A stretch of DNA of 46,181 bases from a virus. Positions 1-46,181 of the stretch are shown here, piece by piece (position 1 is the stretch's first letter; each line of letters begins with the position of its first letter). The position numbers were made by a program, and so were the translations under genes. The stretch is from IMG/VR virus record IMGVR_UViG_3300023219_000039, positions 1 to 46,181 of that record. One strand, written 5' to 3'. The notes under the pieces are model-generated. The model was not told the origin of the DNA, ran no database searches, and worked only from the letters and a program-made list of their open reading frames with translations.

Positions 1-11
1 GGAATAGACCA

Positions 12-167
12 ATGACATACGACGACGCAAGAGAAGAGATAGTTGACCGCGCCACAGCTATCACAGAGATAGAGTTGCACGGCCACTCGCCCAGGGACTT
101 CTTCGACGAGGTTGGGGACAAGCCCGAGTATCTGGGCGCTACCGTTCTTGATTGGTTGGGGTATTAG
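12..167 (+). CDS. Small hypothetical protein, 51 aa
   Basis: Not recognised. The ATG at 12 opens a 51-residue acidic protein (starts MTYDDAREEI, ends VLDWLGY) running to TAG at 165-167. The next gene starts two bases later, so the pair looks like the start of a run of tiny early genes. The ribosome binding site is weak (GGAATAGA at the very edge of the window), so the start is uncertain and a longer upstream form cannot be excluded. Confidence 0.5.
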   Translation: MTYDDAREEIVDRATAITEIELHGHSPRDFFDEVGDKPEYLGATVLDWLGY

Positions 168-169
168 AC

Positions 170-346
170 ATGGAACTGTTTGATTTATACGTGTATGACT
201 GTATCGCCGAGAAGGAGACAGTCTTGAAAAACAACCTCACCGAAGCAGAAGTCAAAGTTGAGGGTGACAAGTGGTGGGAGTCGGATGCGACGTCGCCGAG
301 GCTTTCGTTGGTATCCAGGTCAGTAAATGATAGAGGTAGATCATGA
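170..346 (+). CDS. Small hypothetical protein, 58 aa
   Basis: Not recognised. I prefer the ATG at 170 (MELFDLYVYD) over the in-frame codon at 152, because it follows directly after the preceding stop. The protein is polar and mixed-charge with no visible motif. Its TGA overlaps the ATG of the next gene (ATGA at 343-346), indicating translational coupling. Confidence 0.45.
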   Translation: MELFDLYVYDCIAEKETVLKNNLTEAEVKVEGDKWWESDATSPRLSLVSRSVNDRGRS

Positions 347-459
347 AACCAGCAACCGTATCTAGCATCGTGCTTGCTGCCCTAGTAGGCTCTATTGCAA
401 TGCACGTCTTGACAGTGCTATACAAGTATGTAACAGTAGCGCTTACGCTACCAGTATAG
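343..459 (+). CDS. 38-aa single-span membrane peptide
   Basis: A short ORF starting in an ATGA overlap. After MKPATVSS it is almost entirely hydrophobic (IVLAALVGSIAMHVLTVLYK), consistent with one membrane-spanning helix, and a second apolar stretch ends the protein. Function unknown. Small inner-membrane peptides are common among early phage genes. The coupling and composition support it as real, but no family is recognised. Confidence 0.45.
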   Translation: MKPATVSSIVLAALVGSIAMHVLTVLYKYVTVALTLPV

Positions 460-470
460 AGGGACAGACC

Positions 471-698
471 ATGACTGTATACTGTGAAATATGCGGGGAA
501 ACCGAACAGCAGGTCCGCACACAAGAAGTAGGCTATTGCGATGAATGCTTTAAGGTGGCCTTTCGCGAACAGACCAAACATTTCTTTTGGGCCGAGCCAT
601 GCGCCGAGCCTATCTATGACGCCACTGGCTTGTGCTTGGTATGCGTTGAGCCACGGGGTACAGAGCACGACCACGGTAGGCTATCATTGGACAGTTAA
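471..698 (+). CDS. Small Cys-rich (zinc-binding) protein, 75 aa
   Basis: Residues 5-8 (CEIC) and 23-26 (CDEC) form two CxxC knuckles typical of a small zinc ribbon, with a third CxxC (CLVC) near residues 55-58. The protein also has several histidines near its end. Function unknown; such proteins in phages often bind nucleic acid or another protein. A 73-aa ORF in another frame (541-762) overlaps it and is judged a shadow. Confidence 0.55.
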   Translation: MTVYCEICGETEQQVRTQEVGYCDECFKVAFREQTKHFFWAEPCAEPIYDATGLCLVCVEPRGTEHDHGRLSLDS

Positions 699-803
699 AC
701 AATTAGTTCTTGACACGCCTCGTGTGACGTGCGAGGGTATAGATCAATCTATCAAAGATTAATCAGTACGGACAAGCAACCAACCACATTAGAAGGACTA
801 GCT
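699..803 (+). promoter_or_regulatory. Short intergenic gap with possible promoter
   Basis: A 105-base gap. It contains a perfect TTGACA at 710-715, but the best -10-like sequence (TATAGA, 738-743) lies 22 bases downstream, which is too far for a standard sigma-70 promoter. AGAAGGA just before 804 is a good ribosome binding site for the next gene. A promoter serving the downstream run is possible but weakly supported. Confidence 0.2.
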
Positions 804-965
804 ATGAAGAGAAAGACCATTATAGCAGGGCTAAAGCTGACGATTAGTGACCTTACCGCTGCTCTAAACCTACTTAAGACAGGTGGTAGAGGTGTGGGGG
901 CCATGCAACTAGCATTGACTGACCTCAAAGCACTAGAGAAAGCAGCAAGAGAATTGGAGGACTGA
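804..965 (+). CDS. Small helical protein, 53 aa
   Basis: The ATG at 804 (MKRKTIIAGL) is chosen because AGAAGGA lies upstream; the longer frame from 729 lacks such a site. The sequence is rich in Leu, Ala and Lys with heptad-like spacing (residues 10-50), so it probably folds as one or two helices. Function unknown. The stop is two bases before the next start, whose ribosome binding site GGAGGA lies in this gene's end. Confidence 0.5.
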   Translation: MKRKTIIAGLKLTISDLTAALNLLKTGGRGVGAMQLALTDLKALEKAARELED

Positions 966-967
966 CT

Positions 968-1195
968 ATGTCACATTTCTACGGATCAATACCGACGAGC
1001 GCACGTAGCACCACACCTACAGCACGAGGCCACGCATCGACAGGCCTTGTTACTAACGCTGCATCCTGGAAGGGTGCCATTCAAGTGGAGCTACACGTTG
1101 ACGAAGAGGGCCGAGACTGTTATTGTGTTACACAGGTAGCACACCAAGGCCAAGGCCGGCTGCGCATCCTTGCCGAAGGCATACTAGGGGAATAG
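968..1195 (+). CDS. Small hypothetical protein, 75 aa (possible tail-motif family relative)
   Basis: The ATG at 968 follows TTGGAGGACTGACT, a strong ribosome binding site. The N-terminal half is Ser/Thr/Ala-rich and probably disordered, and the C-terminal half (IQVELHVDEEGRD) looks like beta strands. The end LRILAEGILGE faintly resembles the C-terminal tail of the small paralogous family that begins with the next gene. It may be a distant member, but I do not count it. Confidence 0.5.
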   Translation: MSHFYGSIPTSARSTTPTARGHASTGLVTNAASWKGAIQVELHVDEEGRDCYCVTQVAHQGQGRLRILAEGILGE

Positions 1196-1198
1196 AGC

Positions 1199-1420
1199 AT
1201 GGCCAAAGCTAGCCCCTTTACAGTTGAGGCGTACTCTGCCGGAATGGCTGTGCTGTACCTTAACAAGTACCTAAGACACCCGACAGCCACAGAGTGTAGG
1301 TGCGTGTTAGCACAGCATCAAGTTGAGGGCGGGATAGAGTTTAAGATGGGTAACTTTGACAGCGTGAGGAACCCACCTATACACACGACGGCACTATTCC
1401 AACAGATATTTGGGGATTAA
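1199..1420 (+). CDS. Small tail-motif family protein (PFxxExYS subgroup), 73 aa
   Basis: First clear member of the family of tiny paralogues. Its N-terminus (SPFTVEAYSAGMAVLYL) matches the genes at 1634 and 3394, and more loosely the one at 1423. Its end (TTALFQQIFGD) fits the family tail, hydrophobic-xx-LL-xx-[VI]F. GGGGAA lies nine bases before the ATG. Function unknown. No signal peptide or membrane segment is visible, so it is expected in the cytoplasm. Confidence 0.6.
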   Translation: MAKASPFTVEAYSAGMAVLYLNKYLRHPTATECRCVLAQHQVEGGIEFKMGNFDSVRNPPIHTTALFQQIFGD

Positions 1421-1422
1421 CC

Positions 1423-1629
1423 GTGGCTAAACAAAGGCCCTTTGATGTGGACATACGTATAGAAGAGCAGAGTTCTATTGACCTAGTTCTAAAGAAGCAA
1501 CACGCCGTTTACCTCATGCCAAATAGAGCCCAAGTCTTAAATATATTTGAGCACAGGCTACCAGTGGGAACAAAGCAACTAGCGTGCAACCTACAAGCTC
1601 TGCTCGATGCCAGCTTAGGAAAGGAGTAA
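1423..1629 (+). CDS. Small tail-motif family protein, 68 aa, GTG start
   Basis: Starts with GTG at 1423, two bases after the preceding stop, with GGGGA seven bases upstream. The N-terminus RPFDVDIRIE and the later VYL segment align loosely with its neighbours at 1199 and 1634. The tail CNLQALLDASLGKE keeps the hydrophobic spacing but has lost the terminal VF. Function unknown. It looks like a diverged tandem copy in a three-gene run. Confidence 0.5.
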   Translation: MAKQRPFDVDIRIEEQSSIDLVLKKQHAVYLMPNRAQVLNIFEHRLPVGTKQLACNLQALLDASLGKE

Positions 1630-1633
1630 CACA

Positions 1634-1849
1634 GTGCCCGCACCTAAACCATTTGACATTGAGCCTTATTCATCGCGTCTAGCCATGCTATATCTAAGGC
1701 TTGGCACGGACCCGCACGCTCGCGTGGACTGTGTTCTTTACCATACGCCAGGGGGCGGAGTTACCCGCTTCTGCACCCACTCTTATGACGGCATGGACAG
1801 GCGGGCAACGAACATATTGACCCTGCTTAACGAGGTAGTAAGCACATGA
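1634..1849 (+). CDS. Small tail-motif family protein (PFxxExYS subgroup), 71 aa, GTG start
   Basis: The GTG at 1634 has AAGGAG eight bases upstream, inside the end of the previous gene. KPFDIEPYSSRLAMLYL is close to the gene at 1199 (SPFTVEAYSAGMAVLYL), and the tail is TNILTLLNEVVST. The middle holds a beta-like VDCVLYH segment shared in pattern with 1199 (CRCVLAQH). The stop overlaps the next start as ATGA. Function unknown. Confidence 0.6.
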   Translation: MPAPKPFDIEPYSSRLAMLYLRLGTDPHARVDCVLYHTPGGGVTRFCTHSYDGMDRRATNILTLLNEVVST

Positions 1850-2013
1850 CAGCACCTATCATCATGGGCGAGCGTATCGCCAGCCAAGAACTGCTTGAGA
1901 CTGTTCAATACTTGAACGAGGCAGTCTTACGTAACAGCAATGAGCGGGGCGCCGTGCTTAGGTGCGCACGCTTACGCCTGGATAGATTAGAAGAGGAGAT
2001 GATAGATGCATAG
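1846..2013 (+). CDS. Small helical hypothetical protein, 55 aa
   Basis: Begins in an ATGA overlap with the preceding gene and ends overlapping the next start by eight bases. The sequence is strongly helical (ELLETVQYLNEAVLRNSNE, then RLRLDRLEEE), suggesting a helical hairpin. No family is recognised. Tight overlaps on both sides support it as expressed. Confidence 0.5.
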   Translation: MTAPIIMGERIASQELLETVQYLNEAVLRNSNERGAVLRCARLRLDRLEEEMIDA

Positions 2014-2245
2014 ATGCGGACATTGCAAAGAGGATTACAATAAGCATGGCTATCCTTTCACGTGCCTAGGCCCTAACTTGCTGGAATACTACGGGAAGAA
2101 CCAACCACCCGACCAGCAAGAGGATGACTGGCCGGATCCACGCATGATATGTCGCACATGCGGCAATAAATACAGCCCCACCTATGACAGGGATCACGCC
2201 TTGGTGTTGTGGCCGGAGGAAGACTGTTGCCCGATGTGCATATGA
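2006..2245 (+). CDS. Zinc-ribbon protein, 79 aa
   Basis: Contains paired metal-binding knuckles: CGHC at residues 4-7, CRTC at about 49-52, and a terminal CCPMC. This is consistent with one or two zinc ribbons. AGAGGAGAT lies upstream of the ATG in the previous gene. Zinc ribbons of this size in phages are usually nucleic-acid or protein adaptors. The exact role is unknown. Confidence 0.55.
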   Translation: MHRCGHCKEDYNKHGYPFTCLGPNLLEYYGKNQPPDQQEDDWPDPRMICRTCGNKYSPTYDRDHALVLWPEEDCCPMCI

Positions 2246-2260
2246 AAAAGGAGTAGGACT

Positions 2261-2473
2261 ATGAAAACCACAGTAGGACAGCTAAGAGCTGCCTTGTACG
2301 GGCTACCTGACGACCTACCAGTACAGTTTGATCCAATCACCGAGGCTTGGCTGGGCACCATGAAACCTATGCGAGCAAAAGAGTTTTGTTTCTATGATGG
2401 GAACGGAAACTTGACACAACCTGACGGCGAGGGCGCCGAGTTACACATATATCTGTATGAGGACAGACGTTGA
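2261..2473 (+). CDS. Small conserved-type phage protein, 70 aa
   Basis: Strong ribosome binding site AAGGAG before the ATG at 2261. The N-terminus (TVGQLRAALYGLPDDLPVQF) is of a kind often seen in small phage proteins: a short helix, then the strand-forming LPDDxPV segment. The rest is predicted beta, ending ELHIYLYEDRR. Function unknown. Its TGA overlaps a TTG start of a membrane peptide. Confidence 0.55.
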   Translation: MKTTVGQLRAALYGLPDDLPVQFDPITEAWLGTMKPMRAKEFCFYDGNGNLTQPDGEGAELHIYLYEDRR

Positions 2474-2541
2474 CCCCAGGTCTAGCAACACTGATACTGG
2501 TGGTCCTTGTTCTGCTATTCATGTATGATGGACCACGCTAA
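2470..2541 (+). CDS. 23-aa membrane peptide, TTG start
   Basis: TTG at 2470 overlaps the preceding TGA (TTGA). The encoded peptide is nearly all hydrophobic (GLATLILVVLVLLFMYDG), a single membrane span with a short polar end. Very short, so coding status is uncertain. The neighbouring gene at 2557 has the same character, which favours a pair of small membrane peptides. Confidence 0.3.
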   Translation: MTPGLATLILVVLVLLFMYDGPR

Positions 2542-2556
2542 CAGAAAGGTAACAAC

Positions 2557-2637
2557 ATGCTCTTGCTCTTATTCTTGACACTGGCCGCACTTGTCTATAC
2601 CGTGGCTAGTCTAATCAAATACCTATCGGGAGAATAA
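2557..2637 (+). CDS. 26-aa membrane peptide
   Basis: ATG at 2557 after GAAAGG. The product is one hydrophobic helix (LLLLFLTLAALVYTVASLIK) with a polar C-terminus. Function unknown. The following gene starts after GGGAGAATAAC, using this gene's last codons as its ribosome binding site. Confidence 0.4.
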   Translation: MLLLLFLTLAALVYTVASLIKYLSGE

Positions 2638-2638
2638 C

Positions 2639-3004
2639 ATGAACATTCAAATCAACCTGCCCAGGCATTTCTCTAACGGGGATGAGGTGCCCTACAAATA
2701 TCTTGACCGGCTCATTGCTAGCGTCGTGGCTGCCACTGGTAGGGTGTCCGTCATTGAGGCACGGAGTACAGCAATTAGCGGTAAGACCTTCATCAGTGAG
2801 CCTGTGCTGCTAATACAGGCCACCTATAACCTATCTGCACCAAAGGACTGGACCCCGCTGTTTAACAAGGTCAGACACATAGCGACGGTAGCGGCTGGCG
2901 TACTCAAGCAAGAGAATGTGTATCTACTCTTCGACGGTCTACATTATCTTGTCGAACAAGACGATGCTGTCCGTGCTGACGTGCGAGCTATCGTCAATGG
3001 ATAG
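2639..3004 (+). CDS. Hypothetical protein, 121 aa
   Basis: Soluble mixed alpha/beta protein starting MNIQINLPRHF, with ribosome binding site GGGAG. Strand-like segments (PVLLIQATYNL, NVYLLFDGLHYLV) alternate with helices. No motif or family is recognised. It overlaps the next start by eight bases, so it is part of the same coupled run of early genes. Confidence 0.55.
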   Translation: MNIQINLPRHFSNGDEVPYKYLDRLIASVVAATGRVSVIEARSTAISGKTFISEPVLLIQATYNLSAPKDWTPLFNKVRHIATVAAGVLKQENVYLLFDGLHYLVEQDDAVRADVRAIVNG

Positions 3005-3200
3005 GGCGCGCCGCATAGTCGTTGACGTGTGGGGAGGGGAACAAAATGCCGAACACGTGGCCCGCTACGTCACCACACCTGAACAAGCCTTGTTGCTGGC
3101 GTACATGGAGGTGAAGAGTGGCTTCATCATAAGCATGGCAGCAAGCATAGCCGATGAGAGGCTCGCTAGCTTTGACAAGCGGGCTGGCACTAGACACTGA
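2997..3200 (+). CDS. Small hypothetical protein, 67 aa
   Basis: I choose the ATG at 2997 (MDRARRIVVDVWGG) over the in-frame 2916 because it overlaps the preceding stop by only a few bases. The product looks like a strand followed by two helices (TTPEQALLLAYMEV). Function unknown. Confidence 0.45.
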   Translation: MDRARRIVVDVWGGEQNAEHVARYVTTPEQALLLAYMEVKSGFIISMAASIADERLASFDKRAGTRH

Positions 3201-3211
3201 AAGGAAAGACA

Positions 3212-3397
3212 ATGGAATTATTGCATACATTATTCTTACCTGTCGCTGTACTCGTCATGGCTATCATGGCCTATCGTGACAGGGTAGAGAGTGATCGCCG
3301 GCACATGGCAACCATAACCCTGCTCACTGCACACAATGAGGTGTTGCTGCATCTGAGTGAGGGTAAGGCACCAGGACAGCGGACCACTAAGACGTGA
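3212..3397 (+). CDS. Small membrane-anchored protein, 61 aa
   Basis: Strong upstream site (AAAGGAAAGACA then ATG). Residues 3-20 (LLHTLFLPVAVLVMAIMA) form one membrane segment, followed by a charged, probably cytoplasmic helix and a basic end. Function unknown. The stop overlaps the next gene's start codons (GTGATG). Confidence 0.5.
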   Translation: MELLHTLFLPVAVLVMAIMAYRDRVESDRRHMATITLLTAHNEVLLHLSEGKAPGQRTTKT

Positions 3398-3612
3398 TGA
3401 GTAGTAGTCCAGCACAGCCCCTTTGGATAGAACCTTCCAGCCCTACGTTTGCTTTGCTATATCTGTGTAAAGCACCAAGGGAAGCACAGGTTAGGTGTGT
3501 ATTTGTCGCAGACATGGAGCCAAAGAGCTTCAGTCTTGGTGAGTTCAAATCTATGGATGGTCCAGGCATATGCTTAGCTGACACCTTGCAGCAGGTGTTC
3601 GAAGAATGTTAA
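3394..3612 (+). CDS. Small tail-motif family protein (PFxxExYS subgroup), 72 aa
   Basis: Starts at GTG 3394 or, more simply, ATG 3397. QPLWIEPSSPTFALLYL matches the genes at 1199 and 1634, and the segment QVRCVFVADM matches their CVL strand. The tail is LADTLQQVFEEC. The codons for QQVF read CAGCAGGTGTTC and supply AGGTG as ribosome binding site for the next gene. Function unknown. Confidence 0.6.
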   Translation: MMSSSPAQPLWIEPSSPTFALLYLCKAPREAQVRCVFVADMEPKSFSLGEFKSMDGPGICLADTLQQVFEEC

Positions 3613-3773
3613 AGGTACTAGCAGAGGAGACTTGGGTACAGCTATGCCTAGTAGAAGCTGGTAACACTACAGCATGGATAGTTTGCATGCCAGGTAATGT
3701 ACACTGGTGCCACTTCGTAGACTTAGACGAAATATGCCTGTATCGTCAACTAGATAACATATTTAACGAGTAA
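3606..3773 (+). CDS. Small tail-motif family protein, 55 aa
   Basis: The ATG at 3606 lies within the end of the preceding gene. The short protein (MLKVLAEETWVQLCLVEAG) is beta-rich with five cysteines, four tryptophans and an HWCHF segment. It ends LYRQLDNIFNE, which fits the family tail (hxxLxxIF). Base composition is more AT-rich than the neighbours. Function unknown. Confidence 0.5.
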   Translation: MLKVLAEETWVQLCLVEAGNTTAWIVCMPGNVHWCHFVDLDEICLYRQLDNIFNE

Positions 3774-3855
3774 TTGCATTACTCTTAGTGTTTAATCTAA
3801 TCAAAAAGTATAAACTAACATATTTTGAACCAAAAGTCAAGCAGAAAGTTACATC
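3774..3855 (+). promoter_or_regulatory. AT-rich gap, possible promoter region
   Basis: An 82-base gap, one of the few breaks in the otherwise overlapping rightward block, and clearly more AT-rich than its surroundings. It holds TTGCAT at 3774-3779 and several AT-rich -10-like sequences, but none has convincing spacing. AGAAAGTTACATC precedes the next ATG. A promoter feeding the VWA/MoxR and replication genes is plausible, not shown. Confidence 0.25.
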
Positions 3856-4071
3856 ATGACAACATCAACAAAGATTTGTGCACCTGTAGGTACTGCTTGG
3901 CACGCTGGTAGAGGTAAGTATGGAGGTATGAGACTAACCTCCACACAAAGGATTGTCTTTATGTCAAGCTCCGACGACCGTATACGGTACAAACAGAGGT
4001 CCGACGACCCAGGCTCTGAGAATAAATGCTTGACAGACATAATAGAAATCTTTAATAAGGTAGTACTATGA
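3856..4071 (+). CDS. Small tail-motif family protein, 71 aa (tandem pair with next gene)
   Basis: Clear paralogue of the following gene. YGGMRLTSTQRIVF corresponds to IGGLRLTSETRLVH there, and a shared DPGS precedes the tail LTDIIEIFNKVVL. The C-terminal codons contain AATAAGGTAGTACT before the next ATG, serving as its ribosome binding site. Function unknown. No transmembrane or signal sequence. Confidence 0.6.
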   Translation: MTTSTKICAPVGTAWHAGRGKYGGMRLTSTQRIVFMSSSDDRIRYKQRSDDPGSENKCLTDIIEIFNKVVL

Positions 4072-4265
4072 CCCTAAACCCCGGAGACATATGGCCGCTA
4101 GGAGATACGCTTATCGGCGGGCTAAGATTAACTAGTGAAACTAGGCTTGTACATAATGAGCATTCTTTATATGGGTTCAGGTTAGAGCGCAGTGTCATCG
4201 ATCCGGGATCTAAAGGCAAGCCCGTAATAAATATCCTTGACATACTAGAGGAGCTTGTGTTATGA
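4068..4265 (+). CDS. Small tail-motif family protein, 65 aa (tandem pair with previous gene)
   Basis: Starts in an ATGA overlap. Shares GG[ML]RLTS, a central arginine-rich strand (FRLERS) and DPGS with the upstream gene, then the tail INILDILEELVL. This is the most obvious recent duplication in the family. GAGGAGC in the tail codons is the ribosome binding site for the gene at 4262. Function unknown. Confidence 0.6.
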   Translation: MTLNPGDIWPLGDTLIGGLRLTSETRLVHNEHSLYGFRLERSVIDPGSKGKPVINILDILEELVL

Positions 4266-4465
4266 AGAGAGAGAGAAGCGCAATATTTGATATAGAACAT
4301 GACAAGAATGTATATTTTGTATTGGCAGATATAGACAGTCATGGCAGGATACCACAAATTTGTTTAGACTCAGACAATAGAGATATAGAATATATATGTC
4401 TATCTGGTGCAGCAGCATATGTATGTAACACCAAACAAATGCTGAACGAAATTTTTGGAGGCTAG
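4262..4465 (+). CDS. Small tail-motif family protein, 67 aa, AT-rich
   Basis: Starts in an ATGA overlap (MKRERSAIFDIEHD). Predicted beta strands (VYFVLADI, IEYICLSG) are followed by the tail NTKQMLNEIFGG. Its sequence is visibly AT-rich compared with the VWA gene that follows, which may mean a different origin. GGAGG in the tail and stop region is the ribosome binding site of the next gene. Function unknown. Confidence 0.55.
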   Translation: MKRERSAIFDIEHDKNVYFVLADIDSHGRIPQICLDSDNRDIEYICLSGAAAYVCNTKQMLNEIFGG

Positions 4466-4467
4466 CT

Positions 4468-6087
4468 ATGACCGGAGTTAATCTACACTACCAAGCAGCC
4501 GAGACCTTTGCTCGTGCGATGGCAAGCAACGTCAACCTGACAGTACAGGTGGACGACACCATCACAACAGCAGCAACCGATGGCCGGCGCCTGCTTATCC
4601 GTCCTTATGAGCCTCACTGGCAGCCAGGGTCAGACATGGATCAGATATGGTACGGGTTGGTAGCACATGAGTGCTTCCATAACCTGGAGGAAAATAGAGC
4701 GGACCTTCACCTTGTCAACAAGGATGAACGGTTACAGAACCCACTGTTCCATGTGGTCCACAACGTAACCATTGACCACAACATTGAGCGTAGGGCTAAG
4801 GGCAGGTGGCAGGGTGCTGACATGTGGATACGACGCGCACGCACTACCTTCAATCAATTAGACCGGGCACCCGTGCCCAAGGACAAGGTTCAGAAGTCAG
4901 CTACCTGTAAGCTTATGGCTCTGTCTAAGCTGGACGCTGCGTGCCGCAATGAGTGGCAAGGCACAGCCTTGCTAGTGGAGCTAGATGAACAGTCCACCCC
5001 TTGGTACGATAAGATCAAACACTTGCGGGATGAGTACGAGGCAGTACGTACCGGAGGAAGGGCTAACCTGGACCTGAGCCAGAAGATATACGATCTACTT
5101 GAGCTGAAGGATGAACGTGACAAGTTGAGCGAGGAAGAGCAACGGGCGATAGCTGGTAGCATTGGTACTTTGGATGACCACACCGAAGAGGTGGAAGGCA
5201 AAAAAGTCAAAGGCCGAGACGAGGGTGCTGCCGGTAAGTTCATCGACGGTGAGGGCAACCTAAAGAACACAAAGGCAGAAGCTAACGCTAACCCTGAACC
5301 TGAGTTTCAAAAGACGGGATACAAACCACTAGCAATGACAATTACTAAGCCGAACGGACACGGCGAGTTCGTGTTGGATGGGCTATCAACTCTATCCAAG
5401 GCACTAGTCAAGCGCCTGCAAATATATTCGCGTAAGAAATTCGAGGGGGGTAAGAAACGAGGCAAGCTTAACAGGAAGAGACTGGTGCGAGCCGTATCCC
5501 AAGGTGATCAGCGTGTGTTCCGCCGTAAATACGAGGAGGTGATCAAAGACACAGCCGTACTCTTGTTGGTGGATTGTTCTGGCTCTATGCATGGCAACAA
5601 GTACCAGTACGCAGCAGCTAGTGCTCTGTCTCTCATTGATGTGTTAGACAAGAACCAAATCAGCGTTGGTGCTTATGGCTTCACATATAGTGGCGGGCCT
5701 GTGCATATAGTGTTCAAAGACTTCAATGACAGGGCTCACTTGTCTACTATAGACGGTAAGTTCAACGCCGCAAGCAGTAACCTAAGAGATAACAGCGACG
5801 GCGACAACGTGCTGCATTGTTATCAGATACTGAAAGCCCAACCACAGAAGCGAAAGGTTATGATCGTGCTGTCTGATGGTAGGCCTTGCGCACCTCCTAG
5901 TGGCTGCGGTAGGTGGGCAAAGGACGTGATAAAAAGTGTTGACAACGACAGGCAAGTTGAGCTATACGGTATAGGAATTTGCGACGAACACGTTGAGAAG
6001 CTGTACCGTAACGCTGCGGTGATCAACAACCCAAGAGATTTAGAGCCGGTGTTACTGAACCTGTTAGAAACCATAATCATTAATTGA
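4468..6087 (+). CDS. Metallopeptidase-like / VWA domain protein (CobT-like)
   Basis: 539 residues with strong ribosome binding site TTGGAGG. The N-terminal part carries a zincin-type HExxH motif (H67-E-C-F-H71), as in predicted metal-dependent peptidases of the DUF2201/VWA type. The C-terminal part is a von Willebrand A domain with the metal-binding MIDAS signature DxSxS (D369-C-S-G-S373) and a later VLSDGRP segment. A charged, probably flexible linker (residues about 210-280) joins them. It sits directly upstream of a MoxR-type ATPase, the partner such VWA proteins normally work with in a chaperone-like remodelling complex. N4-like and other phages have comparable pairs. The target in infection is unknown. 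Confidence 0.8.
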   Translation: MTGVNLHYQAAETFARAMASNVNLTVQVDDTITTAATDGRRLLIRPYEPHWQPGSDMDQIWYGLVAHECFHNLEENRADLHLVNKDERLQNPLFHVVHNVTIDHNIERRAKGRWQGADMWIRRARTTFNQLDRAPVPKDKVQKSATCKLMALSKLDAACRNEWQGTALLVELDEQSTPWYDKIKHLRDEYEAVRTGGRANLDLSQKIYDLLELKDERDKLSEEEQRAIAGSIGTLDDHTEEVEGKKVKGRDEGAAGKFIDGEGNLKNTKAEANANPEPEFQKTGYKPLAMTITKPNGHGEFVLDGLSTLSKALVKRLQIYSRKKFEGGKKRGKLNRKRLVRAVSQGDQRVFRRKYEEVIKDTAVLLLVDCSGSMHGNKYQYAAASALSLIDVLDKNQISVGAYGFTYSGGPVHIVFKDFNDRAHLSTIDGKFNAASSNLRDNSDGDNVLHCYQILKAQPQKRKVMIVLSDGRPCAPPSGCGRWAKDVIKSVDNDRQVELYGIGICDEHVEKLYRNAAVINNPRDLEPVLLNLLETIIIN

Positions 6088-6098
6088 GGAGAGAACCA

Positions 6099-7409
6099 AT
6101 GGTAACGTCTACCGAATGGACAGATGGCGACATCTACATTAACTACAGCAGCAACACCCTGGCCTTTGAATGCGAGGACAAGTGCATACTGTACACCAAG
6201 GGAGCTGACGAGTTTGTCATTGAGGACAATGCCGATGCCTTCGCTGCCTTCGTTGCTACTGCTGTACCCATGGAGAACGTAGAGGGTAGTGTTGCGTCCA
6301 TTAAGACCATGCTGCTGAAGATTACCAAGCAGTACGAGGAGGACAAGGACACCACTGAAGAACAGTACCTAGCTATCTGTTCGAAAGAGCTGATGCCTAA
6401 GAACAAAGCAAAAGTCAAGAAACCAAAGGCAACCAAGACAAAGAAAAAGATCACTCGTCGTAAGAAGACACACCAGAAATCCTTTACTGAGATCACAGGT
6501 GCCCAGCACTCGTCGGGCGAGGAGTTTTACTTCACTGTGTTCCAACCCAAGGACTGGCCGGCTGACGTTGCCAAGGATATCCCCGCAATCAACTCAAGCT
6601 TCTACTTTGACGAGGACTATGCCCTTGCTATACTCATCTCGCTTGAAGAGAACGAACCTTTGTTGGCGTATGGTCCTCCTGGCTGTGGCAAGACAGCCAC
6701 TGTTGAGCAAATCTGCGCGAGGGTAGGCCGCCCGCATAGCTTTATCCAGGGCAAGCAGGGCACCGACCCGTCTGACTATGTAGGGTCAGTCCATCTACGG
6801 GGTGGCGACACTAAGTGGGTAGACGGTGAGCTTACCCACGCTGTGCGGCATGGCTATGTGGTACTGTACGATGAGATCTTCAAGTCCAGTCCGCAGACCA
6901 ACATGGTAATACAGACCTTGCTTGATGACAGGCGTGTGTTGCCCTTGGAAGGACACGAGAGCGCACGTTACTTGAAGGCACACGAAAACTTCCGCATGAT
7001 TGGTGCGGATAACATCGCCGGTGATGGCAATCACAGCATGAAGTACTGCGCTGAGCACCAAGACGCATCAACCCTTAACAGGTTCACGATGACAGTCAGC
7101 GTTGACTACCCTTCGCCGAAGATTGAAAAGGAAATCATGCGAGGTATCACGGGTAGGATGAGCGAAGGCCTAGCTGACACACTCTTGACCCTGACCGCCA
7201 TGATACGTGCGTCGTATGATAAGGGTGGTGTGTCCGTAGCGTACAGTGTGCGTACTAACCAAACCCTGGCTAAGTTGTACGGGGGGCTGGGTAGCGTGCC
7301 TATGGCGTTCAAGTTTACCTACCTTAACAAGCTGAGCGATGAGAAGGAACGGCAGGCAGTGTCTAAGATGTTTGCCTCTGCCTTCGCCTCGACTGACGCG
7401 CAACTGTAA
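6099..7409 (+). CDS. MoxR/CobS-like AAA+ ATPase
   Basis: The start is ATG 6099, preceded by TTGAGGAGAGAACCA; the TTG at 6084 is part of that ribosome binding site. The 436-residue protein has an N-terminal domain, a lysine-rich linker (about 102-123), then an AAA+ core with Walker A GPPGCGKT (192-199), Walker B VVLYDE (254-259), a sensor-1 like RMIGADN (about 299-305) and an NRF arginine-finger segment. MoxR-family ATPases work with VWA partners, and the adjacent upstream gene is one. The exact process (replication, host takeover or assembly) is not shown by the sequence. Confidence 0.85.
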   Translation: MVTSTEWTDGDIYINYSSNTLAFECEDKCILYTKGADEFVIEDNADAFAAFVATAVPMENVEGSVASIKTMLLKITKQYEEDKDTTEEQYLAICSKELMPKNKAKVKKPKATKTKKKITRRKKTHQKSFTEITGAQHSSGEEFYFTVFQPKDWPADVAKDIPAINSSFYFDEDYALAILISLEENEPLLAYGPPGCGKTATVEQICARVGRPHSFIQGKQGTDPSDYVGSVHLRGGDTKWVDGELTHAVRHGYVVLYDEIFKSSPQTNMVIQTLLDDRRVLPLEGHESARYLKAHENFRMIGADNIAGDGNHSMKYCAEHQDASTLNRFTMTVSVDYPSPKIEKEIMRGITGRMSEGLADTLLTLTAMIRASYDKGGVSVAYSVRTNQTLAKLYGGLGSVPMAFKFTYLNKLSDEKERQAVSKMFASAFASTDAQL

Positions 7410-7606
7410 TGATTAAGGGAGGATACATCCGACCCGGTGGACGACAATACCTAGGTATATTGATACTATCAAAGGAAGCCTGGGTTGCTCGTTCCACCGA
7501 AGGAAAGTTTCTCCTCATACGTTCGCCGACCGCCTCTGGGTGGGGAGGAGGGGATCCTTCCTCCTTCCTGCCCCTTCTTTCTCTCTTCAATGAGGTGTTC
7601 AAATGA
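7409..7606 (+). CDS. Small tail-motif family protein, 65 aa
   Basis: The ATG at 7409 overlaps the ATPase stop (TAATG). The body has the strand YLGILILSKEAWVARS, similar to GALVLNRTGWIRS in the next gene. A Gly-rich stretch follows, then the tail LPLLSLFNEVFK, one of the best matches to the consensus. The tail codons read AATGAGGTGTTCAA before the next ATG and provide its ribosome binding site. Function unknown. Confidence 0.6.
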   Translation: MIKGGYIRPGGRQYLGILILSKEAWVARSTEGKFLLIRSPTASGWGGGDPSSFLPLLSLFNEVFK

Positions 7607-7794
7607 GAGCGGGTATGTGTGTGCCACAGCGACCCACGAAAGTAGGTGCGCTGGTTCTTAACCGGACGGGCTGGATTAGATCTGATAAGACTGTTAGAGA
7701 TGTGTTTGAGTTTTGCTCTATGGAGGCTAGCTGGACACGGGAGCATACGACACACGACATATTGCCTCTACTTAATAAGGCGTTTGACCAATGA
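7603..7794 (+). CDS. Small tail-motif family protein, 63 aa
   Basis: Starts in an ATGA overlap. Paralogue of the preceding gene in the strand GALVLNRTGWIRS, then FCSMEASW and the tail HDILPLLNKAFDQ. Function unknown. AATAAGGCG in the tail is a modest ribosome binding site for the next gene. Confidence 0.6.
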   Translation: MRAGMCVPQRPTKVGALVLNRTGWIRSDKTVRDVFEFCSMEASWTREHTTHDILPLLNKAFDQ

Positions 7795-8009
7795 GCACAA
7801 CACGAGCGTTAACAGTAGAGATCGACGGCGACCCTCCATCAGGGTCAAGCTATGCTGCCTTGGTCTTAGGCCCTGGCCAAACAGCGGCGGTTCGGGGTAC
7901 TGAGCCTGATAGTTTGCACGTTCGGGCGTGGTCAATGACAGCGCACCCTATTGGTCCTGTTGTAGACCTAACAAAACTATGGACGGAGGTGTTCAATGGT
8001 AGGCAGTAA
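7791..8009 (+). CDS. Small tail-motif family protein, 72 aa
   Basis: Starts in an ATGA overlap. ALTVEIDGDPP, then the strand YAALVLGPG, then DSLHVRAWSM and the tail VDLTKLWTEVFNG align along their length with the next gene (ALTLELG, ADLIVANG, GGFHIISWEM, HIKDLLQEIFDG). The GAGGTG of the tail codons is the ribosome binding site for the start at 7996. Function unknown. Confidence 0.65.
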   Translation: MSTTRALTVEIDGDPPSGSSYAALVLGPGQTAAVRGTEPDSLHVRAWSMTAHPIGPVVDLTKLWTEVFNGRQ

Positions 8010-8205
8010 AGCTTTAACCCTAGAGCTGGGCAGTGGGGGCCTTGGCCGGGACGCTGATCTGATAGTGGCCAACGGCCACTGTGTTTATCTGGATCCAGAT
8101 GGAGACAGCGGGGGCTTTCATATCATCTCTTGGGAGATGGGCGGAACAGTAAGCGAGCCGCGACCACATATAAAAGATCTCTTACAAGAGATATTCGATG
8201 GCTGA
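7996..8205 (+). CDS. Small tail-motif family protein, 69 aa
   Basis: The ATG at 7996 lies 14 bases inside the preceding gene, just after GAGGTGTTCA. The product is a full-length paralogue of that gene. Conserved features are ALT[VL]E at the start, a central hydrophobic strand, a FHIISWEM strand and the tail KDLLQEIFDG. It ends overlapping the primase start by eight bases, so primase translation is probably coupled to it. Confidence 0.65.
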   Translation: MVGSKALTLELGSGGLGRDADLIVANGHCVYLDPDGDSGGFHIISWEMGGTVSEPRPHIKDLLQEIFDG

Positions 8206-8953
8206 ACGAATACCCCCAGAGATATTGAAAGAGGTAAGGCAGAACTTCCTGCTCGGGGAGGAGAGGCAATTCAAATGCTGCCAGCCACCTAAGCAGAAGT
8301 TATACGTCAAACTCAAGGCTGACGGACAGACAGTACTAGGTCATTGCTTCCACTGTGGTACCAACTACATGTCAAGACTACATAAACCTAAGCGGGTTGC
8401 CAAGGTGGCCAAGGTCAAGCGGAGATATGAGCCACCACCTACTGACCTAGTCCACACGACGCGAGATTGGCCGGCCTTGGGTAAGATGTGGATACATGCG
8501 AGTGGTGTGACCGAAGAGGAGTTAGTCACCCACGGTATAGGGTACAGCCCTAGCACAGAGGCAATCGTGTTCCCCGTACACGGGGGTTGGCAAGAACGGG
8601 TGCTAGTAGGACCACAGAAATACCTAACGCACAGATACAAGGATATATATTTTCACTTGCGTAATGGTCCGACCTGTGTTATCGTCGAGGACGTACTATC
8701 TGCTATCAGGGTAGGTAGATACGCCAGTGCCCACGCGCTGATGGGCCTGCATATACGAGACTGTACTCCCTTGATAGAGTACGACCGCTTCGTCGTGTGG
8801 CTAGACAACGACAACGCCCAGGTGGTAGCGGCAGTAAAGAAGATAGAGGACAGACTAAGCCAGTGGGCTACGGTTACAGTTATCTCTGACACGGACGACC
8901 CAAAGAAACAGACAGAGGAAGGGCTATGGCAAAGTATAAAGCCGGCGATCTAG
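8198..8953 (+). CDS. DNA primase (zinc finger + TOPRIM)
   Basis: 251 residues. An N-terminal zinc-binding module (C27, C28, C50, C53; the last two as CFHC) is followed by a basic linker (PKRVAKVAKVKRR). A TOPRIM core has acidic E164 in VIVEDVLSAI and the D203/D205 pair in WLDNDN. This is the T7 gp4 primase-half layout as a separate protein, expected to make RNA primers for lagging-strand synthesis. The DnaB-like helicase is encoded two small genes downstream, so the primase-helicase function is split. Start chosen from its overlap with the preceding gene. Confidence 0.85.
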   Translation: MAERIPPEILKEVRQNFLLGEERQFKCCQPPKQKLYVKLKADGQTVLGHCFHCGTNYMSRLHKPKRVAKVAKVKRRYEPPPTDLVHTTRDWPALGKMWIHASGVTEEELVTHGIGYSPSTEAIVFPVHGGWQERVLVGPQKYLTHRYKDIYFHLRNGPTCVIVEDVLSAIRVGRYASAHALMGLHIRDCTPLIEYDRFVVWLDNDNAQVVAAVKKIEDRLSQWATVTVISDTDDPKKQTEEGLWQSIKPAI

Positions 8954-9126
8954 CTACAATGATAAGTGATACACCTTTTACTCGGGAAATGTGCTTAGTT
9001 TTTATATCTGACGACGAGCCAGAGAATGCCCACACAATAAACGACAGTATGCGTATAGGGTATTTAAGAAATACATCCTTTGGACCTATAGTTAATGTGT
9101 TACCTGTACTGGAGGGAATATGGTAG
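8926..9126 (+). CDS. Small tail-motif family protein, 66 aa
   Basis: ATG at 8926 inside the end of the primase gene, with GAGGAAGGGCT upstream. The sequence is more AT-rich than the primase. Strand MCLVFISDDE, a central SMRIGYLR and the tail NVLPVLEGIW fit the family, with tryptophan replacing the terminal phenylalanine. GAGGGAAT of the tail serves the next start. Function unknown. Confidence 0.55.
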   Translation: MAKYKAGDLATMISDTPFTREMCLVFISDDEPENAHTINDSMRIGYLRNTSFGPIVNVLPVLEGIW

Positions 9127-9332
9127 ACGAAGTGAAAGCCTTTGTGGTCAATGTGGAAGCGGAAGGCGATGCAGACGTCTACCTTGAATTTATTTTGGAG
9201 GCAAGTACCTCGATAGATTTTACCGGTGAGCCAAGCTCAGATGTATTCTTAGCTGGCCCTAACCGCCCCGGTCTGCCGTTTGCCTGCACATTTAATCTTA
9301 AAGAGACACTGGAGAAACTATGGAAATCCTAA
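9120..9332 (+). CDS. Small tail-motif family protein, 70 aa
   Basis: Starts overlapping the previous gene by seven bases. VKAFVVNVEAEGDADVYLEF and FILEASTS form beta-like segments, and the tail is FNLKETLEKLWKS, again ending in tryptophan. GGAGAAACT in the tail codons is the ribosome binding site of the helicase, whose start lies inside this gene. Function unknown. Confidence 0.55.
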   Translation: MVDEVKAFVVNVEAEGDADVYLEFILEASTSIDFTGEPSSDVFLAGPNRPGLPFACTFNLKETLEKLWKS

Positions 9333-10534
9333 ACATATTAGGTACCAAGGCAGACTACCAAGAGTACAAGCAGTACCTGGCCGGTCTGCCGGTAGAGGCT
9401 ACCACTATCATTCAGGGGCTGGGTAAGTATTACGCTACTCACACTGCGGTAGAGTGGGCCGACTACTCAGCTTGGTTCTTCTCTGTGTACAAGCCCCTGT
9501 TGAAACAGGATCAGCGAAGGGTATACGCTAGGATATTTGACAAGCTGGGTGAGCAACGTCTGACTCCTGAGACTAAGCGAGAGATGCTCAACAACTTCAG
9601 AGCCAGAGAGTACGGAGCTGAGATCGTTGCCATAGGCAGGGAGATGACAGAAGCCGGTGACCTGACCTGTCTCACTGACCTAATGGATACTGTCAACACA
9701 GCACAAGCCGAGCTGCAAAGCTCCTCGTCTATTGAGGACTACTTTGTTACCGATAGTGTTGAGAAGATAGTAGAACAACAGCAAGAGGGAGGGTTGACAT
9801 GGCGCATGAAGTGTGTCGCCAATGCGGTAGGCCCTATCCGTAAGGGCAACTTGATTGTAATAGGCGCCCGACCAGAGACAGGTAAGACCACCTTCATGGC
9901 TAGCGAGGCCACACACATGGCTAAGCAGATACCGGAAGGGCAGCACATCCTGTGGTTCAACAACGAGGAAGAGGGCAAGAGAGTTAAGTCCCGGCTGATA
10001 CAGTCAGCCTTGAACAAGCACATACTGGACCTGCAAGCCTACCCTATGCAGTGCCAAGAAGAATTCGAGAAGGCCTGTGGGAACAAGATCATTATCATAG
10101 ACAAGTCTAACCTTAATGTGTCGGACGTGCAGAAAGTTATTGACAGATACCCTCCTGGTCTGTTAGTCTTCGATCAATTGTGGAAGATATACGGTAAGGG
10201 ACACAGCCACGACGTGACTACCCAAGTAGCATTGTACCAATGGGCACGAGAGATGGCCAAGAAGCACGCACCCGTGTTGACTGTGCACCAAGCTGACTTC
10301 ACAGCGGAGGGCGTAGACTACATAGGCAAGGAAGCCCTGTACCTATCCAAGACAGCAGTGCAAGGGGAGATAGACGTTCAGATCATGTTGGGTAAGAGGA
10401 ACAACGAGGCACCGGAAATGGTGAACAAGAGGTACCTTAGCATTGTCAAGAACAAACTGGGACACCCTTCAGCGCAGAGACACGGTCAATTTGTCGTGTT
10501 CATAGACCCCGAACGGGGACGGTTCAATGATTAA
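9320..10534 (+). CDS. Replicative DNA helicase (DnaB/T7 gp4 helicase-like)
   Basis: 404 residues. The RecA-type core has Walker A GARPETGKTT (182-191), a WFNNEEEGKR segment after it, and Walker B LLVFDQ (D285). The C-terminal region contains the expected SIVKNK segment close to its end. It should form a ring that unwinds DNA at the replication fork together with the separate primase. The N-terminal 150 residues are helical, as for DnaB-family N-domains, and lack a primase domain. GGAGAAACT precedes the ATG within the upstream small gene. Confidence 0.85.
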   Translation: MEILNILGTKADYQEYKQYLAGLPVEATTIIQGLGKYYATHTAVEWADYSAWFFSVYKPLLKQDQRRVYARIFDKLGEQRLTPETKREMLNNFRAREYGAEIVAIGREMTEAGDLTCLTDLMDTVNTAQAELQSSSSIEDYFVTDSVEKIVEQQQEGGLTWRMKCVANAVGPIRKGNLIVIGARPETGKTTFMASEATHMAKQIPEGQHILWFNNEEEGKRVKSRLIQSALNKHILDLQAYPMQCQEEFEKACGNKIIIIDKSNLNVSDVQKVIDRYPPGLLVFDQLWKIYGKGHSHDVTTQVALYQWAREMAKKHAPVLTVHQADFTAEGVDYIGKEALYLSKTAVQGEIDVQIMLGKRNNEAPEMVNKRYLSIVKNKLGHPSAQRHGQFVVFIDPERGRFND

Positions 10535-10733
10535 ATTGTACGTTGCTCCTATGACGCATGATCGTACTGAGGGCTACGCCATCTTAGGAGGAACGGAACA
10601 CTCGTCATTTGAACTGTTGGCCGGCTGTCTGCATAGGTATGGGATGCCGATAACTGCCACGTGGCAAGCGCAAAGTCCTGACCGTAAAGGTATTACTCTC
10701 ACTTCAATGTTTAAAAAGACATTTAGACAATGA
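10527..10733 (+). CDS. Small tail-motif family protein (M[IS]xLYV subgroup), 68 aa
   Basis: The ATG at 10527 overlaps the helicase end, after GGGGACGG. It begins MIKLYVAPMT, like MIELYVSSAA at 10927 and MSVYVSARTN at 12817. The strand EGYAILGG and tail ITLTSMFKKTFRQ follow. Function unknown. Part of a three-gene run between helicase and polymerase. Confidence 0.6.
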   Translation: MIKLYVAPMTHDRTEGYAILGGTEHSSFELLAGCLHRYGMPITATWQAQSPDRKGITLTSMFKKTFRQ

Positions 10734-10927
10734 TTAGGGCCTGTGTAGCAACTAGCTTGGGTTCGACGGGATGTATGTTGGGCGATCACACAAGTACTGA
10801 CACAGTAGTTTTGGGAACAACACAAATCTTTTTGGATAAGCGGCACTTTGAGGATAAGTGGCAATATAGTCAGCCGGGTAATGCTGTTATAGATCTGACG
10901 TCAGTGTTTGAGAAGGTGATACGATAA
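10730..10927 (+). CDS. Small tail-motif family protein, 65 aa
   Basis: Starts in an ATGA overlap (MIRACVATSLG). The body has the strand CMLGDHTSTDTVVLG and the tail VIDLTSVFEKVIR. GAGAAGGTG in the tail precedes the next start. Function unknown. Confidence 0.6.
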   Translation: MIRACVATSLGSTGCMLGDHTSTDTVVLGTTQIFLDKRHFEDKWQYSQPGNAVIDLTSVFEKVIR

Positions 10928-11121
10928 TGATTGAGCTGTATGTTTCGTCTGCTGCTAAAACAGCAAGGGCTGGCGCCTTGACGCTAGCAGAGACCGCTTA
11001 TGCTTATCTAGGCGATGGCCGATTACATGTGTACGAGATAGACGTGACGAAAAGTTGGCGGGCAGGTAGTGGTACTATGAAGATCTGTTTAAAATCTAAG
11101 CTGGAGAAGGTCTTTGACTAA
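10927..11121 (+). CDS. Small tail-motif family protein (M[IS]xLYV subgroup), 64 aa
   Basis: The ATG overlaps the previous stop (TAATG). MIELYVSSA is followed by ARAGALTLAETAYAYL, then GRLHVYEID and the tail ICLKSKLEKVFD. The pattern GALxL, xLHVxxxD, tail is the clearest statement of the family fold. GGAGAAGG in the tail codons is the ribosome binding site of the polymerase N-terminal gene. Function unknown. Confidence 0.6.
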   Translation: MIELYVSSAAKTARAGALTLAETAYAYLGDGRLHVYEIDVTKSWRAGSGTMKICLKSKLEKVFD

Positions 11122-12259
11122 GATAGCAACGATAGATCTTGAGACTACGGTTAAGAACGTAGGCGAAGAGAGCATTGGTTCGTTCAAGGCTAACCCTTTC
11201 TGCGAGGACAACTGGATTGTGTTGGCCGGCATTAAAAAATTGCGGGGGGACTGTCTGATCATGGACCAACCCAAGCAATTTGTCACCTTCAATGAGTGTG
11301 CCTTTCTCATTGGGCAGAACATTAAGTTTGACCTGCACTATCTGTTTCGCTATGTCCCCGGCTTCCATAAGGGCTTCCATAGAGTACAGATATGGGACGT
11401 AATGATTGTCGAATATCTCTTGACAGGGCAGGACAGTAAGTATATAAACCTGGACACACTGGCCCTGAAATACGGAGGTACCGTAAAGCCCGACGCAATC
11501 AAAGAGTACTGGGACGCAGGTATCCAGACAGAGGACATACCTGAAGATGAGCTGGAAGAATACTTGATTGGTGACCTAGAGAACACAGAGATCGTGTACC
11601 TAGGCCAGCTAGAGGAAGCCAAACGTCTGCACATGCTGCCCCTACTCAAGACACAGATGCGTATGCTTCAGGTGTGTGCTGACATGGAGTACGAAGGCAT
11701 GGTGTTTGACCGGCGAGGCAGCCTGGAAGCCTATGTAGATCAGAGCGCCTTGCGGGATGAACTTGTTGAGAAGCTGACTAATATCATGCAGTCCCACGAC
11801 CCGGCCCTTGACAACCCAGGTAGTAACCAACAGGTGGCACTGTGGTTGTTCGGAGGTACCATCAAGGAAGTGATAGACGTACCAGTGATCAACGCTGACG
11901 GTACAGAATACAGATACAAGTCAGGTAAGCGGAAGGGGCAAGTGAAGACCAAGAAGACAGACAGTTTCAGGGAGACATCTGGCATATATGAACCACAACC
12001 CGAGTGGGCTATCGCTACTGGCTGGAGTGTAGACAACAGCATCCTGAAGAAGTTGAAGGTCAAAGAAGACGATGCCATTGACCAACTACTACGGCTACGC
12101 GAACTGGGTAAGGATCTGGACACCTACTACAAGGGCCTAGCTGAGCTTACCCACGCTGACGGATTGATACACGGGACACTAAACAATTGCAGTACCAACA
12201 CAGGAAGGCTATCGAGTTCGAAGCCCAACCTCCAAAACATATCAGGAAAGGAAAGATAG
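11114..12259 (+). CDS. DNA polymerase I-type, N-terminal half (3'-5' exonuclease plus thumb/early palm)
   Basis: 381 residues from a TTG start at 11114, which lies three bases after GGAGAAGGTC. It carries the proofreading exonuclease motifs: D8-L-E10 (Exo I), N69-I-K-F-D73 (Exo II) and Y150-LIG-D154 (Exo III). The protein continues through the thumb to the family A TGRLSSSKPNLQNI segment, and stops with TAG five residues later (SGKER). Motifs A, B and C are absent and are found in the gene at 12989. Together the two proteins total 670 residues, close to T7 gp5 (704). The two halves presumably associate. No intein or intron signature is seen at the break. Confidence 0.85.
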   Translation: MTKIATIDLETTVKNVGEESIGSFKANPFCEDNWIVLAGIKKLRGDCLIMDQPKQFVTFNECAFLIGQNIKFDLHYLFRYVPGFHKGFHRVQIWDVMIVEYLLTGQDSKYINLDTLALKYGGTVKPDAIKEYWDAGIQTEDIPEDELEEYLIGDLENTEIVYLGQLEEAKRLHMLPLLKTQMRMLQVCADMEYEGMVFDRRGSLEAYVDQSALRDELVEKLTNIMQSHDPALDNPGSNQQVALWLFGGTIKEVIDVPVINADGTEYRYKSGKRKGQVKTKKTDSFRETSGIYEPQPEWAIATGWSVDNSILKKLKVKEDDAIDQLLRLRELGKDLDTYYKGLAELTHADGLIHGTLNNCSTNTGRLSSSKPNLQNISGKER

Positions 12260-12459
12260 TGCTCGACATAGAACACCAGAGCGGGAGAGAAGAAAGACTT
12301 ATTGAGTTGGAGCGAGATGTCTGGTCTATCACTACGCTAATCGACAACGTGTTACGTGAACCTGACCTGATATCAGAAGAGGACAGGCTTAGTCTCTTCG
12401 TACTTGGGGTACAGTTAACCGAAGAGTTTGGTGACGACGTTGAATGTGACGGAGAGTAG
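12259..12459 (+). CDS. Small acidic helical protein inside the split polymerase, 66 aa
   Basis: I place the start at GTG 12259, overlapping the polymerase TAG (TAGTG) with AGGAAAGGA just upstream. The in-frame ATG at 12187 would overlap the polymerase by 73 bases. The product is acidic and helical (RLIELERDVWSITTLIDNVL, then LFVLGVQLTEEFGDD). It does not carry the family tail and is not a recognisable endonuclease. Function unknown. First gene of the insert that separates the polymerase halves. Confidence 0.5.
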   Translation: MLDIEHQSGREERLIELERDVWSITTLIDNVLREPDLISEEDRLSLFVLGVQLTEEFGDDVECDGE

Positions 12460-12461
12460 GC

Positions 12462-12647
12462 ATGGACTGTCTAAGCGTATATCGCCCAGAAATAAACATA
12501 TTCTCTTCTTTTGTGCTGACACCCAAGGTGAGGGTAAGGATCACCGGGACAAGTGAAGGTGGGATAGCAGCAGTGCCCCCGCCGCACATTGAGTTTAAAT
12601 GTAAAGGCATGGACATTGAGCCTCTTCTGCGTGAGGTGTTCGGGTGA
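12462..12647 (+). CDS. Small tail-motif family protein inside the split polymerase, 61 aa
   Basis: ATG at 12462 after CGGAGAGTAGGC. Beta-rich body (KVRVRITGTSEGG, HIEFKCKGM) and a strong tail match, IEPLLREVFG. The tail codons GTGAGGTGTTC provide the next gene's ribosome binding site, and the stop overlaps its GTG start (GTGA). Function unknown. Confidence 0.6.
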   Translation: MDCLSVYRPEINIFSSFVLTPKVRVRITGTSEGGIAAVPPPHIEFKCKGMDIEPLLREVFG

Positions 12648-12820
12648 GTATATATGTGTGTCCACCCGCAGATGATTGGATCTGTTGTATGCAGTTATCT
12701 TCAAAGAAAGATATTGAACTAGATGTTGATGACATTATTCTATTTGATGATTCTGAAGACTGGTATGAGGTTGAACTTAAAACAAATATTAAAGATATTC
12801 TGAATGGTGTGTTCAAATGA
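12644..12820 (+). CDS. Small tail-motif family protein inside the split polymerase, 58 aa, GTG start
   Basis: GTG at 12644 in a GTGA overlap. Starts MSIYVCPPADDW and ends NIKDILNGVFK, so both ends fit the family. The centre is acidic (DIELDVDDIILFDDSEDW). The sequence is strikingly AT-rich compared with both polymerase halves. The stop overlaps the next ATG (ATGA). Function unknown. Confidence 0.55.
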   Translation: MSIYVCPPADDWICCMQLSSKKDIELDVDDIILFDDSEDWYEVELKTNIKDILNGVFK

Positions 12821-13056
12821 GTGTCTATGTAAGCGCCAGGACAAACATGAGATTTGCGACAGTCAGTGTAGGTTCTGGAGGTGTAGTGTTAACAAGTGCT
12901 GGCGATTTGCATGTGGTGGACAGTGGTTTTCTTGCGAACGCAAAACGTAAAAAGACTGTGATAACAGGCGTATTAGAGGAGGTATTCAATGACGATCAAG
13001 AGCTATTTCGGGTCAAGGTACGGTTCGGACGGGGTATTATTGCAGGCGGACTTTAG
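12817..13056 (+). CDS. Small tail-motif family protein overlapping the polymerase start, 79 aa
   Basis: Starts in an ATGA overlap (MSVYVSARTN), with VVLTSAGDLHVVDS and the tail VITGVLEEVFNDDQ. Unlike other members the frame does not stop after the tail. It continues 68 bases into the polymerase C-terminal gene, adding about 20 extra residues. GAGGAGG in the tail codons is the ribosome binding site of that gene. The extension may be an accident of insertion. Function unknown. Confidence 0.55.
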   Translation: MSVYVSARTNMRFATVSVGSGGVVLTSAGDLHVVDSGFLANAKRKKTVITGVLEEVFNDDQELFRVKVRFGRGIIAGGL

Positions 13057-13858
13057 CCAGCTTGAGGTTATCGTTCTCGCTTGGCTTAGCCAGGACCCCC
13101 TGCTTATAGAGGACATCGTATCAGGGATGGACTTGCACTGTCAATCCGCTGCCTTCATCACAGGCAAGGACTATCAATACATATACGACCAAGTACAGAG
13201 CGGTGATCAGACATGGGTCAACATACGCAAGGCAAGCAAAGCGCCAAGCTTTCAGCTTAGCTACGGGGCAGGGTACAAAGGCATAGCAGCCAAGACTACT
13301 CTGTCAGAGAGCCAAGCAAAGAAGTTCATCACTAACTATTATGACAGGTACACCTGTGTGAAGGAATGGCAAGAGGAACAGATAGCTCTGGTCGCTGGCA
13401 AAGCTGTATACTCTGGACGTATCACCCCCAAGGGGTTCCCATCTATGAAGTCACAGCTAGTGACAGCCACTGGCCGACGTCTCACCTTCCACGAGCAAGA
13501 CACGCCTGACTTTATTAAGGAAGCCACTAACTTCTCGCCGACCAAGATCAAGAATTACCCAGTGCAGGGCACAGCATACGACATAGTAGCCCTTGCAATT
13601 TCAAGCTTATGGGACCATATAAAAACAGCGGAACTGGAACGAGTACATTTTGTTAACACCATCCACGACAGTGTACTGAAAGATTTACACAAAGATAGCT
13701 TGACAAGCGTGTTGAAATATGTTAGACCTTGTCTTACAAATATCGACGCGCTGATGCAAGACAGATACGGAGTTGAATTCAACCTGCCTATCTCTGTAGA
13801 CATAGAGGTAGGCCCCACTTGGCACAACATGGAGACACTTGATGCAAGGACTTATTGA
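12989..13858 (+). CDS. DNA polymerase I-type, C-terminal half (palm and fingers catalytic motifs)
   Basis: 289 residues carrying the family A catalytic core: motif A ADFSQLE (D21, E26), motif B R80-xxx-K84-xxx-F88-xxx-Y92-G, and motif C H226-D227-S228. It has its own start with GAGGAGG seven bases upstream. The short lead IKSYFGSRYG continues naturally from where the gene at 11114 stops, so the break is a clean split rather than loss of sequence. The tyrosine in motif B is the position that in T7-type enzymes affects dideoxynucleotide use. Confidence 0.88.
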   Translation: MTIKSYFGSRYGSDGVLLQADFSQLEVIVLAWLSQDPLLIEDIVSGMDLHCQSAAFITGKDYQYIYDQVQSGDQTWVNIRKASKAPSFQLSYGAGYKGIAAKTTLSESQAKKFITNYYDRYTCVKEWQEEQIALVAGKAVYSGRITPKGFPSMKSQLVTATGRRLTFHEQDTPDFIKEATNFSPTKIKNYPVQGTAYDIVALAISSLWDHIKTAELERVHFVNTIHDSVLKDLHKDSLTSVLKYVRPCLTNIDALMQDRYGVEFNLPISVDIEVGPTWHNMETLDARTY

Positions 13859-14264
13859 AGCTGTTAAACGGGACCGCACTGGCTTTCTGATCAAAGAGAA
13901 TGGTGCAGACCTGTGGTTTGGTATGCCCAAAGGACAGACCATACCTAACAATGTAAACAAAGGCGACACAGTATCCTTTGAGTTCACAGTGAACGGTACC
14001 TGGAAGAACATTCAAGGGATGGTATCCCTGGTAGGCAACCCCTCCGCTCCGGTTGCCACGTCTTCGCCGGCACCGTCTAATTCATCTCAGTATGGTAACA
14101 AGTTTCCGGTTAAGCCTGACACTACTGACCACTGTATCATGCGACAGAATGCATTGAGTGCTGCGGCTAATCTGTTTGCCGGTAAGGGTGCCGACATTAC
14201 ACCTGAAGCAGTGCTTGGGATTGCCGAACAGTTTGTAGCGTGGACCACGGGGAGGAATGCATGA
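13842..14264 (+). CDS. Probable single-stranded DNA-binding protein (OB-fold-like), 140 aa
   Basis: ATG 13842 is chosen (MQGLIEAVKRDRTGFLIKEN), with GGAGACACTTG upstream in the polymerase end. Residues 1-65 alternate in a pattern expected for a small OB-fold barrel: GFLIKENGADLWFG, then KGDTVSFEFTVNG. A Ser/Pro/Ala-rich linker (about 68-85) and a helical C-terminal domain (RQNALSAAANLF, AEQFVAW) follow. Position after the polymerase supports a role in replication or recombination on ssDNA. The assignment rests on fold-like pattern and context only. Confidence 0.5.
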   Translation: MQGLIEAVKRDRTGFLIKENGADLWFGMPKGQTIPNNVNKGDTVSFEFTVNGTWKNIQGMVSLVGNPSAPVATSSPAPSNSSQYGNKFPVKPDTTDHCIMRQNALSAAANLFAGKGADITPEAVLGIAEQFVAWTTGRNA

Positions 14265-14563
14265 AAGCGTTAGACAAACAGGTAGCAGGTAGCCACTATA
14301 AAGGTATGGCCATCCAACCCATTGAATTCTGCCAGAAGAACAAGCTAAGGGCGTGTGAGACGCACGCCATCGGCTACATCTGCCGGCACCAGAAGGACGG
14401 TGGAGCAGAGGATATCCGTAAGGCTATCCACATGCTGGAGATCCTGCTAGAGATGGAGTATACTACCAGTGGCAGCAGCACCCTCACAGCTTGCGAGGTT
14501 AGGGATGATAAGCCCTGGCTTAATCAGCCTGACAATCTAGCAAGATCGGAGACGGAGAAGTAA
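14261..14563 (+). CDS. DUF3310 family protein
   Basis: The start is ATG 14261 (MKALDKQVAGSHYKGM), with GAGGAATGC upstream. The HYKG..IQPIEF segment, the central IGYICRHQKDGG and EDIRKAIHMLEILLEME match the DUF3310 pattern common in phages, sometimes labelled nucleotide kinase without proof. About 100 residues, with a polar C-terminal extension. Biochemical function is not established. Confidence 0.75.
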   Translation: MKALDKQVAGSHYKGMAIQPIEFCQKNKLRACETHAIGYICRHQKDGGAEDIRKAIHMLEILLEMEYTTSGSSTLTACEVRDDKPWLNQPDNLARSETEK

Positions 14564-14564
14564 C

Positions 14565-14768
14565 ATGCCTGACTTACAACCTTGCCCCTTCTGTGGTGGC
14601 ACCAAGAAGATGGCTCACACTAAGAAGGCGGACATGTTCACTGCCTGGTATGAGTGTACGGAGTGCAACGTCATAGAAGGAGGCAAGGCGGTAAGAGTTG
14701 ATATGGAAGGGGACGAAGTCGTCCGTATACACCCACAAGGGATGCAAGACTATGACCCTCACAGCTAA
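14565..14768 (+). CDS. Lar-like zinc-ribbon protein, 67 aa
   Basis: PCPFCGG at residues 7-13 and ECTECN at about 30-35 give the two CxxC pairs of a zinc ribbon. The layout resembles the Lar restriction-alleviation family, small phage proteins with the same first knuckle. Anti-restriction is possible but not provable from sequence. The next gene starts 16 bases inside this one. Confidence 0.6.
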   Translation: MPDLQPCPFCGGTKKMAHTKKADMFTAWYECTECNVIEGGKAVRVDMEGDEVVRIHPQGMQDYDPHS

Positions 14769-15573
14769 CATAGACGGCGATATCATCCTGTACGCAGTAG
14801 GCTTTGCCAGTGAGACACGGGTGTACGTCTGCACAGATGGGTCGGAGTTCGACAACGCAAAGGAAGCCAACTCCTACTGCAAGCAGCACAAGTACGATAA
14901 GATACTGCGTCGTGACCCAGCACCTGACCACGTGTGGAAGGGCAACGCCAACACGATGATAAAGAACATCGTTAAGGAAGCTGGTGCCGAGGCCTTTATG
15001 ATCTACTTCTCTGCACCTAACAACTTCCGTAAGGACATCTACCCTGAGTACAAGGCCAATCGAAAGGACGTACCTAGGCCTTACTGCTACCACGAACTGA
15101 AGGCGTATATTGAGGACAAGTATCCCTGTAGTGAGATAATAGGGTACGAGGCAGACGACCTGCTAGGCATCTACCAGACCGACGACACGATCCTGTGTTC
15201 CATCGACAAAGACCTGGATCAGATAGTCGGGAAGCACTACAACTGGAAGAGAAAGCAGCTCTACTCCATGTGTTGGAATGATGCTGAGTATAACCTCTAC
15301 ATACAGGTACTGATGGGTGACGCTACTGACAATATCAAGGGCTTGCCCGGAGTGGGAGAGAAGAAGGCTGAGAAGATCCTTGAGGACGTCCGCGAAGAGG
15401 ATTACGAGGCTGTCTGTCAGGAAGAATATAAAGATAGAGGCTTGACACCAGAGGATTACGCACTAACTAAACAACTAGTGTATATCAGAAGGGAGTTCTT
15501 TGATGAAGCTGGAGAGGAAGTTAGTCGAGGCCGTAGCCAGGAGACTTTGCTGGGCCAACGGCATGAACCCTGA
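14752..15573 (+). CDS. 5'-3' exonuclease (FEN/T7 gp6-like)
   Basis: ATG 14752 (MTLTANIDGDIILY) places the metal-binding IDGD at the N-terminus. The earlier in-frame start at 14698 would run through the zinc-ribbon gene. The protein shows NFRKDIYPEYKANRK, the acidic YEADDLLG, SIDKDLDQI and GDATDNIKGLPGVGEKKA, the helix-hairpin-helix. This is the full signature of PIN/FEN 5' nucleases. It should remove RNA primers and degrade host DNA. About 273 residues; the end overlaps the next gene. Confidence 0.85.
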   Translation: MTLTANIDGDIILYAVGFASETRVYVCTDGSEFDNAKEANSYCKQHKYDKILRRDPAPDHVWKGNANTMIKNIVKEAGAEAFMIYFSAPNNFRKDIYPEYKANRKDVPRPYCYHELKAYIEDKYPCSEIIGYEADDLLGIYQTDDTILCSIDKDLDQIVGKHYNWKRKQLYSMCWNDAEYNLYIQVLMGDATDNIKGLPGVGEKKAEKILEDVREEDYEAVCQEEYKDRGLTPEDYALTKQLVYIRREFFDEAGEEVSRGRSQETLLGQRHEP

Positions 15574-15694
15574 CCTGAGTTTGGATGGTGATAAACAGAA
15601 TTTCTTGTGGCATGAGTACAAACACGATGCCGCTGTTGCTATAGAGGAAGTATTGAAATACCAGAAAGAGAAAGAGGAGAAGACTGATGCATGA
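15503..15694 (+). CDS. Small helical hypothetical protein, 63 aa
   Basis: ATG 15503 (MKLERKLVEAVARRL) lies inside the exonuclease end, after GGGAG. The protein is helical with a C-terminal lysine/glutamate-rich helix (AVAIEEVLKYQKEKEEK). It is of a type often seen in phages with no known function. It overlaps the next gene by eight bases. Confidence 0.5.
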   Translation: MKLERKLVEAVARRLCWANGMNPDLSLDGDKQNFLWHEYKHDAAVAIEEVLKYQKEKEEKTDA

Positions 15695-16127
15695 TACCCG
15701 TAAAGTATTCCTACTGGAGGAGACCCTCCGCTGTGTCAAGGCTGCCTACGAAATTGGCGACCGTCCACGGCTGGTCGAGTATAAGACCTTCAACACCTCT
15801 ATTGAGGTAGGTATGTATCTTGTGGTACCCACCCAGAGCCGACACGAGATGGCCGTGGTCAAGGTACACGAGGTGGACATTGAGCCTGACCTGTCGAGCG
15901 ACACGCGCATGGACTGGGTTGTTGATACCATTGACCGTGACGCCTACGCCGGCACCTTGGCAAGCGAGAAGTCCTTTATCAATGCCGCTCGTTCCGCTGA
16001 ACGCAGGCGCATGAGAGAGACGCTTAAGAAAGATGTGCTGGCTGACCTGGACGCTAACGTTAAGGTCCTTGGTGGCCCCGCAGCACCGGCCACTGTTGTG
16101 ACAGGTGAAGGCCCCAGCATCGACTAA
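15687..16127 (+). CDS. Hypothetical protein with C-terminal coiled coil, 146 aa
   Basis: Starts MHDTRKVFLLEETLRC. The middle is beta-rich (SIEVGMYLVVPTQ, MAVVKVHEVDIEP). A charged helix (NAARSAERRRMRETLKKDVLADL) is followed by a Pro/Gly/Ala-rich end. No family is recognised. It is the last gene before the structured gap at 16,128-16,312. Confidence 0.5.
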   Translation: MHDTRKVFLLEETLRCVKAAYEIGDRPRLVEYKTFNTSIEVGMYLVVPTQSRHEMAVVKVHEVDIEPDLSSDTRMDWVVDTIDRDAYAGTLASEKSFINAARSAERRRMRETLKKDVLADLDANVKVLGGPAAPATVVTGEGPSID

Positions 16128-16312
16128 TGCTAATTACTCGGCTCTGACCCCGTGCATCCCAGGGGAGGGGCATAAGTAGTGATGCATTCGCATCACTAAT
16201 GACTCCCTGTTATACCTAACAGTACGTCATGTAAGAAGATCACTAGGGGGCTACTGAGGGAAGAGCACAAGGTAGTCCCCGAACGATCTTTAATTAACAG
16301 GGAGAATTAATT
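16128..16312 (+). ncRNA. Intergenic region with three nested hairpins, candidate structured RNA
   Basis: A 185-base gap with no ORF. It contains: 16177-16198, a perfect 9-bp stem with loop ATTC; 16199-16230, an inner CTGTTA/TAACAG stem (16207-16222) inside ATGAC/GTCAT with a symmetric 3x3 internal loop; and 16236-16290, AAGATC/GATCTT around a 9-bp GGGGGCTAC/GTAGTCCCC stem with one G-U pair. None is followed by a clean U-run except weakly the last. It could be a regulatory leader, an RNA-processing site or a small RNA. No known riboswitch consensus is recognised. GGGAG before 16313 is the next gene's ribosome binding site. Confidence 0.4.
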
Positions 16313-16408
16313 ATGGCCAGTTGCCCCAAGTGTGGCAAGTCTAAGGTGCGGAAGCACAGGTGCCCACACTGTGGGCCTATGAGAAGGGAAGCTCCATGTG
16401 GATCATAA
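16313..16408 (+). CDS. Zinc-ribbon micro-protein, 31 aa
   Basis: ATG 16313 follows ACAGGGAGAATTAATT. The peptide has CPKC (residues 4-7) and CPHC (17-20) separated by a basic stretch, a minimal zinc ribbon. Function unknown. The stop lies inside the next gene, whose ATG (16396) is 13 bases upstream of it. Confidence 0.45.
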   Translation: MASCPKCGKSKVRKHRCPHCGPMRREAPCGS

Positions 16409-16548
16409 AGAAAGTTGACGGCGCTTGGTTCATAGCATCCAGGCACGCAAGGCTACGTGGTCTCTGTGCGGGAAACAAAAGTCTCTTCATTGCCCTGCTC
16501 GATGCCTGGGCACAGACTAAATATCTGTGGCATAGGTCAAGGCCATGA
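16396..16548 (+). CDS. Small hypothetical protein, 50 aa
   Basis: ATG 16396 (MWIIKKVDGAWFIASRHARL) is preferred because GAAGGGAAGCTCC lies directly upstream. Three tryptophans lie within an amphipathic strand/helix pattern. Not recognised. The end overlaps the endonuclease start (ATGA), so the two are coupled. Confidence 0.45.
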   Translation: MWIIKKVDGAWFIASRHARLRGLCAGNKSLFIALLDAWAQTKYLWHRSRP

Positions 16549-16889
16549 AGTACCGCAGCAAATTTGAGAAGGCTGTAGCCAAGAAGCTAGGACGCAGTTG
16601 GAAGTATGAGCCCTTCAAGATCCCTTACATCAGCCGGCATACGTACACGCCTGACTTTGTTAAAGGCAAGCTCATGTATGAGGCTAAGGGTCGTTTCAGA
16701 CCAGGAGACCTAAAGAAGTATAAGGATATACGTGATGACAACCCTAAGTACACCCTTGTGTTTATCTTCATGAAGCCCCGTCTTCCCCTACCTGGTGCCC
16801 GTACACGTAAGAAGTGTGGGACCAAACAGACCCATGCTGAGTGGGCGGAACGCAATGGCTTTGCCTGGACTACTTTGGAGGATCTGTGA
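16545..16889 (+). CDS. Endonuclease I / Holliday junction resolvase (T7 gp3-like)
   Basis: 114 residues with the endonuclease I signature: an N-terminal helix (SKFEKAVAKKLG), then YTPDF (D37) and YEAKGRF (E46, K48), the PD-(D/E)xK-type metal site. T7 gp3 resolves branched DNA and degrades host DNA. A basic C-terminal stretch (PGARTRKKCG) should bind DNA. The gene has an ATGA overlap upstream and a TGATG overlap downstream. Confidence 0.85.
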   Translation: MKYRSKFEKAVAKKLGRSWKYEPFKIPYISRHTYTPDFVKGKLMYEAKGRFRPGDLKKYKDIRDDNPKYTLVFIFMKPRLPLPGARTRKKCGTKQTHAEWAERNGFAWTTLEDL

Positions 16890-17068
16890 TGCCTCTTATT
16901 ATGGTACTAGCCTTTGTTGGCGGATTTTCTGTTGGTTTTTCCATTCTCACGTCTGATGATTATACAGGCATAGCTGCATTAATAGGCGGAACTATACTCG
17001 GTTTTATCTTTTCAACAGTGGTGTTTATATCGACATATTTACACTATCTATTAGAGGGAATGAGATGA
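16889..17068 (+). CDS. Small two-span membrane protein, 59 aa
   Basis: ATG 16889 shares a base with the previous stop (TGATG), after GGAGGATCTG. Two hydrophobic segments (PLIMVLAFVGGFSVGF, and IAALIGGTILGFIFSTVVFI) are separated by a short acidic loop. Function unknown. More AT-rich than its neighbours. Confidence 0.5.
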   Translation: MPLIMVLAFVGGFSVGFSILTSDDYTGIAALIGGTILGFIFSTVVFISTYLHYLLEGMR

Positions 17069-17835
17069 AAATTCTGATATACGACGTAGAAACAGCCCCC
17101 AAGCTAGCCCATGTATGGGGCGTGTGGCGCCAGAATATCCCACCGAAGATGCTAGCACAGGACGGCTATGTCCTTAGTTGGTCAGCCAAGTGGCTGTCTG
17201 AGCCTGACATAGTATACAGCGACACACTGATGGCTCACGGCAACAAGGTCAAGAACGAGGGGAAGCTACTCAAGGGGCTACACGCCCTCATGGACGAAGC
17301 TGACGTCATCGTCACGTACAACGGTAACAAGTTTGACACGCCTGTGGTGAACACAGCCTTTATCAAGGCCGGCATGCCACCACCCTCACCCTCTAAGTCT
17401 GTGGATCTGTACCAGGTGGTACGTAGTAAGTTCCGGTTCACCTCTAACAAACTGGACTACGTGTGTCAGCAGCTAGGCCTGGGTGGCAAGATGGAACACG
17501 AGGGCTTTGAGCTGTGGTTGCTCTGCATGAAGGGTGACAGAGACGCATGGGACCGTATGAGGCGGTATAATGAGCAGGACGTGATACTTACTGAGGCCCT
17601 GTATCTCAGGGTACGGCCTTGGGTCAAGGCTCATCCCAACATCAACATGGCAGAGATGGACGGCATACGACGCTGTCCCTCCTGTGGTGCAGACAAGATA
17701 AAGAAGAATGGCTACGAGTACTTGGCGGCTGGTAAGTACCAACGCTATAAGTGCAGTAGCTGTGGCACCCATAGTAGGGGCGGGCTGACAAGGTTCTCAG
17801 CAGAGGAACGCCAGCTACTCAATAAGGCGCTGTGA
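17065..17835 (+). CDS. DEDD-type 3'-5' exonuclease with C-terminal zinc ribbon
   Basis: 256 residues. MKILIYDVETAP places D7 and E9 as the first DEDD motif, VTYNGNKFDTPVV is the second, and RYNEQDVILTEAL supplies the last acidic residue, as in YprB-like RNase H-fold exonucleases. Residues about 207-235 form a zinc ribbon (CPSCGADK, then CSSCGTH). It should trim single strands of DNA or RNA, and the ribbon may direct substrate binding. It is separate from the polymerase proofreading domain. Confidence 0.75.
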   Translation: MKILIYDVETAPKLAHVWGVWRQNIPPKMLAQDGYVLSWSAKWLSEPDIVYSDTLMAHGNKVKNEGKLLKGLHALMDEADVIVTYNGNKFDTPVVNTAFIKAGMPPPSPSKSVDLYQVVRSKFRFTSNKLDYVCQQLGLGGKMEHEGFELWLLCMKGDRDAWDRMRRYNEQDVILTEALYLRVRPWVKAHPNINMAEMDGIRRCPSCGADKIKKNGYEYLAAGKYQRYKCSSCGTHSRGGLTRFSAEERQLLNKAL

Positions 17836-17836
17836 T

Positions 17837-18022
17837 ATGTATAGGTTACACACCAGGTACAAGGCCTTCATTGAGAACATGGACCCGGAAGAGTTAGTGG
17901 ACATACTGGAGCTTAGCAGTACAGATATAGTCGAACGGTTCTACGATATCATTGAGGAAAAGCTAGAGCGGTTTGACTATTTACTTAACGAGGAGGAAGA
18001 AGATGAAGATAGTACTTCTTAG
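17837..18022 (+). CDS. Small acidic helical protein, 61 aa
   Basis: ATG one base after the exonuclease stop. Helical, with a run of acidic residues at the end (LLNEEEEDEDSTS). Function unknown. GGAGGAAGAAG within its tail is the ribosome binding site of the next gene. Confidence 0.5.
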   Translation: MYRLHTRYKAFIENMDPEELVDILELSSTDIVERFYDIIEEKLERFDYLLNEEEEDEDSTS

Positions 18023-18233
18023 AATATGGGATGTATTTGTCTTAACCATACAGAATATCATTAACTTTGGTTGGGATTTGATAGGGGTTATAGCAGCTTT
18101 TGCCTGGCTTAGCTGGGCTATTGGACAGGGAGGTCTCTGGTTTGCTCTTGCTGTTGTTCTACTCGCTAGCTTCGTCGTAGCTAGTGTATGCACAGTCATA
18201 ACAATAGAAACGGAGGACGATAGCGATGTTTAA
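18003..18233 (+). CDS. Two-span membrane protein, 76 aa
   Basis: ATG 18003 (MKIVLLRIWDVFVLTI) directly follows GGAGGAAGAAG. Hydrophobic segments at about residues 4-16, 25-42 and 46-66 suggest two or three spans, ending in an acidic tail. Function unknown; AT-rich. A role in membrane takeover or superinfection exclusion is only conjecture. Confidence 0.5.
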   Translation: MKIVLLRIWDVFVLTIQNIINFGWDLIGVIAAFAWLSWAIGQGGLWFALAVVLLASFVVASVCTVITIETEDDSDV

Positions 18234-18588
18234 GACTATAAAGCTGCGTGTAGGCAATGCCAGTTACACCGTTGAAAAGGTGGACGGGCATACGCTGGAA
18301 GGTATGCTGGGATCAGCGAGCACTACGAAGAAGCTAATTCAAATCAATACCCAAGACAAAATGAATAAGCACAACGGCGAGCTGTTTGAAACGCTGGTCC
18401 ACGAGGTCTTCCACGCTGTGTTCCTTGAGCGGGACCTAGAAAGCACCTTGGAGGTACGGCGTGAATTACATGAGAAGATTGTTACTCAGATGGCGGCTGG
18501 GTTTGTTGGGGTGATGATTGATAACCCTGTATTCTTGCAAGACATGGCTGCTTTAGCGCACAAATCTCGGAAAGATCTAGACATATGA
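18226..18588 (+). CDS. Small zinc metallopeptidase-like protein
   Basis: 120 residues with a clear HExxH zinc-binding helix (LVH59-E60-VFH63-AVFLERDLE), including the downstream glutamate expected for the third ligand. The N-terminal half is beta-rich. Similar small phage zincins exist; substrates are unknown, and cleaving a host regulator is one possibility. It overlaps the previous gene by eight bases, and its stop overlaps the reductase start (ATGA). Confidence 0.65.
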   Translation: MFKTIKLRVGNASYTVEKVDGHTLEGMLGSASTTKKLIQINTQDKMNKHNGELFETLVHEVFHAVFLERDLESTLEVRRELHEKIVTQMAAGFVGVMIDNPVFLQDMAALAHKSRKDLDI

Positions 18589-20465
18589 ACCTACCCACTG
18601 ATTTCCAACAGTACATACACCAGCGTACCTATGCCAAGTACCTCCCTGAGAAGGGACGGAGGGAGACTTGGGAAGAAACTGTAGCCAGATACTTTGACTT
18701 CATGCAAGACCACTTGCATTGGCACCATGACTATTTTGCTCCTGATCCACTATGGAAAGAATTACAACAAGCAGTCCTTAACCTGGAGATCATGCCATCT
18801 ATGCGGGTGCTGGCTACTGCTGGCACCGCTCTGGAGCGGTGTAACGTGGCTGGGTTCAACTGTAGCTACCTGCCTATCGACAGTGTCCGCGCCTTTGATG
18901 AAACCTTATATATACTCATGTGTGGCACAGGGGTAGGATTCAGTGTTGAACGACAGTATATCAGCAACCTACCAGAGATACCTGCTCATTTCAAGGAAGT
19001 ATCGCCTATAATCCAAGTAGCGGATAGTAAGGCTGGTTGGGCTGGTGCTCTCAAAGAGCTGGTGATGTTGCTCTACTCAGGAGTCATACCTAGATGGGAC
19101 TTGTCTAGGGTTAGACCTGCGGGGGCTAGATTAAAGACCTTTGGCGGTAGGTCTAGTGGACCTGGACCACTGGAAGACCTGTTTGTCTGGACAACGGCTC
19201 TGTTTAAGGCCGCTCAGGGCCGGAAGTTGACTTCTCTGGAGTGTCATGACCTAATCTGCAAGATCGCCTCAGTGGTCATCTCTGGGGGAGTACGGCGCAG
19301 TGCCCTAATTAGCCTCTCAAACTTCAGTGATGACCGTATGCGGCACGCTAAGATAGGAGAGTGGTACCTTATAGATCCACAACGTAGTTATGCTAACAAT
19401 TCGTCAGCTTACACAGAGAAGCCAGACGAGGGCGCCTTCATGCGAGAGTGGAATGCCCTCTATGCCAGTGGTTCGGGTGAGAGAGGGATCTTTAATCGGG
19501 AGGCTATGCAGGCTAAGGCGGCAGAGAATGGCCGACGTGATCCCGACAGGCCGTTTGGTACCAACCCCTGTGGTGAGATCATATTGCGACCCTTTCAATT
19601 TTGTAACCTGTCAGAGGTAGTATTTAGAGCAGGCGATAAGCCTAAAGATATCCTGCGTAAGGCTCGTTTAGCTGCTATCCTGGGTACATTCCAAAGCTCG
19701 CTGACTAACTTCAAGTATCTGCGTAAGATATGGACGGACAACACAGAAGAGGAACGCTTGCTTGGTGTCAGTCTGACAGGGATCTTGGATTGTAGGGGTT
19801 TCTACGCCACACCTGCGGGTAAGATCAAAGATGTGGTGATAGACACCAACGCTGAGTTTGCTGCCCTGCTAGGTATCCCTCAGTCAGTGGCTACTACTTG
19901 TATCAAGCCCTCTGGCACAGTCAGCAAGCTGGTTAACTCCAGCAGTGGTATGCACCCACGCCCGGCACCATACTACATCCAGCGGATACGCTGTGACAAG
20001 ATGGATCCTCTGACTACCTTTATGAAAGAGGCTGGTATACCCTGTGAGGACTGTGTGATTAGCCCTGATCATACCGCTATCTTTAGCTTCCCGATCAAGT
20101 CACCCAGAGCAGCAGTGGTAATAGACAACATGCCTGCTATGGATCAACTGGAGCTTTGGAGCTATCTACAGAGAGAGTGGTGTGAGCACAATCCCTCTTG
20201 TACCATCTATATACAGGATGGGGAGTGGATGAAGGTAGGAGCCTGGGTCTATGAAAACTTTGATCAGATAGGCGGACTGTCCTTTAGTCCTGCGGGGGGA
20301 CTTACACACCCACAACTACCCCAAGAGCCCATCAACGCAAGCGAGTATAAAACCTTGTTGGCCAGTATGCCTAAGAAGATAGACTGGGCGAGTTTCAAAG
20401 AGGACGATGACAACACAACCGCAAGCCAAGAACTGGCCTGTTTTGGCGGGCAGTGCGATCTTTGA
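18585..20465 (+). CDS. nrdJ: Adenosylcobalamin-dependent (class II) ribonucleotide reductase, monomeric RTPR type
   Basis: 626 residues. It converts ribonucleoside triphosphates to deoxyribonucleotides using vitamin B12 coenzyme. Key residues align with the Lactobacillus leichmannii enzyme: redox pair C93 and C340, the active-site N327-P-C329-G-E331 (C329 as thiyl radical site), and the C-terminal reducing pair C619-FGGQ-C624. The 11-residue spacing of C329/C340 and 5-residue spacing of the terminal pair match that family. It is shorter than the roughly 740-residue bacterial form, with a deletion after residue 350. It supplies dNTPs for phage replication and depends on host cobalamin. Confidence 0.9.
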   Translation: MNLPTDFQQYIHQRTYAKYLPEKGRRETWEETVARYFDFMQDHLHWHHDYFAPDPLWKELQQAVLNLEIMPSMRVLATAGTALERCNVAGFNCSYLPIDSVRAFDETLYILMCGTGVGFSVERQYISNLPEIPAHFKEVSPIIQVADSKAGWAGALKELVMLLYSGVIPRWDLSRVRPAGARLKTFGGRSSGPGPLEDLFVWTTALFKAAQGRKLTSLECHDLICKIASVVISGGVRRSALISLSNFSDDRMRHAKIGEWYLIDPQRSYANNSSAYTEKPDEGAFMREWNALYASGSGERGIFNREAMQAKAAENGRRDPDRPFGTNPCGEIILRPFQFCNLSEVVFRAGDKPKDILRKARLAAILGTFQSSLTNFKYLRKIWTDNTEEERLLGVSLTGILDCRGFYATPAGKIKDVVIDTNAEFAALLGIPQSVATTCIKPSGTVSKLVNSSSGMHPRPAPYYIQRIRCDKMDPLTTFMKEAGIPCEDCVISPDHTAIFSFPIKSPRAAVVIDNMPAMDQLELWSYLQREWCEHNPSCTIYIQDGEWMKVGAWVYENFDQIGGLSFSPAGGLTHPQLPQEPINASEYKTLLASMPKKIDWASFKEDDDNTTASQELACFGGQCDL

Positions 20466-20487
20466 GTAAATTAGTTAAACATTACCT

Positions 20488-20499
20488 GCAAGTACTTGC
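20488..20499. promoter_or_regulatory. 12-bp palindrome after the reductase gene
   Basis: GCAAGTACTTGC is a perfect palindrome in the gap between the reductase stop (20465) and the micro-gene at 20535. It could be a protein operator or chance. Nearby TTAAACATTAC also occurs in the late-promoter region near 46,092. No clear promoter accompanies it. Confidence 0.25.
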
Positions 20500-20534
20500 C
20501 AGCATCCCCCTATAAACAGAGAAGGAAAAATTAG

Positions 20535-20609
20535 ATGTACTACGCGATAGCAGCCATAATGGTGATCATAGTGACAGTGCTAGTAGTCCAGTGGATAACA
20601 GGCGACTAG
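20535..20609 (+). CDS. 24-aa membrane peptide
   Basis: ATG 20535 after GAAGGAAAAATTAG, a good ribosome binding site. The peptide is one hydrophobic helix (AIAAIMVIIVTVLVVQWI) with a short polar end. It is the last gene of the rightward block, 25 bases before the terminator. Function unknown. Confidence 0.4.
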   Translation: MYYAIAAIMVIIVTVLVVQWITGD

Positions 20610-20633
20610 GTCTTTAACATAGGAGAAAGAAGA

Positions 20634-20659
20634 GGGGGCAATTAAGCCCCCGTCTTTTT
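20634..20659 (+). terminator. Rho-independent terminator ending the rightward block
   Basis: GGGGGC (20634-20639), loop AATTAA and GCCCCC (20646-20651) form a 6-bp all-GC stem followed by GTCTTTTT. This is a textbook terminator for rightward transcripts at the meeting point of the two convergent blocks. The opposite strand has only a mixed pyrimidine tail (TCTTCTTTCT) after the same stem, so leftward termination is possible but weaker. Confidence 0.8.
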
Positions 20660-20707
20660 AACTATCTTCTTCTTTTTCTTTCGTGCCTTTTTAAGATGTT
20701 TAGGCAT
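20642..20707 (-). CDS. Lysine-rich 21-aa peptide at the end of the late block
   Basis: ATG at 20707 lies two bases after the holin-like gene's stop, with AAGGAATAG upstream. The peptide is MPKHLKKARKKKKKIVKKTG plus one alanine, with 12 lysines or arginines. Its stop codon lies inside the loop of the terminator stem. Coding is uncertain. The good ribosome binding site argues for it, and its basic nature suggests nucleic acid or membrane binding. Confidence 0.35.
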   Translation of the reverse strand: MPKHLKKARKKKKKIVKKTGA

Positions 20708-20709
20708 GG

Positions 20710-20871
20710 CTATTCCTTGTTCGCTATCAGATACACTAGATATCCACCCACCAACGAGGAGACAGAGGCCAGTAGCTCAGGGGTAGCAATCTCTGACGGC
20801 AGGAACTGCATACCCACATAGGCTAGGACAGGCGTGACAATGGCCATGATGGCCTTACTATAATTTTGCAT
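20710..20871 (-). CDS. Holin-like two-span membrane protein, 53 aa
   Basis: The start is ATG 20871 (MQNYSKAIMAIVTP), just after the endolysin stop; the longer frame from 20919 runs through the endolysin gene. Two hydrophobic segments (AIMAIVTPVLAYVGMQFL and LLASVSSLVGGYLVYLIA) are joined by a short acidic loop. The product ends in a charged tail, typical of small holins. Directly next to the endolysin gene, so a pore-forming lysis role is likely. Confidence 0.55.
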   Translation of the reverse strand: MQNYSKAIMAIVTPVLAYVGMQFLPSEIATPELLASVSSLVGGYLVYLIANKE

Positions 20872-20872
20872 G

Positions 20873-21187
20873 TTAAGCTCTCTTCGGTTGGAATTCAATG
20901 TGAATGTGTGTCTTCTCAAGTACTACGTCGTACTCACTGTTCAGGGCCGATTTAATCCGGCTATGTACAGCTCTCTTCTGTCCTTCTGACAGGTGCCTAG
21001 TCCTGATATCTACCGCTGCTCCTGAGTAGTGGAGAGAACCGTAGCTGTGGGCACCATCGGTAACCGAGGTGATGACACATTCCTGGTTAATGTCAGCAAA
21101 GACCTTGGCTATGACGGGCATGATGAAAGCTATCTCTGCTCTTACACCGCTAATCTTAGGGCCTTTGTCCCCGCTCTTAAATCGCAT
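20873..21187 (-). CDS. Endolysin, M15-type zinc peptidase
   Basis: 104 residues. H53 in SLHYSGAAVD60 and the H94-I-H96 pair in THIHIEF give the HxxxxxxD...HxH zinc site of M15/VanY-like peptidases, which cleave peptidoglycan cross-links. No signal peptide, so export through a holin is expected. It is compact compared with many endolysins and has no cell-wall binding domain, consistent with a Gram-negative host. Confidence 0.75.
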   Translation of the reverse strand: MRFKSGDKGPKISGVRAEIAFIMPVIAKVFADINQECVITSVTDGAHSYGSLHYSGAAVDIRTRHLSEGQKRAVHSRIKSALNSEYDVVLEKTHIHIEFQPKRA

Positions 21188-21450
21188 TAGAACATTCCTT
21201 TCATAATCACGAAGAACGCCTTGAAGTTAAAGACCAACAAGGCTGCTACGCTAGCACCTATAATCTTAGTAACCCGTAGGGTTGCCTTCGCTAGAGAGAT
21301 ATCATCACGAATTTCCTCTAAGGTATCACGAAGCTGTGAACAGGTATAATTTAGACTTGACAAACCTGTTTCTAGGTCCTCAACCTTAGCCGTGAGATAC
21401 CCCAAGTTCTTCTGGACGCCTGATATTTCCTGTCTATCTTGATTATTCAC
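21187..21450 (-). CDS. Coiled-coil membrane protein of the lysis cassette, 87 aa
   Basis: I choose the GTG at 21450 (MNNQDRQEISGVQKN), with AGGAG upstream in the previous gene; the longer frame to 21483 would overlap more. Residues 10-55 form a coiled coil (LTAKVEDLETGLSSLNYTC). One membrane span follows near residues 64-83 (IIGASVAALLVFNFKAFFVI). The layout resembles XhlA-type hemolysin/holin accessory proteins. A lysis role is inferred from layout and position. Confidence 0.5.
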   Translation of the reverse strand: MNNQDRQEISGVQKNLGYLTAKVEDLETGLSSLNYTCSQLRDTLEEIRDDISLAKATLRVTKIIGASVAALLVFNFKAFFVIMKGMF

Positions 21451-23323
21451 CGGTCTGCTCCTCACTAACAACAAGTACCACACCTGTAGCTTTCAGCACG
21501 TCTAGCAGAGTGGCTGCATTGGCCGGCGAAACCTTAGCAAATCCCTCCAACATACTATTGAAGCTATCCTCGAATTCTACAGCAGTCGTGGCCTCTCTGA
21601 GCTGTGCCTCGCTAGTCCTAATCGTCGGACCAGAAGGAAATCTCTGTGTCCGCTGGCGTCTCCTAGCATCGCGAGCCTCTGCAAACGACATGCCTGCGGG
21701 TAACTTAAACTCTTTGGCTATGTCAGGGTTAATCGACAGCTTGCCCGTCTCTCTATCGACAATGAACAGAGGTCCATCTAATAGGGCTTTTGGCAACCTG
21801 CCAGCAGCTACCTCTTGCGACACAACGTTTGAAAACACCTCCGTCACGACGATACTATAGTTACCTACCAGTCTGTCGGCTATCTCAGGCGATTGCTTAC
21901 GTTGTTCAGCTAGGGAAGCGACAAAACCGTCGCTAGTCGCCAAACCCAACAACATGGTCATATCGTCAAGGTCCATCTGTTTGCGTAGGTTGGTGTTACC
22001 CAGCATAGAGGTAGCAAATATGTCAAAGGTAGACGTAGTTTCACCAGTGGGACCAGTCTTAGGCTGGAAATGTTCTGGTACAAGGCCAGACGTGATGGTA
22101 CGAAGCGCCTTAAACGCACCATTGATCGTGTTGACATCCCCCAGTACCTGTGGGGCTACTACGTTACCCTCACCCGCATCCTTGCCTGATCCAGGGTCAA
22201 CGATGCCCTCACCAGTAAGTATCTTACCTATACCATTCATAAAGTCTAGTGTCTTTTGGGTGATCTTCTCGCCCAGCTCGATCCTAGCCCCAAAGTCGCG
22301 AGCAGTCAGAGTGATAGCGTCACTAATGAACCTATCACCAAATACATCTTTCAGAGCTGAGAGTTCGTTGAAGTTTACGCGGAAATTGCGTTCGTTCATA
22401 TTGGCTAACATGGTGTTAGTCGTGGCAATGCTGCCGGCAAGACTTAGATCAGCTAGCTCCCCTGTTGCAGAAGCAAATAGCTGGTTCATTGGGTCAATTA
22501 CGGTCTTCTGGATCAAATCCAGCTCGGCTTCCGATCTACCAAAGCTAGCTTCTGCTATCCGAATGTCTGAACGTGTCTTCAAGGCAGACATATTATTGAG
22601 AATGGCGCCAATCTTTTCGGGATCTGGATTAGGCTTACCACGTTCTAACTGTAGGTTACGCTGAGCCTGTATAAAGGGCCTCATAGTAACGCTGCGAAGC
22701 TTGCCTGTCAGCTCATCGACGCTAGCCTGCTGGCTAGCCTTAATATCTTCTACCTGACGAGCCAAACCCTGAGCAGCCTGCACTGTAGCAACCTGATCTA
22801 TCCGCCCAGCCTCGTCTATAACCAACAAAGCAGGGTTATTACGAGCAATATCAGCAGCAGCGGCGTTGACAGCGGCTCTATCCGCAGCTATGTCTATCTC
22901 CTGAGCCTCGATGGCCAAGTTAGCGAGGGCTACATTAGGATCAATTAACCCCTTATCCGCGAAACCCTTAGTAATGGCTGTCTCACTAACACCATCAGCA
23001 CGAAGCCTACCTTCAAGGGAACTCAGTCGTGCTTGTAGCTCTATCTGCCTAGTAGGTTCCCCTGTCAAGGGCTTAAGCCTATCTAGCTCAAGCTGTGCAG
23101 CCTCTGACAGCTCGGTACCGGCGATAAGATCGGTAGCTACTTGACTTACTTCACGGCCAACTAGGTCAACTTGCCTCTGTGACTTCTTGACCTTGGCCTG
23201 CTGTATGCCTTGGGCTACTACACCAGTAAGAGCAGTCAGACCCTGCAAGGCAGTAGCTGTTGGTGCGATAACCCTACCGGCTTCCGCCGGCTGTGGGGCC
23301 GAAAGGATAGGTTGCTCAGCCAT
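21443..23323 (-). CDS. Internal virion protein (T7 gp15-like position), 626 aa
   Basis: A long, mostly helical protein with Ala/Gln/Leu-rich segments and no membrane span or catalytic motif that I can see. It follows the giant 1550-residue gene with a base overlap and precedes lysis genes. In T7-like phages gp14, gp15 and gp16 are ejected into the cell to form a DNA channel. This protein is the likely gp15 counterpart by size and context. The order of the two large proteins appears swapped relative to T7. Confidence 0.55.
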   Translation of the reverse strand: MAEQPILSAPQPAEAGRVIAPTATALQGLTALTGVVAQGIQQAKVKKSQRQVDLVGREVSQVATDLIAGTELSEAAQLELDRLKPLTGEPTRQIELQARLSSLEGRLRADGVSETAITKGFADKGLIDPNVALANLAIEAQEIDIAADRAAVNAAAADIARNNPALLVIDEAGRIDQVATVQAAQGLARQVEDIKASQQASVDELTGKLRSVTMRPFIQAQRNLQLERGKPNPDPEKIGAILNNMSALKTRSDIRIAEASFGRSEAELDLIQKTVIDPMNQLFASATGELADLSLAGSIATTNTMLANMNERNFRVNFNELSALKDVFGDRFISDAITLTARDFGARIELGEKITQKTLDFMNGIGKILTGEGIVDPGSGKDAGEGNVVAPQVLGDVNTINGAFKALRTITSGLVPEHFQPKTGPTGETTSTFDIFATSMLGNTNLRKQMDLDDMTMLLGLATSDGFVASLAEQRKQSPEIADRLVGNYSIVVTEVFSNVVSQEVAAGRLPKALLDGPLFIVDRETGKLSINPDIAKEFKLPAGMSFAEARDARRRQRTQRFPSGPTIRTSEAQLREATTAVEFEDSFNSMLEGFAKVSPANAATLLDVLKATGVVLVVSEEQTGE

Positions 23324-26300
23324 TACTCATCTTCCTCTCTGAATTTAAACTGCTGTAGTGCATAGTCGCCACCAAAAAGATCGGCCATCTTCTGTAGAGT
23401 AGCCATATCAAAGGCTGTATCTCTCCGCATATTACGTTGTACTCTGTTCCAGATCTGTTCTCTGTCTACCCTGTCATCTTGGAAGATGAGCATCTGAGCA
23501 GCAGCAGTCCTGGCCAGCGCGTCCCGTTCTTCGGGGCTATCTGAGCGGGCGAAGTCTCGGAACGTCCGAGTGACCACCTTAGCAGTATCGTCCCAGATCT
23601 GCTCACGTCTAGCCAGATTAAACCTAGCTTCGAAGCCGATACCCACTGTAATGGGAGGGAAGCCTAGGGTTATAGCCAGGACATTAAGCTCATTAATGCT
23701 ATCATCCGACATAACCTCACGGTTTCTATTGATGAACTCATTGTATTTCCACGCCCAGTACCCTTGTGTCAGACGATTGACCGATGAAATACTAAGAGCT
23801 AGATCTTCGATCATGGTCCTAGCTAAGACTTTCATAGGCACATCGATAGCGCCGATATCCCTCAGATCCTCCTCATCACCGAACATCAGGGTCATCATGG
23901 TACCTGCACCGGACACAGCTTGGGCCACGTTACCGAATAAATCGCCCGAGGGGCCTAATGCTAGCTCCCAAAGGTTTCCTTCTGGATCAAATATCTGTTC
24001 AATAATATTGTCCTGCCCAAAGGGCTTGATCCGAGAGAGATCTGTCTCTGGTATCAGCTGTTGGAAGATACCTTCTTTTAGTAGACGCCTAAACTCACTC
24101 CTAGTAGGAGGCTGACCATTAGCATCTTCGAACATACTGAAGGCAAACTGCCCGAAGGCCACCCCGCCAGCGCCATACACAGCACCGAGGGTTAAGGTAA
24201 AGCGAGCAGCCTCTGCTGGGGTCAGTTTATCAGCGGTTTTACCCGTATTAGTCAGACCATCCGCTATAATCTCCATGACCCGTAGTGGATGGGCTGCGAA
24301 CTGCGTGGGGATAGAGGCTACACCACGCTGCCAAAAGGCCCTTGAACTGGTAGTCATATTACCGCCTAGAGTTTCAGACCTAACAGCCACTGCCCTACCC
24401 TGTTCGGCAGACAATCGGGCACCGCCCTTCAGCCCCTGCTCAAACCAAGCAATACCAAAGGCCAGCACTCGGTTAGCTCTCTCGCCTTCGTTAAAGAAGA
24501 AAGAAGCTGCGTCCGTAGCTCTACCGAACTGACGGAAACCCCTAGTAAAGGGGCTCTTGGAAATACTAATCTTGCTTAGATCGTCCAGCTGTGCCTGCGT
24601 ACCACCAACGAGGTGGGTACCACTCTTAACCAGGTCTTCCATGAACGCCACGAACTCCACGGGCTTGACTGCGCCCAGTGTATGTGTAGAGGCGAACTTG
24701 CCCAACTGTAGCCATACCTCTGGGTCTTGTCGCTGCAATGCGAACCGTATATATGGATATGCAGCAATGGTCTTAGCTCCTTGGATAGGGGATATAGCTA
24801 GGACAGCTGGTGTCATGGACAGCTGTACAACTACCTGTGATACATCGCCCAGACCAAGACGAGCCTTAAACCCAAGCGAACGGACAGCCGTGATAGGATT
24901 GACGTCGAACTCATCTACCCCTCTAGCCAAGTCCTTAAATCCTGCCCTGGACAGAGCATCTGCTACCTCTTCCCTGACTGCTAGCGATGTGCGTTCTAAG
25001 GGGGTGGGTGTGTTCATGCCCCGCAAGATAGCCTCTCTAAATGTCTCCATCTCGTCAATCTGTGTCGCGGTTAATCTGCTACCACTGCGCAGGCGACCCT
25101 CTGCCATAGCTGCCAAGGGGGCTTTGCCCTCTATATTCTCTAGCTCAGACCCGTAGCGTGTTAAGAACCGTTCAGTCTGACGCACAGAGAAATCGCGGAA
25201 GGAAGCGGTACGAGTAGATTGCTGTATGGACGAGCTAAGGGCCTTAAACGGGTCCACTACTTCAGCCAGGCCCTCTTTAGGGTGGCGGAGAGGCTCGCCC
25301 CGTGTGCTGTAGAACAACCGGCCATTAGATATCTGCTCCGTGAAGTGATCAGGTAGCTGGACGAAGTCTGGGTCCTCTGACAGGATACGCGCAGCGTTGT
25401 TTGTACGCCCAAAGGTAGGTAACTGCCTATTACCAGTCAATTCAAAAGGAGCGCGAAGAATTGTACCTGCTTCGACGGCCTCATTGAACTCCTCGAAAGA
25501 ACTGAAGTAGGTATTCTCGGATATGACCTTCGTAGCCCTGGCTTTGGCGACAGTTGTACCTGAGCTGACAGCTTCCTCATATGCACCTAAGGCTAGATTG
25601 TAGTCAATGACGAAGTCATCCGCTTCCTTAGCGTCTTGAAGATTAAAGTGTGTCTTAGCGCCAACAAACCTTTCATTTACCACGCGGGACTGCTTGATAA
25701 ATTGCCTGCCACGGTATACAGTACGCCCACCAGCCACATAGTTGAGCTGCTGTTGACGTAAGGCAGAGAAACCGACCTCCGACTTCTCAGTGAGGACATA
25801 GGTAACGTCCGTAGCGGACTTTGTCTTCACTCCAGCTACATCCTCTGTGGTACCAAGGACCTTAACCAGTATACCGTTCTCTCCGAGGTCCAGCAGCCTG
25901 GTTCTCAGGAATTCAGTGGTTAGTTCACCGACTTCAAAAATCTCGCCTGTAATCTTGTCCACCATAGCCACGTTCTCTGCCTGGCCAGTGGTAAGGAAGG
26001 CGTTAGTATCCACAGATTTACCATTGGTAATGACACCGTCTGGAAAGTTCACCTCTTGGAACCCTAGGCGGGCCAAATTTACCCTCACGTCGTCATTACG
26101 CAGCATATAATCGAAGTCTGACACCTGCCTGTAGGCTACATGTGCAGCTAGTTCTTTCTCTGTGATTTCTATGCCCAACGTGTTGGAATAAATAGATTTA
26201 AGCTCAGCTGGACTGAACCATACTTCCTGCTGATGGCCTAACTGTAGTATCGTATCGAAGTCTTTGGTCTGTGCAGTGCTCAATTTATTGATAGGTACCT

Positions 26301-27975
26301 GAGCTTTACCTACCGCAGCCTGCATCTTCTGGAAATTACGGGTAGATAGTTCGATACCTTCGTTGGCGTCCAGCCCCAGCTGGCTTTTGGTACCTACACC
26401 CCTACGCAGGAGGGGAACTCTGCCCAGAACAGACTCTGACAATAGCCTCTCGTCCACTGCGTTGACAATAGCACGCTCACCGACGGTGCGGTCAATCTGA
26501 ACAAAGAATTGGCCAGCCTCCTCGTGGATATTGAACGAACCTTCGAGCAATCCCATGCGTTTAGCGCCGTTCTTGGCACCTCTAGCCGAAGCGTAGCCCT
26601 CTAAACCATCAGCTCCATGTCCCAGAGTTACGATTACTTTGTTAACGCCAGCCTTATCGCTAATATCCAGATCGATGTGCCGCTTATCTATCTCTGTGTT
26701 GAGGTTGATTTCCTTTTTCAGCTTGCCAATCTGCCTTTCAGCAGCCAGGAGTTGCTCAGGCTTAGTTAAACGATCTGTCGTGAAATTGTCTGTACTCTTT
26801 AGCAGAGTACGACGAGCTTGTTCTAGTTTTCTACGAACTTTCTGTCCAATACCCACACCCTCGAAGGTAGGAATGAAGGCTGCGTCTAGGCTGTGCTTGA
26901 CTGCATCCTCTGCCAGCGCGGGACTGATAGCTTCGCCGGCATCCTCCGCTTCTTTAGCGGCAATGGTGATCTGTTCACTGAGCTTCCTATTACCTGCGCG
27001 CTTAGCAACGGTGGCTGCACCTCCGCCATCACTGACAGGATTAGGCTTAGCCTTGTTAAGAAGCGAAAAGGCCTTACCACCACGGACAAAACCCTTGACC
27101 ACAGCGCCAATGCCGATAACATCTAGAATTTCTATGCCACTACTGAGCAGAACGTCCACGTTATCAAAGGTAATAAGTTCCTCTAGAGCAATCATAGCTG
27201 CTGTTATGTTCTGTCCACCGAACAGACCACTTTCCTCTATCTCTCTTTCGAATTTATCTAGGCGGGCCATCTTCTCTTGTTGGGTGCCAGCCCAGAATTT
27301 ACGCATTTCCTCTTGCTTGGCCTGTCCCAAGAATAAGGTGTCCCGACTGAGCAGTTGATCCGCTCTAATCGTCTCTCCCAGGGGGATCATTAGGGCAAGG
27401 AAGTCTGCAATCTTAGTGCCAGTGGACCGCTCTTCCCCCTTCTCAGACAGAAGGTTTCTCAAGTTAGAGAACCGTTGTGCTAAGGCAGAGCTATCGCGTA
27501 CTACAGACAGGTCGAGCTGCTCATCCTCTGGCTGTTCAGGATCAAACACCCGTGATTGCACCACAGGATCGCTGGCAATGGTATCGTCCACAATAAAATT
27601 GGCGACATTGCGTTCGATGACGTCGTTCTCTGGGCGATATACCTCACCGGAGGCGAGAGGAATAGCGTCTACTAGCTCTTCTAGCTCTGGCTGGACGTCT
27701 TCTGCCCCCAGTCCCTCCTCTACCATGACAGGAATAAGATCTTCTTGAACGAACTCGGCAGTTTGGGCCTTCTCGGCCTGCCGTAATACCATCCGATCAG
27801 GCTTGTCTCCTCTCTCTTCTAGACGTGTACGTGTACCAGGTAGCACAGGCATATTCAAGGCAGACGAAGCTACCTCAATTTGTGCTGCACGTATCTCTGC
27901 GCGTTCGGCAGAGAGGACAGGCTTCTCTGTCTCGAACACGCCTGTTACAGGCTCTTGTGTGCTAAGGATACCCAT
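23323..27975 (-). CDS. Giant internal virion protein (T7 gp16-like), 1550 aa
   Basis: The longest gene in the window, located after a gp14-like gene. The N-terminus (residues 1-200) is acidic and probably flexible (EPVTGVFETEKPVL). Residues about 265-300 hold a hydrophobic stretch (VLLSSGIEILDVIGIGAVVK). The rest is mainly helical, with more hydrophobic segments around 1215-1250. I do not see a transglycosylase motif such as T7 gp16 carries. The expected role is DNA ejection and penetration of the cell envelope. Assignment rests on length, composition and gene order. Confidence 0.6.
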   Translation of the reverse strand: MGILSTQEPVTGVFETEKPVLSAERAEIRAAQIEVASSALNMPVLPGTRTRLEERGDKPDRMVLRQAEKAQTAEFVQEDLIPVMVEEGLGAEDVQPELEELVDAIPLASGEVYRPENDVIERNVANFIVDDTIASDPVVQSRVFDPEQPEDEQLDLSVVRDSSALAQRFSNLRNLLSEKGEERSTGTKIADFLALMIPLGETIRADQLLSRDTLFLGQAKQEEMRKFWAGTQQEKMARLDKFEREIEESGLFGGQNITAAMIALEELITFDNVDVLLSSGIEILDVIGIGAVVKGFVRGGKAFSLLNKAKPNPVSDGGGAATVAKRAGNRKLSEQITIAAKEAEDAGEAISPALAEDAVKHSLDAAFIPTFEGVGIGQKVRRKLEQARRTLLKSTDNFTTDRLTKPEQLLAAERQIGKLKKEINLNTEIDKRHIDLDISDKAGVNKVIVTLGHGADGLEGYASARGAKNGAKRMGLLEGSFNIHEEAGQFFVQIDRTVGERAIVNAVDERLLSESVLGRVPLLRRGVGTKSQLGLDANEGIELSTRNFQKMQAAVGKAQVPINKLSTAQTKDFDTILQLGHQQEVWFSPAELKSIYSNTLGIEITEKELAAHVAYRQVSDFDYMLRNDDVRVNLARLGFQEVNFPDGVITNGKSVDTNAFLTTGQAENVAMVDKITGEIFEVGELTTEFLRTRLLDLGENGILVKVLGTTEDVAGVKTKSATDVTYVLTEKSEVGFSALRQQQLNYVAGGRTVYRGRQFIKQSRVVNERFVGAKTHFNLQDAKEADDFVIDYNLALGAYEEAVSSGTTVAKARATKVISENTYFSSFEEFNEAVEAGTILRAPFELTGNRQLPTFGRTNNAARILSEDPDFVQLPDHFTEQISNGRLFYSTRGEPLRHPKEGLAEVVDPFKALSSSIQQSTRTASFRDFSVRQTERFLTRYGSELENIEGKAPLAAMAEGRLRSGSRLTATQIDEMETFREAILRGMNTPTPLERTSLAVREEVADALSRAGFKDLARGVDEFDVNPITAVRSLGFKARLGLGDVSQVVVQLSMTPAVLAISPIQGAKTIAAYPYIRFALQRQDPEVWLQLGKFASTHTLGAVKPVEFVAFMEDLVKSGTHLVGGTQAQLDDLSKISISKSPFTRGFRQFGRATDAASFFFNEGERANRVLAFGIAWFEQGLKGGARLSAEQGRAVAVRSETLGGNMTTSSRAFWQRGVASIPTQFAAHPLRVMEIIADGLTNTGKTADKLTPAEAARFTLTLGAVYGAGGVAFGQFAFSMFEDANGQPPTRSEFRRLLKEGIFQQLIPETDLSRIKPFGQDNIIEQIFDPEGNLWELALGPSGDLFGNVAQAVSGAGTMMTLMFGDEEDLRDIGAIDVPMKVLARTMIEDLALSISSVNRLTQGYWAWKYNEFINRNREVMSDDSINELNVLAITLGFPPITVGIGFEARFNLARREQIWDDTAKVVTRTFRDFARSDSPEERDALARTAAAQMLIFQDDRVDREQIWNRVQRNMRRDTAFDMATLQKMADLFGGDYALQQFKFREEDE

Positions 27976-27980
27976 CGCTA

Positions 27981-28382
27981 CTAAAACTTCTCTCCAATTG
28001 CTTCTATACCGCCAGCGCCGCTAAATGCCGCAGAGCTGAAGTTAGCTATAGCACCAAAAGTTTGTGCCGCAGCCAGCGATCTAGTGATACCGACTTGCAG
28101 ATTGCCTGTGACATCTAAGAACGTTAGGTTACCGGCAAGCTGACTAGTGATAGACCCTACAGCTCCGGCCAAGCCCGAACCTCCAGCCCCTCCTGTCTGA
28201 GCACCTATGTTAATAGCCTGAGCACGCAAGCGTCTGCCCTCACGTATCTGCGATATTTGAGCCCGACGTTGCTTGACTTCCAGCAGACGACGCTGTTTCC
28301 TTGCCGCTGAACGCTGAGCCGCTACCGACAAGGCGGTACTAGCTACAAAGGCAGTTGCTGCGATTACTGCTACAATACCCAT
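27981..28382 (-). CDS. Internal virion protein (T7 gp14-like), 133 aa
   Basis: Starts MGIVAVIAATAFVASTALSV, a hydrophobic N-terminal helix. A basic coiled coil (RSAARKQRRLLEVKQRRAQI) and a Gly/Ala-rich C-terminal half follow. This layout (apolar start, basic helix, small residues) is typical of gp14-like internal core proteins that insert in the outer membrane during ejection. Upstream of the two large internal virion proteins, as in T7. Confidence 0.55.
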   Translation of the reverse strand: MGIVAVIAATAFVASTALSVAAQRSAARKQRRLLEVKQRRAQISQIREGRRLRAQAINIGAQTGGAGGSGLAGAVGSITSQLAGNLTFLDVTGNLQVGITRSLAAAQTFGAIANFSSAAFSGAGGIEAIGEKF

Positions 28383-28383
28383 C

Positions 28384-28839
28384 TTAATCTCCTACGTATT
28401 TGCCGAACATATTTTCAGCGTGGTCATATCCCAAGAACTTGAACCCTTTACCAAATGGCAGGTGAGCTTTGAAGTGATATGAGATATAGCTTACACCAAC
28501 GGTCTTTAACTGAGCTTCAGCAAAGGTCACTAGCTCCGCTCCGATCATCGTGTCTCTATACTCAGGTAAGAGGAATATGATATCGTTCATCGCGAATGTA
28601 TGGTCCTGGTAATGCATATGCGGCATCATAAAGAATACAGAGTAGCCTACAAGCCTGCCCTCATCTCTTGCCGTAAACATAGCCAACATGCCAGTACCTT
28701 GCATTGCTTTATACTTAGCATAGTCGGGGTTCAGCTTGATCTTCTCTTTGCAGATTGCTACCTCTTCCCAGTGTTTCTCAAATAATGGTTTTAGGTCCTC
28801 AACGACATCTGTATAAAGTTCGCATTGTACAATAACCAT
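28384..28839 (-). CDS. GNAT-type acetyltransferase-like protein, 151 aa
   Basis: The start is ATG 28839 (MVIVQCELYTDVVEDL), overlapping the upstream stop as TAATG. Features include LVGYSVFFMMPHMHY (beta-4-like), a DIIFLLPEYRDTMIGAELVTFAEAQL segment matching the acetyl-CoA binding strand-helix of GNAT folds, and a following VSYISYHFKA strand. Similar proteins sit among structural genes in several podoviruses. The substrate is unknown, and an internal virion role is possible. Confidence 0.6.
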   Translation of the reverse strand: MVIVQCELYTDVVEDLKPLFEKHWEEVAICKEKIKLNPDYAKYKAMQGTGMLAMFTARDEGRLVGYSVFFMMPHMHYQDHTFAMNDIIFLLPEYRDTMIGAELVTFAEAQLKTVGVSYISYHFKAHLPFGKGFKFLGYDHAENMFGKYVGD

Positions 28840-30248
28840 TAGACCTGTGTACCTCCTGTTAAGGCTAGACCCCAGCCAAGTATCCGGCAGTCCTTGCCGG
28901 GCGATGTATCCCATCTAAGTCTTACTGCTATACCTTCACCAGGCAATTTGTTCTTAGTGGTCACTACTTCAAAACCAAAATCAAATGGATCGTTCACGGA
29001 CGAAGGTGTGAAATGTCGGTTTAACCGATACGCCTCAAACTGAGGTGTCCATCTGCCGGATCCAGCACTATCTGCCCACTCCCAACGTCCCTGGAGCAGA
29101 GCCGAAGATGGGTTACTGAGTATGATATCTCCATTGGCATCTAGCTCAAAGCCATCTTCAGTGCGTTCAAAGTGAGAGACAAGATATGTAACTGCCTTAG
29201 CGCGCATGACATCTTCCGCAATTTCGTGGCCTGTTTCCAAGAAAGCCGGCGCGTCTACGCCTGTACTACTGCTTGTGTCCCAGTCGAGGAAGTCCGTGTC
29301 TCTGTAGAAACTGAAGGTATACTTGAAGTTCCCTCCAGTTACCTTCTGGCCAGCGAAGTACTTGATACTGCTAGGAATTGGCTGCGTAATCTTCTCTGTG
29401 ATTGTTACAGGTATGGCATTGATCGTTACGACTACACCATTGATTGTCACGTTCTCTACGATATCCAGCAATGGCGGTGCCTTCAGCTCTATATATTCTC
29501 CGATGAAGGGACTGTCTGTAGCTATAGGTTTCAAGTCAGAGACATAGAACGCACTCAGCGTTAGATCGAGAACCAACTCTTTATCATTCTGTAGCACACT
29601 TCCCGCACCATCGAAAGTAGAGAGCGAATTAAACTGCCACCGCACTTGACGGGCTGCGCCATCGAACGCACCCTTAGCCACTCTCTTGGCTGGTGTACTG
29701 ATTTTAGAGAACAAGGTCTGTATGGTATTCTCTGTGATATTAGTCACACCCAGCCGTCCTGTGTCTGGGCTAATACCGATAGCGTGTATACCAGAGTCCG
29801 ACCAGAAGAACACTGCGTTCTCTGCGTTCACAATAGCACGAGGACCTACCACTGACACATTAGTCAGGCGCTCTAAGGGGGGAGCTAGAGGAGTAAACCC
29901 ACCAGTACCACCAGAGATTAGCCACACACCGCCCTCTGCAAAGATCAGCAGTCCGTCCCTAAACTCAACCATGTTGAAGATAACGCCGGCATTCTTCAGG
30001 ATGAGAACTCCGCCGTCTGTATCAATTAATTCTGATACGTGCTCGGACGTGGGTGCTGCCTCTTGGTAGCACTTATTCAGCTTCTCAATACTATCCACGA
30101 CCTGGCTAAAGAAGACAAACCCAGCGTACTGAGGAGATCGCTGATCACCGCTCTCTACCTTAGTCCCAGCGCCAGAATAGAACACGCGGCCAGCAAAGCT
30201 AGCTACTGTTGTAATACCCTCTGTCGATCTATCGATAGGTAGAGCCAT
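28839..30248 (-). CDS. Tail tubular protein B, C-terminal part (T7 gp12-like)
   Basis: 469 residues starting MALPIDRSTEGITT, then VASFAGRVFYSG, a segment typical of the middle of gp12-like tail proteins. Later segments are beta-rich (VFFWSDSGIHAIG, RWTPQFEAYRLNRHF). It reads on in the next frame from the preceding gene (30248-31135), sharing TAATG, with no good ribosome binding site of its own. Together they total 764 residues, close to T7 gp12 (about 794). So it is made by reinitiation or by frameshifting. Confidence 0.65.
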   Translation of the reverse strand: MALPIDRSTEGITTVASFAGRVFYSGAGTKVESGDQRSPQYAGFVFFSQVVDSIEKLNKCYQEAAPTSEHVSELIDTDGGVLILKNAGVIFNMVEFRDGLLIFAEGGVWLISGGTGGFTPLAPPLERLTNVSVVGPRAIVNAENAVFFWSDSGIHAIGISPDTGRLGVTNITENTIQTLFSKISTPAKRVAKGAFDGAARQVRWQFNSLSTFDGAGSVLQNDKELVLDLTLSAFYVSDLKPIATDSPFIGEYIELKAPPLLDIVENVTINGVVVTINAIPVTITEKITQPIPSSIKYFAGQKVTGGNFKYTFSFYRDTDFLDWDTSSSTGVDAPAFLETGHEIAEDVMRAKAVTYLVSHFERTEDGFELDANGDIILSNPSSALLQGRWEWADSAGSGRWTPQFEAYRLNRHFTPSSVNDPFDFGFEVVTTKNKLPGEGIAVRLRWDTSPGKDCRILGWGLALTGGTQV

Positions 30249-31135
30249 TAGGGGAGATCCACACTTAGAGGTCGGGGATTAATAAAGCCAAACGGACCGA
30301 AGGTGGTGCTAACGCCGATGCCCGATTTGGCTGCTCGACTGGTTCCTCTATCAAAGGCATCAATAATAAATTTACCTTTAGCTGCGGGGGTATTATCAAA
30401 GAACTGCTTTATCAAGGCCGCTGGATCAAAGTCGCCATCGGCATCCTTACCCAGATGGATGATGTCGGCATTAGATGGGAACTTACCCTGAGAGGCCTGG
30501 AAAGTAGCGATGTCCGCTTTCGTCCAGCCTTGGTTAAGCAGATTATACTCATGTTCATTGCTCAGCGAGGTGGGTCTTGTATCAGTAAGGAGGCTGTCAT
30601 CTACCCCAAAGAAGTCCCTTATTTGTAAAGGGAATTGGCGGTTAGCTATCAGATCCGTATCTGGATTATACTCAACCAGCACCACAGTCTTACTCCCGCC
30701 GACTATGACTAGGCCCCCGCTAATCCCTACCATCTGAGCAGGCTTACTGCCATTGATGACAGAGGCCGGCAGCTCCAATGCATTACCCCCATTCTTAGGG
30801 GATCCACTAATAGAAGTAGCTAGGAGGTCAAAGAAGAAAAACTTTCGACCGAACTGAACAACCAGCAGTCCGATGTCCACGTCGGTATTGATATTCTCCC
30901 ACTTGTTTACGCTAAAGCCTACACTATCTACACCGCTGGCCAGTACACCACTATCAACGAGTACGCTGTTAGGTTCGTAGTCCATACCCAAGCGTCTGCG
31001 CCTGCTGCCGTTGCGGAGCAGTACGAAATTACTTTCATCAATGCTGGCATTCTCTGGAAAGGTAAGTGGGCTGGACTCTGTATTAATGCCCGCTACAAAG
31101 TTACGCCTTTGGAGATTTGTTCCCGCTCTGGCCAT
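30248..31135 (-). CDS. Tail tubular protein B, N-terminal part (T7 gp12-like)
   Basis: 295 residues starting MARAGTNLQRRNFVAGINTE. The segment NFVLLRNGSRRRRLGMDYE is the typical gp12 N-terminal motif (LLxxGsxxRRxGxxYE). It stops in CTCCCCTAATGG, where the TAA overlaps the next ATG. The run of four C before the stop is a plausible place for a -1 slip that would join the halves. This protein forms part of the tail nozzle. Confidence 0.65.
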   Translation of the reverse strand: MARAGTNLQRRNFVAGINTESSPLTFPENASIDESNFVLLRNGSRRRRLGMDYEPNSVLVDSGVLASGVDSVGFSVNKWENINTDVDIGLLVVQFGRKFFFFDLLATSISGSPKNGGNALELPASVINGSKPAQMVGISGGLVIVGGSKTVVLVEYNPDTDLIANRQFPLQIRDFFGVDDSLLTDTRPTSLSNEHEYNLLNQGWTKADIATFQASQGKFPSNADIIHLGKDADGDFDPAALIKQFFDNTPAAKGKFIIDAFDRGTSRAAKSGIGVSTTFGPFGFINPRPLSVDLP

Positions 31136-31310
31136 TCTCTAAATCTCCCATGTAACTCTTAATTGCTTTTTCAGCGTTAGTCCCGCTGGTATACAGACCC
31201 TTCAGAATATCAGGTACGCGGCCACCGCCTTGTACAATTACCTTGATAAGATTAGTATCTTGATGGTAGACGGGAATGAATTTCTTACGAGATTTGGTCA
31301 ATGTTCGCAC
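31101..31310 (-). CDS. Small basic hypothetical protein, 69 aa
   Basis: Starts MRTLTKSRKKFIPVYHQD and overlaps the next gene by 35 bases. A central VQGGGRVPDILKGLY segment is followed by a polar end. Small proteins lie between gp11 and gp12 homologues in some podoviruses. Function unknown; possibly a virion component. Confidence 0.45.
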   Translation of the reverse strand: MRTLTKSRKKFIPVYHQDTNLIKVIVQGGGRVPDILKGLYTSGTNAEKAIKSYMGDLENGQSGNKSPKA

Positions 31311-31324
31311 GATAGTTCCTTTGG

Positions 31325-32080
31325 TTAACGTTTATATCCAAGGTCTGGTAGTTTGAAGTCGCTCTTTGCTCGCCATGATTTAACAGCTTGTTGATCGCGT
31401 TGCCTGACAGCAGCCTGCTCTGCCTTTGGATGTGCTACCTGCTTAACTTCTACAGAGGCTGTAGAGATACTCTCGTGTAGCAGCAGAGAAAACATCTCTT
31501 CCGGTAGGTCTGGGACAGAAGTATCATCCAGTATCAGATCAGTACTATTCGTATAGCCCCAGCATTGGGTCTTGGATTGCTGCAAAGTTGTGTCCACTGC
31601 CTTATCGAAGTTATTAGTAACGACTAGATCATCATCAAATGATGTCCAGAAGGTAGGAGCCAAGTCGTTGCGCACAAATGTCTTCACGTCTGCTGATACA
31701 ATAACCGTAGTAACTTTAGCATCTGAACTATCCAGCCCATTCTGCTTCCTGAGAAATATATCTGGCTCCAGGTACTCGACAGCACTATACTTATCCCTGG
31801 TATCCGTAGACTTTCTTTTATTATAGTTGAAGATCTCTAGTTCTTTAATGCCTACAGGAATACGCAAGTGGGTAGGTTTAGATATATCAGATAGCCCCTC
31901 CAGAGCGAAGGTATTTTTCTGATGCGGCCAATTCTTTTCGTCCGACAATAGCTTGTAGGTACGAACGACGATCTTAGCTACTTGGGTAGCCTCCAAGGTA
32001 TCGTTAATCGAATTGACGGCATCACTTGACAAGGCTTCTAGTACATCTTGTGTGAGTTCAAGTAGAGTTGACTTGGTCAT
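31325..32080 (-). CDS. Tail tubular protein A (T7 gp11-like)
   Basis: 251 residues. It has an N-terminal helical region (LLELTQDVLEALSS), then RTYKLLSDEKNWPHQKNTFAL (the gp11 pattern), and LEYLEP and IFLRKQ segments. A late ESISTASVEVKQVAHPKAEQ helix precedes the basic end. It forms the ring that attaches the tail tube to the portal. The neighbours (tail tubular protein B downstream) support this. Confidence 0.65.
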   Translation of the reverse strand: MTKSTLLELTQDVLEALSSDAVNSINDTLEATQVAKIVVRTYKLLSDEKNWPHQKNTFALEGLSDISKPTHLRIPVGIKELEIFNYNKRKSTDTRDKYSAVEYLEPDIFLRKQNGLDSSDAKVTTVIVSADVKTFVRNDLAPTFWTSFDDDLVVTNNFDKAVDTTLQQSKTQCWGYTNSTDLILDDTSVPDLPEEMFSLLLHESISTASVEVKQVAHPKAEQAAVRQRDQQAVKSWRAKSDFKLPDLGYKR

Positions 32081-32092
32081 AATAATATTTCT

Positions 32093-33271
32093 TTAGACAA
32101 AAAATTCATTATTCTGAAGAGTTAAGAAGAGCTTATCCGTTAGAGTACCTGTAAGCGTAGGGTAGTTTGTATCTAAAAATCGTAACATCCTATCTTGTGT
32201 AGTACCTGGGGCAATACCTTGTTGATTAAAATAGATATGCATTGCACTTGCTAAAGCTATATCAGTTGTAATACCTGCGTTAGATATAAACCCCGCTCTT
32301 AATCTTGAGTTAAAACCGTTCTGAGTAAACCCTTGTCCTGCTAGATAGGTCATCCAAAGATCTACCAAAGTCCCTTTAGCTGCCCCTGTTGCAGCTAAGA
32401 CATCTTGACCTGTGATACCAATAAGACCTGTAGCTGGAATAATATTTCTAGTAGAAGCAACCGTTACATCAAATCCTGCTATAGCAATAGTATCAAGATC
32501 AGGAGTTAAATTTTTCTCATCTTGTAAAGTAACAGCTTGTCCTGTTATAGCAATAATATCAAGAGCAGGAGTAATTGAAGTCCCTACGGCTGCCGTGGAG
32601 ATGCCGATTCTTGGTATATAGGGATAAATAACTGGCGAGTGATCTTCAGTTGTTGGTGTGCCAAACGCCGTTAAACCAAGCCCGCCAACCAAATCGTTAT
32701 CTTCATCATTGAGCATCGGGAGATAGAAAACAAGATTACCCGGTCTTATCAAAAGAGGTGAAAAGCCCCTTGATAAAGCAACGCCCTCCGCCTCGCTCAA
32801 GGCAACATCCCAGATAGCCGCCTCGGCCAAACCACCGTCCATTTCCGATATGGGTGAACTGTCCCCCAACCGGCCCACTGTAATGCGGTTAAGCCCGGCA
32901 GGAGTAACGCTGGTGGTATCCGTTCCTTTGTTTGCGGTGTCACCGTTCAAAACACACGTGCGGTCAGTCGTGCTGGCCGCAATTGCTATGGCATGATTCC
33001 ATGTATTTGCGGTATAACCATTTGCTGTTTCCGCTGTATCAAATCCCCCATCGCCAGCAAAGAACTGTATCGGGTCGCCTCCAATATCTCCTCGTATAAT
33101 TATCCCGAAGAAATCATTAGATACCCCGCTGTTGGGAATGCTGATTGGCGTGTTGTTGTCAGTAACATTGTCGGCATTGAACCAGATAGAAATCGTCAGG
33201 GGCGCAGCCGTTACCGGCGTGCTTTCTACCTGCAAGTATTCAGTGCTTGCGCTTAAAAAGCTGCGGGCCAT
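32093..33271 (-). CDS. LamG/concanavalin-like fibre or head-fibre protein, 392 aa
   Basis: Residues 1-200 form a laminin-G type carbohydrate-binding domain (LTISIWFNADN, NTWNHAIAIA, RITVGRLGD, LAEAAIWDVALSEAE). Residues 234-298 hold three repeats of about 22 residues (ALDIIAITGQAVTL, DLDTIAIAGFDVTV, ATGLIGITGQDVLA). A C-terminal helical domain follows. Base composition changes sharply near 32,590, GC-rich for the LamG part and AT-rich for the repeats and C-terminus. This suggests a chimaeric gene. Probably a virion surface or receptor protein. Confidence 0.6.
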   Translation of the reverse strand: MARSFLSASTEYLQVESTPVTAAPLTISIWFNADNVTDNNTPISIPNSGVSNDFFGIIIRGDIGGDPIQFFAGDGGFDTAETANGYTANTWNHAIAIAASTTDRTCVLNGDTANKGTDTTSVTPAGLNRITVGRLGDSSPISEMDGGLAEAAIWDVALSEAEGVALSRGFSPLLIRPGNLVFYLPMLNDEDNDLVGGLGLTAFGTPTTEDHSPVIYPYIPRIGISTAAVGTSITPALDIIAITGQAVTLQDEKNLTPDLDTIAIAGFDVTVASTRNIIPATGLIGITGQDVLAATGAAKGTLVDLWMTYLAGQGFTQNGFNSRLRAGFISNAGITTDIALASAMHIYFNQQGIAPGTTQDRMLRFLDTNYPTLTGTLTDKLFLTLQNNEFFV

Positions 33272-33762
33272 TAGGTTTCCCGAATTTCGACAAATCTCAA
33301 TTCAGCGTCGCCGATAGCCGTGTCGCTGACAGCATCGCGGTTTATCTTGATCCTGAACCCTTCTCCGGCAGCGACGGAATCCATGTCCACACCATCGGTA
33401 AAGGCGATAGAAACAATATCTACCAGACCAGAAGTCCCCGGAACGGTAGTGTTGTCCACTGAATTAACAGCAGCAAATCCGTCGACGTCCAAATCCTGTT
33501 GCTGGTCACCGATCCTCTCAAAAGCAGTATCCCAGTCTGTGTTGCCGGTGGTTGCAGCGGTCAGCGCATAATGAAGAAATACTGTCACCCCGCCGCCATC
33601 ATAGTGCTGAGGCATCACTCCTGAAAACACAGCAAATTCATTCGTCGTATCGTCAAAATCCAGAACCGGATGTAAATTACGAGTATCCAGCGTAGCGAAG
33701 TTTGCGCTTGTGGGTTCGTTCGACTGCGGAACAAACTGTAAAAGACTGTCACCGGTTGCCAT
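33271..33762 (-). CDS. Virion-type protein, 163 aa
   Basis: Starts MATGDSLLQFVPQSNEP. Beta-rich (GVTVFLHYALTAATTG, RIKINRDAV, AELRFVEIRET), of a type frequently seen among phage and prophage structural genes. It shares one base with the start of the LamG gene and the same GC-rich composition, so both may have been acquired together. Role unknown; likely an accessory virion protein. Confidence 0.5.
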   Translation of the reverse strand: MATGDSLLQFVPQSNEPTSANFATLDTRNLHPVLDFDDTTNEFAVFSGVMPQHYDGGGVTVFLHYALTAATTGNTDWDTAFERIGDQQQDLDVDGFAAVNSVDNTTVPGTSGLVDIVSIAFTDGVDMDSVAAGEGFRIKINRDAVSDTAIGDAELRFVEIRET

Positions 33763-34013
33763 TATAATGCTTTCCCTCTATGTGAGGAGACCACTGCTGC
33801 CTTGACAGCCGACGTTACAGCACTGCCCGCAAGAGTCTCAATATCGTTAAGGAGTTGACTGACGGCGGCTTTATTACCCTCTAACGGTGTTCCAGTAACA
33901 TCAGGATTGGCAGCGATGAATTCTAACCTAAGCACAACGACCTTATCCATTTCTTGAAGGATTTCAGCCAGCCGGTTAATCGCTGACTGTACAATTTTTG
34001 TATTAGCTACCAT
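33762..34013 (-). CDS. Small helical protein, 83 aa
   Basis: Starts MVANTKIVQSAINRLAEILQEMDK. Mostly helical with an Ala/Val-rich end. It shares a base with the next start. Function unknown. In the fibre-gene cluster, so possibly an adaptor or chaperone. Confidence 0.45.
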   Translation of the reverse strand: MVANTKIVQSAINRLAEILQEMDKVVVLRLEFIAANPDVTGTPLEGNKAAVSQLLNDIETLAGSAVTSAVKAAVVSSHRGKAL

Positions 34014-34045
34014 ATCATTTTAAAACCTCTTGCCTAACCTCTTAA

Positions 34046-34480
34046 TTAAATTGTTTTCTTCCAGATACCGCTAACACTAAACGTAATAGTAATAGGGCCA
34101 GTAGTATTACCAAAAACTATAGGTTCAGTACTGTGTGCTAGGATATGATCATTCACACTTTCAAACAGAACGAGTGATCTACCATCCGTAAACCCACCAG
34201 CGTCAGTAGCTATCTGAGCTACATCATCTGCATCAAACACGAGGTCAAAACTACCGTCAAGCGCAGAGGATAGATTGAGTAAAGTAATCGGTCCTGTCCA
34301 TCCGATGTTAGTAGCGACTGCGGTAAGTGTAGCGAATAACGTATCTGTATCAGGATTGATAACAGCGTTAGTAACGATACCCAATTTGATTACGGCGCCA
34401 CCAAGAGTACTATCCAAATCGAGTGGATCAGTACCATCATCGTGCCGTTCAAGCCATTTACTATGGACTACCCATACCAT
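34046..34480 (-). CDS. Hypothetical virion protein, 144 aa
   Basis: Beta-rich (GPITLLNLSSALDGSFDLVF, GPITITFSVSGIW), with the look of a small structural protein. It overlaps the upstream stop by one base. No specific family is recognised. Probably a virion accessory protein. Confidence 0.45.
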   Translation of the reverse strand: MVWVVHSKWLERHDDGTDPLDLDSTLGGAVIKLGIVTNAVINPDTDTLFATLTAVATNIGWTGPITLLNLSSALDGSFDLVFDADDVAQIATDAGGFTDGRSLVLFESVNDHILAHSTEPIVFGNTTGPITITFSVSGIWKKTI

Positions 34481-34740
34481 TATTCAATACTCTCGTCTTC
34501 GATATTCAGGATAGTTTCGAACATTTTAATCTGCTTCTGGTATCTCTTGATACTGAACTTAACCTCACCTAGAGGTTGTTTTCTCTCTTTGGCCCGTACT
34601 AGCTTTGCTTCTAGCCTTTCCAAGCGAGCGTAAGAACGATCAAGAGCATGGCCAATGGCAAGTCTATCACCAATAACAATAGATACTGGCTGACCAACAA
34701 TACCGACTTTTGCGGCTAACTTTGATAACATTTGTCCCAT
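34480..34740 (-). CDS. Small coiled-coil protein, 86 aa
   Basis: Starts MGQMLSKLAAKVGIVGQPVS. After residue 35 a long basic-acidic coiled coil (SYARLERLEAKLVRAKERK) runs to the end, where it turns acidic. Function unknown; perhaps a trimerisation or assembly factor for neighbouring virion proteins. Confidence 0.5.
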   Translation of the reverse strand: MGQMLSKLAAKVGIVGQPVSIVIGDRLAIGHALDRSYARLERLEAKLVRAKERKQPLGEVKFSIKRYQKQIKMFETILNIEDESIE

Positions 34741-34767
34741 AATATTAAGTACCTATAATAAGCATAA

Positions 34768-35376
34768 TTAATCAACCTCAATGCAGGCGAGCTGTGAGGT
34801 GATTGTGTTACCGGCAGCAGCAGTGCCCCAGGTTGCAGTTACATCTAGTGTCTGGTCTACAGTAGTATCGATAGTAACTGGCGTAGTAATGGTAAGTCCG
34901 AAGTGATCGCCTACCTCTGTAACGAAACTTCCAGCAGCCATAACGGTACCAGTAGTACCAACACTGCGAATTGTGATTAGGAAATCTATTGCCCAATGCG
35001 AATTAGCAACAGCTCCCAGAGTTGAAGCTCCAGTAAGAGATAGAGTAACCCCACCTAATTTCACAATTATATTCAAGGTAGGTGTAGCAGTATCGCTTAC
35101 GATCCCTTGTACACGAACCCGGAAGCTTTTACCGATCTTGTTCTCTGATGCTGGTAAGACAAGTGTGCCTACGCCAGCGCCAAATAAAGTGGTTTCAGTA
35201 ACGGTGTTTGCTACAACTTTGTCCGCTGTCTGTTGGAACAAAGTCTCTCCTGAGGCAGCCTTTTTCCACGCGCCAGAACCAGCGCCGTCCGCGACATAAA
35301 CTTGATCTACCAGGGCCACACCCACATCTTTGGGCTCATGGATATCAGGATCTGCTGCGTCTTTATGTTCAGTCAT
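34768..35376 (-). CDS. Virion protein, possibly fibre-like, 202 aa
   Basis: ATG 35376 (MTEHKDAADPDIHEPKDVG) is preferred over 35388 because TTGGAGC lies just upstream. The N-terminus (LVDQVYVADGAGSGAWKK) resembles segments found in phage head-fibre and tail proteins. The rest is Thr/Gly/Val-rich beta sequence. It lies just downstream of a hairpin that follows the capsid genes. Function not certain. Confidence 0.5.
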   Translation of the reverse strand: MTEHKDAADPDIHEPKDVGVALVDQVYVADGAGSGAWKKAASGETLFQQTADKVVANTVTETTLFGAGVGTLVLPASENKIGKSFRVRVQGIVSDTATPTLNIIVKLGGVTLSLTGASTLGAVANSHWAIDFLITIRSVGTTGTVMAAGSFVTEVGDHFGLTITTPVTIDTTVDQTLDVTATWGTAAAGNTITSQLACIEVD

Positions 35377-35392
35377 GGATAGCTCCAAGTAG

Positions 35393-35423
35393 AAAGGGGA
35401 GGGAGGTTAAGCCCTCCCCCTTT
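35393..35423 (-). terminator. Hairpin after the capsid genes, probable terminator or attenuator
   Basis: On the minus strand AAAGGGG(G)AGGG pairs with CCCTCCCCTTT around a short loop, directly after the 156-aa head gene's stop (35426). The stem is very GC-rich, with flanking A/T tracts and a short TTT tail. It probably ends or reduces transcription after the abundant capsid genes, so downstream virion genes are made at lower levels. Confidence 0.6.
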
Positions 35424-35425
35424 GG

Positions 35426-35896
35426 TTAGACGAGATCGTATTCGATCACGATAGCAGCAACACCCGCAGCAGTGATGGTCGGAGAAGTACCGCCCAACAG
35501 TGTGCCAATCGAAGTATCAGCAGCAAAAGTAGCGGCCCAAGTACCATTAAACGAACTAATGATAACAGTAGCAGCAGCTTCAAGCTGTGCTTCAGTGATA
35601 TCGAAACCGTTGGTAGCTTCACTACCTTCGGTACCGATAGACAGGATAGGCGCAGTACCACCAATCACGAACACTTCCTTAATGTCCACGACGACCCTAC
35701 GGACTAGCGCGCCAGCGGGGAGGACCTGTTCATCCAAGATATCGAGAACGTTGGCGATAACGTCGCTGCCTTTGAAGTTAATATGCAACTCCTTAGTGAC
35801 GTTGTTCGACAGGCCGCGACCCATCGAAGGTTCGTTGGCTAAACGCGGACCAAAATGGTTCTTTACGTTCCGGCCTGTAGTGCTTTCAATAACCAT
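35426..35896 (-). CDS. Head protein downstream of major capsid, 156 aa
   Basis: Starts MVIESTTGRNVKNHFGPRLA. Beta-rich second half (VRRVVVDIKEVFVIGG, VAAIVIEYDLV). Immediately follows the major capsid gene and precedes a strong hairpin, so it is probably made in quantity. A decoration or head-completion role is inferred only from position. Confidence 0.5.
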   Translation of the reverse strand: MVIESTTGRNVKNHFGPRLANEPSMGRGLSNNVTKELHINFKGSDVIANVLDILDEQVLPAGALVRRVVVDIKEVFVIGGTAPILSIGTEGSEATNGFDITEAQLEAAATVIISSFNGTWAATFAADTSIGTLLGGTSPTITAAGVAAIVIEYDLV

Positions 35897-35915
35897 GCTT
35901 TAGTTATTCCTTTCT

Positions 35916-36881
35916 TTATGCAGTTGCAACAGCGTCGGAAACAATAACACCCAGCGTTTCAATACGCTGAACACCAAAGCCATAACGACTGGTAGTGACA
36001 AACCTATCCTTCGGAGGATTGATCTTACGTTCGCTCTCCGTTACCGGCAGACGACGGATGGCACCCATAACAGGCTTACTCGCATCATCAGCCATCGACA
36101 TAAAGATGTTAGCTTTGCCCGCAGCAGTGATCGACTGCGTACCATCAATGTCCGTACCTGCAGCAACGTCCGGCAAGCGGTTAGTTGAAATGATATTCCA
36201 ACCAAAGATGTTACCCACCAACTGCATGTTAGGACCAAGAAAGCCGTCCTTACGCATTTGCTCAAAGAACGGATCCCGATCAAGCCCGTCTGTGATAGTA
36301 ACCAACCGATCAAGGGCAGTAGCAGTTACCGGATCAATCAACAACAGACGACCTGACAGAGGAACGTCAGCCTTATCAAAGGCCAACTTCATCAAAGCCA
36401 TATCATCTTCCGTCAGCTGCTCACCAGCACCAGAAGCCCGGCGCATATGCTGCTGACCGTTAATAGTATTCGGGTCGCCAATTGTCAAACCGGCAAAAGC
36501 AGCAGCCAGGAAGTCAGTTTCAAAACGCTCACCAAACGCCTTAACAGCCAGCGAGGACCGGGCTGCGAGCAGCTGATCAACCTGGTTGCCATCCTCACGA
36601 AGCTCGTCCGTGATTTCGAAGGCATCGCCAACGTGTTCAGTGATTGTCAATTGCACTTCACCCGTATCAATGGGGTTAAACGCAATCTGCTGATCTTCCG
36701 CTACGTCCTGCAACGTCACGTCGCCAACGGTCTTAACAAACAGAGTTGTACCCGAGGAGAAGCTAGCAACATTCCGATAAAAAGTAGTCGGCAAAAGAAC
36801 AGAGGGCAGCTTCTCAAGGAGGAGGGTATCATAGATTTCCCTCTCGATGAAAGCAGCAGTGTTACCTACAGTCTGTGTCAT
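35916..36881 (-). CDS. Major capsid protein
   Basis: 321 residues starting MTQTVGNTAAFIEREIYDTLLLEKLPSV without long repeats. ATFYRNVASF-like and TGEVQLTITEHVGDAFEITDE segments fit an HK97-fold N-arm and E-loop region, and RLLLIDPVTATALDRLV is typical of the P-domain helix. The size is close to T7-like capsids (about 345), and it follows a scaffold-like gene. Ribosome binding site AAGGATAGATAA precedes the ATG. Confidence 0.75.
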   Translation of the reverse strand: MTQTVGNTAAFIEREIYDTLLLEKLPSVLLPTTFYRNVASFSSGTTLFVKTVGDVTLQDVAEDQQIAFNPIDTGEVQLTITEHVGDAFEITDELREDGNQVDQLLAARSSLAVKAFGERFETDFLAAAFAGLTIGDPNTINGQQHMRRASGAGEQLTEDDMALMKLAFDKADVPLSGRLLLIDPVTATALDRLVTITDGLDRDPFFEQMRKDGFLGPNMQLVGNIFGWNIISTNRLPDVAAGTDIDGTQSITAAGKANIFMSMADDASKPVMGAIRRLPVTESERKINPPKDRFVTTSRYGFGVQRIETLGVIVSDAVATA

Positions 36882-36897
36882 TTATCTATCCTTATTA

Positions 36898-37632
36898 TTA
36901 GCCTTCAAGTTCTCTTCGAAGAGCCTGGGCACGAGATAAGTCCGGATCCACTTCGTCTTTGAAGAAATCCCTACGCATTTCACTTGGTGTTTTCCTTGCT
37001 GTAGGTTCTTGATGGCCTGGGGTTTGGATGTCGCCCGTAGACAAGCTACGCGGCGGGGTTACATTTGGTTTATCAATATCCATCAGCTTGTAAACAACTG
37101 CTGGCGAGTTCGTAGCACCGAGTTCAAGAAGACCTTGCACACTGAGGCCATTGGCCGCAGCAGCTTTGGATACAGCAGCCTGAGCTGCTTCCTTCGAACC
37201 GTAAACTTCTGTCAGTTTCCGATCCATCTCAGTAACACGATCTTGGAGCAACTTGCGCTGATCCCTCGCGTCCATTTGTTTACCGACTGCTTCATCTAGT
37301 GCGTTGACATCCAGAGTAGGTGGTTCAGTTGTCACTGTACTTGCCTGCTGTGTCCTCTTAATCTCTTCCAAAATACTATCCTTAGCTGCTTGTTCTGCTT
37401 TGATCCGTTCGTTCTCTTCCCGTAGCGTCTTGTTCTCACTCTCAATTGTCGTGATGTGAGCTTGGCTGGGTTGAACAGAAGCCAAGGCGGCTTCAACAGA
37501 AGTGTATTTCGGATTACCAGTTGCATCTTTGATGCCCTGTAGTACCTGAGTATAGTCAGGCTGTACGGGAGCTGATGCTGGTTCTTGTGCCGGGACCGCT
37601 GGGGCCTCTACTGGCGTGACTGGGTCAGTCAT
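36898..37632 (-). CDS. Capsid assembly (scaffolding) protein
   Basis: 244 residues, Pro/Ala/Glu-rich N-terminus (DPVTPVEAPAVPAQEPASAP), then a central coiled coil (ESENKTLREENERIKAEQAA) and a basic C-terminal helix (SRAQALRRELE) that would touch the capsid protein. This is the usual scaffold layout, and the gene sits between portal and major capsid genes. GGAGAACTAAC precedes the ATG. Confidence 0.75.
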   Translation of the reverse strand: MTDPVTPVEAPAVPAQEPASAPVQPDYTQVLQGIKDATGNPKYTSVEAALASVQPSQAHITTIESENKTLREENERIKAEQAAKDSILEEIKRTQQASTVTTEPPTLDVNALDEAVGKQMDARDQRKLLQDRVTEMDRKLTEVYGSKEAAQAAVSKAAAANGLSVQGLLELGATNSPAVVYKLMDIDKPNVTPPRSLSTGDIQTPGHQEPTARKTPSEMRRDFFKDEVDPDLSRAQALRRELEG

Positions 37633-37633
37633 G

Positions 37634-37909
37634 TTAGTTCTCCTTGGTCAGGGTGTTCAGAAATTGTAGTATGTTCTTAGTCTGTTTAATCTGTCCGTTT
37701 GAGTAAGCTTGGCTTGCTGCATAGTTAGCAATCTCTAGCTTTAACTCTGCTATCTTATTCAGGAGTACAGCATCCTGGTGGTGCTCTCTAATGTATGCAA
37801 TGAGTAACTGGATAATGAATTGGCTTTCCTCTAGTACTTCGTTTAGGGCCTCTTCCTTAAGTCCTCTCTTCTCCGCAAACTTAACTAGGTTGTACGGGCT
37901 CTTGCTCAT
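37634..37909 (-). CDS. Small helical protein between portal and scaffold, 91 aa
   Basis: ATG 37909 (MSKSPYNLVKFAEKR) lies inside the portal gene's end, with AGGAG about ten bases upstream. The longer frame from 37936 overlaps more. The product is all-helical (EALNEVLEESQFIIQLLIAY, LLNKIAELKLEIANY). It may help head assembly. No family is recognised. Confidence 0.5.
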   Translation of the reverse strand: MSKSPYNLVKFAEKRGLKEEALNEVLEESQFIIQLLIAYIREHHQDAVLLNKIAELKLEIANYAASQAYSNGQIKQTKNILQFLNTLTKEN

Positions 37910-39668
37910 CTTCCACGTCTCCTGGCTGAACACCACTCTCTACATCTTGGGCAGCTTGGTCCTCTCGGATCAATCGCTGAGACTCGCCTGCCTCAAACAC
38001 GGCAGCATTGTCACGCACGATGTCAAATCGATCTATACCTGTTAGCTCCTCAACGGCCTTGGCCAGCTTCTTACCTGAGATATGTGGAGCTATGATCTGT
38101 GCTACATTGCTATTCATAATAAGCTGGATAGCCTGCAATGTCTGTGCATCCTGACTAAAGTGCCGAGCGCCGATCGGACGGAGCTTGCCACTGGAGGTAA
38201 TATCATCTCTAGTAATAGTCAAGAACCGCTCTACCCCCAGATCGTTGTCTTGTACACGGACGATTTCCTGCCCAGAGATATTACGCTTCGCTGTCTCCAG
38301 CATGTTGTTTAGTGTAGGTTCCAACAATTCAATCTCGAACTGATCTACCTTCTCTTGGAAGATGCGTCCAGCAGCCGTAACCAAAGAGCTAACCTCGAAC
38401 GCCGTCTTCTCTCCTGGGCTGCGCAGACCCATAGCCTCGCGTGGGGCGCCGGCCATCTGTTCCATCTGATCCATCAAGTACTGGATTTCTCTGTCCGCAG
38501 CAATCACTGAGATATCAGGCTTATCTATTACTACACGTCCACTGCCCCTGATAACAGTAATACCTCGGGGGCTCATATCTAAGCTCTCAGGTTCCACATC
38601 TCCTACTGCAATGATACGTGGAAAAATGTTTAAGTCCAAGGCGTCCAACTTACCGTTGTTCAGCTTGTCCACCGCGTGCTGCAGAGCAACCAAGTTATCC
38701 AGAGGACCCATAGCCCACAGATTGTTGTCCCGTAACCGCCAGCCAACGTGTTCCTTAAAACCGCGCTGGTTCCATGCGGGATTAGTTACCTGCCGAGCAA
38801 CAAACGTCCTATCCACGATAGAGATCAACTGGTTCTCCAGGAGCACTCCATTTTCGTGATCGTAGATATCCCCTTCAAACTCCAGCACTTCCACCTGTCC
38901 TGTAGCCAGATAATCGAACAAGTTACCAAACCCATCTACTTGGAATGAGTCTACCTTATTGAAATCGTCATGGGACAGAGAAGATACCTGACTACGCAGG
39001 GCCATCATCTTATCCAGTACGCCTTCTACCCAACCTTGTTCTGCTTCGTTCTTCAGCTTGGAAGCGAAGGACCCCATAGTGTGTAAAGTACGAACGATCT
39101 TCGGTGCGTTCCTAAATGACGTAGCGGTCAAATCAAAAACAATATCCAGAGGATTGATCCTGATAATCTTTGGTCCTACAAAGCCAGTAAACGACTCATC
39201 AGTTGCTGGATCTTTGAAGATTTCATTCTCGTAGGTAACATCAGCAAAGGCGTTACCATAGTCGATATAGTCAAAGACTAGCTGTGATACCTGACGGCGA
39301 AAGTCCCCTATACGTACCTTGTTTGACATGTACGCCTGGATAGTCTCTTGCTTCTTTATAGTGCCTTCCTCGTCTGAGTGACGCTCCCACTTGAACCAGC
39401 TATCATTGGGCAGCAGGGCAGACATATAATTAGCGTGTAGATTATCCCTTATCTGCGTGAGTTTTGGAAGTACAGTACGATTAGACCAATCAGTAGTCTC
39501 CCCAGCTTGCGTAGTATCACTAGTAACCCCAAAAATAAAATTCCTTTTATCTTTATGGCCAATGAGATAAGGATTTCTTTGGGTCTGAAACTTTGTCCAC
39601 ATGAGGACGATGTCCGTTGCTCTTGCGTCACGGTTAATCATTCCTTCTACGTCTAGCGGTTGTGTCAT
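37881..39668 (-). CDS. Portal (head-tail connector) protein
   Basis: 595 residues. It starts MTQPLDVEGMINRDARATDI and contains DNLHANYMSALLPNDSWFKWE near residue 80-100 and FDYIDYGNAFADV, segments characteristic of podovirus connector proteins. It has a long helical C-terminal part and an acidic tail (EDEQEPVQPS). Between the terminase large subunit and capsid assembly genes. Forms the dodecameric ring for DNA packaging and tail attachment. Confidence 0.8.
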   Translation of the reverse strand: MTQPLDVEGMINRDARATDIVLMWTKFQTQRNPYLIGHKDKRNFIFGVTSDTTQAGETTDWSNRTVLPKLTQIRDNLHANYMSALLPNDSWFKWERHSDEEGTIKKQETIQAYMSNKVRIGDFRRQVSQLVFDYIDYGNAFADVTYENEIFKDPATDESFTGFVGPKIIRINPLDIVFDLTATSFRNAPKIVRTLHTMGSFASKLKNEAEQGWVEGVLDKMMALRSQVSSLSHDDFNKVDSFQVDGFGNLFDYLATGQVEVLEFEGDIYDHENGVLLENQLISIVDRTFVARQVTNPAWNQRGFKEHVGWRLRDNNLWAMGPLDNLVALQHAVDKLNNGKLDALDLNIFPRIIAVGDVEPESLDMSPRGITVIRGSGRVVIDKPDISVIAADREIQYLMDQMEQMAGAPREAMGLRSPGEKTAFEVSSLVTAAGRIFQEKVDQFEIELLEPTLNNMLETAKRNISGQEIVRVQDNDLGVERFLTITRDDITSSGKLRPIGARHFSQDAQTLQAIQLIMNSNVAQIIAPHISGKKLAKAVEELTGIDRFDIVRDNAAVFEAGESQRLIREDQAAQDVESGVQPGDVEDEQEPVQPS

Positions 39669-41215
39669 TATATAAGTCCACCAAATCTAGGATGCGTATT
39701 CAATACCTTACGCGCGCTATGTTGCATCTGCCCCCACATATGTCCTGGGGGTTTTGCTATGTCTATCGCAGCGGTCAGAGCATCCTTGAGATCATCGTGT
39801 GGGGGATGCTCCATCACCAGCTCTTCTTCCAACAGCTGACAGTTACCACCACGATAGTGCCAGATCATCTTGTTGTCGTACCTGGGCTGCAATGTAGCCT
39901 TCATCCGTTCTTCTTTGCTGCCCATGTGTCTGTTAGGTTTGAAATGGTCAATCACTATAGGTATCCGGTTCTTCCTCATGGTGCTCTCCAGATCCTTAAC
40001 GATAGTGACCTGAGCTACTGTAGTCTCGGCTCGTAACTTTCTGAACCCCCACTTATGGTACTGCACGTAGATAGCCTTGAAGTAATCTTGTATCCTGTCT
40101 GTCTTAAATCGGTTGATGTCAAGGATAAAGATGTTCTCCTTATTGTCCATCCCGATTGTAATAACCGCTGAGTAATCGGCTGTCTTCTTTAAGCTAAACG
40201 CAAAGTCAATCGCCGCGTATACTATCAATCTACTCTCACCATAGTACCAGTAGCCTTCTCTGTTCTCTATGTCGTTCTTGTTATAGTACTGAAAGCTCTC
40301 GGGCTTGATCGGGGCACTCTCTCTATCATTCGGATCGTTGTAGTACTGAGCGAAGAACTGTGCCTTATCCAGATACTCACTCTTGATCTTGGCTAGCACT
40401 TGCCGATTAAAGCCGAAGAGCTTGCCGTCTCTTCTTGTTGTACGTGGCCACAGGAACTCTCCGGCCTCTTCCACTACTCGCTCAAACGTTTCGAAGAGAG
40501 GCTCACTACTTTCCAGGCCACCGTCTTCCTCGTAGATATCGACTGTTCGTTCCTTCAGCAACTGGTATAGGTCGCGGGGATGGTACCGTGTGCCTACTAC
40601 TAACCGCTTACTTTCCGGGTTACCGATTGAGGCAACGTGACTATAGGCACTCTTAACCTTGCGTCTGCCTTCTTCAGTGTAAGCGTTCTCAGGAACAATG
40701 AGATCGTCAAGTACAATAATATCATAATGCTGTCCTGTCACTGTTGAGGTTAGGCCCGCAGTGTATATTGTGCTGTCTCGTATCCCTTCTGTCTTACGCA
40801 AAGGATGGTCAACCGCAATCTCTGTGCTAGTCCACTTTTCTCGTTTACCTTCTTCCTTACGTACCATATCCGGCCAGTATCGGGTATAGATAGCAGAAGT
40901 TAGTATGTCCTTAATAAACTTTAACTGTTTCTCTGCCAAGGTAGCTGTACCACTCAGATACAATACCGTAGTAGCTGGGTTCTTCGTAATCTGCCAGGCA
41001 GTATAGTAGGCAGCCATAGCAGACTTCTGGTGTCCCCGAGGTAGTAAGGCCAGCTGATGAGTACTAGCGCCAGCTCGTGTCCAGTACTCTAGCAGTTCCA
41101 TATGCACTCCCCCAATTAATCTACCGGGAGCAACCAGTCTAATAAAAGCAGCAAGATCGCTTTCTGCTAAATCTCTAATCTCAATCGGGGATGAAGGGAG
41201 CAATTCTTTTGGCAT
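39668..41215 (-). CDS. terL: Terminase large subunit (DNA maturase B-like)
   Basis: 515 residues. The ATPase motifs are R60-G-H-Q-K64-S (Walker A) and YDIIVLDD (D170, D171, Walker B). The nuclease domain has AAIDFAFSLKKTADYS (D337, D347), the first acidic site of the RNase H-like fold, and ends in the helix HPPHDDLKDALTAAIDIA. It is the packaging motor. Its stop and the portal start share bases (39668). It overlaps the small-subunit gene end. Confidence 0.9.
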   Translation of the reverse strand: MPKELLPSSPIEIRDLAESDLAAFIRLVAPGRLIGGVHMELLEYWTRAGASTHQLALLPRGHQKSAMAAYYTAWQITKNPATTVLYLSGTATLAEKQLKFIKDILTSAIYTRYWPDMVRKEEGKREKWTSTEIAVDHPLRKTEGIRDSTIYTAGLTSTVTGQHYDIIVLDDLIVPENAYTEEGRRKVKSAYSHVASIGNPESKRLVVGTRYHPRDLYQLLKERTVDIYEEDGGLESSEPLFETFERVVEEAGEFLWPRTTRRDGKLFGFNRQVLAKIKSEYLDKAQFFAQYYNDPNDRESAPIKPESFQYYNKNDIENREGYWYYGESRLIVYAAIDFAFSLKKTADYSAVITIGMDNKENIFILDINRFKTDRIQDYFKAIYVQYHKWGFRKLRAETTVAQVTIVKDLESTMRKNRIPIVIDHFKPNRHMGSKEERMKATLQPRYDNKMIWHYRGGNCQLLEEELVMEHPPHDDLKDALTAAIDIAKPPGHMWGQMQHSARKVLNTHPRFGGLI

Positions 41216-41705
41216 CGGCTCTAATGTCCGCCTCTATACCCCTGTTAATTTTGAGCTGCCTAGTCCTCTCATCTTTACTCGGCGCTCCGGCCTTACGCTT
41301 ATCCCAACCTTTAGTTGCCAGGAACTTTGCACTAACAGCGTCGCCGCTCTCAGCCTTTACGATCAGGGTCATAATCGCAAGAGACTTTAGCCTAATCTCC
41401 ATCTCGTCTTCCCACTGCGGCCACTGTTCACGTAATACACTGGCCTTGAGTTTCAGTAGGTGATCCCAGCCATCTAGGTAGTCAGTAGCTAGTATATACC
41501 CAGTGGGATCATTTGTCTCTAGGTATAGTCTCTTCAGAGACTTATAAACTTTGCCCCTTAGTTCTTTATCGTAGGGCTGCAAGGTGTAAAGCGCACGCTC
41601 CAGATTTATCTTCTCCTGGTTCGCAGCAAACCTATTCTCTATGAACAGTACTGTAGTGTACAATCCATTAGTTGTAGGATGGCGAAACTTATTAGACTTC
41701 GGCAT
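41181..41705 (-). CDS. terS: Terminase small subunit-like protein, 174 aa
   Basis: ATG 41705 (MPKSNKFRHPTTNGLYTTVLF) is chosen; the frame opens earlier (41786) but that part overlaps the tailspike gene. The protein is helical and charged. It ends with the basic KAGAPSKDERTRQLKINRG segment, expected for DNA binding, and then IAPFIPD. Immediately upstream of the large subunit, with an overlap of 35 bases, which is the normal order. Confidence 0.65.
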   Translation of the reverse strand: MPKSNKFRHPTTNGLYTTVLFIENRFAANQEKINLERALYTLQPYDKELRGKVYKSLKRLYLETNDPTGYILATDYLDGWDHLLKLKASVLREQWPQWEDEMEIRLKSLAIMTLIVKAESGDAVSAKFLATKGWDKRKAGAPSKDERTRQLKINRGIEADIRADAKRIAPFIPD

Positions 41706-43767
41706 CAGTTGTATACCCACTTGTTGGCGTGCTTGGCTTATTCGCCGACGCAGCCATAATGTTTCCGCCACCTCTGCCAGCAGCACCGGCAGCGAAGTTA
41801 ATAAACCGGCCAGCGCCTACGGCAAATGCTGACACAACATTGCCTTTGGCCACGCCGTTGAACACACATCTGATACCATCATGGACAGAGCCCAAATGGT
41901 TGTTCTCGATGATAGCTGCGTTCCTAGTTGTAATGGGTGTACCCGTAACATTGATCCGAGACTGCCCAGCTACAAATCCGCCCAACCAAGTGTTATTCCT
42001 GATAACAGCATCGGAAGTCGTAGCGGTATTGTTCAGGAAAATATCAGCAACAGTGCCTCCGCCTGGACCACGCAGCGTGTTTCTCTCGATGATCGCTTCA
42101 CCTGCCCACGGATCTGCGTCAATAAACTGTAAGCCATATGTGATATCAGGACAGTCGATAAGTTCAATATCACAAGATCCGATAGTCGAAGCGAAGTTAT
42201 TAACGCAGTCCGCTTTGATACCCTTCATCTTGATATCGCCACCAGCGAAGGGTGCGGCGAGAATAAACCTGCCTATCTGCGTATCAATGTCGAAGTTTGA
42301 CAGCGAGATATCTTTTACTTCGTTGTTCTCCAGCGAGACAAAGTTAGGTGTTGCCACCATCGTTACTCCACGAGTAACTACATCATTGAAGAAGATATTT
42401 TCAACGTCGCCTGTACCGTTGACTCCACCACCTGCAACACGCAAGAACACATGCATTGATCCGCCAAAGATACGAACACCGTTCATAGTCACGCCGTTAA
42501 CAGGGAACTCGCCCTGCCCCGGTCCAATCCTATAGAAAGGAGTATTAACGGAATCAGTAGAACAAGCATTGAAGGTGTGATTAGACATAGTAGTAGCTGA
42601 TACACGTTCTTCAATTGTAATGAAGCCGCCTGATGTGCCAACTTCCTGTATGACGTTCTCGAAATACAGATCAGTCAGCGACGCCCCGAACATAGCAGGG
42701 GCAGAGTTAGGATTTACCGAAGAGCCGCCAACTCTAATTTCTGCATCTAGCTTAATCTGCGTGCCTTCACTATTGAAGAACCCGGTATTGGATACAGAGA
42801 AGTTTTGGCAACCTCCATTGAACGTAATAGCCAAGCCATGCCCATCTTCTGAACGGCAGTGGTCGAACTTCACATCAGAGGTAATGACTGCCGATGGTGC
42901 TGTGATAGGATCATCTGTGCCCACACCACGTTCTACACTCTCTATAATAACAGCCTGGCTGGCGCTGAAACGAAACTTACAGTATGAGAACAAGATACTC
43001 TCTGTTTTAGTATTAGCTCCAATGACGATCAAGCGTCTAGCATTATCCTTAGTTGGCTTAGTTGAACCAACACCCTCAAATGCTTGGCCGGCAAAGATGA
43101 TATTCTCACAGTCTATAAGCTCAAGCAGCTTATGTATGAAACTTGTGGAAGCATACAAAGCATCATCTGCTTTGACTATGCCCGGCCCCATAAACATAAC
43201 GTGCTTCGCACCACGCAAGATCAATTCCTGTTTTGACAAGTACACCTTGCTGGGAAGGAATGCTCCACCGCCAACAAGAGCTAGATCATTCAACCACAGC
43301 TGTAGAGCAGGACCATCATCTACTACACCATCGCCTACCGCACCAAAGTCTTCTGGAGTACTAGCAACACGCAGCCTATCTGCTAGGTCTACCTTTACAG
43401 ATCCTGTTCCGCCTTGTGTATAACCCAGACCTTCCGAGTCATCAAAGATGAGCGAGGTACCATTGGTACCCAGAAACTTTTTCGTATTACCTACCTGTGA
43501 AGGGATGACCAGAACGTTAATTGCGGTTACACCGTTCTTGATATCAATGAACCGTGCGGCTTCGTTGTCATTGATGGGTGAAGGAAGATTGAGTACGCGC
43601 TTGGAGTTCATATCCAAGTCGCTCTTCATAACGTTAGGTTCGCCGGCAGGGTTATCCCTGAACAAGACCTTGTCCTGCAAGATAGCTTCAACCGACCGAA
43701 AGGCCGAATTGATCTGGCTCTGTGACAGAAAGCCGCTTAGGATACTTGGTAGGGTTAACTTCGCCAT
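41692..43767 (-). CDS. Tailspike with pectate-lyase-like beta-helix, 691 aa
   Basis: The N-terminus (ILSGFLSQSQINSAFRSVEA, then NVMKSDLDMNSKRVLNLP) matches the start of T7-group tail proteins. EDFGAVGDGVVDDGPALQLW (139-158) is the classic beginning of right-handed beta-helix spike domains (Pectate_lyase_3). After that short strand repeats run to about residue 650. Expected to bind and perhaps cut surface polysaccharide. No catalytic residues can be named with confidence. The start is two bases after the preceding stop. Confidence 0.8.
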   Translation of the reverse strand: MAKLTLPSILSGFLSQSQINSAFRSVEAILQDKVLFRDNPAGEPNVMKSDLDMNSKRVLNLPSPINDNEAARFIDIKNGVTAINVLVIPSQVGNTKKFLGTNGTSLIFDDSEGLGYTQGGTGSVKVDLADRLRVASTPEDFGAVGDGVVDDGPALQLWLNDLALVGGGAFLPSKVYLSKQELILRGAKHVMFMGPGIVKADDALYASTSFIHKLLELIDCENIIFAGQAFEGVGSTKPTKDNARRLIVIGANTKTESILFSYCKFRFSASQAVIIESVERGVGTDDPITAPSAVITSDVKFDHCRSEDGHGLAITFNGGCQNFSVSNTGFFNSEGTQIKLDAEIRVGGSSVNPNSAPAMFGASLTDLYFENVIQEVGTSGGFITIEERVSATTMSNHTFNACSTDSVNTPFYRIGPGQGEFPVNGVTMNGVRIFGGSMHVFLRVAGGGVNGTGDVENIFFNDVVTRGVTMVATPNFVSLENNEVKDISLSNFDIDTQIGRFILAAPFAGGDIKMKGIKADCVNNFASTIGSCDIELIDCPDITYGLQFIDADPWAGEAIIERNTLRGPGGGTVADIFLNNTATTSDAVIRNNTWLGGFVAGQSRINVTGTPITTRNAAIIENNHLGSVHDGIRCVFNGVAKGNVVSAFAVGAGRFINFAAGAAGRGGGNIMAASANKPSTPTSGYTTDAEV

Positions 43768-43769
43768 AG

Positions 43770-43868
43770 TTACAGACCTTTAGGCGCCACCGGGGGCGTA
43801 GGTTTCTTAGGTACCGTTATAGGCTTGTGCGTAAGGCCCTTCGGTTTGACAGGTTTTCTTGGTGCCAT
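43770..43868 (-). CDS. Pro/Lys-rich 32-aa peptide
   Basis: ATG 43868 overlaps the lipoprotein stop (TAATG). The sequence is very rich in Pro and Lys (MAPRKPVKPKGLTHKP, then VPKKPTPPVAPKGL), so it is extended and basic. The TAA lies two bases before the tailspike start. Function unknown. Tight packing supports expression. Confidence 0.45.
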   Translation of the reverse strand: MAPRKPVKPKGLTHKPITVPKKPTPPVAPKGL

Positions 43869-44221
43869 TACAGTGCACCACCAGACAGGGCCTTAACAAT
43901 GCTCTCAGCTACAGACGGCAGAGCCTCGCCATAGGCTTCGATCAGTGCCTTGTCTACAGCAGCGCGAAGCTCCTGGCCACGGAACGCCTTGACGTTATCA
44001 GCAGCAAAGTTCAGGATAGTACCGTCAGGCATCTGGAACGAGAAGTCAATAGCGCCCTGCTCCTTACCGTCGATGATGCGTACCTCACAGGGAAGCATCT
44101 GACCATCTACTTTACACCAGTCGAAGCTGACCTTATTGATACCAGCAAACTCCTGGTGGCCACCCACAGAACAGCCGGCTAACATCAGGGCAGTAGCGAC
44201 AATAACAATGATCTTGTTCAT
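43868..44221 (-). CDS. Small lipoprotein, 117 aa
   Basis: Residues 1-17 are a lipoprotein signal (MNKIIVIVATALMLAGC) with lipobox LAGC, so C17 would be lipid-modified and the mature protein held on the membrane facing the periplasm. The rest is mixed beta/alpha (VSFDWCKVDGQMLPCEV). Possible roles are spanin outer subunit or superinfection exclusion. It is larger than usual spanin lipoproteins and far from the lysis genes. Confidence 0.6.
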   Translation of the reverse strand: MNKIIVIVATALMLAGCSVGGHQEFAGINKVSFDWCKVDGQMLPCEVRIIDGKEQGAIDFSFQMPDGTILNFAADNVKAFRGQELRAAVDKALIEAYGEALPSVAESIVKALSGGAL

Positions 44222-44253
44222 AGTCAGTTCCTTAATTAATTGATTAGGTCTAT

Positions 44254-44778
44254 CTATACCACCGCAGCTTTGCAGCTGATGAAGATCTGAAGTATCTCAT
44301 CGTCAGCAGCTAGAGAATTGAATTCGCTGGAACCATCCATCTTAAAAGCAATGAATACATTTGCTAGAGTTGGAAAAGGGATATCTACGAGTAGATTAGC
44401 TACAGCCCCACTCGCGTCACTTTCCCAATCAGCAGCGACAACAGGGACTGTACCAATCACATTCAAGTGATCTGCGCCAGCAGCAGCTAGGGCAGAGGCA
44501 TTAGCAGCGATAGTAGGGTCAGCTTTGAATACGTAGAGAGTGCCTGCGGGAAGCTTGACAGCTCCCGTACCAGTTTCTGAGGAGACGAGGCAGATAAACG
44601 AAACGCGCCCCTGGGTTGGCGCGTTGTCTATAGTCCTCCGTACATCGAATGAGATACTCTTTGAATAGTTATTGATTGCTATCAACTCATCTTTAGTGAT
44701 GAGCGTTTGCGTAGCAAGCGTGCGAACTGTCTCCGCGTCGCCAATGATTTTCAGTAACGCTCTAACTGCTGAAGACAT
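44254..44778 (-). CDS. Hypothetical virion-associated protein, 174 aa
   Basis: N-terminal helical part (VRALLKIIGDAETVRTLATQ), then beta-rich Ala/Gly-containing sequence (LYVFKADPTIAANASALAAAG). Not recognised. Located between tRNA genes and the lipoprotein in the late block; may be a virion accessory protein. Confidence 0.45.
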   Translation of the reverse strand: MSSAVRALLKIIGDAETVRTLATQTLITKDELIAINNYSKSISFDVRRTIDNAPTQGRVSFICLVSSETGTGAVKLPAGTLYVFKADPTIAANASALAAAGADHLNVIGTVPVVAADWESDASGAVANLLVDIPFPTLANVFIAFKMDGSSEFNSLAADDEILQIFISCKAAVV

Positions 44779-44808
44779 TTACGTTCCTATCTTGAGTGTG
44801 GGGTGAAC

Positions 44809-44884
44809 TGGTGCCGGTGAGAGGAGTCGAACCCCTGACCTCCTGAGTACAAAACAGGCGCTCTCCCTGCTGAGCTACGCCGGC
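44809..44884 (-). tRNA. tRNA-Thr (anticodon UGU)
   Basis: Read on the minus strand the 76-nt gene folds as a cloverleaf. The 7-bp acceptor stem has one C-A mismatch, the D stem is GCTC/GAGC, and the anticodon loop reads TTTGTAC with anticodon TGT. The T arm has TTCGA. Discriminator A and CCA are encoded. It reads ACA codons. Five bases from the tRNA-Pro gene, in the same late transcript. Confidence 0.85.
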
Positions 44885-44889
44885 ATATT

Positions 44890-44967
44890 TGGTCTAGGTG
44901 GGAGGATTTGAACCTCCGACTTTGGCGCTCCAAACACCCTACTCTGGCCAGACTGAGCTACACCTAG
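44890..44967 (-). tRNA. tRNA-Pro (anticodon UGG)
   Basis: 78-nt gene on the minus strand. Perfect acceptor stem CTAGGTG/CACCTAG, D stem GCTC/GAGT, anticodon loop TTTGGAG with anticodon TGG, T loop TTCAAAT, and encoded CCA. The starting C is the usual first base of bacterial proline tRNAs. One anticodon-stem pair (27-43) is mismatched. Its first four bases overlap the end of the sulfotransferase gene, so processing must release it from that mRNA. Confidence 0.85.
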
Positions 44968-45524
44968 TCTTGGTATCCATAAGCACGTTCAGCCGCTGGT
45001 CCGCCAGCTTCCTCCCAGTGCTGTTGTAGTCTCGATGTCCAGTGCTCCTGCCAGACGCTGGGGTTCCCTGTAAAGGTAGGGCCACCTCCTTGCATCCGTT
45101 CGAAGTGATCCATTACAGGTGATAAGCCGAGGTACTCCCCAATCTTGTCCACTTCTTCTGGCTTAGTCAGTAAGTCTTCAAACCGAACTGTATGTACCCC
45201 TGACTCATCTATCCAGCCGGCAAAGGCCATAACGGGCCGTACTGCCCTGAACATATTGTCTATAAGTATCTGTTCACTGTCGTCCTGATAAACATACCTA
45301 CACCAGCTGATAAGAATGTTCTTCGGGTGTCTGATAATGTGGAGATGTTTCCCCTGGACCTTGGTACCGTAGGATACTTTTCTGCCGGAAAAGTCTCTAT
45401 AGGGATCGTGTGCGTGGCGGACTTCGTCCTGTCCGAACAGCTCGACACATCTGAGTAGCAGATGTGTCCCTGTCTTCATCGCTCCGTTAACAACAATAGG
45501 AATTATTGTGTTACAGACTACCAT
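44964..45524 (-). CDS. Sulfotransferase-like protein, 186 aa
   Basis: ATG 45524 (MVVCNTIIPIVVNGAMKTG) is preferred to TTG 45533. Signatures of PAPS-dependent sulfotransferases are present: the phosphosulfate loop MKTGTHLLL (K17), LHIIRHPKNILISW with R65 and S73 contacting the 3'-phosphate, and a C-terminal PSVWQEHWTSRLQQHW. It should move sulfate from PAPS to a hydroxyl or amine, perhaps on host polysaccharide, lipid or a phage component. The protein is short (186 versus about 250-300). Confidence 0.7.
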   Translation of the reverse strand: MVVCNTIIPIVVNGAMKTGTHLLLRCVELFGQDEVRHAHDPYRDFSGRKVSYGTKVQGKHLHIIRHPKNILISWCRYVYQDDSEQILIDNMFRAVRPVMAFAGWIDESGVHTVRFEDLLTKPEEVDKIGEYLGLSPVMDHFERMQGGGPTFTGNPSVWQEHWTSRLQQHWEEAGGPAAERAYGYQD

Positions 45525-45529
45525 GTAAA

Positions 45530-45946
45530 TCAATTCTTACTTAATTGATTAGCTCTAATCAGCTTCTGAGCTGTCTTCTTAGAAACCATACCTCCATACA
45601 GGTTCGAAGATAACCTCTTCGAAATCAGAGCCAGGTACGCTCTCCGCTGGTGTCTGTTGTGATCAGACTGGCTATAAGAGTTAAACTCGGCAACGTGTGC
45701 CTCTAGTTCTACTTCAAACCTGAAGTCTTTGCTATCCAGGTATTCCTTCCACCAACCTTCGATCCCACCCTCATGGTAGTGCTGCTGAAAGCGACGTACC
45801 CGCTCGTGGACTATAAGCCACTCAGGTATTGCTTCGCCACTCGGATTGTAGATCAAGTCACCCCAGCAGAACATCTCTCTACCGCTGATGGGGAAGTGCT
45901 TACGTATCTCTGTGATATTAGGTGGGAAGGCTTTAACAACTCTCAC
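45530..45946 (-). CDS. Small protein with degenerate peptidase-like motif, 138 aa
   Basis: First gene of the leftward block. Residues 45-65 (LIVHERVRRFQQHYHEGG), then WWKEYL and FRFEVELEAHVAE, resemble small phage zincins (HExxH near Q, then an EAH-type helix). The second zinc histidine is arginine (HExxR). So it may bind metal poorly or act only structurally. The GCTGATGGGG leader hairpins lie just upstream (45,989-46,071). Confidence 0.45.
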   Translation of the reverse strand: MRVVKAFPPNITEIRKHFPISGREMFCWGDLIYNPSGEAIPEWLIVHERVRRFQQHYHEGGIEGWWKEYLDSKDFRFEVELEAHVAEFNSYSQSDHNRHQRRAYLALISKRLSSNLYGGMVSKKTAQKLIRANQLSKN

Positions 45947-45988
45947 AGTACGGGTCCTCTGTGTTGGGTAGAGCAGTTCCTGCGATGT

Positions 45989-46071
45989 CCCAGTCTTACT
46001 GGGTAAGAAACCCCATTACTCCCTAATGGGGTAATGCTAAACTCGTAATCAACCTCACAACCCCAAAGGGG
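45989..46071 (-). promoter_or_regulatory. Three-hairpin leader of the late operon
   Basis: Read leftward, hairpin 1 (46061-46071) is CCCC/GGGG around TTT. Hairpin 2 (46011-46031) is CCCCATTA/TAATGGGG around loop GGGAG, and hairpin 3 (45989-46003) is CCCAGT/ACTGGG around AAG. They lie between the promoter-like element and the first gene (45946). None has a U-run, so they are more likely mRNA stabilisers, processing sites or regulators than terminators. The GGGAG loop could present an SD-like sequence. Confidence 0.45.
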
Positions 46072-46105
46072 TCGTAAGTTTAACTTCTCATTAAACATTA
46101 CATGT

Positions 46106-46111
46106 ATTATA
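46106..46111 (-). promoter_or_regulatory. Leftward late promoter, extended -10 TGTTATAAT
   Basis: On the minus strand TGTTATAAT gives a consensus extended -10 (TGn then TATAAT). Predicted start near 46,099. The -35 region (17 bases upstream) is weak. The hairpin leader and the first leftward gene follow. Consistent with use of host sigma-70 RNA polymerase, as no phage polymerase gene is seen. Confidence 0.6.
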
Positions 46112-46129
46112 ACATATTAAAGTCATCAC

Positions 46130-46158
46130 TTGATTAAACATATAAGGATATCTTTATA
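46130..46158 (+). promoter_or_regulatory. Rightward promoter-like sequence at window end
   Basis: TTGATT (46130-46135), 17 bases, then TTTATA (46153-46158). Read rightward it would transcribe off the window end. If the genome is circular or permuted it would drive the early gene run starting at position 12. Lies about 20 bp from the leftward -10, forming a divergent promoter pair. Confidence 0.4.
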
Positions 46159-46181
46159 TCTAGTAGGCAGAACATTTAAGT

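Follow-up and report, generated by a model that had tools for sequence, protein, structure and literature searches.

A family of about 20 small, fast-diverging paralogous genes among the replication genes of a podophage related to Zobellviridae

Gene content of the locus

The window analysed here is a virus record of 46,181 bases. Its replication genes comprise a VWA/CobT-like gene (4468-6087), a MoxR/CobS-like gene (6084-7409), a primase (8198-8953), a DnaB-like helicase (9320-10534) and a PolA split in two genes (N-half 11114-12259 and C-half 12989-13858). An exonuclease, an endonuclease and a ribonucleotide reductase follow the PolA C-half, while the structural genes lie on the opposite strand to the replication genes. 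The nearest named phages are members of Zobellviridae (Vibrio phages ICP2 and VP41s3) when judged by helicase and PolA, and a Manatee Spring podovirus and MEP401/402 when judged by terminase. With replication genes, a split PolA and a terminase all related to Zobellviridae, the carrier is a podophage related to this group, as assigned by sequence neighbours rather than by formal classification.

The original prediction had listed 20 tiny paralogues in this region, in runs of two to four among the replication genes. All 20 open reading frames (ORFs) were found, on the + strand and with lengths of 55-79 aa, and mapping placed them in runs of this size. Three runs, at 1199-1849 (3 genes), 3394-3773 (2 genes) and 3856-4465 (3 genes), precede the VWA and MoxR genes. 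These are followed by 7409-8205 (4 genes), the primase, 8926-9332 (2 genes), the helicase, 10527-11121 (3 genes) and the PolA N-half. The last run, 12462-12990 (3 genes), is located between the PolA N-half and C-half. Nearly all junctions between replication genes from VWA to PolA are occupied in this way, and no run was found elsewhere in the window. Overlaps of 1-14 nt link most members to the following gene. Their pI ranges from 4.1 to 10.0 and their charge from -9 to +4.

One diverged paralogous family

We built a 12-column matrix of the C-terminal tail and scored each protein with the matrix derived from all the others, against 2,000 shuffles of its own sequence. In this jackknife, 18 of the 20 proteins scored at p<0.01, the weakest members being 3606 (p=0.04) and 1423 (p=0.07). 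When scored with the full matrix, all 19 listed genes whose tail is C-terminal reached 12.3-23.4, compared to 7.7 for the best other ORF of the window, a clean division from all remaining window ORFs. The tail of 12817 is internal and gave a jackknife score of 13.2 after trimming. ORF 968, considered as a 21st member, was rejected (tail p=0.40).

Leave-one-out full-length HMMs were then used on 22 members, i.e. the 20 of the window and two from a related locus (L004, see below), among about 5,570 other ORFs. Twelve of the 22 ranked first with each of two alignments; the paired ranks given below refer to these two alignments. Four members (1423, 3606, 8926 and 12462) were not recovered at full length.

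In the first run, 1199..1420 (73 aa, tail TTALFQQIFGD) was supported by both assays (jackknife p=0.001, ranks 1/2), as was 1634..1849 (71 aa, tail NILTLLNEVVST, ranks 2/1). Between them, 1423..1629 (68 aa, tail NLQALLDASLGKE) ranked 237/554 and was retained as a weak member because of its N-terminal likeness and its position. The second run combines 3394..3612 (72 aa, tail CLADTLQQVFEEC), recovered by the tail jackknife and ranking 1/1, with the weak member 3606..3773 (55 aa, tail CLYRQLDNIFNE, ranks 193/941). Upstream of the VWA/CobT-like gene, 3856..4071 (71 aa, tail DIIEIFNKVVL) and 4068..4265 (65 aa, tail NILDILEELVL) both passed the jackknife and ranked 1/1; 4262..4465 (67 aa, tail NTKQMLNEIFGG, ranks 2/1) directly adjoins that gene.

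The run of four consists of 7409..7606 (65 aa, tail PLLSLFNEVFK, ranks 1/7), 7603..7794 (63 aa, tail DILPLLNKAFDQ, ranks 1/10), 7791..8009 (72 aa, tail DLTKLWTEVFNGRQ, ranks 1/5) and 7996..8205 (69 aa, tail HIKDLLQEIFDG, ranks 1/1). All four were recovered by the tail jackknife, and the body alone of 7603 ranked 4/1 of 3,137. Next to the helicase, 8926..9126 (66 aa, tail NVLPVLEGIW) is a member by its tail only (p=0.0015), and 9120..9332 (70 aa, tail NLKETLEKLWKS) was supported by the tail jackknife and ranks 6/18.

Between the helicase and PolA, the jackknife recovered 10527..10733 (68 aa, tail TLTSMFKKTFRQ, ranks 12/1), 10730..10927 (65 aa, tail DLTSVFEKVIR, ranks 1/1) and 10927..11121 (64 aa, tail CLKSKLEKVFD, ranks 1/1). 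Between the PolA halves, 12462..12647 (61 aa, tail DIEPLLREVFG) belongs to the family by its tail (ranks 56/50) and 12644..12820 (58 aa, tail NIKDILNGVFK) by jackknife and ranks 1/1. The tail of 12817..13056 (VITGVLEEVFN, ranks 7/5) ends at 12990, from where the ORF continues for 21 residues within the PolA C-half gene, up to 13056.

For bodies deprived of their tails, the median rank still lay among the top 5-6% of decoys. This signal is weak yet non-random, thus a weak similarity over the whole domain persists. The likeness of bodies within runs clearly exceeds that between runs (p=0.0004). The best pairs are 3856/4068 (36.7% identical, E=4e-10) and 10527/10927 (34.8%, E=3e-6).

The common tail and fast-varying body had been proposed to define one paralogous family, and jackknife and HMM ranks agree with this. 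As judged by these sequence comparisons, the approximately 20 small genes are shown to form a real, paralogous, strongly diverged and fast-diverging family. Pairwise identities often below 25% and body-only profiles that are weak across runs would suit unrelated small proteins whose tails became similar by chance or by convergence, but this very improbable reading is already largely refuted by the tail jackknife and full-length HMM ranks, and is contradicted as well by the L004 members and a common predicted topology.

Relatives and database searches

The L004 locus was found by a single-protein search with PolC, which is 73% identical (PolA is likewise at 73%); the same kind of search with MoxR gave no close relative. 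L004 carries two members, with tails ISSMLQEIFE and ITNLLDEIFE, and both lie between the PolA halves, the slot of 12462 in the window. They share 17-32% identity with the three window members at that slot, compared to 71-83% for PolC, exonuclease, endonuclease and exo2 and 49-67% for most other neighbours. One neighbouring small gene (16841) is nearly as divergent (37%). On these identities, the family is shown to diverge much faster than most flanking genes.

Searches with PolA, VWA and helicase yielded about 270 related loci for a survey (2.7 Mb including duplicates; one search pattern reached 80 loci). No further member was detected above noise, barring two weak candidates on a single contig (L009/L223), located upstream of VWA and between primase and helicase. 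With the noise ceiling at 11.6, their tails scored 16.7 and 13.0, and profile comparison of the L009 tail-like genes with the window family gave only 15-19% probability. The contigs from which the terminase relatives came, a set without a positive control, gave nothing in a profile search, and a contig scan for relatives gave one distant PolA.

In relatives, the slots holding members in the window contain either no gene or different small genes. The Zobellviridae MEP401/MEP402 (PMC10580990), VP41s3 and ICP2 have a similar order of VWA/CobT-like, MoxR/CobS-like (ICP2), primase, helicase and PolA genes, and in MEP401 and VP41s3 PolA is likewise split with a small ORF between its halves. However, the small ORFs of these phages did not match the window family and form no single-family array; the helicase-PolA slot is empty in MEP401 and ICP2.

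Other related loci do carry tandem small paralogues among their replication genes. In L206, the MoxR-primase, primase-helicase and helicase-PolA slots contain separate tandem tiny families. Another tiny family occurs in four copies in L265, L015 and L266 have their own families, and a small family with a cysteine motif is common to L009, L011 and L015. In contrast to the window family, these have fewer copies, and each is mostly confined to a single slot. The cysteine family and the window family both have a strand plus P at the start and a helix at the end and were therefore considered as possible homologues, but profile comparison did not support this, nor was anything significant found between the window family and the other tandem tiny families. 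Since the same slots in relatives are empty or contain different tandem tiny families, replication-gene junctions look like sites for accessory genes, of which the window would be an extreme case with one family in six places. Such occupancy fits accessory genes rather than core replication parts, and provides a simple rule for locating accessory genes in this phage group.

The early arrays of T4 and T7 and the host-takeover array of SPO1 contain very small, tightly packed genes, many of them non-essential and some encoding inhibitors of host proteins. The window resembles them in its runs of very small, tightly packed genes. Those arrays encode mostly unrelated proteins, whereas the window encodes about 20 paralogues of one predicted mini-domain, spread among replication genes.

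No member had a meaningful match in Pfam, PHROGs or NCBIfam (best E 0.13-0.28). PADLOC, searched for anti-phage defence, gave nothing significant (a single member at E=0.041), and the best hit in a PDB sequence search, a PPR protein (5iww, E 0.0049), was judged to be chance. Foldseek with low-confidence models found nothing below E=0.6 against PDB and, in the search of PDB and BFVD, nothing below E=0.1. No member matches a known anti-defence or host-takeover protein, member 10927 had no tblastn match among 50,697 phage records, and a non-exhaustive literature search found no description of such a family. The absence of a significant match in PHROGs, Pfam, NCBIfam, PADLOC and PDB supports the view that the family is undescribed in these resources, as had been supposed at the outset.

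Predicted fold, tail and possible roles

We modelled two members with AlphaFold2, using different sets of paralogues. For 10927 with 16 paralogues, strands were predicted at 2-7, 14-19, 23-28, 32-36 and 51-54 and a helix at 56-63 (pLDDT 58.7). For 1634 with a different set of 10, strands were predicted at 7-13, 16-22, 30-37 and 44-47 and a helix at 61-69 (pLDDT 65.7). In both models the C-terminal helix corresponds to the tail. The two subgroups thus agree, with low confidence (pLDDT 59 and 66), on the same predicted topology of four strands then a C-terminal helix, where unrelated folds would have spoken against a family.

The conserved tail positions are a D/N residue resembling a helix cap and one hydrophobic face (-8, -5, -4, -1 and 0). 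No conserved surface position was found in the tail. Since a cap and a hydrophobic face are what core packing needs, the tail is most simply read as a structural helix, whose hydrophobic face would most likely serve to close the core of the domain itself.

We consider host- or defence-directed binding the likeliest role of this putatively lineage-specific, diversified family, although only tentatively. This preference is based on the accessory position, the diversity of charge on one scaffold and a divergence ahead of most neighbours; the genes resemble a set of early proteins that diversify quickly. The family would have grown by tandem duplication within sites between replication genes, plus an older spread between those sites. 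The small proteins would be co-expressed with the replication genes, and varied surfaces on one stable scaffold might bind various host or defence proteins and block them. A fuller version is rather doubtful: about 20 copies of one 60-residue domain would be surface-diversified, each for a different host or defence protein, and the same sites in relatives would hold independent repertoires of tiny genes. About 4 kb of the 46-kb record is spent on 20 copies of one small domain and, if these are binders of different host or defence proteins, the array would be a ready-made panel for the discovery of new inhibitors. After host or defence binding, we would rank a replisome role, neutral passengers and translational coupling, in this order.

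The position among replication genes could mean a replication role. It had been suggested that the tail docks, as a helix, onto a common partner. Such a partner might be a phage replication protein, and the variable bodies might then have accessory or regulatory roles in the replisome. Tail conservation does exceed that of the body, and the restriction of the runs to junctions from VWA to PolA would agree with such a role. Nevertheless, any amphipathic helix that packs on a core and has an N-cap would show the same conserved positions, which does not favour docking. Moreover, ICP2, MEP401 and L010-L017 have the same replisome genes and no detectable member, so the replisome itself can do without them. 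We therefore regard docking as unlikely.

Relaxed constraint is also compatible with the fast divergence and the varied charge. The members could be neutral passengers, derived from a moron-like gene that duplicates and spreads among other genes, conferring little benefit. Besides high divergence, their near absence from relatives and a third-position GC that is lower and uneven compared to the replication genes are in line with this. However, the genome is compact and some 20 copies have kept their frames, starts and helix core; under relaxed constraint, several of the copies ought to have been broken. A passenger origin for the array is thus improbable, and host or defence binding is still preferred.

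Finally, the small frames might mainly be translational-coupling elements that pass ribosomes to the next replication gene, with a tail shaped by the Shine-Dalgarno (SD) sequence. The SD of the next gene overlaps the tail E-V codons in 10 of the 20 members, overlapping start/stop junctions are common, and the codon of the tail W is part of the next ATG in 8926 and 9120 (the helicase ATG for 9120). However, the same genes are joined in relatives without such frames. The SD is not the whole cause of the tail, because the hydrophobic positions -8, -5 and -4 lie upstream of it and IF or VF is kept in members for which the SD lies at another site or is lacking (1199, 3606, 4262, 10527 and L004 506-682). 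In 1199, the SD of the next gene falls outside the tail motif, and 3606 is followed by a gap of 82 nt and therefore needs no downstream SD. Codon entropy leads to the same rejection and leaves coupling, already weakened, a quite improbable main role. At the five core positions of the 22 tails, second codon positions are nearly fixed (0.27-0.87 bits) whereas third positions are free and near random (1.75-1.92 bits), i.e. tail conservation acts on the protein and not on the DNA.

PolA split and the small genes at its junction

In the window, PolA is divided into an N-half (11114-12259) and a C-half (12989-13858), the break point being located after the LSSSKPNLQNI segment and before palm motif A (DFSQLE). 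According to their annotation, the related phages MEP401 and VP41s3 likewise carry a split PolA with a small ORF between the halves. In ICP2 an HNH gene occupies the split site and PolA is annotated as a joined CDS.

Directly after the PolA N-half, a small acidic protein is encoded at 12259-12459, with GTG at 12259 as its likely start. This protein shares 49% identity, measured over the longer frame, with its counterpart in the related contig L004. It does not belong to the window family of tiny paralogues with a common C-terminal tail. Member 12817 of that family (12817-13056) has no stop at the tail, and its frame extends 66 nt more, within the PolA C-half gene. This is in contrast to its L004 equivalent, which ends at the PolA start.

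Gap, hairpin and tRNA genes

The run of tiny genes upstream of the VWA/CobT-like gene is clearly interrupted by an AT-rich gap of 82 nt (3774-3855), which separates members 3606 and 3856. A terminator-like hairpin of 16 pairs followed by T-rich sequence (7538-7573) was observed within the coding frame of member 7409. Two tRNA genes are located on the minus strand (44812-44884 and 44893-44967).

Other tiny-protein families in related contigs

A second tiny-protein family, carrying a C...C..C motif and likely a C-terminal helix, was found in L009 (3094-3351, 3348-3572, 5047-5241 and 8243-8440), L011 (6352-6537) and L015 (8334-8570), in junctions between replication genes of the same kind as those holding the window family. 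Tandem tiny paralogue families distinct from the window family were also observed in the replication region of L206 (2820-3564, 4378-5768 and 7248-8027), L265 (777-2643), L015 (529-1316) and L266 (1460-3270).
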